A stretch of 53,273 nt of DNA from Fragilaria crotonensis. Taxonomy: Eukaryota > Bacillariophyta > Fragilariophyceae > Fragilariales > Fragilariaceae. Shown piece after piece: positions 1-53,273 of the stretch (its first letter is position 1; the number at the start of each line of letters is the position of its first letter). Both the position numbers and the translations under genes were made by a program. The stretch is from NCBI GenBank assembly GCA_022925895.1, contig JAKSYS010000432.1:1-53273 (forward strand), in the 5' to 3' direction. The notes below the pieces were generated by a model. It saw nothing but the letters and a program-made list of their open reading frames with translations. It did not search any database and was not told where the DNA came from.

Positions 1-38
1 TAGCGCTTGAGATAACGCACAAACGCTAGATAAACACC

Positions 39-827
39 ATGGACAGGCACGTGGTATACCAAGCCGTCCCAATTGACTTGAATGAGTATATTTCGTCTTC
101 CGGAAAATCGTTGCTCCCAACGTTCGATGGGAATGGGAACAGTCGAGACGACGATGGCAACCGCACGAAGCAGCACCTTTTGCTTGGTCTCGCTGTTGCC
201 TTGATTCTTTCGCTCGCGATTGTTCTCCCTACAGTAGTACACAACCATCACAATTCCGAACAAATGGCAGAAATGCCGATCGCATTTGGAAATGACCAGC
301 AGGGTGAAGCCCGGGTGCTATCAAGGCCAAGTGCAACAAATCACGCGATACATCAGGGGGAACGTAGCAGCAACAATTACATGGGTCCAATCGACGTTGA
401 AAAGGTCATCAATGACGACGAGACACTGTTTTGGAGATACGACTACCTCGGCGATGACGAAGGCGTTTTCGACCTAGTAGACTACATTCAAGAAGAGGAA
501 GGGGGCCTTAAGGTTGTTGGTCAGGATAGGCATATTGAAGATAAGGATGAGGACTTCGTGATGTTCCCGGAATACTATGACGTTGTGCCATTGAATGACG
601 ATGACTTCGAAGCGTACAACGATCCATCTGCTCTCGGAATCAAGGGCGACGCCGTTCACAAGCTCCTTGAAGGTGAAGCCGATGACGCCGACTTGAAGGC
701 TAAGGATAAGGAATTTGATTCAGAAGACATTCCAGACTGCGACGGAGTTGACGGCTTGTATCAAGGTAATAACATCGGTGGGAACCTCTTGATCGATGAC
801 GATGCAGAGCCGGAAGAGATGGCATAG
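39..827 (+). CDS. Acidic single-pass membrane protein, unknown function
   Basis: The ORF encodes 262 aa and starts in a good context (CACCATGG). A hydrophobic segment at about residues 46-67 (LLLGLAVALILSLAIVLPTV) follows a polar N-terminus of about 45 residues. The remaining 195 residues are very rich in Asp and Glu, with runs such as DDEGVFDLVD. This looks like a type II or tail-out membrane protein with an acidic lumenal or extracellular domain and no cleavable signal. I recognise no family. Length, start context and the sensible single transmembrane helix argue that it is real. The nearest gene-like feature downstream is a decayed repeat more than 1.4 kb away, so context gives no hint. 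Confidence 0.6.
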   Translation: MDRHVVYQAVPIDLNEYISSSGKSLLPTFDGNGNSRDDDGNRTKQHLLLGLAVALILSLAIVLPTVVHNHHNSEQMAEMPIAFGNDQQGEARVLSRPSATNHAIHQGERSSNNYMGPIDVEKVINDDETLFWRYDYLGDDEGVFDLVDYIQEEEGGLKVVGQDRHIEDKDEDFVMFPEYYDVVPLNDDDFEAYNDPSALGIKGDAVHKLLEGEADDADLKAKDKEFDSEDIPDCDGVDGLYQGNNIGGNLLIDDDAEPEEMA

Positions 828-2255
828 ATATTGAGCAACGATGCATTCAAGAGATATTCTCAGTAGACTAGCATGTCCAACACAACATTTTTTTTATCCT
901 GGGCTTAAACAAGTACTCGAACTAGAACTTCGTTGGAGTCGAACGCGGTATATGCCAAGTGATGTCGTCTGAGTATAGCTGGACGATATGACTCCAGAAT
1001 CCCATAAGTGACAAACCCGAATCCCTTTTTAAGTGTTTTGGCCAATACGACGCGATTCCAGAATTGGTTGTTTCAAATTCTTCCGCAGTTCGTTGGCAAA
1101 TGACCTAGCAAACTTGTGACACCACATTGGGATGCATGATGTATTCGCCGCACACACAGCTTCGTGTTGTGCCGTACTGCATCATTAAGAGTCAATCTTG
1201 AAGCAAATGGATGCCATTTCTAAGAGGAATCCCACACACCTGATTCTCTGTACAGTTGCTAGTTGCTACAATGGATCTACGACGAGCCAGTTGTTGCGTC
1301 GGATGTTCATGCGTCCGATGAGAGTGATAACAATTGTAATGAGATTGTTGTTTTCACTCACAACCACTGAGGACGTACGGAGTACTCAACTGTGTGTGAC
1401 GGCACCGTGAATTTGTCGTAAATTATCTGTTTCCTCGGCTGACATACTGTCTACCACCAATCACAACATGTAAGCTTGTGCGGTTCTCGTCATTCTGTGA
1501 AATATTCATAGCATTGCTTCTATCGTCTCCTTCCTGTCCTCGACATCGGAGACTCCAAAGTCCGTGGCACTGGCATCGGCTGCTACTTGGCTGGCACTTT
1601 TCTGCCAAGGCGGTGTCAATCTTGGGCTTATCTTGATTTAGAGATTCTTTCAATGAGCACACGCACACGCACACGCATTCTTGCCATTGGTTTGTGCCGA
1701 CAAAATGTCGCGCTTTGAAAGGTCACTAAAAGGGAATGCACTATACACGAGCAATTTCATGAAGATCTCTACAATGGAGAAAAAGGCATAGCCAACCCAC
1801 TAAATCAACCCCCTGCGTCCCCCCCCCAGAGATTCAATTGCCTCCGACCTACGACTTGTACAGCAGGCATCGGTGAAGTTAAACTTAAAGTATATTACTT
1901 TTATTATGTTAGAATTACGAGCCGATACAATAGGCCGTGAACCATTATCCTTCATGTCAAGCATATAATGAACAGACCTGATAGCAGAACAAAACTCAAT
2001 CAAACCTTGATTCTATGTACTAGCAGGATTGTTTCGAGATGATATCGCTTGTATTTCGCAAAGCAATCTTACTACTGGTAGGCTCCAGTGCATTCGCCAG
2101 TGCGATTATGCAGAAACGTCTGTCCACCACCAGTTTTCATTGGTACATTGGTACTATCAGGGTATGCCATGTCTGCCAATTAAAAAGGGCTGATTAAGGT
2201 TTTTCGACGGAATTCTGAGGGGATCTCTTGCACATCGCCAAAGTGTGAAGTTGCG
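828..2255. other. Intergenic, no gene supported
   Basis: Only short unconvincing ORFs occur here. Visible features are a short CA/CG-rich tract (ACACGCACACGC) near 1660-1675 and a run of C at about 1819-1827. No promoter or RNA gene could be supported. Confidence 0.5.
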
Positions 2256-2848
2256 GTGATTAAGCTTCAGCCAAACAACGTACTTGCATCACAGCATTCC
2301 TCAAACCTTGATGTGTATATGTTATGTATCATGGACACTGGCAGCCACCACCCTTCTGGAATCACTGTGGAGATTGTTGGAATTGAGTCCGGCACTGACG
2401 GTAGATCATACCAACACGATGTTTGTGGATCAGTGATTGAACAGGATGTTGTTGTAAGGCTGAGGAAAATGCAGATCAGGAACAACAATATTGGAAAGGA
2501 AGAAACTGCAATCGCTGCATTTCACATTACTGACGGCAGTGTCGTGTTGGTTTTTTGCCTCGCCAGCATTTTGTGCCTCACGCTTTATCATTTGATGGTT
2601 CTGGCACAGGTGACAAAGGTCTACTCTCCCACGAGCAAAAGTTTGAGCAAACAAAAGAAATTCCATCACAAAAGGGTTGTTGTCTTGCTACACACATTAC
2701 AGAATTACCAGCAAGGGCGGCAAAAGCAAACAAGACCACTTGTGCCTTCTTATCTAAGATTGAAAGAGAATGCAATGATGATGACGACGATGTTGATGAT
2801 GATCATACTAACCGTTGCTCTTCAAGGAGGATTTGTGAGGTAGGATGA
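2256..2848 (+). pseudogene. Broken copy of a repeated diatom ORF of unknown function
   Basis: The first part reads in one frame (2256 to about 2540), with segments such as DGRSYQHDVCGSVIEQD and KEETAIAAFHITDG. The related-looking continuation shifts frame at about 2545-2560 to 2555-2848, with QHFVPHALSFDG and KGCCLATHITELPARAAK, ending in an Asp-rich run. I recall this layout from predicted proteins found in many copies in pennate diatom genomes, but know no function. With the transposase remnant downstream, it is probably carried by or derived from a mobile element. The frame change within a continuous similarity makes it non-functional as read. Family recognition is from memory only. Confidence 0.4.
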
Positions 2849-3690
2849 TTGTGCAACGACAGCAACAGCAACGTCAGCGCCAACTCGTCCCCCGGCGGCA
2901 AAACAAACGAGAACCGAGCATGCTGGAGCTGCTAGCTCACAAGAAGAGCGAGTGCGTCACCCCTCCTGCTAGTACCAAGAAAGTTGCAGCAAAAAAGAAA
3001 AGTCAAGATCTGACCCCTTCGATGCGTAGCAATCATGCTCTTGACCAGGACAAGAGGTCAAGATCGACAAAATGGAAGCCCCAGGATTTAGCTGCTTCTG
3101 TCCCCAAAATTGATTGGTTACGTGGTGTACTTGGAAACTTCGATTGAAGTTGTCTTGTATGGACATACCCTAATACTGCTTCTTTTTGCACCAACCGTTA
3201 ATCAATCAAGTACTTGACAAGACTGATGTGAATTTATACACCTTCTTTGTTGTCTTGTTTTTCATTTGATTGGTTCTAAGGCATACATAAGATTGTTTTA
3301 TAAGTACATAAGCTTCATGCAGCATATGTTGGCGGGCATTTTTCCGCGCATTTGCCGAATGATCCGCCCCAGATCTCAAATTTACTGCTATGGCTGCTCC
3401 TTCTTTGGTTAATTGGTACTTGTGACTACCTTGAACTTGCTTGCAAATTTATCAGCAAGTAGGAGTATCATGGTACAGCACCTAAGAGTCAAGTTGACTT
3501 CACATGCGTGCTGAGCACAAGCATTTGCAGCTACTAGTACACCACATAAAGATTTGGTTCATTTCTTCATTCACAACTCTATTAAAAATCATTGATTACA
3601 CTTCAAATGGTGGCAGAAGAACATTTGCTGCCTTCATCATTTGTTGACAACAAGCTCAGACTGCTTGCGGTGCAGTCGGTTCATAATGAT
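2849..3690. other. Spacer between element remnants
   Basis: A Gln/Arg/Lys-rich plus-strand ORF at 2845-3147 could be the decayed tail of the preceding repeat ORF. The rest (3148-3690) is AT-rich, and I see no gene in it. Confidence 0.35.
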
Positions 3691-6240
3691 CAGGTCGAGT
3701 GCATGTTAAATTCAGCTGTTGTATAAGAAGGTGTCTCGTTGATGGAACAGGTAAGTCCCCTGTGCTTTTGTACCAATTCACCATCACCACCTATAATGGT
3801 GACACTGTCAACTTCTCCTTACTCAGCGCTGTAATGCTTAGTCCTTGCTATGATGGTTTCTTGTGCAGTCTGAACTCTCTTTAGCATATTCTCTTCATAA
3901 TTTATGCCGTTCCTTGCATTGGCATGTACTTCATACTCCAAGAGCAACGTTGTGGTCGTTCCTGCCAAACCTTGCAAGGAGTTCAATTGTTCTGCCAACA
4001 CCACTGATTGTGATGCTGAAACTGCTGTCACAGTGGAGCTCATGATGGTATTGTTATTGCTTCCATGCTCCTTGTGTAATTGTGCAGCTGTTGTTGTGTG
4101 GCAGCAATCTCAGGATGTAGCTAGTAAGCAGTTATAATTCAACGGCTCCCAGCCTCTCTGCAATTGCTTTCAAATTTGGACGGACACAGGCAAAGGAATC
4201 AGCCCATGCTTGATCAACAAGGTAAACCACATCCTTCTTGTTTATTGCAACTCACTCCTTCTGTGCCAGTAGTTTTACAGCAAGTCAAAGCCATCTTGAA
4301 GCAGCTGTTCTGCTCGGTTGAATCCTCCAGCACTTGCCAATAGCTTGTGCCGTTTCTTGGCACACCAATTCCACTTTGTGGTTGGAATGTTGACATATCT
4401 GCAATGCTTCATGGCAAAGCGACTGCCGCGTTAATCAAGTAAGAGAAATGGAGGAACTCCGTCAGAGCAATCAAACAGTTGCACTTCATCCATCACTTTC
4501 AGCATGTCAACAAGGAGATCGGCTGTGATGCTGGCTGCCATTCGCAGAACAGCAGCAAAAGATTGCAACGTCCAAAACTTACACACTGGTGGGCCCTGTG
4601 GATATTGCTTTTTGTTGATGCATCCAGCAGTATTTTGTTGCATATCACTCTCCTCTCCAATCCAGGAGGGGGCTGATGCCTTAAACCCGAGCACCCAACA
4701 ACTTGGACACATTTCCATGGCCTCAAATATGATTGCACACATTATGGGCTCATCTGTTGGCTGCAGCAGTGAATCTCATGAGCAATGCTGTGAAGTGTGA
4801 GTCTTCCGTTGCCACGATGCTTCACACAAGAATTTCTCACCGCCGACAACGTTGCCATCCTTTGTCGTTGATATATTGGCTGATCCAGCAACTTCATCAA
4901 GAAAGACAAGCTTGTCCAGGCGCTGCCGCGTCATATACTCTGTTGGGAGTCCATATGCTTCAGCTTTATGCTCTACTATCTGGCCACCATTATCAAGCAA
5001 TACCTGTTTGTTGAGCTTTGATCCTATGCCCGTTCCTGCCATGGCATTGTACACCTCATTATACATAACAAGATGAAAATTAGCGTATGTGCACAATTCA
5101 GCTTGCTTTGTCCCAAACTTCACATATTGCTTGCTTCTGTTTATATACTCATTTCTCTTCAAAAAGGGTCTCTTGTAAGGGGGAGCACCTGCCGCATCAC
5201 GTTCTCATCAGCTGCAAGAAACGTCAAGCCCGAATTTGAAGTCTCCTCGTCAATGCTACTCAATGCAGCACTCCATGCTGTCGAATTTAAACCTGTCCTG
5301 GTTTGGATATTATGATCCAATTTCCAATCCGCAAGCTTTCTTGCTATGGTCATTCCCTTGATCAGGGAATTTGGATGGTGCAGGCCTGTTGCTACAATGA
5401 TGGCAGAACGCATTCGTGCAAGGTGCATGATGATTTCGACAAGATAGGGCTCAAACGTAGCCATTGGAGATGGTGTGCCTTGTATTGTAGGAAGATTCTG
5501 TTTCTTGCGCTTATGTTGGCTGCAAATGGTGTACTCACTGATATGAATGTCATTGTTGATCTGATGCTTGGCCTTTGCATCCTTTATGATAGATCCCTTA
5601 ATGCTGTGTACAGATCCTTTCTCTTCATCAAGTGCTCACCTGTAAGCTTTGGCAGCATCAGACTTCGCACGATATATTCTTTTGTTAATGTCGCGAAAAA
5701 CAAAACAATTGGGGCTGCCTTTTGGACGCCCGTCGAGAACAATGATGTCAGTGTTGTCAAATGGTTTAGTATAATCTTGTTCAAAAGCAAGCACTTCAAT
5801 TTGTCTTACCATCTGTAGAATATTCAATTTCCTCTGTCTGCAAAACTTGAAAAGCATCTGTGCTTGTGCTGCTGGATGTCAACAATGATAGGGCAGAATC
5901 GTTGGATGATGAATCTGTACCGCCAGGAACTGGTGCTGGTGGTGGCGGCAAGGTTTTTAATGTATTTTTGCCCTTTTCAAGCATGTAAAATCTCACCATC
6001 TCTGTGTTTAACCATGGAAGTAATGGTTTCATTGCCTATACAATGTCTCTAATGGCGCCGTATGGTGTAACACCACCATTGTTTGCCATCACACACTTCA
6101 GTTTTCTCGCAATGATAGCCAGGTTTGTGTCGCGAGTATGATGGTATGATGGTCAATCCCGATAGGCCTGTTTCTTTATGTCTTTGGTCTGTTTGGCTGG
6201 AACCTCCTCCTGGAGGGACCACTTTCTTTGTGAACATCAC
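3690..6240 (-). mobile_element. Degenerate DDE-type transposase, minus strand, many frame breaks
   Basis: Reading the minus strand from 6032 down to 3819, consecutive ORF pieces in different frames resemble parts of one transposase. In order: a Ser/Thr-rich leader (6032-5796); a GRPKGS segment that fits a helix-turn-helix region (5857-5636); a middle region (5464-5159, WKLDHNIQTRTG); RLDKLVFLDEVAGS with a candidate first catalytic Asp (5162-4776); APSWIGEE and DGVPPFLLLD with a candidate second Asp (4742-4431); GTSYWQVLEDSTEQNSCFKMAL (4396-4214); and a C-terminal piece (4043-3819). The order is preserved and the frame changes at least five times, so this is an old inactive copy. I saw no convincing terminal repeats. 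It belongs to a transposase family I know from diatoms; the superfamily is uncertain. Confidence 0.6.
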
Positions 6241-8316
6241 TTGTTATTGTCATATCAATGAATGTGAAATGACAGAAATGTGAGCATTATTGTAATACTC
6301 TTACCTGCTGGTGCAAGGTACCTAGTACCTGGTGTTTGCGCCAATAAGTGTGAGTTCAGGATCCTAAAATTATGGTCGTAGAAAAATTTCAGTCCGTTGT
6401 GGATCATAAAATGGCTGGCGGCCTAGCTGGCATGAAATTCTGCTTGGTGCAGTGAAAATTTTCAGTGGAATCTGACAGTTCAATTCACCTTTGAAATGAA
6501 GGTCAAATACCGCTTCGCCTCCCGTCATTTGCTTGTGCGGAATGCGTAAACAAGGTGCAATTTTGGCATTCAAGTAGTACAGGAGGTCGAATTCGGAAAA
6601 ATGGAAGAGCCAAATTGTCTCCTTCTCCACCACAATCACCCTTACTAGTAGCTACTACACAAAGTCCAGAAGTTTGTAATACAACTTAATACTCCAGTAC
6701 AGCACCTACAGTGAGTCAACCCATAATGCAGATCAAAATACATGGTCAAAAGTGCCTGCTGTAATACTTCGTTTTGCAGGAGCCTGTATTAGTCAGTATC
6801 TATACCTTTCCAAAGTTTACTGCAATTCCAATACCACCCTACAGCCTACAGTACCTACAAAGGCAAGCAAGGCAGCAATCCCTATTGATGATCTGTCCAT
6901 CACTGATGGGTGCAATGACACAGTCTAGTATCGCGTACTAGCACATGAAACAGTCCGATGTAGTCTTGAGCAAGCCCATGATCCCTTTCCGTCCTGATGC
7001 ATGAAAAGCTGCCCCCGCATTTCCACCAAGGATGCCAATGACCTATGCTAATTGACAAAGGCAGACAAGAGGTCAGAGCAAGAAAAGTATTTGGCCTATC
7101 CTAGACAAAGATACTATTGTGTGAGAAGCCCTCAACAAAATTGACAGGGTGTCTCATTGATGTAGTACTTACAAAACTAGTAATTCATGGTGCCTGCTGT
7201 CATCTGATCACCACCATAGCCTGTTTATGATGTTCCAAGTATACGTGATTTTGTGCTCTGCACCACTTGGTAGTAGTCCAATTTGGTGAAGCATGACTTT
7301 GCACTTACAACAATGCTGTTGTCATTGAATGCAGTAAAGGGACAAGTGCTTAGTTTAGTGGCTAATTCTTTCACCTACTACTTGCTTGGTGAGGACGTGG
7401 GTTCGAACCCAACCGGGAAACTTATTTGGCCAAAGCCTATCAATTCATATCCCTAATCCTCCAGCACTCCCTCCATCATTGATATGGTGCTGAGCTTGGG
7501 TACCTAGTGAGAGCTTGCAAAAACATTCCCATAAATGCTGGTCACCTGCTCTGAATTAATTTTTTGTTCGCATTCTTTCTTCATTGAATGCCATTCATCT
7601 CATCTCCAGCATGCCGTGCTCTTGGTGGTGTACCTGTAAATGATGTTATGCATGCACTGCACCACAAGCTACTCATCACTGCAGCATAAGCAAATAAAGT
7701 ACATAATCTGGACTAAAAAGCTCAACTTGTGTGAAGACCTCAGCAATACTACTAGAATCACAACTTTGATTCTCCTTCACTATTGAAGATGCATGATCCC
7801 TACTTAGAAGCAACATCTGAGGGATGACTAAGAGATGCAAAGAATGGGCAGTCAGGGATTGATGTGTCTAAATGGGAGGTGTCATGACACTTTTTGAACT
7901 TTTTCTCTGGATGCCATATTTGTGCAAATCAGTCAATGCACAATCCCCTCTGCACTATGAGTTCTGATGCAGTACGTCCATTATCTAATGATTGGGTTTT
8001 GCACAGCATCATCTTCATCAGCCACCAATCTGTTGATTGATTCAGCAATTTCAAGTAAAGACAATGGAATGAAAACAAGGTGTTCCCCTGTCAGCAAGTT
8101 GCTAATAAATCACAACTCATGACCAGGGCTGTTTATTTCAGGCGATTACCCGGGTTCCCGCCTAAATTTCCTAAATTAAGACTTGCTACCGCACCTAAAA
8201 TTAAGCGTACGGACAGACAGACCATGTGATCAGTTCTGTGGATAAAGCACACTTTTTGTACCTTATTAAGATACGTCTGCATTCGTCGCCTGCTTCAATT
8301 GTAGCTCCAATCAACA
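6241..8316. other. AT-rich intergenic, probable transposon debris
   Basis: No ORF above 90 aa is convincing. A minus ORF at 6639-6370 (with MTGGEAVFDLHFKG) is unrecognised and could be more repeat debris. The interval contains one tRNA-like stretch, listed separately. It lacks the conserved segments of the flanking transposase remnants. Confidence 0.4.
7344..7420 (+). other. tRNA-like sequence with Pol III A/B-box signals
   Basis: TTAGTTTAGTGGCTAAT (about 7350-7366) resembles an A box/D arm. GGTTCGAACC (7400-7409) is a perfect B box/T-loop sequence. A 5-bp stem TCACC/GGTGA lies between them, but its loop is 12 nt rather than 7. The CCGGGAA that would form the 3' acceptor strand has no complement at the 5' end. 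This is more likely a tRNA pseudogene or the head of a tRNA-derived SINE than a working tRNA. Confidence 0.35.
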
Positions 8317-9740
8317 ATGTCTATGATATCATATGGCCTCAAGATTGCTCATCGTCACGCTTCAATGGGGATGGTGATTGGCCTTCAGTGTCGCTTCTGC
8401 TTTGTGTTTGGCCGTGAGGAGAAGGTGGGATCCAAACGCAAGCCCGCAAACACTGGCTGTTCGAGGATGGAGTGCCCCATTCCGATACGACAATATCAAG
8501 AACCACCTTCGTGCAAACATTATTGGTTGCACCTACAATGTTCTGGCAAGCCCTGGTTTGCGAGCTTGCTCACAACAGGATGTCAGCAACTTCATTCAAG
8601 TGGTCTGTGTTGTGAATATGCAACGCATTGCACGCCATTTGCGCCATTCATGGGCGTTTTCTATAGCGCTGGGCGGCTCTGCACCTCATCAAAGCACATC
8701 GTACTATCTCAGTTTGCGATTTCGAGTTTTTATTCCTGAGTTTATTAACATGATTGTAGCCTTTACAGGTGCTGTGCCCTTCCTATGCATGGTCGACGTA
8801 CAGGTGAAGTGATGTTCACAAAGGTGAAAAAATTCTTGTCTGTTCTCTGTCCAGATTGGAGCATTCGCCTACTTGGTGTGACGTCTGATGGGGGGCCGAA
8901 ACATGATAGGCCGTGTTACTGGTGTCGTTACTTGCCCGTCGACAATGCAATGCATGATTCCTGCCGACTTACTCGGATTTGGTGTGGAGCACATCAGCTT
9001 GATCTGGTTATGGACACATCATGAACAAGAAGCAACATTGTCAAGGAGCAATTTTTTCCATTCTGACTGGATTCATCACTCACCACCTTAAACGACTGCT
9101 CAACCTGATTGCAGAGATGCAAACAATGTGCCCATGAGTTGTCGATCGGTGGCTCTCTACAGAAAAGGTTGTTTCATTGTTCAAGCTACATTGGCCACAG
9201 TTACTTGCTCACATCGAGGCAAAACAGCCCTCTGCCCCCCCCCCCTTGCCTCAGGTGGGTTGCTCTGCTAGCTATGCATCACTTTACAACTAGCACAGCT
9301 ATCACATTCCTCCGAAGCATCCAAGGATTGTTTAACAACGCTCGCCAATCAACAACAAGCAGCGCTGAACGGCCTCATTGACAGCTTTATTGTTGATGTG
9401 GGTTTCGTTGGGCCGCTTACAGTGGAATCCATCCCTGCTCTTGACGCGTCAACTCATACTATCATCAGTGGTCGTTATGCAACAATTGCTTTCACAAGAG
9501 TTCAATAATTCCTCTGGTGTGGATTGGCAACTTGGGTCGACACGTTGCTTAAGGAAAGCTTGGAATGCGAACAGGAGGATCTTCAACCTGACATCACCCT
9601 CGTTTATGTTACAGCTTGCAACCGAATTGACGAGATCTCCCCCATCTACCGTGATCATAGCAATAATCCATATGGTCAAACCTGCTACAGTAGCGGACAT
9701 ACTGAGGAAGACACGCTGACAGGAGACAACGAGTAGTACA
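8317..9740 (+). mobile_element. Degenerate hAT/BED-zinc-finger-like transposase
   Basis: Plus-strand ORF pieces form the expected order of a hAT-like transposase across several frames. CRFCFVFGREE with a Cys pair and DNIKNHLRANI suggest an N-terminal BED-type finger (8378-8520). ISLIWLW and GAHQLDLVMDTS lie in a region starting RLLGVTSDGG (8785-9024). Later pieces include MQTMCP-like, STEKVVS-like, VDVGFVGPLTVESIPALDAST and VYVTACNRIDEISP (9100-9740). No single frame covers more than about 140 aa, and the C-terminal dimerisation region is not visible before GTAC-rich repeats begin. It is an inactive remnant. Family assignment rests on motif order and memory of similar diatom proteins. Confidence 0.55.
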
Positions 9741-10216
9741 GTACCAGGTACTCGGAGTTCTACCGTAGACACAACCTGGTACCTGGTACCGGTATTCAAA
9801 GAGTAGTACTCCAGTACTCCGTAGTGCTTATTTATAAAACTGCTACTGTCGAATACTGTAGTACGCTGTCAGTATAGTTTATGTCATACCTTGTCTACTG
9901 TAGCAGGTGCCGTAATATATGTGGCCATATGACATCACGACATCACCGATTAGCTACTATACAGCATGCGGGATACGGGATACGGATACGGCACTCTAAG
10001 GTTAAAGGGACGTTAATTTTCGGGCAAGAGTTTGAAAACGACTTCCTCCCTTGAAGATTTGGCGAAAAGTCGTTTGAAATATATTGATATAACTCAAAGA
10101 ACATGCCAAAAATGTGTATGCATGCATGTCATATTCAGTACGTAGTACATCGCGCTCCGTACTCGCGCCTGTAGCTGCATTTCTGGAAGAAGCATCTCAC
10201 CATTTTTCGATCGGCC
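9741..10216. repeat. GTAC-rich tract and short GGGATAC repeat
   Basis: From 9733 to about 9920 the sequence is dominated by short GTAC-containing words (AGTACAGTACCAGGTACTCGG, ACCTGGTACCGGTA). At 9965-9990 there is a degenerate heptamer repeat (GCGGGATACGGGATACGG) resembling one at 16322-16389. The last 200 bases form the upstream region of the 1302-aa gene. Confidence 0.6.
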
Positions 10217-13200
10217 ATGGTGGCACCATCATCCCGCTCCCAGTACTACGCCAAGTACTCGGAGCCCTCTGGCTCAAGAACAGAATCTCCGCCCATTAAC
10301 TTATGGCATCAAAGGCAGCAACAACGAGCTCAGGAACGCGATCACCGATCACAATCTGCTCCCAGGAGACCACCTGCGTCCCCTCGAACTGATACAGTTC
10401 AGCATGAACATCGTGATAGGAGCCAATCAGTCAAGAAAGTGCGCCAGGAGCCGCTCGATGTATCAAACCAGAATCATGAGGAGCGAGACCAGTCGGCTCA
10501 ACGAGAACGAGCATCCTCATCACTTCGAGGTAGGAAAGAACGTCAGGAACAAGCTCATTCTGCTCTCAGGGAGCGCCACGAACGAGCCCGGTCAGCTCGG
10601 CGAGAGCGTCAAGATCGAGCTCGATCTGTCACTGAGGATCGTCAAGGTCGACCGCAATCGGTCCCGAAAGACCGGAACAGCGAACGTCAACCAGCTTATC
10701 AGTTTGAAAAACGAACTCAATCTCTGATATCTGAATTCGAAGGGAAGTCCCGAAAACGACCTGTTTCTGTTGAGCGTGAGATCGAAGGGAAGAAATTAAA
10801 GGCGTCTCAACCGAGTTTGGATAAAGCTGCTGCGATGCCACCGGAGTGCAAGGCGGCAGAAGAGCGGGTGAGAAACGTCCCCAACGAGTCGGAAGTCACG
10901 GTTGACCTCGAGCCCACGACTTCTGAACAAGCACCAACGGATGTGGATAATTCACGACGTCGAAGTAGAGAGTCACCTTTTAGGAAACATGGACGTCAAT
11001 TCGTCCGTCGGTCGCGATCGCGCGAACGAAGCGTGCAGTCGAAGTCTGTTGAACCAGTGGTGGATATTGTTGAGGAAGGATCTTCCACCCTCGAAAGTCA
11101 TAAGCCGGCGAAGCGGAACGACGATATGAATTGCTCTAGCCAAGCATCGCCCTGCGAAAAATTTCTGCAATCGGTTACTGCGGAGACTGGGGAAGCCTGC
11201 AAAAGGGTTCATCAAGGGCTTATTGCGGAGACTGTGGAGGATATTGAGCCCAGGGAAAAGGTTCGTGAAGGGCTTACTGTGAAAACTGTGGATCCCAGGG
11301 AAAAGGTTCGTGATTTTCCTCAAGGGATTACTGTGGAGATTGTGGAGCCCAGGGAAAAGCTTCGTCGAGGGATTATTGTGGAGACTGTTGAGCTCGATGA
11401 CGAAGTGGAATCATCAACCACTCAACAAAGCGAGTTGTTGTCGTCCACAAACCGTGGCGCCCATTTCGTCACAAGATCACGATCCCGTGAAAGCGTTCGT
11501 CCTTCGGCCGATTCGTCATCTTCAAATCGACGACATGGGGCAATGAGGGAGGAAAAACAAGGTGATTTCATGCCAAGATCACATTCTGTCGAACGAAGGA
11601 AAACAGATTTCGTTGCCGAACCCACAAGGGTCGGAGTTGCGGTCCAATCCGCGTCTCAACTTCGCAAAAGTCACGAATTATTGAACACAAACCACGGCCG
11701 CCACATTACGAGCCTGCCAGCGTCGCCCTCTACGCGATTCTCCGATGAAGACAAGAAATCTTTCAATGTGGCAACAACTGCAAGGCGGATTCCACCGTCG
11801 AATGCTGGTCGCCATGAGCCCCCTCTCAGGGAACGCAGACACAGCCTTTCCAGCAAACCAAGACGAACCCAAGCACAGTTCGACGAGTTGGGTAACATTG
11901 AGGTAGTCGCCGTAGGATCCAACGAAATGGAAGATGACAGCGGTTCTCCACATGAACAGCATGGTGACCCCGATAAGGTGAGGGCCAACACCATTAGTGA
12001 GGATCGAAAGGGTAACGTTGAAGTTGTTATGACAGGCGCCAAATCAAAAACAACAGAGTTGATTAATGCATGGTCCCATAGGACTACAAGGAACACGCCA
12101 AGATTCAACGGAATACGACAACCCAGCACGGGATATTGGGAAAAGGGCAGGGAGACACCGACAATGTCTAATGTTAGTCTTTCGCGCGGTTTAACCAGCC
12201 ACATCAAGATCTCAAACATCATACGGGATCAACATACTTTTGGAACGACAAGAACATCAAAATTCAAGTATCAAAGTGATTTCGACGAACCAGATCGAGA
12301 AGATTCAAATTCAGTTAATCGAAGTAGTGCTCCAACGGACTATGGAAGCGACAACAGAGTCAGTTTCAAAAGTGCGCCCTCAAATTCGGGATCTAAGGGC
12401 CAATCGCATAGGGATCGGAGGATCGTGAACGAGGGAATTCGTGCACCGTCTGCGCCTGTCGTTCTCGCCGATGAGCAACATGGAGAGAAGACGGAATACA
12501 CCCATCCAAGTCAAAATCAAGCGAGCAGCCGGATCAGGAGCAATTCCATCGATCAACTTCGTCAACGGATCGACAAAAGAAATGCGCCATCGAGAAATCG
12601 GCTGAGCATCGATCCTTGTGCGTCCAGCGACGTCGCCTTGAATTGGCGAGGAATTCAAGCAGGAATAGAGAAACGAAGCGCCAGCGCGTCAGAAGCAAAT
12701 CCGCCTCCAACTCCATCGTCAATTAAGATACGAGCCGATCCACCATCAAATAAAGACTGTCACCTTCGGAGCGAGTCAAGTCTGTCGACTACAGTTGAAC
12801 CGACTTCAATGCCGTCAAAACAATCCGAATCCGTGGCAATCCATCAGGACGCACATCCTCCTGTCACGCACAATTCACCAGCAACAAATCGCTCCGATCC
12901 ACCTTCACGCATCGAATGCGTCCCGTCTAACGGAAGTCCTGAGTTGTCATCGAATTACAGGACTTCCCAGGACTACCACCGCCAGCCTGAAGGTGAGATA
13001 TCGAGGCTGGAAGCAGTCGTCCCTGCGAAATTCTCACATTACAACAAACGGATGGAGAATAGCGACTCGACTGGTACTCACGAGTCAGCTAGCAACCGTG
13101 ATTCACATTCCCAGTTGAGCCGAGACAGCGACAGGCTTGTCCAACTCGATGAGCATGACAAGGATCCGAGCAATACAATTCGACGAAAAAATGATGAAAC

Positions 13201-14125
13201 CATAGAGCAGAAGAGCCTGCTTCGCCAATCATTCCCCGACAAAGGAAGCCACATTATTCCTGATCATTCTTCGGTCTGCGACTCTCCGAGGCTGCGGCGC
13301 AACGTCATCGCGACGTCGAGAAGTCAGAGCCGCAGCCGCAGGAGTTTGGGCGATGAAAAGGTGATGAGTGATAGGCCGGCAGCATCAGTCAAAGAAGATA
13401 TGACCGGAGGTTTGAAAGTTTCTAAATTGGAAATATTGCGTCGCCTGAGTTCACGCAAGTCTATAGATCGGGCTCCTCTGATTTCCAAGACCGCGACCAC
13501 GGCCAGCAATGAGGGTGCCACTAGTCTACATCGGGAAAAATCTAGAGACAATGTCCCTGAGATCGTCGAGACTGTGTCAGCATCTAGTGAGGAGGCGGTC
13601 GAGGTTCCCAGAAGTCAGGGTTTGAAGACGCGAGATGTTGGCAGCAAGAAGAAAACACCGCGCGAGTTGGTTGCGGAGGACGCATTCCCACTTGAAGTTC
13701 TGTATCCGTCAGAAAAACACAAAACGTATGGCTGGCTTGCGAATGGCTATACGGTATGGTGTAGTTACGGCAATGAAAGGCCAACCCGATACGGCTCTTG
13801 GATCGCACCAGCCAAACTCTTTGATACAACCTACAAAAGTCAAAGTGAGGCCAATGATAGAGCCAAGTACCTGTTTTTCTGGGAAAATCCATTAAAAGTG
13901 GAGCCAGATGAGTTGGAGAAGAGGTGTGACGCCTTGGCAGAAACGGTGAAGAAGAATTGCAAATCATTTGACTGTAATGTCAACGGGGGGACGGAGACGT
14001 GGAGAGTTGGGGTCGTTCCGTCTGCAGTCTTTGAGTGGTTGGACCGCGCCGAAACGCGTCGTCACGATTTTGACGAGGCAATTGGCAGCGAATGTTCTAT
14101 TTCTGCAGCATTTACGATGGACTAG
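10217..14125 (+). CDS. Large Arg/Ser-rich low-complexity protein with a conserved-looking C-terminal domain
   Basis: This is the longest ORF of the window: 1302 aa in one exon, starting in a strong context (GCCATGG). Residues 1-160 are extremely rich in Arg, Gln, Ser and Glu, with many RER, RSQS and RARS units, like an RS domain. Similar short patches recur (RSRSRE, RSQSRSRRS near residue 1040). At about residues 320-395 there are four imperfect repeats of an ETVE...PREKVR...GL unit. The middle is disordered Ser/Pro/Asn-rich sequence. The last 150 residues differ: VLYPSEKHKTYGWLANGYTVWCSYGNERPTRYG is split here as YPSEKHKTYGWLANGY then WCSYGNERP, with many aromatics and two Cys, and looks folded. 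RS content suggests an RNA-processing or nuclear role, but I recognise no family. It converges on the PDE12-like gene with 94 bases between stops. Confidence 0.75.
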   Translation: MVAPSSRSQYYAKYSEPSGSRTESPPINLWHQRQQQRAQERDHRSQSAPRRPPASPRTDTVQHEHRDRSQSVKKVRQEPLDVSNQNHEERDQSAQRERASSSLRGRKERQEQAHSALRERHERARSARRERQDRARSVTEDRQGRPQSVPKDRNSERQPAYQFEKRTQSLISEFEGKSRKRPVSVEREIEGKKLKASQPSLDKAAAMPPECKAAEERVRNVPNESEVTVDLEPTTSEQAPTDVDNSRRRSRESPFRKHGRQFVRRSRSRERSVQSKSVEPVVDIVEEGSSTLESHKPAKRNDDMNCSSQASPCEKFLQSVTAETGEACKRVHQGLIAETVEDIEPREKVREGLTVKTVDPREKVRDFPQGITVEIVEPREKLRRGIIVETVELDDEVESSTTQQSELLSSTNRGAHFVTRSRSRESVRPSADSSSSNRRHGAMREEKQGDFMPRSHSVERRKTDFVAEPTRVGVAVQSASQLRKSHELLNTNHGRHITSLPASPSTRFSDEDKKSFNVATTARRIPPSNAGRHEPPLRERRHSLSSKPRRTQAQFDELGNIEVVAVGSNEMEDDSGSPHEQHGDPDKVRANTISEDRKGNVEVVMTGAKSKTTELINAWSHRTTRNTPRFNGIRQPSTGYWEKGRETPTMSNVSLSRGLTSHIKISNIIRDQHTFGTTRTSKFKYQSDFDEPDREDSNSVNRSSAPTDYGSDNRVSFKSAPSNSGSKGQSHRDRRIVNEGIRAPSAPVVLADEQHGEKTEYTHPSQNQASSRIRSNSIDQLRQRIDKRNAPSRNRLSIDPCASSDVALNWRGIQAGIEKRSASASEANPPPTPSSIKIRADPPSNKDCHLRSESSLSTTVEPTSMPSKQSESVAIHQDAHPPVTHNSPATNRSDPPSRIECVPSNGSPELSSNYRTSQDYHRQPEGEISRLEAVVPAKFSHYNKRMENSDSTGTHESASNRDSHSQLSRDSDRLVQLDEHDKDPSNTIRRKNDETIEQKSLLRQSFPDKGSHIIPDHSSVCDSPRLRRNVIATSRSQSRSRRSLGDEKVMSDRPAASVKEDMTGGLKVSKLEILRRLSSRKSIDRAPLISKTATTASNEGATSLHREKSRDNVPEIVETVSASSEEAVEVPRSQGLKTRDVGSKKKTPRELVAEDAFPLEVLYPSEKHKTYGWLANGYTVWCSYGNERPTRYGSWIAPAKLFDTTYKSQSEANDRAKYLFFWENPLKVEPDELEKRCDALAETVKKNCKSFDCNVNGGTETWRVGVVPSAVFEWLDRAETRRHDFDEAIGSECSISAAFTMD
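11171..11393 (+). repeat. Imperfect in-frame tandem repeat, four units of about 50-60 nt
   Basis: Four units containing CGGAGACTG/GTGGAGATTGTGGA followed by CCCAGGGAAAAGGTTCGT and AGGGCTTACT occur in succession inside the 1302-aa gene. They encode ETVE-x-PREKVR-x-GL repeats. Unit length varies by multiples of three, so the reading frame is kept. Confidence 0.8.
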
Positions 14126-14219
14126 TACGCAGTCGGGGTTTTGACTGCGTTTCAAATGACCATCCATTCAAGACGCAAATCTAATAAATTAGGGCTTAAT
14201 TGCAAGTAATGCATCGGAT

Positions 14220-16115
14220 TCATGACCACTCAAGATCGCAAACAAGTGCGATGTGGTCACTTGGTAAAACGACACTTGGCATGGCGACATTCTCCTTCAG
14301 CACGTCCTCAGACGGCATCGCTGCCCAAGCGACTGGTTTCAAGGTATCTTGCGATACCATAATGTAGTCCAAGGCGGCGGCGAATCTCTGCAAGTAGTGG
14401 GTGTATTCCGGGAGCTCTGGATATCCCGAACACAGAATGGGAAAAGAGTCTGGAAGTCGGATAGTTGGTGGCGTAGATGGATTACTACTAGGTCGCGGGT
14501 TCTTGTATTCTCGTTCCCACGTAAATGAGTGTAAGTGCTTCCATGTAGTCCCTTGATCTGTCATACCAGATGACGGCGGTACGACACGATCGAACAACAG
14601 TTTGGCCGCCCCTGATGTTGGAGACGAATTTAGATCACCGCAAAAAACGACAGGAAACAGGCCATGTCTCTCTATTTCCATCTGATGGAGGCAAACAAAG
14701 AGCTGCAACAGACGCACATGACTCGCCATGGGATGAAAGAAGAGATGAGTGTTCCCAACGACAATTTGTCGTTGATTATCTCGAACCGTCAATGTCACTG
14801 TTTGGAGCACGTGACCGAGTCGCTCTCGAAGCATCTCATTCAAGTCTTGATGACAATCGAGAAGCCAAAACACGTCTGGTATTGAACTCCAATCTCCGAG
14901 ATAGTGCTCCTTAATGAACAAGTCTCGAATCAAATGACTCCTTCGATCGCTATCGGGGAGTGGCTCGAAAACTTGAAGAGACCAAAACATGGCGGGACCC
15001 TCTACACCAGCATGCTTTGAAGTGAAGAAACCTTCATATCCATGGTACTCCAGGACGGGTTTCAATAATCCATGAAAGACACAATGGTCTACTTCTTGGA
15101 GACAAATGATGTCTGCTTGATATTGTAGTACTTCAAAGAGAACGAGCGGGAGGCGTCGTTCCTTTCGAATTATCTCATCATCACAATACGGATACAATGT
15201 AGTTGCCAAGGCCGAAAAGGCATTCGCATCCGCCAAGATATTGTAGGAGAGCACTCGGAGATTGCCATTTCGATTTCGTAGCTCACTGAAATTCGGTCGG
15301 ATGTCGAGGACGGCGTTTCTAGGTCGTTCCCGGACCTCATTTTCATATTGATATACATCTGGAGGAGCAGAACAGTCTTTTCGAGTCGGAGTCAAAACAA
15401 CCACGACATGTTTACCAACGTCCGCAGCTTTAGGAGCGTAGGCGCGAGAGTCATTCAGTACTAGCTCGCCGCCAACAAACCAGTCAATCACAACGTGACT
15501 AGTGAACAAGGCCTCCGTAGTGACTACTAATGGGATGCCGACAAAGACCTGCGAACCGAATGATTCGAAAGTCTTGACAGTCACGAGTGTTGGAGGGCAA
15601 CATTCGACTTGTAGCTGAATATGGATGCTGTCAATCGATAAGTGAACCTCCAAGTCTTCTCTGAACGTTCGTGTCCAAAGCTCGAAATGCGATACAGTCG
15701 AATGCGGAATCTCAATGTTGTCAGATCCTTTCAATGAATATTTTACGACAGCGACACTCTTCTCTCCCTTTTGCTTTTTCAACAGCTTCTTAGCTAGCGA
15801 CAACCCAAGTCTTTGAAGCGCTGTTTCAACCACTTCGGACGGAGATCGGTTCATGTGAATTGCCACTTCGCTTGTAGTGCCATCATTGGCACTCATATCC
15901 ATGGCAACACAAGCACAATCTGATAAACGCCACTCGTCCATGCAAACAGGTTCGGACGTCTTGTGATGGACTTGTCGAGGGATGTGACTCGAAGCGGGCG
16001 GTCGTTGAAGTCGCCTAGCATTCGCAACCTTTGCTGCTTCATAGTCGCCACTCACGTTCTGTGGGAGTAATCTGACAACCAATCGTCCGCTCCATTCACG
16101 CTCGGCGACGGACAT
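14220..16115 (-). CDS. PDE12-like 2',5'-phosphodiesterase / endonuclease-exonuclease-phosphatase family protein
   Basis: The 631-aa protein has a C-terminal endonuclease/exonuclease/phosphatase fold. Visible active-site elements are LSYNILADANAF (N293), DIICLQEVDH (E341), NTHLFFHP (H457), VVFCGDLNSSP (D494, N496), LDYIMVS (D583) and LPSDHIALVCDLE (D620, H621). These match the metal-dependent CCR4/nocturnin/PDE12 group. The N-terminal 280 residues, including a beta-rich DWFVGGELV segment, match the accessory domain of PDE12. PDE12 removes poly(A) tails of mitochondrial mRNA and degrades 2',5'-oligoadenylate, so RNA 3'-end trimming is the likely role; mitochondrial location is inferred from the family. 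The usual EG-x-A-x-F-Y motif reads VEGPAMFWS. The ATG at 16115 opens the frame. A possible upstream exon is described separately. Confidence 0.85.
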   Translation of the reverse strand: MSVAEREWSGRLVVRLLPQNVSGDYEAAKVANARRLQRPPASSHIPRQVHHKTSEPVCMDEWRLSDCACVAMDMSANDGTTSEVAIHMNRSPSEVVETALQRLGLSLAKKLLKKQKGEKSVAVVKYSLKGSDNIEIPHSTVSHFELWTRTFREDLEVHLSIDSIHIQLQVECCPPTLVTVKTFESFGSQVFVGIPLVVTTEALFTSHVVIDWFVGGELVLNDSRAYAPKAADVGKHVVVVLTPTRKDCSAPPDVYQYENEVRERPRNAVLDIRPNFSELRNRNGNLRVLSYNILADANAFSALATTLYPYCDDEIIRKERRLPLVLFEVLQYQADIICLQEVDHCVFHGLLKPVLEYHGYEGFFTSKHAGVEGPAMFWSLQVFEPLPDSDRRSHLIRDLFIKEHYLGDWSSIPDVFWLLDCHQDLNEMLRERLGHVLQTVTLTVRDNQRQIVVGNTHLFFHPMASHVRLLQLFVCLHQMEIERHGLFPVVFCGDLNSSPTSGAAKLLFDRVVPPSSGMTDQGTTWKHLHSFTWEREYKNPRPSSNPSTPPTIRLPDSFPILCSGYPELPEYTHYLQRFAAALDYIMVSQDTLKPVAWAAMPSEDVLKENVAMPSVVLPSDHIALVCDLEWS

Positions 16116-16276
16116 TGCTGCAAGCTGATGAATTGTTGGGGCTCTACGATATCAGCGTCCCTGAACACGAGTCCGCCGCCAACGCTCAGTGGGTTGCCTT
16201 TTCCGTCTTCCACATGGCAGAATACACATCTGTGACAGGCACCAGTGCCACAACTCAAAACCAACCAAATCCTCAA
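16116..16276 (-). other. Possible upstream exon or gene remnant with a [2Fe-2S]-like Cys motif
   Basis: Directly upstream of the PDE12-like ATG, an open minus-strand frame reads SCGTGACHRCVFCHVEDGKG then NPLSVGGGLVF. CGTGACHRC fits the plant-type ferredoxin pattern C-x2-G-x-C-x2-C. No in-frame ATG is visible nearby. The frame differs by two from that of the downstream gene, and a TTGCAG acceptor lies just before its ATG. It may be a 5' exon, a remnant of a separate gene or chance. Confidence 0.25.
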
Positions 16277-16321
16277 GATCGTCCACCCCCATAAAGTTAG
16301 AAATGTCGGATAGGGTCATGT

Positions 16322-16389
16322 GGATGCGGGCATGCGGCATGCGGGATGCGGGATGCGGGATGCGTGATGCGGTGATGCGTGATGCGTGT
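16322..16389. repeat. Heptamer tandem repeat (GGGATGC)n, degenerate
   Basis: GCGGGATGCGGGATGCGGG continues for about 68 bases as variants GCGTGAT and GCGGTGAT. The repeat resembles the shorter GGGATACGGGATACGG tract at 9965-9990. Confidence 0.85.
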
Positions 16390-16933
16390 CGCTCAGACCC
16401 CAGGACTGGTGTACGACGTATGGGATCTATCTACTGTTTGCTGGTCGACTTCCATAGTACCAGGTACGCACGGTGCTACTACTACACTGGTATGGGAGAA
16501 CTCGTAAATAACAAAGAAGGCTCAAATAAATATCAGTGGTACTGGTACATACTACCGGTATAGGGAGTGCTGCTTGTACGTAGTGCTATGTACATGTACC
16601 AGTACAAGTCGAGGAGTACAGGACTACCGTACCAGTACTGCTACCCCAGTGTCCTCAGCAACAACAATAGCTACGATCTGCCGTATGCATTTGCTCTACC
16701 ATGTATGTCATACCGTCGTACGCATGCAAATGATCGAGCAACTGTCGTGCAGGTCCAAGGTTACTGCGCTGTCTACAACCCTCACTTTCCTCAATCGTCC
16801 GCGACCGAACAGGATCCTTTACATAAACCAGTTCCACTAAAACTGAAGGCATTTCAAATAGGGATCGACTCGGTGCCCCCAACATCGTGTTACAGTACGT
16901 CGATCCCAGCGCGTTGACAATATTCGGGACGTT
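16390..16933. other. Intergenic with GTAC-rich tract
   Basis: Positions 16445-16650 are dense in GTACCAGTAC-type words (TAGTACCAGGTACG, TACATGTACCAGTACAAG). I see no gene. It separates the PDE12-like gene from the 3' end of the DUF1499-like gene. Confidence 0.6.
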
Positions 16934-17853
16934 CTATAGCCTTGGAAATTGCTGAAGAAATTCAATCTTGAGTTTTGGATCCACGTCGCGATCGATTCCT
17001 TCAAGTTCGCCGGTCCTCATTTCTGCCGGAGGACCCAGTGAAGCCGACCCGGGACCAAAGGTATCGAGTTCCGACTCGCCAAAAAATAATGTTCGCTTTC
17101 GATTTCGTAACACAGGAAGCTTCAAGTAACCAATTTGTTGACGAATCAATTCGCTTCGGTCCATGTTGCGTAATGAAAGCATGGACGCACCGTTATTCGA
17201 GGGCTTAGCGGCGAGACGGAATTGAACAGTCGTATCGTTGGGAGTGAAGTAGAATTCACCAATAGATTGCTCACCAGTTTTAGCATCTTCAAACAAGACT
17301 CGTGTGTAGCGATCTTGTTGAAAGACGATCCTTACTTGTTCGTTACGCTTTGCGCAGGTTGTCTCGATCGCTGCAATGAGACGCTTTTGCTGAAACGCCC
17401 AATCCAAGTTGCTACTTTCTGAATAATCCCATCTAAGGGAAATGACGAGACAAATACAACATAATTTAGTTTCTTTCATTCGTAGTGTGTGAAATGTGAA
17501 TAACACGTTGGTATCTCCATCGACGCCACGAACAAGACTTACGGTTCGGCAAACGAGCCAGGTGTATCATCTTGGCTCGATGCGCACCCAACACCGATGG
17601 CAGGCCCACGCGCATGCGGACAATCAGCCAAAAGACCATCCCACACACCAAGGCAATTGCTACTGTTGCAGTTCGGATCTTTTCCAATCGTTTCAGCAAG
17701 AGCCAAACAAGGAGACAACCACGCTGCAGACAAGGTCGCCGAACTCGTAGCTACAATGGATTGAAGAACTAACCGCCGTTGTCCTAAAAGTGAACTCCAT
17801 CCAATTGATGGCTGAAACACCAAGCTTAACGTCAAGAGGGAAAGCAATGCCAT
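16934..17853 (-). CDS. DUF1499-like protein, predicted thylakoid-lumen targeted; one intron
   Basis: Exon 1 is 17853-17543 and exon 2 is 17432-16934, joined across a 110-nt intron (donor GTAAGT, acceptor CCTTAG). Joining gives 269 aa and restores FAEP-WDYSESSN. The ATG chosen encodes MALLSLLTLSLVF, a signal-peptide-like start. Next come twin arginines (R26, R27), a hydrophobic stretch and PCLALA at 49-53, which fits a Tat-type lumenal signal cleaved after A53. The mature part has IGVGCASSQ and a late VQFRLAAKPSN and LPVLRNRKR. This corresponds to the N-CVSSQ, FR-ASR and N-RKR landmarks of DUF1499, whose biochemical function is unknown. A plastid, probably lumen, location is inference; a canonical ASAFAP motif is not obvious. 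It diverges from MRPL27 with 277 bases between ATGs. Confidence 0.75.
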
Positions 17854-18130
17854 CGTGCGTACGCTTGTGGCGTCAGAACGAAGGGTAACTGTGACGGCAA
17901 CCCTTGTTGAAGTAGGTCTGTCATTGTCGAAGAATAATGGCGAAAATGTGACGAGTGTCTGTATGTTAAGTAATTGGTATTTGTAGTTTCCGATCGATAG
18001 CGGTTTAGATTGGACGACAATGGCTGTGTATCCCAAACGCTTCCTCGCCGCTCGCACGATGGACCACAATGGGCACAGCGCAAGACCAACTCATTGATTG
18101 CTACCGATCGTTAAGAGTATATAACTTATC
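17854..18130. promoter_or_regulatory. Shared divergent upstream region of the DUF1499-like gene and MRPL27
   Basis: The two ATGs point away from each other across 277 bases, so both promoters must lie here. No TATA box is evident. Sharing of elements is inference. Confidence 0.4.
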
Positions 18131-18466
18131 ATGTCTTCTGTACTTTCCTTGGCGTCCAGATTGGCGGCTCAACGAGCTTCGGTTCCCTTTCAACAACAAG
18201 TACGAACAGCCACAAAAAAAGCAGGAGGGTCTTCGAGCAACGGTCGTGATTCGGCTGGTCGACGATTGGGTATCAAGCTCTTTCCAGGCCTCGAGGCCAA
18301 GGCAGGTTCCATCATTATTCGTCAGCGAGGGAACAAGTTCCGTGTTGGAGAAAATGTTGGAGTGGGGAAGGACCATACCATTTATGCATTGAAACCTGGT
18401 ATTGTTAAATTTACCAGATTGGATTCCAACAAAAAGAGGAATGTCGTCCATGTATTGGAGAGGTAA
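18131..18466 (+). CDS. MRPL27: Mitochondrial 50S ribosomal protein bL27m
   Basis: The 111-aa protein has the hallmark bL27 sequence. [20 protein letters not shown] (residues 26-45) is the basic N-terminal arm that reaches the peptidyl-transferase centre. It is followed by [20 protein letters not shown] and [12 protein letters not shown]. The first 25 residues ([17 protein letters not shown]) are Ser/Ala/Arg-rich without acidic residues, a typical mitochondrial presequence. The [13 protein letters not shown] form with KLFPG is typical of mitochondrial rather than plastid L27. Length is normal and no intron is needed. This is the clearest housekeeping gene of the window. Confidence 0.93.
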
Positions 18467-18693
18467 AAAGAGTTGTAAAATGGGTCGGTTTTTGGGAGAG
18501 AAGTCCTACAATGATTTAAGATGCAGAAGCTATGGCATCAGTTTGACTCAACTACTGGTAGTTCAATGCAATTATTAGCGATGTTCGCCTCTACAAGACC
18601 GATAAACGGTTCAGAGGATGTGCATTCCAGGTGATTGCACTCAGTTGTGAGCGACACTCTATCAAGAATTTCGCTTTCATTAATGTGCTCGGT
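18467..18693. other. Short convergent spacer
   Basis: 227 bases lie between the stops of MRPL27 and the first M11 gene. No feature is recognised. Confidence 0.5.
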
Positions 18694-21686
18694 CTACCCG
18701 CCCATGTTTTTCAGTCCCTTGGTTTGCGCTCGAGTAAAGTCCGCTTCACGGAGCGAGATCGTTCGCGCATTAGCCTTGTGTCGTCGTCGTCGTTTCACAA
18801 CTCTATTCCGATGGGTCTCCAAGATTGTGAATACCGGACAAGACGAACCAATGCGTACAGCGTCGGCGTATCCATTTTCAAAGCTTCCTTCGTAAGTGGA
18901 TCCAGTAAATTTAACAGAATAGCCCCCCACGCCGTAGTTGCAGCACATGCCATCTCCCCATTCATCTCGAATCGTAAACACGTAGCAAGTCGACGAATCA
19001 ATGCATTGCGTGTCCTCGCGCGTTTCCCATGATTTGTAGCCATTTCCACTCATGACTTGTGACCCAGATAATGTCCTGAGCGTCCAGGAGGTTTCGGATC
19101 CAAAGTAATCGGTAGTGATGTTTACGCTGATGCGAGCCTCCCCGGTGCCACATCGGGGTTTGATCTTCGTTTCTTCCACTAGTCCAAATTCTCCTCCAGA
19201 TGCAAGCTCGACACCATCCATGGAAAGAAGGTAGGAACCAACGCCGTTGTCACAGCACATACCGTCACCGTACTTGTCCTTCATTTGAAAGACGTACGAG
19301 TCATTTGGTATACACTTGCTCTCCTCGTATTCCTCGTTGGCTACCTCGTAGGGCCCACCCTTGAGTGTCACTATCCTTGCGGCGTTACGCAGTTCCCATT
19401 CCGTTTCGGCGGGGTATAGATCCGTTTTGATTGACAATTGAAACCACGTCTCATTTTCCTTACAATCGGGAATTCGTGTTTGCGAATCAGAAGGCTCCGA
19501 CGAAGGCGATACCGATTGGACATCTCGCGGAGCCGCTGGTTTTCCTGTCGGACGTGTGTCTACCGATGGGGTGACAATCGGGATAAAAGGAGACAGCATT
19601 GGCGCCGCCGACAATGGAGATGTTGTCTGAACCGTCGGGGCAAGAGAGTAGTCCTACCAAGGGATGGTACAACACTTGGAGTGAAAGTCGCTTGCAGATT
19701 ACTTGGTGAACTCGAATTTTGGACGGAAGGAAGAGAGGATTGAAAACTTGGTGGCAGAGTTGGAAGCCAGGTCTGATCGACCGTCGGTGCAGAGGTCGGA
19801 TCGACTGTTGGCGCAGAAGTCGGATCGACGGTTGGCGCAGTGGTCGGATCGACTGTTGGCGCATAGCTTGGTGCGGAGGTCGGACTTGAAGTCGGACGTG
19901 AAGTTGGCCAGGTCGTTGAAAGAGTTGGCCTCTGTGTCGTTTGCGGGATCGACGAAGGTAGCGGAACCTGAGCGTTCACAGGCGGCAGGGTGGACGCAGC
20001 CGCTGGTCCCTGTGTTGTCGGCAAGATCGAAAACTGCTGAGGAGTCGGCATCTCTGTTGGTCTCTGTGAAGTTGCTAAGTTCGATGATATAGTTGGCCTC
20101 TGCGAAGTTGGAGGAGGACGTCGGCACTTCATCACACCGATGTGTCTGGGATCCTTCAATGAAGATACTCAAGCGGACGTAGTTGGGAATCATGGTGTTG
20201 AAGATGCCACAAACCTTTATGATGAGAGGATTGGTCCCATCGAAGTTTTCATATTTGAACGAAGCTCCATTGCCCAGGCCAGCGAGAGAAGTGGACATTG
20301 ATCGTGTGCTGTTGCCTTCCGTGATGGTCACCTGGTCAGCTTTTTCAACCGTTCCCGAGTTGAAATCTTTTTTCCTGTTGTATTGAAGGTGCAGATTGCC
20401 GACCTTTACTAGTACGTATTCATTCGGAGATGTAGCTTTGTAGTCAACAAAAGTTGCCAGCTTTCCAGCCCAAGCCCCAGTGATTTTTGGGTCTACCACG
20501 ATTTTGCGATCATCGTACCACCCCAGAAGCCAGTTCTTATGCCCGTCAAAGCACATTTTGGGACCCTCGTTACTAGCGTAACTGTAGCCCACTGCGCCGC
20601 AAACGATGAGCGAAAACAGAATGATTGAAATCGCTAAAATCGCCACGCAATGCGACTGAACTTACTCAGACTACTCTGGTCGCCGTAGACAGCATCGCCC
20701 TCATTTGAATGCAAGAGGCCTAAATTGTGACCGACCTCGTGCGCCTGTTGAAGGTCAAATCAGCCTTACCACAAAATGACGGGAATACCCCAGGAAATAA
20801 CACTCACCTGTGCACTAGGGTAGCCACACCAAAGGTCATTGTATGACGACCGGTACCAATTTAGGTAACCATATGCAAGCCATGTTCCGGCAGTCCCAGG
20901 AGGTAAACATAGCATAACATGATCGTACAACCTGCTAAGTTCCCCAAACTTTGTATTGCCAACAGCAACCACCAAATTGTCAACATCAACACTGTTCATT
21001 CCACCAATCTTTTGGGGTAGTACAATCTCACCTACACCGTTCAATATGTTTGGTCCAGTCGCCGGAATGAACTTGAGTTTACCTGCCGAGCAATCACCAT
21101 AAACTGAAAGAAGGTTAACTTTGTCACCATCTGTACCAAAAATTCTGTTACTCAATTCTTTGGCAGTAAGCGTTAAGTTGCGATCAGCTGAGGAGACGCG
21201 AAGAACAAGAACTGTACTAGTTCCTATCTTTCGCACTGTTAGGCGCCTCGAATTGGAAGTGTCCCTCGGCTTCCTACGTCTGCGAATAGGAATGTTCTGG
21301 TTTTTCGGACTCCCCTTGGAAAGCTTTATCTTTGTACCAGGAGGTGCCACAACTTGATCTCTGGTGCCTTTCTTTCGAGACACCTTCCCCCGCGGAATGG
21401 TAGCGTAAACCTTTCCAGCATCAAGATCTGTCTTAAAAGCGGCAACGCTATCCTTGTCTAGGTCAACCGCATAGGTCATGTCTGAGTTGACACTCGTTTC
21501 ATCCGATTGAATGATGCATCTATACTCTTGCTCACCATCTCTGTCTTCATATTGTATGGCAAGGACTTTGATCTGACAGATTACCTCATCGCCATCTGGA
21601 AGTGCGTCCGACGCCTTTCCCTGTTCATCGCACCAGCCGCAAGAGATTGTTGACACCAACACCGCTGCCAATTTTAGAAACCTCAT
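18694..21686 (-). CDS. Gametolysin-like M11 metallopeptidase with PT linker and two GDGMCC modules; frame breaks in the linker
   Basis: Exons are 21686-20808, 20744-20666 and 20591 onward, with introns of 63 nt (GTGAGT/AACAG) and 74 nt (GTAAGT/GCGCAG). A signal peptide (MRFLKLAAVLVSTISCGWC) and a pro-region with RRRRKPR precede the catalytic domain. Splicing creates HEVGHNLGLLHSNEGD, the zinc motif HExxHxxGxxH, then SSLMGYSYAS with the Met-turn methionine. The GPKMCF segment follows. After about 20130 the natural continuation, a PTSAPTVDP linker, is one base out of frame. Near 19635 the frame shifts back, giving two roughly 90-residue modules (19470-18830), each ending in YGDGMCC or WGDGMCC. 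Read without correction the ORF ends at 19699. It is secreted and probably degrades extracellular glycoproteins. It may be a recent pseudogene or contain sequence errors. Confidence 0.7.
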
Positions 21687-22263
21687 CCTGCCTCGCCAAC
21701 GATAAGAAAATGTGGCCCTTGACTTCTAGTTCCAAATTTGGGTCTTCATTCCCATCCAGAGCTTGCAAGATTCGATTGGTCTGGGGTCCTTTGGTGGACA
21801 GCAAGTCCCGGAATGACTACACTTTGGAGGTGCAGCAAGATTCGTTGGAGTCTCCGCTTGGCAAATTCGATGTCTGGTGCGGCAGAGATATTCTTCCTCA
21901 AAAACAGCAACCTTCGCACGTGTTTTTGTGGATTTGTTGAAACAATAGAAGATAGGCAGGGCATTCACTTCTCAGAGTGATGTTAATGGTTGCACTGATC
22001 TACGTGTGTTCATGTTCTCTCATCAATCTACAAGGAGAATGGAGCATTAAAATGACCTTAAATCTTAAATGTCTCAGATTTTTTCATTTTAGAATATATT
22101 ATTAAGAAGACTGTATGTGTATAGGTGTGCATACATGCAAGAACGGAATTACTACTGCCCTATGCACATACAAATCGAATAAACTCATTGGCAAGGCTCA
22201 CATCCAAATACTCCAATTTTTTGTGTATACGAAAACCATGTCGAAGAACTCTTCCCGAAAACC
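21687..22263. other. Divergent intergenic region between M11 gene and broken SGNH copy
   Basis: 577 bases separate the two divergent starts. There is AT-rich sequence at 22060-22110. No further gene is supported. Confidence 0.5.
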
Positions 22264-23043
22264 ATGACAAGCATAAAGCGGAGGGCTTCCTGGGTGCTGC
22301 TGCTTCTCGTTACGATTTCATGTCTCAAGGTCGAATTTTCATCAGAGACGAGCCCCTCAAGGACATTGCCTCCAAATTAGATCCCCATTTCCAGAAAATG
22401 CTGCTAGTCTAGAAATACATGATCGGAGCAAGATAGAACTGCCCACAGCAACGGTGATCCGAGCAGCATTTGGAGAATGGCCGACAACAATGGACAGAAA
22501 CATCAAGTGTCAACTCGTTCGAGATGGTCGAAACAATTTGCATAAAGTCGTGTATCCCTGCCGCGACATGATTTCGGGCAAGCCCTTACGCAACCGTGTG
22601 GAACTGCCGTCATCAAATTCTTTTCAGTTGTGCACCTTCATCCAGACAAACCTCAACATTCTTGTCATGGGTGACTCGTTACCTTTCGAGTTTGGGACAT
22701 GGTTTCACAATGTTGGAAGAGCCAAAAACAAGACGAATATTGAAGGCCTCCCTTGGAAACATCGCATCGCTGAGGTACTTGTGTGTTTTCCGAAGTGGAT
22801 GGAGGGGCACCATTTCATTCAGGAGGAATATTGACTTCTGGATATGAAAGAACCACGGCCTCTAACTTCCTTACTCTGGTAGATGTTGGAATAAAACGCG
22901 GGTAGCAACGCTGCTTAGTAAACTGCCAACTTCATCCGACAAAGGTACTGTCCTGATTTTTCGAGTATCGTACCCATGGCTGACCATGAAATAACGTGAC
23001 TGAGGAGTTCCTGCGTGAGAGAGTTGCAGTGGCTCACGAGTAC
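22264..23043 (+). pseudogene. Broken paralogue of the SGNH esterase at 24112
   Basis: An ATG at 22264 opens MTSIKRRASWVLLLLVTISC, matching the start of the intact gene, but a stop follows after about 38 codons. Similarity resumes in another frame at 22454-22800 (IRAAFGEWPTTMD, YPCRD, ILVMGDSLPFEFGTWFHN, KNKTNIEG). It continues, again shifted, to about 23043 (LPTSSDKG-like and EEFLRERVAVAHEYQ-like segments). The nucleophile motif GDSL is still present, but the C-terminal third and the catalytic His region are missing. It is a truncated, multiply frameshifted copy and cannot make the full enzyme. Confidence 0.8.
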
Positions 23044-23567
23044 CAGGCGCTTTGTGGATCGATCATTTATTTATACTGAAGGTTTTGACTGCGCAGTCCT
23101 GGGTTTGGGCCCTATGCAGTTTGATAGGTACCTCTCCTGTCATGTACAGAAGTCTAAGAGCCTGGTATGCCATAGCGATGGTTGTCACCTTTGAAATTTG
23201 CCGAACAGTAGTTTCTTGATGATGACTGCCAACAAGCCAGCAGGGCTATCTAGAGTTCTTCCCATTGTTAACTTGGATGACTTGGTCAGTGAACTCCGCG
23301 AAAAATGAGACTTCGAATAATTCAGAGCGATAAGTGGCTCGTTCAGATTCGATCATACTAGAAAGGGAAGACCTCGAGGCTCGTGTAACTCAAAATTTGA
23401 AAAACTTAAGCATTCACCGCTCAAGGGCCATAGAACGAGGCAAAATAAGAAAGAATGAGGCACATGCGACTGGTTGGACAAGCGAGGTTGGAGCATTTCT
23501 CCATCCAACGTCAAAACGCAGCGAGGATGACTTTCGACATTTGAGTGACACAGCGTCAGCGAGCTGA
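23044..23567. other. Intergenic between pseudogene fragments
   Basis: No gene is recognised. The short plus ORF at 23334-23567 is not similar to any neighbour. This interval sits where the duplicated unit was rearranged. Confidence 0.4.
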
Positions 23568-23850
23568 TCGTACAATGTGCTGAGTTCCCCAAACTTGGAA
23601 TGGCCAACTGCGTTGACATTGTACACACAAACACTGTTCATTCCACTGTTCGTCACTTCCCCTACTCCGTTCAATGTGTTTTTGTCACGAGCTTCACTTT
23701 GGTATCATCTGTACCAACGATTCTGTAGCTCAATGATTTCGCAGAAAATGTTGAGAGTTGCAATCAGCTGCGGAGACGAGATGAACAAGAACTGTACTAA
23801 TGCCTTTCTCAGCGAATTTGAGCACGTTCTGGTTTTCCTCTACTCTAGTA
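23568..23850 (-). pseudogene. Fragment of an M11 peptidase gene
   Basis: The minus strand reads LNGVGEVTNSGMNSV and VGHSKFGELSTLYDQL. This parallels LNGVGEIV...GGMNSV and VGNTKFGELSRLYDHV of the first M11 gene (positions about 20920-21080). Further upstream bases still resemble 21100-21300. The fragment lacks the zinc-binding exon and signal peptide and has internal stops. It lies head-to-head with the intact SGNH gene, mirroring the intact M11 and broken SGNH pair. Confidence 0.75.
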
Positions 23851-23932
23851 GTAGCGATAAAATGCTGACCACTGCGTCCTTCGATCAGATATTTTTGAAC
23901 CTGAAACGTCGACTTACTTTATGACGGACATG

Positions 23933-23940
23933 TATAAATA
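23933..23940 (+). promoter_or_regulatory. TATA-box candidate
   Basis: TATAAATA lies 172 bases upstream of the preferred SGNH ATG. A TATA role is plausible only by sequence. Confidence 0.3.
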
Positions 23941-24111
23941 GAGAATGTACGCAGAATATATGCATATATTCATTCAGTTTTACATCAATACTTCCCGTGG
24001 TATATGGATATATACTATATACACGTACCTTTCAAAAAATATACTCCAGTATTCAACCTTCCACACTTTCCGACACAATATGGAAGAAGGCTTGTGAGGA
24101 CAGCGAGAACA

Positions 24112-25398
24112 ATGACAAGGATAAGGGACAAGGCTCTCTGGGTGCTACTCGTTCTCGTTGCGATTTCATGTCTTGAGGTCGATCTTTCGTCAGAGACGAG
24201 CCTATTCAAGGACTTTGCCTCTATATTAGCGTCCTCACTTCCGACAAATAATGATACTTACCTACGAATACACGATTTGAGCAAAATAGAGCTGCCCACA
24301 CCAATGGTGATCCGAGCAGCTTTTGAAGAATGGCCGAAAACAATGGACACAAACATCAGATATCAGCTCGTTCGAGGAGATCGATACAATGTGAATGCAG
24401 GCACATATCCCTGCCGCGACAAGATTTCGGGGAAGCCTTTAGACCACCGTGTGGAACTTCCTCTATCAAATCCGTTTGATTTTTACACCTTTATCCAGAC
24501 CGATCTCAATATTCTTGTCATGGGTGACTCGTTAGCAGTCGAGTTTGGAACCTGGTTTCAAAATGCTGGAAGAGCAAAAAACAAGACGAATATTGAAGGT
24601 ATCGATTGGAAGCGATACATTGCTGAGGGACTTGTTTTCGCTGACGTGGATGGAGGGGGCACCATTTCTTACTGGAGAAATCTTGGCTTTTGGCTGAGAA
24701 GAAACCATGGCCTCCCACTGCCCAATTACGGCAGGGGATGGACTGAATCGTGGGTGACGACGCTGCATAGTAAACTACCGACGTCATCCGACAAAGTTCA
24801 CGTCCTGATTTTTCGAGTATCTCACCCATGGCTGAGCATGAACGATGTAACTGAGGAATCCCTGCGTGAAACCATTGCAGTGGCTCAGGATTATTTAGGG
24901 GAGCCACTGACAATTATTTTTATGACCGTGCCCGTCAACAATAACATTGTCACACAGCAAGACTTCGACGATTTCCGAGCTATGAACAATCGCATTCGAT
25001 CGTTCGTGACAAATTTGCATTCATCCGACGTTCTGGTGAGTGACCTTGAAGTTTACATGGATAACATTATCAAATGGAATGCAAAGCAGATTGGCATGAA
25101 CACTTCGTATCCAAGCTGCTTTCTCGCAGAACGCCTTGTCATGCGCCGCAATGCTCATCACGTTGCTCAGGTGTGCGGAGAGCGCGTCCCGATCAACAGT
25201 ACATCTTGCCGAAAGAACATACTGCTAAACGATGGTTTACATTTCTGCACGGAGACCCTTGGGCCTCGCTTATTCGCCAACTGGGCATGCCTACTTCAGT
25301 GCATGGAGCGTTCGTCACAGGCAATCAGGGAGTGTGAAAGGGCGTGCAATGAGGTGTACTTCACCCTCAATGAAACCCTTCCTGCGGGTGGAATTTGA
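24112..25398 (+). CDS. Secreted or membrane-anchored SGNH/GDSL-type esterase
   Basis: The start at 24112 (MTRIRDKALWVLLVLVAISC) puts a signal peptide or anchor at the N-terminus; a further in-frame ATG at 24004 would bury it. The 428-aa protein has LNILVMGDSLAVEFGTWF with candidate nucleophile Ser140. Near the end comes LLNDGLHFC, where D374 and H377 fit the D-x-x-H of the PC-esterase/SGNH fold. Spaced Cys residues (YPCRD, PSCFL, QVCGE, TSCRK, HFC, WACLLQC) suggest a disulfide-rich extracellular protein. The family removes acyl groups from polysaccharides or lipids; the substrate here is unknown. It has no intron. A broken paralogue lies 1.8 kb upstream on the same strand. Confidence 0.75.
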   Translation: MTRIRDKALWVLLVLVAISCLEVDLSSETSLFKDFASILASSLPTNNDTYLRIHDLSKIELPTPMVIRAAFEEWPKTMDTNIRYQLVRGDRYNVNAGTYPCRDKISGKPLDHRVELPLSNPFDFYTFIQTDLNILVMGDSLAVEFGTWFQNAGRAKNKTNIEGIDWKRYIAEGLVFADVDGGGTISYWRNLGFWLRRNHGLPLPNYGRGWTESWVTTLHSKLPTSSDKVHVLIFRVSHPWLSMNDVTEESLRETIAVAQDYLGEPLTIIFMTVPVNNNIVTQQDFDDFRAMNNRIRSFVTNLHSSDVLVSDLEVYMDNIIKWNAKQIGMNTSYPSCFLAERLVMRRNAHHVAQVCGERVPINSTSCRKNILLNDGLHFCTETLGPRLFANWACLLQCMERSSQAIRECERACNEVYFTLNETLPAGGI

Positions 25399-25905
25399 TG
25401 GGACAAACATGTGCAACCCACTAGGTATCCTTCTTTGGCGCCTCGTGTGTTTCTGTACCACCAAGATCTTAAGGTGTGATTGATTGATTGTCGGTGGAGT
25501 TTGATCTTCTGTGAAGAATCAAGGCTCTGGAGCAAGCCCCAACAAATCCAGATGTTCTATTTCGGGAACGTGCCACAACTCCATAGTTCATTCCGTACTA
25601 CGTACTCGTATTGAGCGTCTCCTTGGGTTGAGATTGCTCCCTTAATAACTTGTTTTCCCTGATGTCCTAGTACCCTCGGAAGGGAACGGTGCCTGAACCG
25701 AAATGGAATCTGGATCCAGATGCTCAATGGCTTGACATATAAGTGAATTATGGATTCTTGGTCAGTTGTTAGTGAAGATTTTGTCTGCAAAGACCTGGCT
25801 TTGTGGCAACTCTGCGAAAGCGAGTCTTGGACAATTCAAAATGATGAACTGGTTTTGGTGTGATCCCAACTTCCATACAGCAGCGTCCTCTCAGGAGAAG
25901 GCGTG
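25399..25905. other. Intergenic, no gene supported
   Basis: 3' flank of the SGNH gene. The minus ORFs here lack recognisable motifs. Confidence 0.45.
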
Positions 25906-26172
25906 CGTCTAGAATTTTTCGCCAGAGAAAGTCTGATGTCACTTGCGTAGCCGTAGGGTCCATGTTTCCACTAGTTTAATCACTGAATCTGCTCTAAGAT
26001 TTCGAACTTGCCAAGAATGTACGCCAACTTGAGTAGGAGTAAGGGATCCGTCTAGAATTTTTCGCCAGAGAAAGTCTGGTGTCACTTGCGTAGCCGAAGG
26101 GCCCACATTTCCAATAGTTTGATCACTGAATCTGCTCTAGGAGGTCGAACTTGCCAAGAATGCACGCCATAC
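25906..26172. repeat. Two-copy direct repeat, period 143 bases
   Basis: Copy 1 is 25906 to about 26030 and copy 2 is 26049 to about 26172. Both begin CGTCTAGAATTTTTCGCCAG, share ATCACTGAATCTGCTCTA and end with TTGCCAAGAATG. They differ at roughly one base in ten. No coding potential is seen. Confidence 0.85.
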
Positions 26173-26256
26173 TTTAGCAACAGCAAGGGATAAAAATCAT
26201 AAAGAAGGAAGACACATGCTATATGTTTTGCTAGCTATCGTGGAGGGCTTCTCCAT

Positions 26257-26805
26257 CTAGCGTTTCAACGCTGCCAAGGTGTCTTTCGCCATTTGAGCAT
26301 GGGAAGCGGCGTCGGCGAGCTCATTGTAAACCTTCTGGCAGACTCCATTTTTGTCGAGGACATAGGTGACACGACCAGGGAGGAGTCCAAAGGCTGCTTT
26401 GGGAACATTGAACGCCTTGCGAACCGTATCGTTATCATCCGCAAGGATAGAGAATGTCAGACCGAGCTCCTGGGCAAACTTTTGCTTGGACGCAACATCC
26501 TGGCCGCTAATTCCGACGAGGTCAGCACCAAATTTCTTTCGGATTTCGTCGACTATTGTGTTGAAAGTTTTCGCCTGGACAGTGCATCCAGGAGTAGCGT
26601 CGGCAGGGTAAAAATACACAACAAGGGGCTTCTTGATCTTCGAGCGAGTGACAGTTTTGCCATTTTGATCGACGAGTGAAAAGTCAGGTGCAGTCTCTCC
26701 AACTGCCAGATTCAGCTGTGACTTCAAGGCACTGTTAGGAACGCTGGATACGAAAGCATTGGCTCCGAGAAGGAGGGACACAAGGACGGTAAGTCTGAAG
26801 TTCAT
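26257..26805 (-). CDS. Plastid peroxiredoxin Q (BCP-type) lacking the usual resolving cysteine
   Basis: The 182-aa thioredoxin-fold peroxidase reduces H2O2 and organic hydroperoxides. [18 protein letters not shown] is an ER signal ending in an ANAF motif, typical of diatom bipartite plastid targeting. The core has [17 protein letters not shown], then [18 protein letters not shown] with peroxidatic Cys74, and [12 protein letters not shown]. In PrxQ the resolving Cys normally lies five residues after the peroxidatic one (CTKEAC). Here that position is Lys79. The only other mature Cys is Cys156 (NGVCQKV). The enzyme may act as 1-Cys or use Cys156 or a partner. Length is typical and no intron is needed. 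The ATG at 26805 is the only sensible start. Confidence 0.92.
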
Positions 26806-27586
26806 GGTTACTTTCGATCTCGCAAAGGCTGCTTTCTAGGACGACTTATTATGAGTACATAGACAGCTCTCATCAGTCTTTCTTGAAGATGAGGTGGTCG
26901 AAGGTTTGGCGTCATCCGTGTGCGGTGTGGATCACCCGAGACGGCCCACATCCAGGTACAAGTAGGTACCAGTACAAGGTACAAAGTATGTCATATGCAG
27001 TCGAGGATGGATGATCTGAATGACGTTCGCGTTCGAAAATACGAGTCCCAGGTATGAACAGTCAATCCACACACGAATGCAACATCACAAATCATAACAC
27101 CTCACATGGAAGAACACTGCTTGATTTTTTACGGTACTGGTACATAGCCAATAGGAACGAAGTACAGAACTACTGTAGCAACCTTGCACAACCTCTGACT
27201 CTACCGGTACAGGTAGTACAAGTACTCCAACCACAGCTGACGGCGAAACGCCACAACGCCACCCATCTTTCTGCACGTTGAGTCCTGCGGCCTGCTTTTC
27301 ATGTAGATGCAAGAAAAGGGTGCAGGTAAGGGCATCATAGGGAATAGGGACTAAAGTGTAAAGATGTTTTGACATCAAGGCTAGCACACGAGGTTCGTCA
27401 TGAGCACTGCCACAGTCAGGAACCTATGTTGAATGAGTAAATTCTTGAAGGAGGTAGGGCCCTAGTTGTTGTTTTCTGCAATAACTAATGCGCATACATT
27501 CAGTTTTGTAGTACTGGATAGGGATTTGTTAGCTGACGAGCTAATGCTTTCTGAGTTCAGAGTGACTGTGGGCACAACGGAACAAC
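26806..27586. other. Intergenic with two GTAC-rich patches
   Basis: Patches at 26955-27000 (CAGGTACAAGTAGGTACC) and 27130-27230 (GGTACTGGTACATAG, CCGGTACAGGTAGTAC). No gene is supported. The 5' part must contain the PrxQ promoter. Confidence 0.5.
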
Positions 27587-29076
27587 CTATGTGCGGCCGA
27601 GACAACTCACGTTGTCCGATTTTCGGGAAACTTGAACCACAGCGAATTGCCTGTCAGTCGAATACGGTACTCTGGAGCAAAACTCAATCTTGTAGTTCTT
27701 GTAGAGAGTGCTAGTTCCTAGCGCCAGGCCCACCAGCAATTCGGATTCGAAATCTTCACCACTGGCCTTAATGATAACGATTTGGTTTCGGTTCTCCTGA
27801 ACCTGAATGTTGGCGCCTTGGGCGCGATTGTACTGAATGTAGACGTCGCTAAAATGAATCAGCACGTAATCGCCGTTAATTGCTCGCTGGTAGTCTGTAA
27901 ACGCGAGAAGGCGCCCCTTCCACGGTTTCACGTTGGGGAGGATCTCGACCTGTCGATCTCTAAACCATCCCAACACCCAATGCTTATGCGCATTAAAGCA
28001 CATACGTGGACCGCCAGTCCATTTGTATGAGGGGCCCATCATACAAGTTTCGTCTCTGTAATTTCCCTCCTTGTTCGAATGACTGAAAGACGGGTACGGC
28101 GCAAATGATCAGTACACATTACTCAAGGACAACCACTTTAATGCTCACGAGGCGCTTTGTATACGTACTAAAGACCAATATTGTGGCCAATCTCATGCAC
28201 AACGACACTGTTTTGGCCACACCAGTCGTCGTTGTAGACGGTGCGGTAAAAAGAATTGTAGCCGTAAGCAGCCCAGGAACCGGCCGTACCTCTCGGAAGA
28301 CAGTATATTATATGGTCCCAATTCCATACGGATCCATATTTTGAGTTTATTGCAGTCGTAACGGCATTTTCCACTTGGCGATTGCTAGCACCTTTGACAT
28401 TCATGTTGATTTTAACGAAGCCAACGCCTTTCACAATGTCATACCCTTTCGCTGGAACAATTTTTAGCTTTCCGTGCGAGCAATCCGTGTAAGTCTTTGC
28501 CAATGTCCCAGAGGGAACGTTCGGTTCTCGATCTTGGACTACATTCAATCCATTTCCGAATATCCTGTTGTATAAAAGATTCGCGCTCAAGGACGTTCTA
28601 GCATCATTAGCAATCACACGAATTACCAATACTTCGGATGTTCCCGCCTTCCGTTGACTTCCGGATCCAGAGAGCTTCCGACGTCCACCACTTTTTCCGA
28701 ATGTGATATCACTCGCACTTGACACAACGATTTCGTCCGAAGAGGCACGAGAGCCACCACGGTTGCCCCGCCCAGGGAGGCTCCCTCCTTTAACATTCAT
28801 GGTTTTTTGTCCCGGTGCTTTGAGCTGTTTCTTGTGAGTTTCGACGATTTTCACAGGGATGCTGTACACTAGATCATTCACAAGACACGATACAACCTCA
28901 TCTGTACTTTGGACTGTCGTATTTTGAAAAGCTCGGTCAAATCGCAAAACGTGTGCAATGAGGACATCACAACTGAAAACATCGGTTTCGTTGCTTGTCA
29001 CCGACACCGGTGTCGATCCTCTTATCGGTAAGATCCCTGTGGCGAGAAGTACAAAGCAAAGAAAATTAAAGAACAT
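27587..29076 (-). CDS. Gametolysin-like M11 metallopeptidase, short form without C-terminal modules; one intron
   Basis: Exon 1 is 29076-28169 and exon 2 is 28082-27587. The 86-nt intron uses donor GTACGT and acceptor TTTCAG. Joined, they give 467 aa with no frame break. The ATG at 29076 starts MFFNFLCFVLLATGILPIRG, a signal peptide. A pro-region with GGRRKL precedes the catalytic part (EVLVIRVIAND, KYGSVWNWDHIIYCLPRG). The zinc motif HEIGHNIGLYH is split by the intron, with TA in exon 1 and T in exon 2 forming the Tyr codon. ETCMMGPSYKW supplies the Met-turn, then GPRMCFNAHKHWVLGWF. It ends soon after a beta-rich region (FAVVQVSRKSDNVSC). It is probably a secreted zinc endopeptidase like Chlamydomonas gametolysin. 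This is the only one of the three M11 genes intact as read. Confidence 0.85.
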
Positions 29077-30986
29077 GATCACAGGTAACTGCCGGTCAGA
29101 TTGAATCAAGGTTGAGGCTCAAATATTCCCTTGCAGACCATCACTCCGCCGGTAACATTGAATGAGATTCTAAAAACGAGCCCCGGCAGAGCCATCGCTT
29201 TTCCTCTTCTCCTCTAACCCCTTTTCCCTATGCATATGCATACACTGTAGTAGAAAAATGGATGGCAGGGGTTCGCGGAAAAAAATCTCAGTTTACTCGT
29301 TTCGTCTTGGATGTCTAACTGTAATTGATACGCTATATAGGAAAAAGACGACGTTGATGTAAACGACGAAGGTGGGTGACGGTTAACGAGGTTTTAAGGA
29401 ACGAGTGCCAGATACTGGTACTTGTACTACCCTACCCCATGATTTCAAAAACGAGCAATCGGAGTTGACGACCATGTGTGTTATTCCTACTGGATGTGCT
29501 CAACAACAGTTCAATCCTGGGGTACTAGTACTGGGTACTACCAAGTACTCCGAGTACAAAGTACTATCAAACTCAATAGCAACTATGTTGTACTCGAGTA
29601 CCTGGTACTATCATACTAGCAAATATGCAAAACAGAGTTGGTATGTACTTGGCGTACGCGGCTACTTGTACGAGGGGTGTTATGGAGGGAAATCGTTTAT
29701 GGTACGTATACCAGTATCATGCCTGGTAAAGCATTCAAATACATATGCATACTTGATTTTGTTGGTTGATGATTGACGCGTGTTTGTCTTTTGTCTTGCA
29801 GAAAGGTGTATGCGTATATATATCTATATACGCATAGAAGTATGTAACCTTCTTCATTGATCCCAGTACACGTACTAAATGCAGTACTGTACTTGTATTC
29901 ATACTTCTACGCAGGAGTACAAGTACCACGTTGACTCATTCATTACTTCTATCATACGAAGCCTTCAAATGGTTATCGCACGGAGTTGCCAACCGTGTGT
30001 GTGATAAACGAAGAGATTTAAAAAAAAACTGTGTTTTCTGTCGCTATGATTTGTTATTTCCCTCCCGGCAGGCGGCAGGCGCGTTTTCATCCTTATTCAC
30101 GACTCCGCACGTATTGCCGGACCTTCCAGTACTGGTACCAGGTACGAGGGGCTTTTCGCTCGTACAGTACTCATGATAATAACGCCGCTATGGAACTCCA
30201 GAAGCACGCACCATCAAAGTACTGTAGTATATAGAAGTACTTATTACTACAGTATATACTATACACTAAGTATACTACGGAGTACATTCTAACGAGCAAC
30301 TACTACTGTAGTTCTAAGTACCCTACTACCGTAAGATTTTTTTCGACTGTATCTCAGGCGATAGTTTGCTTGCATCTCAGCGATCAAAATATATACATAT
30401 GGTTGTGTTTGTTGCAATTGGAAATGTGATGCTGACATGCTCAATAGGCTGCCATGTGAGTGGAGCAACAGGTGAAGTGGATGATATCTCCTCAACTTGT
30501 CGTAGTACTTCAACTGCGAGAATCATGTAAAGCTGAGAGCTTGAATTGCTTGATTCCGTGGTTTGGCATGAAGTTCGGTAGAGGAATATCGACTTGAAAT
30601 CTGCGAATGTAGTCGCATTCGATTGTCCACGATAAGACCTCTAAAACAAGTTCACAGCTAACCTCAATGTACCATTATCAGTTATACCTCCAGTGAACGA
30701 TAATTCTTCCCAAAGTCCCATGCCTAACTTATAACTAGTGACCGCCAAAGCGTTATCGAAGGTTGACCACAAGCGCAAGAAGTCTGCCACATGTGTAAGT
30801 CGAGGCGATGGATCAACAGCTTTAGGCTGATGAGGTCACACACATTACGATAGGTAGCGGTGACAAGGGTTACCAGGGGAATTTTGTTGTGTGCCTTGTC
30901 TCCACCTTTCTCATCTGGTTCATGCTCGTGCGTGTCAGCCTGCAATACGCTGAGATATCAGCACCCTTCCACTACTTTTGCCTTAT
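29077..30986. repeat. Long intergenic region dominated by GTAC-rich words
   Basis: 29400-29930 and 30120-30340 are packed with GTAC-based words (GGGGTACTAGTACTGGGTAC, CCAAGTACTCCGAGTAC, CCAGTACTGGTACCAGG). TATA-type alternations occur at 29810-29840. 30350-30986 is less repetitive and holds no convincing ORF. Confidence 0.6.
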
Positions 30987-33900
30987 TCAGACGGATTTGA
31001 CCCCATCGCAGATGTCACACGTCTCTGGACACGTCCCCGATATTGTTCTGTCCATACACAGCATAGCGTGTAACGTTGGTCGGAGCGACAGCCACTCACA
31101 GTCACGCATTTTCCCGTCCACGAGGAAGCGGCCTGATATTGAATCTTCGCAGTCATCTTTGCAGACTTGGCATGTCTCGGGACAGAGATCGCGCGCCTTG
31201 GATTCACTTGTTGCAGAGCACAGAATGGTGATATAGACAGGGCGCGCCGCAAGCCAAACGCATCTCTGGAATTGGTTCAGCTCTTCCACGTAAAATGCCG
31301 CGAACTTCTCGTCGTCGCAGAATGGTGCTGGACCTGGGGCAACTGGGGAACTAGTGGCGGTCGGAGCAGCTGTGGTTGGCAGCTGAGAAGCTATTGCATT
31401 AGGAACACCAGAGGGCGATTGACTTGGAACGTCGCAAATGTCACAAGTCTCTGGACAGTACAAAGATGCATCTGAAGAACCTGAACAGAGATCTTCCTTG
31501 AGTTCTGGCCTGAGTCGCAACCAAAGGCAATCGCGAATGTCCTCGCCAATGTAGAACTTCGAATCTGTATCAACGCAATCATCAACACAGAAACCACAAG
31601 TCTCAGAGCACGCGACAAAGCCTCTTTGTGTTGAACAGACTTCCGCCGCATACTCAGGCCGAGCTTGCAACCAAGCACAACGATGTTCCTCGTTCAAAGA
31701 AGGGACCAGGAAATATTCAAAGTCAGAATCATCGCAGACTTCTATCGAAGATTGTTCAACAGGAACTGATACGGAGGGTGGCGTTGGTGAAACTTTCACG
31801 GGAGCATCGATGGGTGCGACAGAAGGTCGAGCAGTTAGAGTCAAGTTGGGGGACACTGAGATAGGTGACGGGACAATCGTCGGCGCAGGAGTTTGCGGAA
31901 CTGGACTGGAACGTTGGGTGGGACTCCTTGTTGGTGAAGACTGCACAAAAATAAGATCCGGAGGGAAAAAATTCTGCCACAATCGTGGCACAGGAGCTGG
32001 CGTTGGTTCAGAGGTCGGGTCTGTCCCTGGCGGGGCAGCAGTAGGAGCCACCGGCGACGAAGTAGGAGTAATAGGCGCAGGACTGGGTCTCGGAGTCGGA
32101 GGCCAGGTTGGAAGCATTGTTGGGAAAACAGGAGCCGGAGTTGGAGAGACTGGTGCTGGGGTTGGTCGATCAGTCGGATCGTTGGTTGGCGAACCCGTGG
32201 GAGACATGGGGACAGGTGTAGGTGCCGCTGGCGCCGAAGTAGGAGCAACAGGAGCAGGACTGGGTCTCAGGGTCGGAGGCCGAGTGGGACGTGTCGTAGG
32301 AAAAACAGGCGCCGGGGTTGGAGGGACTGGCGCTGGCGTAGGTGGATCACTCGGTTCTTGAGTTGGCGACCCCGTAGGGGCCACAGGCGCCGGAGTTGGA
32401 GCAACAGGCGCAGGACTGGGTCTCGGAGTCGGAGGCATAGTGGGATGCATTGTTGGGAAAACAGGAGCCGGTGTCGGTGGCACCGGAGCCGAAGTTGGAG
32501 AGACAGGTGCTGGAGTTGGTCTGGGACTCGGAGGTCTGGTGGGGTCCATTGTTGGTAAAACGGGAGCCGGTGCTGAAGAAGACAATCCCGGAGGCGGACA
32601 AGTCGATGATTGTCCTTCCAATCGAATACTGACTAGTTTCATGTCGATACCATTCTCCTGGCTTGCCCCGCAAGCCTCGAAAGTAATGCTTCTTGAGACA
32701 CCAAAATCAATACTGGCTGTGAGCATGGGTGCTTCAACTTCGTGAATTCCTCCCAACATTTCGGATTCGCATGTGTCACAGGGTGATGGTATACCTTGTG
32801 TAATTGTGACATGGAAGGGTTTCTCACTAACGTCTTCGTTATAGTCCTTGGCGAAGTTGTACAGAAGATACGCGTTACCAACCTTCACTATGATTGGAGT
32901 TGTTCGCACTTGAAGCTTCCCATGGTCAACAAAGGCAGCAATGTTGCCAGTCCAAGGACCATCCTTGTCAGGGAAGATCTCAATTGTGTGCTCCGGAAAC
33001 CAGTTGAGTTGATAGAATTTTATGCCATTGAAGCACATTTTTGGACCCTCAAGCTGAGAGTAGCTTTTCCCCATCATACAAGATTTATCTTCATACTCAC
33101 GGCCCTGCTCATTAGAGTGCTGCAGCCCAAGTTGATGTCCGACCTACGAGACCAAGCTTGTCAGCAGAAGGCATTTGATTGACATAGATTTCCCCTACAG
33201 AATGACAACAGATAACACTCACCTCATGAAACGGGAGGGAATAGTAGCCACACCACTCGTCGTTAAAGTAGCTGAGAATGCCCTCTCCATAAGTGTAGCC
33301 AATCCACGAATCTTGCATACCAGCGGGCATGCAGAAGAGCACGTGATTGGAGACATCAGGGGTTCCGAAGGCAGCTACCAAGGACTCGAGTAACATATTC
33401 TCAATGGTAGTAGACATTGTTCCGCCCAGCACTGCTTGGTCGATGAATAGGTCCGTCACTCCATTCGTTATTCTTGCTCCTGCAGCTGGAACGAATTGCA
33501 GTTTTCCTCCCGAGCACTTGTCGTATTGCGATGCAAAGGACACAATGTCTCGCGAAAATATTTGTTTGGACACAAATTCATGTGCTAAAGAGTTGACAGA
33601 ATCGGACGATTGCACCAGGACTATCAATACAGTTGAGCTCCCCTCGGTGCGACTTTGCAGACGTCGTTCCGAATGTTCCAACACTTCAACTGTAGCATCC
33701 GGGGAGACATCTAAGAAATATCCATTTGTAGGATCATGAACAGCGGAAGCGCCCTTGATGTGGAGAATCGACTTCCCTGACTTCAATTCTTGTAAATTGA
33801 GTTGTTTCAACACGGAGTCAGGTATATCATACTTCATAGGAAGTCTCCCCCGCCGATGCAAAGGTCTGGCATCGGTAATCTTTGTGCAAGTGTTCATGGC

Positions 33901-34099
33901 TTCCATCCTCTCCAAAGCCTACTTGCCTTCCTATGAGAAACAGACATGTCACTCCCTCCAGTGAAGTCGCTTCTGACATTGATCTGACTGTATCGACATG
34001 TGCAGACACTTGATTTTGTAATGGTGCGTTTGCTTCAATCCCGTGAAAAAGCAAGAAACAGAGAAGTTGCTGAAGAAGAGTTGTCATAGGTCCTCTCAT
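30987..34099 (-). CDS. Gametolysin-like M11 metallopeptidase with long PT-rich linker and ShK-like Cys domains; one N-terminal frame break
   Basis: The ATG at 34099 begins MRGPMTTLLQQLLCFLLF, a signal peptide. The pro-region has SLEGVTCLFLIG and KDYRCQTF. Near 33829-33834 the frame breaks by one base; similarity continues as YDIPDSVLKQL. Exon 1 ends at 33223 and exon 2 starts at 33143 after a 79-nt intron (GTGAGT/CGTAG). The junction creates HEVGHQLGLQHSNEQG, the zinc site, then KSCMMGKSYSQLEGPKMCF. After the catalytic part comes a linker of about 190 residues of PTPAPV and PTRPPTPRPS repeats (32560-31900). Four Cys-rich modules follow, each with W..ARPE/LRPEL and C-x-ETC-x-x-C (ETCGFC, ETCDIC, ETCQVC, ETCDIC), resembling ShK domains. 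Such domains mediate protein or matrix binding in many secreted proteases. Confidence 0.78.
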
Positions 34100-36018
34100 T
34101 GTGAAATGGAGAGCGGAGAAAAGGGAAGATTACTTCCTGATGAACCAGAGGCTCGCAACGTAGTGCTTCAGCCCCTTGTGAGAAGAGGTTGTCGATCTTC
34201 CCAAGGATTGGCGTCGAATAAAAGTGGCGGCCGACGCAAGTCAGGGCCTGGTAGTACTACTCGTTTCTACTCCAGACAATGTACAGCTCCTCTAGAGTCT
34301 TTCTGAGGTTCTCTCACAGGTATGACATTCATGAACTTGGATTCGTCACCTATACGTCGAATGCAAAATCTTTTCAGCGCGTTATCACAGTATCGAGGAT
34401 TGAGTCTAACAGATTAGCATCCAATTTTGTCATGAACATTTATCGCACCACAGGACGGAAACGCGTCTTGTCGTTTTGCGATTCCATTATTTCATTCCCG
34501 AATCGGCAAATTGGGATACTCCAAGTCGGATTTTCTCTTTCACTAGCGTCGTTTAAACAAGAAAGCACATGCGCACATGCGGCATCCGGCCTTCCTATTT
34601 CGTATGTATCTACCAGTAGACTTCGAGCTCAAAATGTCATCGATTGCGGGTCGTGACTTGAGAAACAATATACCGGTATATTGTGCTAGCCATATGGAAT
34701 AATGTACTCCGAGTATGTCTGAAGTCATGACTATGCGCTTAATTCACACTTTCGACGTGGGGTGGAGGTCAGGGATTGGAAAAATAATACTGTCCCACGT
34801 TGAATCTGGTATTACAGTCCTCCAGTAGGTAGAATGGTATTGTGCTGTTGCACTGGGAGGTATTTTGGTATTGAAAAATCCTTCAGTCCGGTATGAATAT
34901 AACTTCTAGTCATTTTTCGAATCGCAGTACTTACTCGGTTCCATTGGTTTCGTCCGGTAGGTATAATGGTAGTAAAAACACTACAGTAACAGTAAACTTC
35001 AGTACTACAGTACAGAAATGAACCGTAAACACACTGATGCAGGACAGAACATTTATGGAAATTCCGACTGGTATTCCCGAACACCGGAATTCAAAATACT
35101 ACCGACTAAACTCAGTAGAAAATAACCAAGGGTCTTGGTTACTGGTTGGTATATTGCAACTCGCAGGTAACCAGTTATTGGGCATTTTAAAAATCACAGT
35201 AGTGGTACAGTATAATACCATCGGTATTTGGTTACCGGTACCGGTGGTTATTTACTTCCAATCCCTGGTGGAGGTTAAATGTTTAAGTTGATACTGTAGT
35301 ACTGGGAGTACTCACCAAGACGAAATGCAGCTACTTGGTACTTCAGTACCACAGTACGTCGTACTGTGCTTGCGAAAAAAGGCGATTGTGTGAAGACTGT
35401 GAAATGATACTCCGAGTACATATGTATTCGGAAAGGGTCGTACTAATTTGCAGGGCGTATTCGACCCGTATTGTGGTGAATTATTTATACTCGGAGTATC
35501 TGTTAAGGTAGAACAAACAAACCAGCAGATATGCCACAGTGGGGAAATGAAGGCTCCATACATGTGAGTGACGATAGCCAAATTTCCTTGAACAGGACCT
35601 TGGAGTATTTTGTACTACAGTAGTACAGTGATTTTGGTCCATCGAAAGCAACCAATGTTCCGGTGAAGTAAGCCAGGGACCAAGGATAATGTGCAATTTG
35701 CTCTCACCTCGGAGCTCGTACATAGTCCCGGACCATACGATGTTGTGCCATTATCTGGCAGACTGGCAGTACAAGAGTACGAGTAGCGCATGCTGCATAA
35801 CTGTTGAGCTCGGACAACAGTCTAGTCGCAGCAACGCGTCGTCTCCCTTGTCCAATACTAGCTAGCAACGCAGTCTTGTCAAATGCTAGTAGATCACACC
35901 CGACACCCACCATCATCACATCAACGGTCCACAAGACACCTCCGTCCTCCGCCTATGCATGATAATGTTCATACTTCCTTCTCTGTGATGAAGTACAGAA
36001 GATAAAAGCAGCTTTGAA
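34100..36018. repeat. Intergenic with dense GTAC-rich tract
   Basis: 34660-35640 is rich in TACTGTAGTACTG, GTACTCCGAGTACA and ATACTCGGAGTATC words. 34100-34650 has plus ORFs without recognisable motifs. 35700-36018 precedes the hydrolase-like gene; GATAAAAG at 36001-36008 is a weak TATA-like candidate only 11 bases before the ATG. Confidence 0.55.
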
Positions 36019-37176
36019 ATGGACCGGCGGAAAATTTACATTCGGAAGCGAAGCGTAGTGATCACAGTCGTAGGCGCGTTCCTGTGCTTATGGGCTGTGA
36101 TCCTTGTATTCATCACTGTCTCAATTTCCGATATTCATAGAAAAGATGGATCCCGTCCATTTACCTCACAATCTGATGATAAAGTTCCCCATACTGACAA
36201 TGATGGAGCGACGCCTGTCTGGGGGAACGGCAGTGCGACTCGTATCCAACAGTACAGAAACGGTCTTTGCCATCCCTGACATCAAACCCATAAGAGGCGT
36301 CATTGTGCTGCTCCATGCATGTACACACAATGCCCTGAAATTCTTTTCAAAATCTCCCAAGTGCGCCCTGTGCGTGGGTTTGTCCGAAGAGCTTCGCATT
36401 GCCAGAATCTTGTTGGCGCGAGGATACGCCATTTTGGCGATAACGTCGCAAGATCGAATTTCGGGATGTTGGTCCAATCGCGATAAGTCCAACGTTGAAG
36501 CAGCGCTGATTGAGTTCCACTCCATTCTTAATCCATCCCTGAAGAATTCAGACCTGATTCCTTCCAACTCAATCGCGATCGGCGCCTCGTCGGGGGGGGA
36601 CGATTTGCCGCGGAATTGGCAGTTGACGGAGTTGTGAAGGCGGCCCTGGTCATGGTAATGAGTCTTGGACCCGTCCTTCGGGAACGATTGGCTACCATGG
36701 GTAACACTATGCCGTATATCTACCTTGCACCCATGCCGCGGGATGCACTAGCGACGCAGGCAACCATATCCGATTGTGACAGAATAAGCCATGTCGTGGG
36801 TGTGTCGTCGGAACGTCGTCTCATATTGGATACCACCACATGCGTTTCGTTGCCAGTGACAACTGAGTATCTTTACAAGCGTGTTCCTCACATAAGACGA
36901 GATATGGCGGACAAGATCGTACAAGCACTGTTGAAAGAGCAGCACTTGGACTCGAATTGGTTTTTGATCAAGGACCCAACCATTTCAAATTGGAGAAATG
37001 TGCTTCAGCAAAGTTGTGGTGAAAGTTGCTTGGAACATCAAAGCCTCGCACCTGGACTTAGCCCACTTGCTAAGGCACTTCACCGAGCTTGGGCGTTTCA
37101 TGAATACTGCTCGGAAGTTGTGGAGAAGGCTGTTGATTACTTTGAGAACGCCAGCGTGAATCAGATCGGAGGCTGA
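36019..37176 (+). pseudogene. Alpha/beta-hydrolase-like gene with N-terminal membrane anchor and two frame breaks at G-runs
   Basis: The ATG at 36019 gives a basic N-terminus (MDRRKIYIRKRSVVITVVGA) and a transmembrane helix (FLCLWAVILVFITV). After the G5 run at 36221-36225 the sensible protein moves one frame: VRLVSNSTETVFAIP, RGVIVLLHACTHNALKFF, ILLARGYAILAITSQDR and SIAIGASSGG. GASSGG fits the nucleophile elbow G-x-S-x-G, and LLHACTH fits an oxyanion region. At the G8 run 36592-36599 the frame returns: RFAAELAVDGVVKAALVM to the end at 37176 (SPLAKALHRAWAFHEYCSEV). The two shifts cancel. As written no full protein is made. With the two homopolymer positions in doubt, it may be a real intact gene of about 385 aa. 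I do not know the substrate. Confidence 0.65.
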
Positions 37177-37489
37177 ACAAAGAAGCGTCAGAATTGCCCC
37201 AACGCAAAGTCAGAGTTGTGATAATTGTAGGTATCCGTGTAGTCCATTTCCACGAGCCATATAGCTCAACTATGCCTCCTCGGAGTGTGCAACTAACTTC
37301 GTTTCGGCCGATCGGAGATGAGTCCCATTCCTGCGGGTTACCATCGAGTGATACAATTTTGCGCATACTTGTCGAATGCGTGACAACACTCATGTTTACG
37401 GTCACCGTGGCCGACTTTTCAAGTCTCCAATTGTTTTCTGGTGGAAGGTTTCTCGATGTGCTATTTTTTAACAGTGCAGGACTGTTGTA
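37177..37489. other. 3' flank of the hydrolase-like gene
   Basis: No gene is supported. Short antisense ORFs lack motifs. Confidence 0.4.
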
Positions 37490-37526
37490 CCTGTAACCTG
37501 TAACCTGTAACCTGTAACCTGTAACC
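37490..37526. repeat. Short tandem repeat (CTGTAAC)n
   Basis: Five clean copies of the heptamer CTGTAAC lie in tandem, with a partial copy before. The motif is not the plant-type telomere repeat. Confidence 0.9.
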
Positions 37527-38198
37527 CGAGTCCTGGTCCATATCAAGGTGCGCTACTACTATGTCATACTAGTAGAGAGAGCTTATTTAATAAATGTTTA
37601 AATGTTGGCATCGATAGTTTGAAATTTGAAACAGTGCCCTCCTACTAGCTACCGTAGTAGAGGACATAGGGTTACTGTAGTCGACGCATTTTCACACAAC
37701 TTCTACGGGTACCAGGTACCAGGTACTGCAGTTGATACGGTGATACTACAACACTACAACACGTCGTACTCCGAGTACGTCAAGGTTGAAGGTTCTTGTC
37801 TACGGTACCTGGTAGTTGACAGACTTTTAGTACCGCTCCTACGTATTTTTACTATCTACATTATTCAGTATGACACTTCACATTAGGCTAGTAAACAGTA
37901 TACGTCGTATCGTTACTGTCGTACGGGAATCATATCCCACTAGAAATTGCAACGATCGTTTTCATGTCGTTCGTTGCATAAACGACCATTTTCTCGCCCA
38001 ACGCTCGGCCTCGTACGACCTCTTCAGACGTACACCTTTTCAGACGTGCACTCTTCAGACGTGCACCGTTTCATTTGTGTTCCTGAGTGTTCCTCAGAAA
38101 CACTCATCAAACGAAGTTGATCACTCACTTGTGATCAACGATTTTCTCACAAATTTGTCAACCTGTAAATTTATTTAGTCCGGCCACCGATTTTAACA
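37527..38198. other. GTAC-rich intergenic
   Basis: 37670-37930 carries GGTACCAGGTACCAGGTAC and CGTACTCCGAGTACGTC words. 38020-38070 has three near-direct copies of TTCAGACGTGCAC. No gene is supported. Confidence 0.5.
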
Positions 38199-38762
38199 AT
38201 GTACAATTTTACTCGCAGCGTAACTGACCATGACGACTTTTTACCCGCCGTCATCATGGTTCAGTCCCCCTGTAGCGATAGCCAGTGTACTAGTACCCAC
38301 TTGGCTACCGACGTCACCGTAGGACTCCACCCACGTCCACATACTGTAGTGTCACCTACGCGCAACGTAGCACCATCTACTTGCATCGTACCTACAGATA
38401 CTAGCACAGTTGCTTCGCCTACTAGCACTGTGTCTACGTCTACATGTACTGTAGTTACGCCTAGTCATACCGTAGCTCAGTATACCCGTCCAGTAGACTC
38501 CCACGCGTATACCGTCGCGTTTGCTACTAGCACTCCCGCTTCCTCTGCCGCTAGCGTAGCATCCAGTAGTCCTGAAACCGTAGCACCGGTCAACGTTCGT
38601 ACTGTAGCTACCGATACCGTCACCGTGACGTCACCACCTGTCTGCGACCCCGGTCTGGCGTGCGCCCGATTTAACCATGGTCTGGCCTCCACTCCGCGCT
38701 CGCACGCAGAATCTATCAGTAGTCTAGATTGTACTGTATGCCGAATGCCGTATGCGACCTGA
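38199..38762 (+). CDS. Thr/Ser/Val/Pro-rich low-complexity ORF, doubtful gene
   Basis: The 187-aa ORF begins MYNFTRSVTDHDDFLPAVIM and becomes a loose repeat of S/T-P-T-x-T-V-A units (VASPTSTVSTSTCTVV). No signal peptide or transmembrane helix is visible. Much of the DNA consists of the same CTAGTAC/ACTGTAG words that fill the surrounding intergenic regions, so it may be a chance or young ORF. Confidence 0.25.
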   Translation: MYNFTRSVTDHDDFLPAVIMVQSPCSDSQCTSTHLATDVTVGLHPRPHTVVSPTRNVAPSTCIVPTDTSTVASPTSTVSTSTCTVVTPSHTVAQYTRPVDSHAYTVAFATSTPASSAASVASSSPETVAPVNVRTVATDTVTVTSPPVCDPGLACARFNHGLASTPRSHAESISSLDCTVCRMPYAT

Positions 38763-39209
38763 AACATTTTCTTCAAACCCAGGATCGCAAGAATCCCTCT
38801 CTTCGTACGTATGGTACTGTGCTGTAGGTGGTACATGTACGTATGTCGTACGAGGTACAAGGAATAGGTGCTATGGCGGTATGTCATACTATGCATATGT
38901 ACTATCTACTGCATCGGTACTTGTACCTGGGACATCCGGAATTCCGGGTTAACCCAAACATTTCAAGTTTTTGGGGATACGAGTGATTCTTGTTGGGAGC
39001 ATGGCGGAACCGGTACAGAAGTACTGTACTGCCAGGCAGAGCTCCTACGAATTTTGTCCCAAAATATATCTTAGGCACAGACACCTGAACAAAAAAATAA
39101 TGTTGTTAACGGGATTTGTGGATATTTATAACGATCATGTAACGCCATAAGAAGATGGAAGGCGCCAATATTCCTTCTGCGCCGGCCGGCCGCAAGCTCA
39201 AGTTTGGAT
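38763..39209. other. Intergenic with GTAC-rich words
   Basis: GTAC-rich to about 39030. GCGCCGGCCGGCCGC at 39180-39192 is a local GC-rich island just before the tandem array. A short ORF (39155-39361) is mostly the array in translation. Confidence 0.4.
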
Positions 39210-39575
39210 GTAAGGACATCGCTCTGAACACGATTTCCATTGAACCGATTTCGATGAACCAGATTTCCGATGAACCGATTATGATGAACCAGATTTTTAA
39301 TGAACCGATTTTGATGAACAGGATTTTTAATGAACACGGTTTCATGAACCTGATTTGTTAAGAATACAGATATTGAACCGGGACTCCTTATGACCAAAGA
39401 AATGAATCGGGATTCTTAATTAACCGAAGAAAATAACCGTATTCTAAATGACCGAAAAAATGAATCGGGATTCTTAATGAACCGGAAAAATGAACCGGGA
39501 TACTTAATGAACCGGAACAATGAACCGGGATTCTTTATGAACCGAAATAATGAACCGGGATTTTTATTGAACTTT
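39210..39575 (+). repeat. Degenerate tandem array of TGAACCG-type units
   Basis: Over about 365 bases units of roughly 17-36 nt recur: first ATGAACCAGATTTT/ATGAACCGATTT, then AATGAACCGGGATTCTTA alternating with ATGAACCGGAAAA. The core TGAACCG appears more than a dozen times. It is flanked on both sides by GCGCGC/GCCGGCC-rich sequence (39180-39192 and 39580-39650). Confidence 0.85.
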
Positions 39576-40627
39576 TTGCCGTTGCGCGCGCCGGCCGACC
39601 GATGAATAAACAGTTGCGCGCCTGCCTAGCTCTTCGCGCGCGCCAGCCTACATTGCAATGATTCCTAATTAAATAACCGTTTTCCATCGATTGATTTCAA
39701 ATACTGTCCGTGTTTGTATACGTATATAACGTTCTTTGTCAGCGTGTCTGTTCTATCTGCCATCCAATTGATGCATTATTTTTCGAGCTCTTTTCTAGAG
39801 TTCTATAATATTTCGGTCATTTGATTGCATTGCTCCATAATTATGTCCTCCACTTCCTCGACCACCCGGTTTTCGGGATGTCCCTGGTACCAGGTACAAT
39901 ACGTCATGTCTACCACGCATTTCAAGACGGAAGGTGGTGCCAATCGTGCCATGGGTATGAATCACTCTGAGCGACAGTAGCACTCGTACCAGTCCTCCTC
40001 GTACGAGACTCCCGAAAACGAAATTTCCGACTGTGCAACGGGCGTGCGGTGGGTACGGTCTGTACTGTACTGGAGTACGCCATTGCTACCTGCTATTCGC
40101 AGCTGACCACAGTACTCCGCCTACCAGCTAATCGTAGGACATCTCAGTACACGTAGGCGGGGACAGAACACCGACCAGTGTGAGATGCTGACGTGATCCT
40201 GTGCGTCAAGTCTATACACAGATCGCGTTGTCCAGATACACGAATCGCACAATGAATAAAAAGTATCAGCGACTGCAATTTAGGACCTGAAGAACATGAA
40301 TGTGCTGTCTTTATCATAATGTGTACTATGAGGAAAGTTCGAGCACCCAGCTGCGCTTTTCGTCGAATGAGTCAACAAACTCCTTCTTTGGAGAACCCCT
40401 GCTGGACGAGTCAGAAACCACGAATCGGCTCAGTAACTGCAACTGCAACTCAATCGCAATAGCGAGGACATTCAAACAACCAAAGCCATTACAAGAGGTC
40501 ACGGCAGCATCTTCGAGAGTCGGCATAGTTCATCCACATTCCGAGATCAGGAAGGTTATAAAGCGCGCGCCTTTGGTTCCGTTCTGGTTCCATTAAACCT
40601 TCTCATTTCTCCCGGTTCGTTGAGCAT
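39576..40627. other. Intergenic, GC-rich island then GTAC-rich tract
   Basis: 39580-39650 contains repeated TTGCGCGC and GCGCCGGCC motifs. 39880-40160 is GTAC-rich. 40260-40627 is the ankyrin-gene upstream region. The two GCGCGC islands around the array may mark an element boundary, but no protein signature supports this. Confidence 0.45.
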
Positions 40628-41413
40628 ATGACCCAGTTGACTACGTCAAACCGCTTACGCAACACTGATATAAATATTACGAATCAGGCACTACTGCGCT
40701 CTTGCAAAAGGAAGGAATTTACCATGTGCGAAGACTCTCCATCAGATTCACAACAAGCGTCCAAGAGAACGAAATCTGACTCAAGCAATCAGTCTGCAGA
40801 CATCCGCAAGAGGCTTGAGTCAAAACCTCTTCCCAATTACGAAGAGGACATGAAGCCCACAGCCTTTCTCCAGGATTTGGTGGAATCCTTGTATGGATAT
40901 CGACCTGAAGTGAAAACAGCGTCGACATTGCCTGGATACTGCCCAGATGTAACGGAAGATCAAATTGCTGCGTACGACATGCATGTCTTGAACGCAGCTC
41001 GCGACGATGACCTCCAACGCCTCAAAAGTCTCTATGAATCTGGACAAACGATGGACTGTTGCAATCGTTTCGGCGAGTCGCTGTTGCACTTGGTATGCCG
41101 ACGAGGATTCAAAGATGTTGCAGTATTCCTTCTGGTCGATGTCAAGCTGGATGTTCGTATCAGCGACGACTGTGGTCGCAATCCCTTTCACGACATTTGT
41201 TGGAACCCCGAAGTCCAAATCGATATCGCCAAGCTTTTGTTGGAGCGTGATCCTACCCTATTGTTGATTGGCGACAAACGAGGCCACACACCGTTTGACT
41301 ACGCTCGCCCTGAGGATTGGCAGACTTGGAGAAAGTTCCTGTTCGAACACAGACGTTTTCTCGAGCCTTTGCAAGAAGAGTCAACGCGTCAAATCTTTGG
41401 TTCAACGAAATAG
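40628..41413 (+). CDS. Small ankyrin-repeat protein
   Basis: The 261-aa protein starts at ATG 40628; an ATG at 40724 (MCEDSPSD) is a possible alternative. A polar N-terminus has KRTKSDSS, a possible nuclear signal. It is followed by FLQDLVESLYGYRP and then ankyrin units: LNAARDDDLQRLKSLYESGQ, NRFGESLLHLVCRRGFKDVA, SDDCGRNPFHDICWNPEVQ and DKRGHTPFDYARPEDW. This layout, with about three to four repeats and a closing W-x-x-W-x-x-FL segment, is a family I know as common in diatoms, of unknown partner. Repeats bind proteins rather than catalyse. It is intact, without introns, and isolated between GTAC-rich regions. Confidence 0.82.
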   Translation: MTQLTTSNRLRNTDINITNQALLRSCKRKEFTMCEDSPSDSQQASKRTKSDSSNQSADIRKRLESKPLPNYEEDMKPTAFLQDLVESLYGYRPEVKTASTLPGYCPDVTEDQIAAYDMHVLNAARDDDLQRLKSLYESGQTMDCCNRFGESLLHLVCRRGFKDVAVFLLVDVKLDVRISDDCGRNPFHDICWNPEVQIDIAKLLLERDPTLLLIGDKRGHTPFDYARPEDWQTWRKFLFEHRRFLEPLQEESTRQIFGSTK

Positions 41414-42696
41414 TAGAGACTCGCTTCAATAAAGTTCGAATTGCGTTTCATGTTGACTAGTTTGGTTTCTTATGCTAGGTAGGTGATGAGTGCATCCTTC
41501 GTCTTTTCACGCTATCCTTCTCAAGCGCGGCATTGGCGTCATAGTTACCCTTATCGTAGTCGACAATGCAAAGAAGCCCTTCCCTTTAATGTCACTCCCA
41601 CGCCTGAGTATTCCACCTTACAACGACAAGGCCTTCTGAAGGCGCGCAGCTGCTTGACCGGCCACCCACACGAATGACTTTTTACCAGTGTATAGGTAGT
41701 CCTAGTACTGGAGTACTACCTTCTACTCGGAATACCGTAGCAACCCGTACGTACAAGTACTGTAGTAAAGTGACACGCTACGGAGATACCGGATTCTACC
41801 CTAGCACTACGGTAGTACAAGTATGTTACTCCTAGTAGAATTCTGCACAACATGCTCCAGTACAACAGCACTACTCGTACCAGGTACAGTACCTGGTATG
41901 CTGTAGTGAATTGACAGACCGTGATGACGTCGACATCACAGCGCAGCTGAAAACCAAGGCATGGAGCGAGAGAAAACACAAGCTGTCTCTTTGTCGTCAT
42001 CGACCGGATATGAGCAATTGAGCGACGCGACATGCCCTCATTTGTCATACTCCGAGTAAACTGCGACGACAATACTCTATGACTATGACATAAGCCCAGG
42101 GATGCCCAGTCTATAGGTACAGTACAATCGCTACTACTACTTGTTTTTTTTTAAGGTGCGTTGTAGCAGGTACTCAGAGTATGATACATACATCCTTTTA
42201 TGAAGTACTACTAGCTAAAACCTGGTACTCCAGTATTGTACGTCACTACTATCAGGAGCAGGGCCAAGGCAATGATAGTCAACGTACAAGTACAGTACTG
42301 GCACAAGTACTACAGTACGCCTGGTAATAATTCACGATTGATGTTAGTTAACTTCATTCAAATGGGATCATAATGCACACAAGATCACAATTCTTCGTCA
42401 ACAGTACACATGATTCCAGGTTGAACTGTAGATGACATAGACAATGTACTGGTCGGATCTGCATCTGCTTACATGTCGTTTGTTCTCTTAACAGTTGTCG
42501 CATTCTGGAACTTGCAAGCATCGCAAACTCCCATCCACCGGAAAGCGTAATTCTAGAAAGCTGGAACATTGATTTAAGGACCCAATACTAGACTCGCTGG
42601 ACCGTGTTGCAAGATCCTTAAACCGTCTATGCGTCGCCTTACGAAGAGACAATGCTCCTCCAAAGAGCACTCGCTCCTTCGACTGCGACCACCGAT
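41414..42696. repeat. Intergenic with GTAC-rich tract
   Basis: 41690-42330 is filled with words such as CTAGTACTGGAGTACTACC and CGTACCAGGTACAGTACC. 42360-42696 is less repetitive, and its minus ORFs are unconvincing. Confidence 0.6.
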
Positions 42697-44064
42697 CTAG
42701 TATCTCATTTTCGATTCGGCGATGCACTCCTTCCTCCAGCTGGACATATCTATCGGATGCGACTCGTCGGACGCTTCGTCGTCTTGTTTCCAAATTTTGA
42801 CTGATTTGTCAGCCTCGCATGTTATTAATCGCGTTCCAGTCAAATCAAAGGCCGACGCGAAGATCCCATTTTCCGCCTCTAGAGAGCCAGGCTGCGCGAC
42901 CGTCGATGTCTTCTGAAAGCAGTACCCAGTTTCATAATCCCGAAATTGAAGCGATCCGTCATCGCCGCCACTGACTAAAACGCCGTCGTCATTGACTGCA
43001 AGTGCGTTGACGACGGCGTTGTGACCGCGGTAGCTCTTGATGAAACGTCCATCCTTGCCCTGCCACTTCTTCAAACAATCTGGAGCACCGCTGACAAAGG
43101 TATGTTCAAAGGATGGTTGTGTCAAGGCGCGAACCGATTTCATGTGATGCGTGAGAGTGGTGAAGCACTTTCCGGCAGCCAAGTCCCACATTTTGATGGT
43201 GGTATCATGCGACCCCGTAATGATTTGCGGGTCGGTCGCTTTCGTGAGGATAGAGGCAATCGTATTGTCATGACCGGACAAGACGTGAATTTGATTCTTG
43301 CTGCGAATATCCCAGACCCGAGCGACAGCATCACGACCACCAGTAACCAAGACATCCAAGGTTGGATGCAAGGAAAGAGCGAAGATTCCCGACAGGTGAC
43401 CGTGGTAATGCCGAATAACTTGATTCGTCTCAAGGTCCCAACATTTTACTTGCTTATCTTCTCCGGCTGAAAAGAGGTATGGATGCCGATCCGAAAAGGC
43501 CAATCCGCGGACCGGAGAAATGTGACCCGTGAGTGTGATTTTGAGAGCATCCGAAGCACCGACACTGGACTTGGCAAGGTCCCATACTTTGATGACTCGG
43601 TCTCCTCCTCCTGTCGCAAACATTTCATTTGTTGGATCAAAAGCGACACAGCGGACCCATCCCAAATGTGACGACAGGACAGTTGACAACTTCCACGGAG
43701 CATGCCATTTGGGAGTTGGAATGGTCGCCTGCTGCTTGGCCTTGACTAAAATACCCTGAGGCTTGTTCTCTTCGGCTTCCTTTTGCAATTGTAATCGTGC
43801 TAGTACACCTGCCGTCGACAGAGACGACGGCCGTTTCGTTGTTTCTCCAGTCGTTGAGACGACAAGCGCAGTCTCTTGTTTCTTCTCAGGTAGAACGAAA
43901 ATCTGTTGATTGTACTGCGTTCGAAGGCGTCGAGCGACAGCTACTTCTTGCAAATGTTTGTCCACCGACGGAAGAAACGCATCTTGCGGAGTGCGATCAA
44001 ACAATTCGCGAGCGCGTTTCAAAGACAATCGAGCCGATTCGGGGGCAAGGAAAGGTGAAGACAT
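42697..44064 (-). CDS. PLRG1: Pleiotropic regulator 1 / Prp46, WD40 spliceosome component
   Basis: The 455-aa protein has a charged N-terminal part (residues 1-120), then [20 protein letters not shown], the classic opening of the PLRG1/PRL1 propeller. Seven WD repeats follow to about residue 435: [84 protein letters not shown] and [17 protein letters not shown]1 is a core member of the NineTeen/Prp19-associated complex needed for spliceosome activation. The size is near that of fungal and plant homologues and the gene is intact without introns. ATG 44064 is in a normal context. It diverges from the transporter gene upstream. Confidence 0.93.
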
Positions 44065-44693
44065 GATATGATTGACAAGGAGATAACGAGCTTTGCGTAT
44101 GGACTATGGACGGCACCCTCAGTGGTTACAAAAGAGGATAGTATTTGATGTTCGACCGTGCTCGCCTCGTCGACGGAGGGTGGAGGGCGATGCCTGCTTC
44201 CACGCCAAACAGACATACTTGTGTACATGCATACTCGTAGGATCAATAGTGCAACTATTACTACCGGTAGTGGTACGAGTATTTACTGTACTTGGAAACT
44301 GGATTCTTGAGTTTGCATACACCCCAGCCCATAGGACAGTGCTCCAGTGCTACCTGTCGGTCTAGTATACGACATACAGTTTTTTTTTTTTGTTGCGTTG
44401 CAGGTGGCGCATCCTCGTGCTAATGTGATGGCATCACGCATCACGGAAAACAGGAAAACTAAAGATTTGGCAATTGGCACGCCCTGAGTCGGGAGTGATG
44501 CTTGGTGGTCAACGGTTTGCAGAGGATCTGCCCCCCTCCAAAACGGAAGCGCTTCACATCTAATGAGAGTACTTTGCAGTCCTTGATTGCAGAAGGACTT
44601 GTGCGAGTATCTAGTTGGCCAGAGCGAGATTCGCAGTCGCATGCGACGTTACAAACATTCACCGGAATACTGCGAAACGACCACCTATCAAAG
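44065..44693. promoter_or_regulatory. Divergent region between PLRG1 and the PILS-like gene
   Basis: The region contains a short GTAC-rich patch (44225-44300) and a T-run at 44382-44393. In-frame sequence upstream of 44694 stays open to about 44502 but without an ATG, so a non-coding leader or a missed 5' exon is possible. Confidence 0.4.
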
Positions 44694-45836
44694 ATGTCGT
44701 TTGTAATTTCGGGAATCATGGAAAGTCTTCCTGGCGGACGCAACAGTGCTGCGTTGCGTGCGGCTGGAAAAGCCATGGCTGAGCTCGGAGTGGCAGGTTG
44801 CGTCGGGGCAACGTGCGTCCACTGCGAATACCTTTCTGCCGATACGGTTCGAGCGCTCAGCCAAGCCACTTTCACAGTTTTGTTGCCGCTTTTTCTGGGC
44901 ACCGGCATCTTCAAGACTGTCACCACATATGGACTGCAGAGAAGCTCCATGAGTGTCCCGCTCTTAGCGGTCTTCCACTCTTTTCTCATGTTTTGGATAT
45001 CAAAGCACTGGCTTCTGCCACTGTTCAGAATTGATAGTGACGCAACACTCATGTCATGCTCCTTCGGCAATTCTGGAGTGCTACCTTTCATGTTCGCCGA
45101 ATCTCTGTTTCGTCATCAACCCGATATGCTTGCCAAATGCAATGCAAACATCTCGCTGTATTTGGTCGGCGTGACACCATTCTTCTGGTCCCTTGGATTT
45201 GCAGTTTTGGTTCGAAGCAAAAAATGTGGAGTTGACGGTGCCTCGCCAAGAATGCGTGCGGGGTTGAAACGACTCCTCCCTCCACCAGTTATTGGCGTCA
45301 TGACTGGTTTGATCCTAGCCGTATCACCGCTTCTGTCACTCTTTCTTAGTACCTCATCGGAAGAGACCGCCCCATTGGGAGTCTTCTATGATAGCTTTCA
45401 ACACTTGGGTCGAGCTGCAAACCCACTTGCCTTGCTGGTGTTAACCTGCTCCCTCGCCATGGGTGTTGCAAAGGCGAGCATCGCCACCACCACCGAATAT
45501 GCTACTAATGCTCAGGGTGGAAGGCTCATCTCCCGGTGGACTTGCGTTTCCGTCGCTCGCTTTCTCCTCTCCCCCGCTACTATGGTGCTTCTGCTGAGGG
45601 CTATGGCAAGAACAGGTATAATTGAAAGTTCCTCCGACAATCCTATGCTATGGTTTGTCATGCTACTGGAGAGCTGCATGCCACCAGCTCAGAATTCTGT
45701 GCTCATGTTGCAGGTTGCCAACCGAGGAAAGGAGGCAGCTTCCATGGCCAAGTTCTTGTTTTGGCTTTATGGGACTGCTATGCTGCCTGTCATTGCTATT
45801 GCTTCCATGGCCTTGCAAGCATTTGATTTGGTGTAA
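44694..45836 (+). CDS. PIN-LIKES (PILS)-type auxin efflux carrier family transporter
   Basis: From the first in-frame ATG the protein is 380 aa with about ten hydrophobic segments: ALSQATFTVLLPLFLGTGIF, LLAVFHSFLMFW, LYLVGVTPFFWSLGFAVL, VIGVMTGLILAVSPLLSLFL, PLALLVLTCSLAMGVA, VARFLLSPATMVLLL, LWFVMLLESCMPPAQ and FWLYGTAMLPVIAIASMAL. SFGNSGVLPFMFAES matches the GN-x-G-x-LP motif of the membrane transport (Mem_trans) family. MPPAQNSVLMLQVA matches the PILS C-terminal signature. Plant PILS proteins act at the ER on auxin; the diatom substrate is unknown. The first helix is shorter than usual in the family, so a few N-terminal residues could be missing. Confidence 0.85.
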   Translation: MSFVISGIMESLPGGRNSAALRAAGKAMAELGVAGCVGATCVHCEYLSADTVRALSQATFTVLLPLFLGTGIFKTVTTYGLQRSSMSVPLLAVFHSFLMFWISKHWLLPLFRIDSDATLMSCSFGNSGVLPFMFAESLFRHQPDMLAKCNANISLYLVGVTPFFWSLGFAVLVRSKKCGVDGASPRMRAGLKRLLPPPVIGVMTGLILAVSPLLSLFLSTSSEETAPLGVFYDSFQHLGRAANPLALLVLTCSLAMGVAKASIATTTEYATNAQGGRLISRWTCVSVARFLLSPATMVLLLRAMARTGIIESSSDNPMLWFVMLLESCMPPAQNSVLMLQVANRGKEAASMAKFLFWLYGTAMLPVIAIASMALQAFDLV

Positions 45837-46498
45837 GCCATGGCATCATCACTCATCACAAATCAGACATGATTGCTCAACTGTTAAAGTTCCAGTATTG
45901 AATGGTATTCTGGTCAGACTCGTAGTGTTTCAGCTCGTTCTCGGCGTTAAAGGATGGTGCTTTTCCTTTACTGTCGCACCTTTCATTGCCGATGTATAGT
46001 GCAGAATTTGCTTGTGACAGATAAGTGGTGATGCGCTGCTCCAAGTTTGGTCAGTGTTACTCAAACGCAATTTTTTGATGCAACTCGAAGGCGCAAGGGA
46101 TGTCCCCACTACAGGGCATAAGCTTAATCGCCGGGCGGCCCGAATGAATGCTCCTGATGATCAAAAACCTACGTTTGCAGGCACTTCCACAGCAGACAGC
46201 GTGGAACACTCTGATCAATATCCTGTGTTCTTGTTGAAAGTTTGCTTATGTTGTGCATCCTGTTGCTCCCACCTCTCAGATTGTCACAGCCTGACGTTTG
46301 CAGCCAGATCCGGAAGACTCATATCGCCCCGACAAGCAAATAGGCATATTGCCGGAATGTGTTGTACGAGTAAGCATACTTGGGAACTCCTATATGTGTA
46401 CCACTCTACTGCTATAATAGTCTATGCATACGTCGATGCATGCTGCAACTCGCAATCTTCTTCTTTTTCCTCGAAGTTTGCATTATATCAGTGCTTAT
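45837..46498. other. Intergenic, no gene supported
   Basis: 3' flank of the transporter. The 159-aa plus ORF at 46054-46533 runs into the transposon end and lacks motifs. Confidence 0.45.
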
Positions 46499-46691
46499 TA
46501 CTCCCTCCGTCCGAATATAGTAGTCCCACTTAAACTTTCAGTCGAGAAAATTCTGGCATTTCACGAAACGTCATGTCATTTGCATTGCTCTAAATGAACA
46601 CTATCGATCTATGTATAACATCAAATGCATGCGTTTCGATCTGAATGTTCAAAATTGAGTTTTCAGGTCTCAATTTTCGAAGTAAATTTTC

Positions 46692-48056
46692 TTAAGGCCG
46701 TTGTTATACAAGAAAAAAACATTGAAGTTTTGAAGTTTCGAACATTCATAACCTATTCAATAGGTTATGAATGTTCGAAACTCGAAATCCATGAGGTCGA
46801 CATGCCCTCAAAATTGAAGTGGCCACGGCCAAAACATTCAAGTTCGGAGTTTCGAACATTCATAACCTATTGCTCCAGTACACCTGTTGCGTGTATTTCA
46901 TGTAGGAATGTTTGGGCTATCTCTCCAACTCACCAACTGCGATGAGAATCTGCAAGTTGGAGCCCTCATCTCCAGCATGATCCAACCAATGATGAGCGAG
47001 GAGACAGAAAGTTGCGTGTGAATCACCCGGTCTCAAATCAACTTTACTTTTCTCAATCCGAGCGAGATTGAGCGAGGTATGACCAGATATGACTGCTGGA
47101 AATTGAGCCGAGCACACCGTGATGATACAATAATTGCAATAGTAGTGCTAGTACGTCTATTTCAACTAAGACTACAACATAAATCTGAGGAGACAAAAGT
47201 TGCGTGTGAATCTCCCGGTCTCAAATCAATGCCTTTCATCTCAATCCGACGAAGATTGAGTGAGATGCGACCAGCGAGGACGTCAAGATGCGGAGTACGG
47301 ACTCGGACCGCACCGTGATAATACAAATATCACTCGGACTCCTTCAAATAAAGGCTGCAACATAATCTAAGTTGACAGAAAGTTGTGTGTGAATTGCCCG
47401 GTCTCAAATCAATGTCGTGCATCTCGATCCGACCAAGATTGAGTGAGATACGACAAGCGAGGACGTCAAGAAATCGAGTCCGGACTCGGACCGCACCGTG
47501 ATAATACAAATATCACTCGGACTCCTTCAAATAAAGGCCACAACATAATCTGATTGGACAGAAAGTTGCGTGTGAATCGCCCGGTCTCAAATCAATGTCC
47601 TTCATCTTGATCCGACCGAGATTGAGTGAGATACGACCAGCGAGGACGTCAAGAAATTGAGTCGGGATTCGAATGATACACGGTTCGTCGTCTCCGGGTC
47701 TGGTGTCCTCGCTCGTCGTCTCTACTGTTGTCTCTCCTTGTAAAAGACTCATGCTGCTTGTAGAGATACACCTCCTTGCTTCAGAAGCTGAAGAAGGAGG
47801 AAGGTAACAAGAGAGGATGCATCATTTGTACTCGTTTAAGTGCAGATTCGAGTAAGTGTGCCTGGTAAGGGATCGGTCAAACGAGAGTGACCTTGAAATA
47901 ATTGTACTTCAAAACTTCAATATTTTGTTTTGCCGTATAATAATGTACAAGGTCGAATGAAGTTTCGAACATTCATAACCCGATAGATAATAGGTTATGA
48001 ATGTTCGAAACTTCAAAACTTCAATGTTTTATTTTCTTGTATAACAACGGCCTAAG
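46692..48056. repeat. Nested inverted repeat with a perfect palindrome at its left arm
   Basis: The left arm (46692-46781) and the right arm (47962-48056, inverted) share TTAGGCCGTTGTTATACAAG, CATTGAAGTTTTGAAGTTTC and GAACATTCATAACC. The left arm ends in a perfect 23-bp palindrome around one base (46735-46781, GTTTCGAACATTCATAACCT...). The right copy (47962-48011) has the same stem with a longer centre. A third half copy occurs at 46850-46870. Confidence 0.85.
47000..47680 (-). repeat. Four-copy tandem array, period 183-188 bases
   Basis: Copies of GTTGCGTGTGAAT...CCCGGTCTCAAATCAA begin at 47011, 47199, 47382 and 47565. Each is followed by ATCCGA-x-CGAGATTGAG. On the minus strand the copies translate as SLNLGRI...DLRPGDSHATFC, open over the first and last copies. 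That conservation suggests descent from a coding repeat, but no full ORF remains. Confidence 0.8.
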
Positions 48057-48627
48057 GCTTTAACTCGCGCAGATGACCTCCCCGGTCCCAAAGCTTCCGT
48101 TACGACTTTTTCAACTATACATGACGAACACAAAACGTACTGGGGGCTAAACAAAAAAAATCGTTTACAGAACGCTGTGATACCTGAAAGGTTGCAGTCC
48201 TGACGGTAGTTTTGCATGAAGTCATTAACGGTCATTGTTCACCCCTTTTATGTGCTTACTAAATCAATATCGCACCATATAGGAAAAACTAACGGATTTG
48301 GTTAATTAAAAATCGTGTCTCGAATTGCAAGGACACTTTTCCTCATACAAGGCTCATTCAAAACTCTATGTAACTATTAGTGGCCGTTACTTTGAATACT
48401 GTTCCGTTTCCATGTGTTTCATTCGACATGACATATTGAATGCCAATTATGCGGAATTTTTTGTCACAATGCGGAAATTTCTCTAAGTAGCGTCGGTTGA
48501 GAGAGCGCATGCCTCGCCATCGTGTAGAAAGATACCAACAGCCTACGTCCAAATGACTGAAAGACACCGGATGGGAACCCTTTAAAATATTAGTTGGGAC
48601 TGCTATATCCGGACGGAGGGAGTAGTG

Positions 48628-49224
48628 CGTAGTACTGGGGTAGATAGTAGATAGTATGTACGAGTATTGTGGACTCAGTACAAGTAGCAGGTACATACTA
48701 CATGAGCAACGAGCATGTGTATATCATGTATCATACTCCGATTATGGCGTTAATATGTACTCGGAGTACAGTATGCTATGTACATATTATGCATGAGTGG
48801 GTTCTGGGAATGATTCTACGTATCCATGCATAAGTATGTTATAATCGAGTATGATACCTTCCGTGCTTCGTCCTTAGCGCACCCGGGTTTGATTTTCATG
48901 TGTATCTTAGATATTAGATACTCTGTGGTTTCTGGAGTGAACTGTCGTAAATATATTGTAAATGCACATATATCTTAAGTGCAGTAACTGAATCCCGCCG
49001 CCTTGTGATATGGCTCCTATTCGGGTTGATGTGTGTATTCATACCTGGAGTTCGATATATGACGACATGTGTGCCATGTGCGCAGAGGCGTTGTACAGTT
49101 GTACTGCAGTAGCAGGTAGTATGTCATTTGGAACATGGATGCCAAGGCGAGGCCAAAATTCTGTCATCAACTAAGTTGCACTCTCAACTGACGAAAGAGT
49201 AATTTGCATCATAGCAATTGAACG
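48628..49224. repeat. GTAC-rich intergenic
   Basis: 48620-48870 is rich in GTACTGGGGTAG, CATACTCCG and TACTCGGAGTACAG words. The rest is the upstream region of the hevein gene without a clear signal. Confidence 0.55.
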
Positions 49225-49797
49225 ATGACAGGTGATTGCAGGAGTCGCTCTGCGCCAAGTTCGCCATGCAGGATGTTTTTCCTTGTTATCCTCGCCTCAT
49301 TTTTTGTCGCTTTCACTTCTGCTGCAACGTGTGGCAATGGTGTTGTCGGCGACGGAGTCTGTTCGATTGCTGGATATTGTTGCTCGAAGTTTGGATACTG
49401 CGGACCTGGTGCAGATTATTGTGGTAGCTCACCTAAGCCATCCCGCCGCCCAACTCGCAAGCCTACGCCGTCTCCCAATAATCCGGTTTTGTGTGGTGGA
49501 GGTGTTGTCGGCAATGGAGTCTGCTCCGATCGTTCGTTGTGTTGCTCCAAGTTTGGATACTGTGGAACTGGTGTAGCGTATTGCGGTACACGTAAGCCAA
49601 CCCGCCGCCCAACCCGTCGACCAACTCGTCGACCAACCCGTCGACCAACTCGTCGACCGACAAGAAAGCCTACTCAGGGCGCTAACATCAAAGTTTGTGG
49701 CGGAGGTGTCATCGGCATCGGTGTCTGTCCCAATCAAGGTGATTGCTGCTCCAAATTTGGATACTGCGGCACAGGGGCTGCGTATTGTGGCACTTAA
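49225..49797 (+). CDS. Secreted protein with three hevein-type (chitin-binding type 1) domains
   Basis: The 190-aa ORF has ATGs at 49225 and 49273; the second puts MFFLVILASFFVAFTSA directly as a signal peptide. Three Cys-rich units of about 35 residues follow, each with CG-x-GVVG-x-GVC, then CCSKFGYCG and YCG, the chitin-binding type 1 (hevein) pattern. The aromatic residues that bind N-acetylglucosamine stack (FGYCG, YCG) are kept in all three. The spacers are basic: KPSRRPTRKPTPSP, then an RRPTRRPTR tandem encoded by a 12-bp repeat (49600-49665). The protein likely binds chitin or another GlcNAc polymer in the cell wall or matrix. Diatoms such as Thalassiosira make chitin. No catalytic domain is fused. 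Confidence 0.85.
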   Translation: MTGDCRSRSAPSSPCRMFFLVILASFFVAFTSAATCGNGVVGDGVCSIAGYCCSKFGYCGPGADYCGSSPKPSRRPTRKPTPSPNNPVLCGGGVVGNGVCSDRSLCCSKFGYCGTGVAYCGTRKPTRRPTRRPTRRPTRRPTRRPTRKPTQGANIKVCGGGVIGIGVCPNQGDCCSKFGYCGTGAAYCGT

Positions 49798-51531
49798 GAA
49801 CTGCGATATCCTACTCGCAAATCTGTTGCATTTTTAGAAACATGGTGAGATACTCTCAGGCTACAACTTAAGAATTGTTAACCCGCTTTTTTTAGTGTCG
49901 CACGCGGAGCTTTCTAATCATTGCTTATTTAACGGACGATTACCGGTCCACACGCTACACACTGGACAAAGACTTGATCAAAAGACAACATACCAAACCC
50001 AATCAATCTGGCGTAGTCACGTCGTATTCCTATTTCCGATGAATAGTACAGTACTGAGTATGTCATATGACTGGACGTCGTACTGTCCGCATATACTACC
50101 ATACTATGTACAGTACTCTGGACTCTGGACAGTGGACAGTAGACATTACGGCATCGGCACAATGGCAATGCGACGTCACGATTGATGTCATTTCAGCCAT
50201 GTCTATAATCCATAGGCAGCTGGGACTTGGTTGCAGCAAGAAGATAACTTTAGCAAGATATGTAGCCCTCAGATATGATAAGTTTGCCAATTAATAAGTC
50301 GAAGTAATTTATCGAGGATGCAAAGCCTTCTTCTTGTACATTTAGCACCAGCAAGCATTGTAATCCCTATACAATTGATGCCTAGCTCTTTGAATGTCAT
50401 GCCATTGTCATGTCAAACCCAAGAGTACAAGCTTTGATCGTTTGCTGGAAAGACACCACAGAGAAACTAGCTAGGACAGGTTGCTCGACAAGATTGTTGC
50501 ACCATTACCCAAGACAATAGACCACCAGCAGTTTCTACTAGCAAAACAACAACAACAATCTTTATAAAACTATTATGCAATCAGGAATGGCCAATCAACT
50601 TAATTGGCTTGCCAATGGTCTCTTTGTAATCAAGTGGGTACATGACGACAGCTGAAACATTACTTTCACAGCTATTGTGAGGCACCAGGAACACAGAACA
50701 CAGACACCAATGGCTGATTCTAGGGCTGAGCAGGGCCATTAGGTTGTTAATGGTGATGATTTGTGCAATGGTAAGTTGCTAACCTTTGTTCACATCTGTG
50801 AAGAGGGCATGGAGTTTAATCATGTGGGAAGCTATTTTACTCAAGCCAAACCCTGTAAGTGCATATCCTCATCCTTTGATCCCTACATTGCTGGGTGGGC
50901 ACCAGGACGAGCCAAGGTTGGTTAGTAGCTACCTAGTACTTAGCTCTTGTTGAGAAATATTCCATAAGAGGTTAGCCTGTGTAATTTGCTCACATTTTTT
51001 CAGGTTGCTGATTGTCCCTTGGCAAGTTCCAATTTAGACAAAACTTTATGAATTTTGCTGCTGCAGTAATTCCTCAAATGCTTGCCACTCCCAGCACGGT
51101 CATAAACACAAGTCTAGAACTTCTTGAAGAAGATGTTACAGCTCATGAAATGATGGAGATCTTCATTACATTCTGAATTCTGAGGCAATGGGAAGCATGC
51201 AATTTGCCCCACAACTTTTGTTTGATTGAGTTATTGGTGCGATTCTGCAATACCGGAAGGAACTTCAGGCTGCTTATACTAGTAAAATGCACCACTGCCA
51301 AGTAATACAGTAGCGTAGAGATGTCTCAGTTCTATGTACTCTACCGGTAGCTACCGTAGTACCTGATGGTACACTCTAGAACTGCAAGCGTGTAGTAGTA
51401 CGTGTGTTAAAAAAAGGCGAACTCCAACTCAACTCATCCGTCTGTCCATCGTCCATTGATTTGGATCTCTCACCGGGTCTTTTTCTCATCGGATCAGACG
51501 ATGAGGAAACCTCTGCCATTCGCATGCCAAG
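49798..51531. other. Intergenic, no gene supported
   Basis: 50040-50140 is GTAC-rich with repeated CTGGAC/GTGGACAGT words. 50300-51300 is AT-rich and resembles the repeat debris at 6-8 kb, with no recognisable motif. 51320-51410 is GTAC-rich again. Confidence 0.45.
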
Positions 51532-52591
51532 ATGAACAACAACGCTACTTCAGCATCTGCAGACCCATCCATGGCTCACGCCGAGACTTCGCTAAGTTCG
51601 GATGAATGCTCCAAGAGCGTTGCTGTCGTATCCGAGTCAAAGGGACAAGAGAAAAAAAAGGACGCGAGGATTCCAGATATAGGTGCACCTTTAGCTGAGC
51701 TTGGTGTCGTTAATGAACCTCCACCGAAATCAGTGGATTCCATAAACGTAGTTGGGAGGAAGTCGCCATCTCCGTCTTCATCGCCTTTGATAGCAGCTGC
51801 TATTGGTAAACCTTTCGCTAGCATTTCACAAAAACCGAGCACGAACGCATCGACTGCAGCATCACCGCTGCAGCAGCAGCCTGTGCCGAAGAAACGAAAA
51901 CAAACCCAGCATTGTTAGCCGACGCGCACGTTGTGCAGATAACTCACGATGTTCTTGGTTTGTTGCAGTTGTACGGACCACTCTCGAAAGCTCAGTTGGA
52001 ATACAATCTTCCACCATGTCGTCGATCGCTGCAGGATATTCTTGAGTTACTAGTCGCTTCAGGGGTGGTGCGAATTGTAGACAATGGCGTGGGCTCTTCA
52101 GAACTACTGTATAGTACCTTTCAACCACTCGGCATGATGTCATCTTGCCGCAACAAGTGTTGCCCGCCTTGGAATCGGCTCATGCAGAGTACCGAGCTTC
52201 CTTGAAACGAGGTGACTTATTGAAGGAGTACCTGAAAAATTATTCGCCATCTTCGCCTACTCCACGCGCCCCTGCAAAACTCTTGATGGAATTTCCAGAT
52301 ACTCGCAACGATCCCGTCTACGTTGCTGCCATGCGGAACGTAGGAGTTGTTGATGCACAACACAGCGCCAGCAAGTCGTCTCGGAAATAGAGTGTGATTC
52401 CCGATGTCCTTTCTGCCCATGAAGCTTATTTCGAACACGTTTTGTTCATGAACTGTAAGAGACTCCCATTACCAGCGACTGAATCAGTGTCGGAAGGGCC
52501 TCCACTTAATCGAGACACCGATCAGTTTCGTTTTCGAGGTCCCAGCGGATGGTCATCGCAATCCAGGAAGCGATTGGTAACAAATTTCTGA
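51532..52591 (+). pseudogene. Broken gene with winged-helix-like domain, two frame shifts and an in-frame TAG
   Basis: The ATG at 51532 opens a Ser/Pro/Lys-rich 125-residue N-terminus ending in PVPKKRK, a likely nuclear signal. One base short near 51897-51905, the frame moves to LLADAHVVQITHDVLGLLQL, then PLSKAQLEYNLP and LQDILELLVASGVVRIVDN, a helical run that resembles a winged helix. Near 52118-52128 it shifts again to TTRHDVILPQQVLPALESAH, RGDLLKEYLKNYSP and NDPVYVAAMRNVGVV. A TAG at 52388-52390 interrupts, and the same frame then stays open to 52591 (IPDVLSAHEAYFEHV). The order is coherent, so it descends from a nuclear, possibly DNA-binding, protein. I do not recognise the family. Confidence 0.5.
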
Positions 52592-53273
52592 GAGTAGACG
52601 CCTACCAATGCAAATGTAGCTCACAGGAATCGAAGCATTACCAACAGTCGTCACTATCACTGAAACTCCCATTCGAGACCCGAACTTGGAGTTGTTGCCC
52701 ATCAGTTGTTCCCAAGTCAATGGTGTGATCAGTTACATGCTTATCATGGTTTGTATTTCCTGACTGTGCCATGCCAACGAGTTCTTGTCAATCAGGAGTC
52801 CTGGGCTTGGTATTGTTATTGCATGATACAATTTTGTAACTTGGTCGTAGTTACCATTCAGTTAACAAAATGGGACACTTGGGCATCAACACTTTCAAGG
52901 ACAAGTATGTATTTCAGTAACAAGTGCTTAGGATGTCATAAACAATTCCGTACTCCCACCTGCAAGTGAGGTATTCACAATGCCTGCTCAAATGGGACCC
53001 AGTGGAGCCCCTTCCTGAGATTTACTAACATACAAAGGAAATGCCCATAAGGAACAGACGTTGAACAAAATTAGGGCAAGGATTCCAATGCCAAAGGGCT
53101 TAAAGTATGCAACCCAAAGGTCATATGATAGTTCTTCATTTGAAGTTAAGAGAGCAGTAGGTGCATCCTGCACTCCGACTAAGTCAACGGTACTTGTACC
53201 TTGTACAGTACTCCAGAAATACTTGGTACAAGTACTTGTATCGCATACTTGTTCTTGTATTCATACTTGTATT
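52592..53273. other. Window end, possible membrane-protein exon on the minus strand
   Basis: The minus ORF 53173-52988 has no ATG but reads LWVAYFKPFGIGILALILFN then VCSLWAFPLYVSKS, a clear transmembrane segment ending in GAPLGPI and a stop. It could be the last exon of a gene starting beyond the window or a small protein. 53180-53273 is GTAC-rich (CTTGTACAGTACTCC). Confidence 0.3.

Follow-up and report, generated by a model that had tools for sequence, protein, structure and literature searches.

A partial tandem duplication at a locus of M11 peptidase, SGNH-like and peroxiredoxin genes in the diatom Fragilaria crotonensis

The DNA considered here, called the window throughout, is a stretch of 53,273 nucleotides of F. 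crotonensis, in which genes of a gametolysin-type M11 peptidase and of an SGNH-like protein lie beside a peroxiredoxin gene. Along the window an M11 gene (minus strand) is followed by a broken SGNH-like gene (plus), an M11 fragment (minus) and an intact SGNH-like gene (plus). The original prediction had given these four pieces in this order, with these strands and coordinates, and window self-alignment and the reading of open reading frames agree with it. The features are as follows.

18694..21686, minus strand: M11-A, a gametolysin-type peptidase gene and the surviving M11 gene, recognised by Pfam and zinc motif
20920..23572: repeat unit 1, comprising the 5' part of M11-A, the SGNH1 pseudogene and the peroxiredoxin tail
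22256..23042, plus strand: SGNH1 pseudogene, with frameshifts, two stops and the 3' half missing
23442..23572, minus strand: peroxiredoxin 3' tail, made up of roughly the final 23 codons and 3' flank, absent from the original prediction
23565..23572: junction, the presumed duplication breakpoint, where the peroxiredoxin tail meets the M11 fragment and the two alignments overlap by 8 bp
23565..23846 (end approximate), minus strand: M11 fragment in three frames; it corresponds approximately to M11-A residues 141-257, which precede the catalytic motif
23565..26328: repeat unit 2, comprising the M11 fragment, SGNH2 and the peroxiredoxin 3' end
24112..25398, plus strand: SGNH2, an intact SGNH-like gene of 428 aa with an N-terminal hydrophobic segment
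26257..26805, minus strand: intact peroxiredoxin gene (AhpC/TSA); the duplicated unit ends on its right side within the 3' end of this gene

In our own splice reading, M11-A consists of exon 1 (21686-20808), exon 2 (20744-20666) and exon 3 (from 20591), all on the minus strand, and the removal of two small introns places the zinc motif HEVGHNLGLLH at residue 295. The spliced product of 472 residues matches Pfam Peptidase_M11 with an E-value of 7.8e-9 and 35.4 bits (cut-off 21), so that both the HExxHxxGxxH motif and a Pfam score over the cut-off are present. In these two respects M11-A is like the gametolysin-type peptidases (PF05548), from which it differs by a linker rich in Pro/Thr and by Cys-rich repeats at its C-terminal end. 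Two frame changes within the linker (19560-20160), at about 20.13 kb and about 19.65 kb, must be assumed if the catalytic part and the Cys-rich repeats are to be read as one protein; they may be read error, a missed intron or real damage, and bear on the full intactness of M11-A. Its 3' end adjoins a ribosomal protein L27 gene on the plus strand (18131-18466, Pfam E 2e-32). Since two further M11 genes (27587-29109 and 32745-33831) lie on the same minus strand in the window, M11-A is better viewed as one gene of a local series of M11 genes than as one partner in a pair.

The start of SGNH2 was taken as the ATG at 24112, because the similarity of the two copies begins there, and its reading frame ends at 25398. 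Known hallmarks of SGNH hydrolases are GDS in block I and DxxH in block V. In SGNH2, G138, D139 and S140 as well as D374 and H377 are invariant among relatives, as is an N residue, and the designation SGNH-like, a putative one, is based on these invariant residues, the family having no Pfam match. In comparisons of the predicted fold, SGNH esterases top the VIA-align list, with GTPases in a near tie and at the top in Foldseek; residues 369-382 around the histidine are modelled with pLDDT below 50. The nearest known counterparts of SGNH2 would be SGNH/GDSL hydrolases, such as those of carbohydrate esterase family 2 (PDB 2wab, 2wao). No relatives were found by tblastn in phage records, and scans with a few short patterns, from which absence does not follow, gave 6 pattern matches in viral contigs and 69 in bacterial and archaeal genome contigs, none of them an SGNH-like relative. 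Between SGNH2 and the peroxiredoxin gene lies a non-coding direct repeat of 129 bp (25898-26169, 89% alike, spacing 143), and further local repeat arrays are present in the window at 32032-32579, 46998-47671 and 49330-49798.

The strongest self-match of the window is that of SGNH1, in which 22256-23042 aligns to 24104-24893 with 78.3% identity over 793 columns. Two parts of the M11 fragment align to M11-A at 79% each, 23690-23809 to 21112-21229 (E 5e-22) and 23565-23646 to 20920-21004 (E 8e-13). A third match, which had gone unremarked, joins 23442-23572 to 26193-26328, the 3' end of the peroxiredoxin gene and its downstream flank (69%, E 7e-7); its local score of 51 was reached by none of 500 shuffles, the best of which scored 30. 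This stub is the least similar part of the repeat and is too short to date. The M11, SGNH and peroxiredoxin matches are collinear and fall into two adjacent direct repeats with identical gene order and strands, the arrangement that a tandem duplication leaves, as had been proposed. The original prediction had named the absence of alignment beyond the two coding pieces as a result that would speak against it; since the alignment extends into the peroxiredoxin gene and its 3' flank, this is not what was found.

Not all of the two units can be aligned. The divergent spacers do not align with each other (an equal or better score in 330 of 500 shuffles), nor does the M11 5' end with its spacer, 21230-22255 against 23810-24103 (71 of 500 shuffles). 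The stretch 23043-23441 aligns to unit 2 over 34 bp only, a tentative match with a score of 33 against 29 for the best of 500 shuffles, one of six comparisons and uncorrected. Further deletion or heavy divergence in both units therefore has to be assumed; non-coding DNA at such divergence may be beyond alignment, yet deletions must be assumed as well. Filling of 23043-23441 by a transposon or repeat was considered and found no support, the stretch matching only itself in the genome in a search that skipped simple and very common repeats.

The junction at 23565-23572 is the most informative part of the locus. To its left the sequence is peroxiredoxin up to about codon 160, and to its right it is M11-A from about codon 256. 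Of the 8 bases of the junction the parent sequences share 6 today, with which microhomology at the break would be compatible, though unproven by them. The M11 and peroxiredoxin frames meet in phase at the junction by chance, and the joined frame is now broken. In a genome-wide DNA search (62.1 Mb, 881 contigs) the junction stretch matched itself and M11-A only, the peroxiredoxin stub not being picked up; the genome holds one full copy of the peroxiredoxin gene, two other matches being only 33-34% alike.

It was originally assumed that the duplicated unit was the divergent M11/SGNH pair alone and that decay later removed one member from each copy. Such a history accounts for the gene order and for one dead member per unit, but it is contradicted by the peroxiredoxin tail, which belongs to the unit, and by the cut at the 3' end of the M11 fragment, which coincides, within the 8-bp overlap, with that of the peroxiredoxin; it is highly improbable. 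The coincidence of the two cuts implies that the M11 fragment was most likely cut off at its origin by the breakpoint, rather than lost by decay as had been claimed, and decayed further afterwards; it now lies in three frames with one stop.

Very probably, then, the locus goes back to one tandem duplication with both edges inside genes in an ancestor of F. crotonensis, followed by decay of SGNH1. The order of events that we infer is as follows. A segment of about 3.5 kb, as measured by today's 20920-22255 and 24104-26328 together, would have been copied in tandem. On the left it would have begun within M11-A, near codon 256, and on the right it would have ended within the 3' end of the peroxiredoxin gene, near codon 160. 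This would have left, in order, full M11-A, SGNH1, the peroxiredoxin tail, the M11 5' piece, SGNH2 and the full peroxiredoxin gene. Both the M11 piece and the tail of the peroxiredoxin gene would thus have been truncated from the outset, and with edges so placed the fragment would never have had a catalytic part. SGNH1 would have been functional for a while, because its apparent ortholog P0003 is still intact in another organism, before substitutions, indels and the disappearance of its 3' half turned it into a pseudogene; M11-A, SGNH2 and the peroxiredoxin gene would persist as single genes. The claim that the survivors are split over both units holds good, M11-A standing in unit 1 and SGNH2 in unit 2. 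An identical junction would result if a larger tandem duplication had copied the M11, SGNH and peroxiredoxin genes whole and a later deletion had joined the copy 1 peroxiredoxin gene with the copy 2 M11 gene. This main rival needs two events where one suffices, and no remnant was found of another catalytic M11 part or another peroxiredoxin 5' part; we regard it as improbable.

The quality of the assembly also has to be considered, since the assembly of F. crotonensis is MinION-based with haplotype purging (PMC9476933), and two haplotypes or misjoined reads might have been set end to end. A near-identical copy that differs only by missing bases does exist elsewhere in the assembly: the SGNH-like copies at G000:C113:43803-44870 and G000:C291:10128-11238 differ in 13 of 1,396 columns, in each of which C291 lacks a base, and probably represent an uncollapsed haplotype or a recent copy with uncorrected nanopore deletions. 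However, the two units of the window are about 22% different, far above the level of haplotypes or read errors, and one of them is without half a gene; on the strength of this difference an artefact was rejected, its probability being practically negligible. As the C113 and C291 copies differ by missing bases only, a mark of uncorrected read errors, single-base gaps by themselves are poor evidence in this assembly. The decay of SGNH1 is evident without such single-base indels: there are two in-frame stops, and of 64 positions invariant in relatives SGNH1 retains 23, differs at 5 and is missing 36. The loss of the first SGNH-like copy had been claimed, and the frameshifts, the two stops and the missing 3' half support it.

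The age of the duplication was approached through synonymous divergence and phylogeny. The dS value is 0.44 (SE 0.06) between SGNH1 and SGNH2 and 0.39 (SE 0.11) between the M11 fragment and M11-A, and such similar values are what one event predicts. Pairwise omega values of 0.44 and 0.48 cannot separate a gene born dead from a gene that died later. In a tree of 21 rows, SGNH1 joins P0003 (intact, 433 aa) with 100/99 support, a placement as ortholog based on about 231 columns that gene conversion could blur, and SGNH2 joins P0001, while its grouping with P0002 is weak (53/19). AU tests rejected SGNH1 with SGNH2 and P0001 (p 0.0047) and with SGNH2, P0001 and P0002 (p 0.0075), and the end branch is 0.24 for SGNH1 against 0.085 for P0003. 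Since SGNH1 and P0003 group together, the duplication predates the split from the P0003 organism, and SGNH1 was probably still functional at that time. The M11 fragment, with a branch of 1.53 in the tree of M11-A relatives and AU p values of 0.15-0.49 for four groupings, gave no placement from which the duplication could be dated. Another of the SGNH-like relatives, P0008, is itself a protein of F. crotonensis. A speculative and rather unlikely extension is divergent resolution, in which copy 2 of the SGNH-like gene survived in F. crotonensis and copy 1 did not, and the P0003 organism retained copy 1 and may no longer have copy 2; if this were true, different lineages would have been left with different members at one locus.

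The divergent layout had further been taken to suggest a conserved pairing or co-regulation of protease and esterase, and selection might have kept it through co-regulation of a protease with an esterase-like protein, for example in cell-wall remodelling. The two genes of the ancestral unit were indeed arranged head to head, their start codons (21686 and 22264) lying about 0.58 kb apart, and the M11-A and SGNH-like products both start with a hydrophobic segment. Against this, the spacers are unalignable and the survivors M11-A and SGNH2 now have their start codons 2.4 kb apart; a shared short promoter motif could escape notice at dS near 0.4. M11 matches occur in at least 32 places on at least 16 contigs of the genome, a lower bound from the best candidates scored, and SGNH-like matches on at least four contigs, of which the window contig alone has both. 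Of these 32 M11 places none lies on the other three SGNH-like contigs (C113, C291 and C764), and no M11 match (E up to 0.1) was found within about 9-10 kb on either side of their SGNH-like loci. C113 and C291 are probably one locus, and these are therefore two or three independent negative cases. The lack of conserved pairing elsewhere, the second result named beforehand as speaking against the idea, is thus what the other SGNH-like loci of this genome display. The main text of PMC9732472 makes no mention of peptidase, protease, metalloprotease, esterase, gametolysin or MHU86, and nothing on topic appeared in the titles and opening lines of abstracts on SGNH, diatoms and divergent genes. Selection for co-regulation is accordingly very unlikely, no support for a conserved or co-regulated M11/SGNH pair having emerged from these sequences, and we infer that the arrangement is without regulatory meaning.

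The locus is a real and well-preserved partial tandem duplication, a product of ordinary genome evolution. With partial tandem gene duplications that have intragenic breakpoints it shares the adjacent direct repeats, the outer genes cut at the junction, and the inner gene copied whole with one inner copy then lost, and no difference of substance from such cases was seen. It provides a readable example of how duplication edges inside genes produce truncated pieces that may pass for decayed genes, and a warning that the by-product of a duplication should not be read as a conserved, co-regulated pair. The SGNH-like family, which has no Pfam entry and was met here in just a few diatom-like sequences, may merit characterisation of its own.
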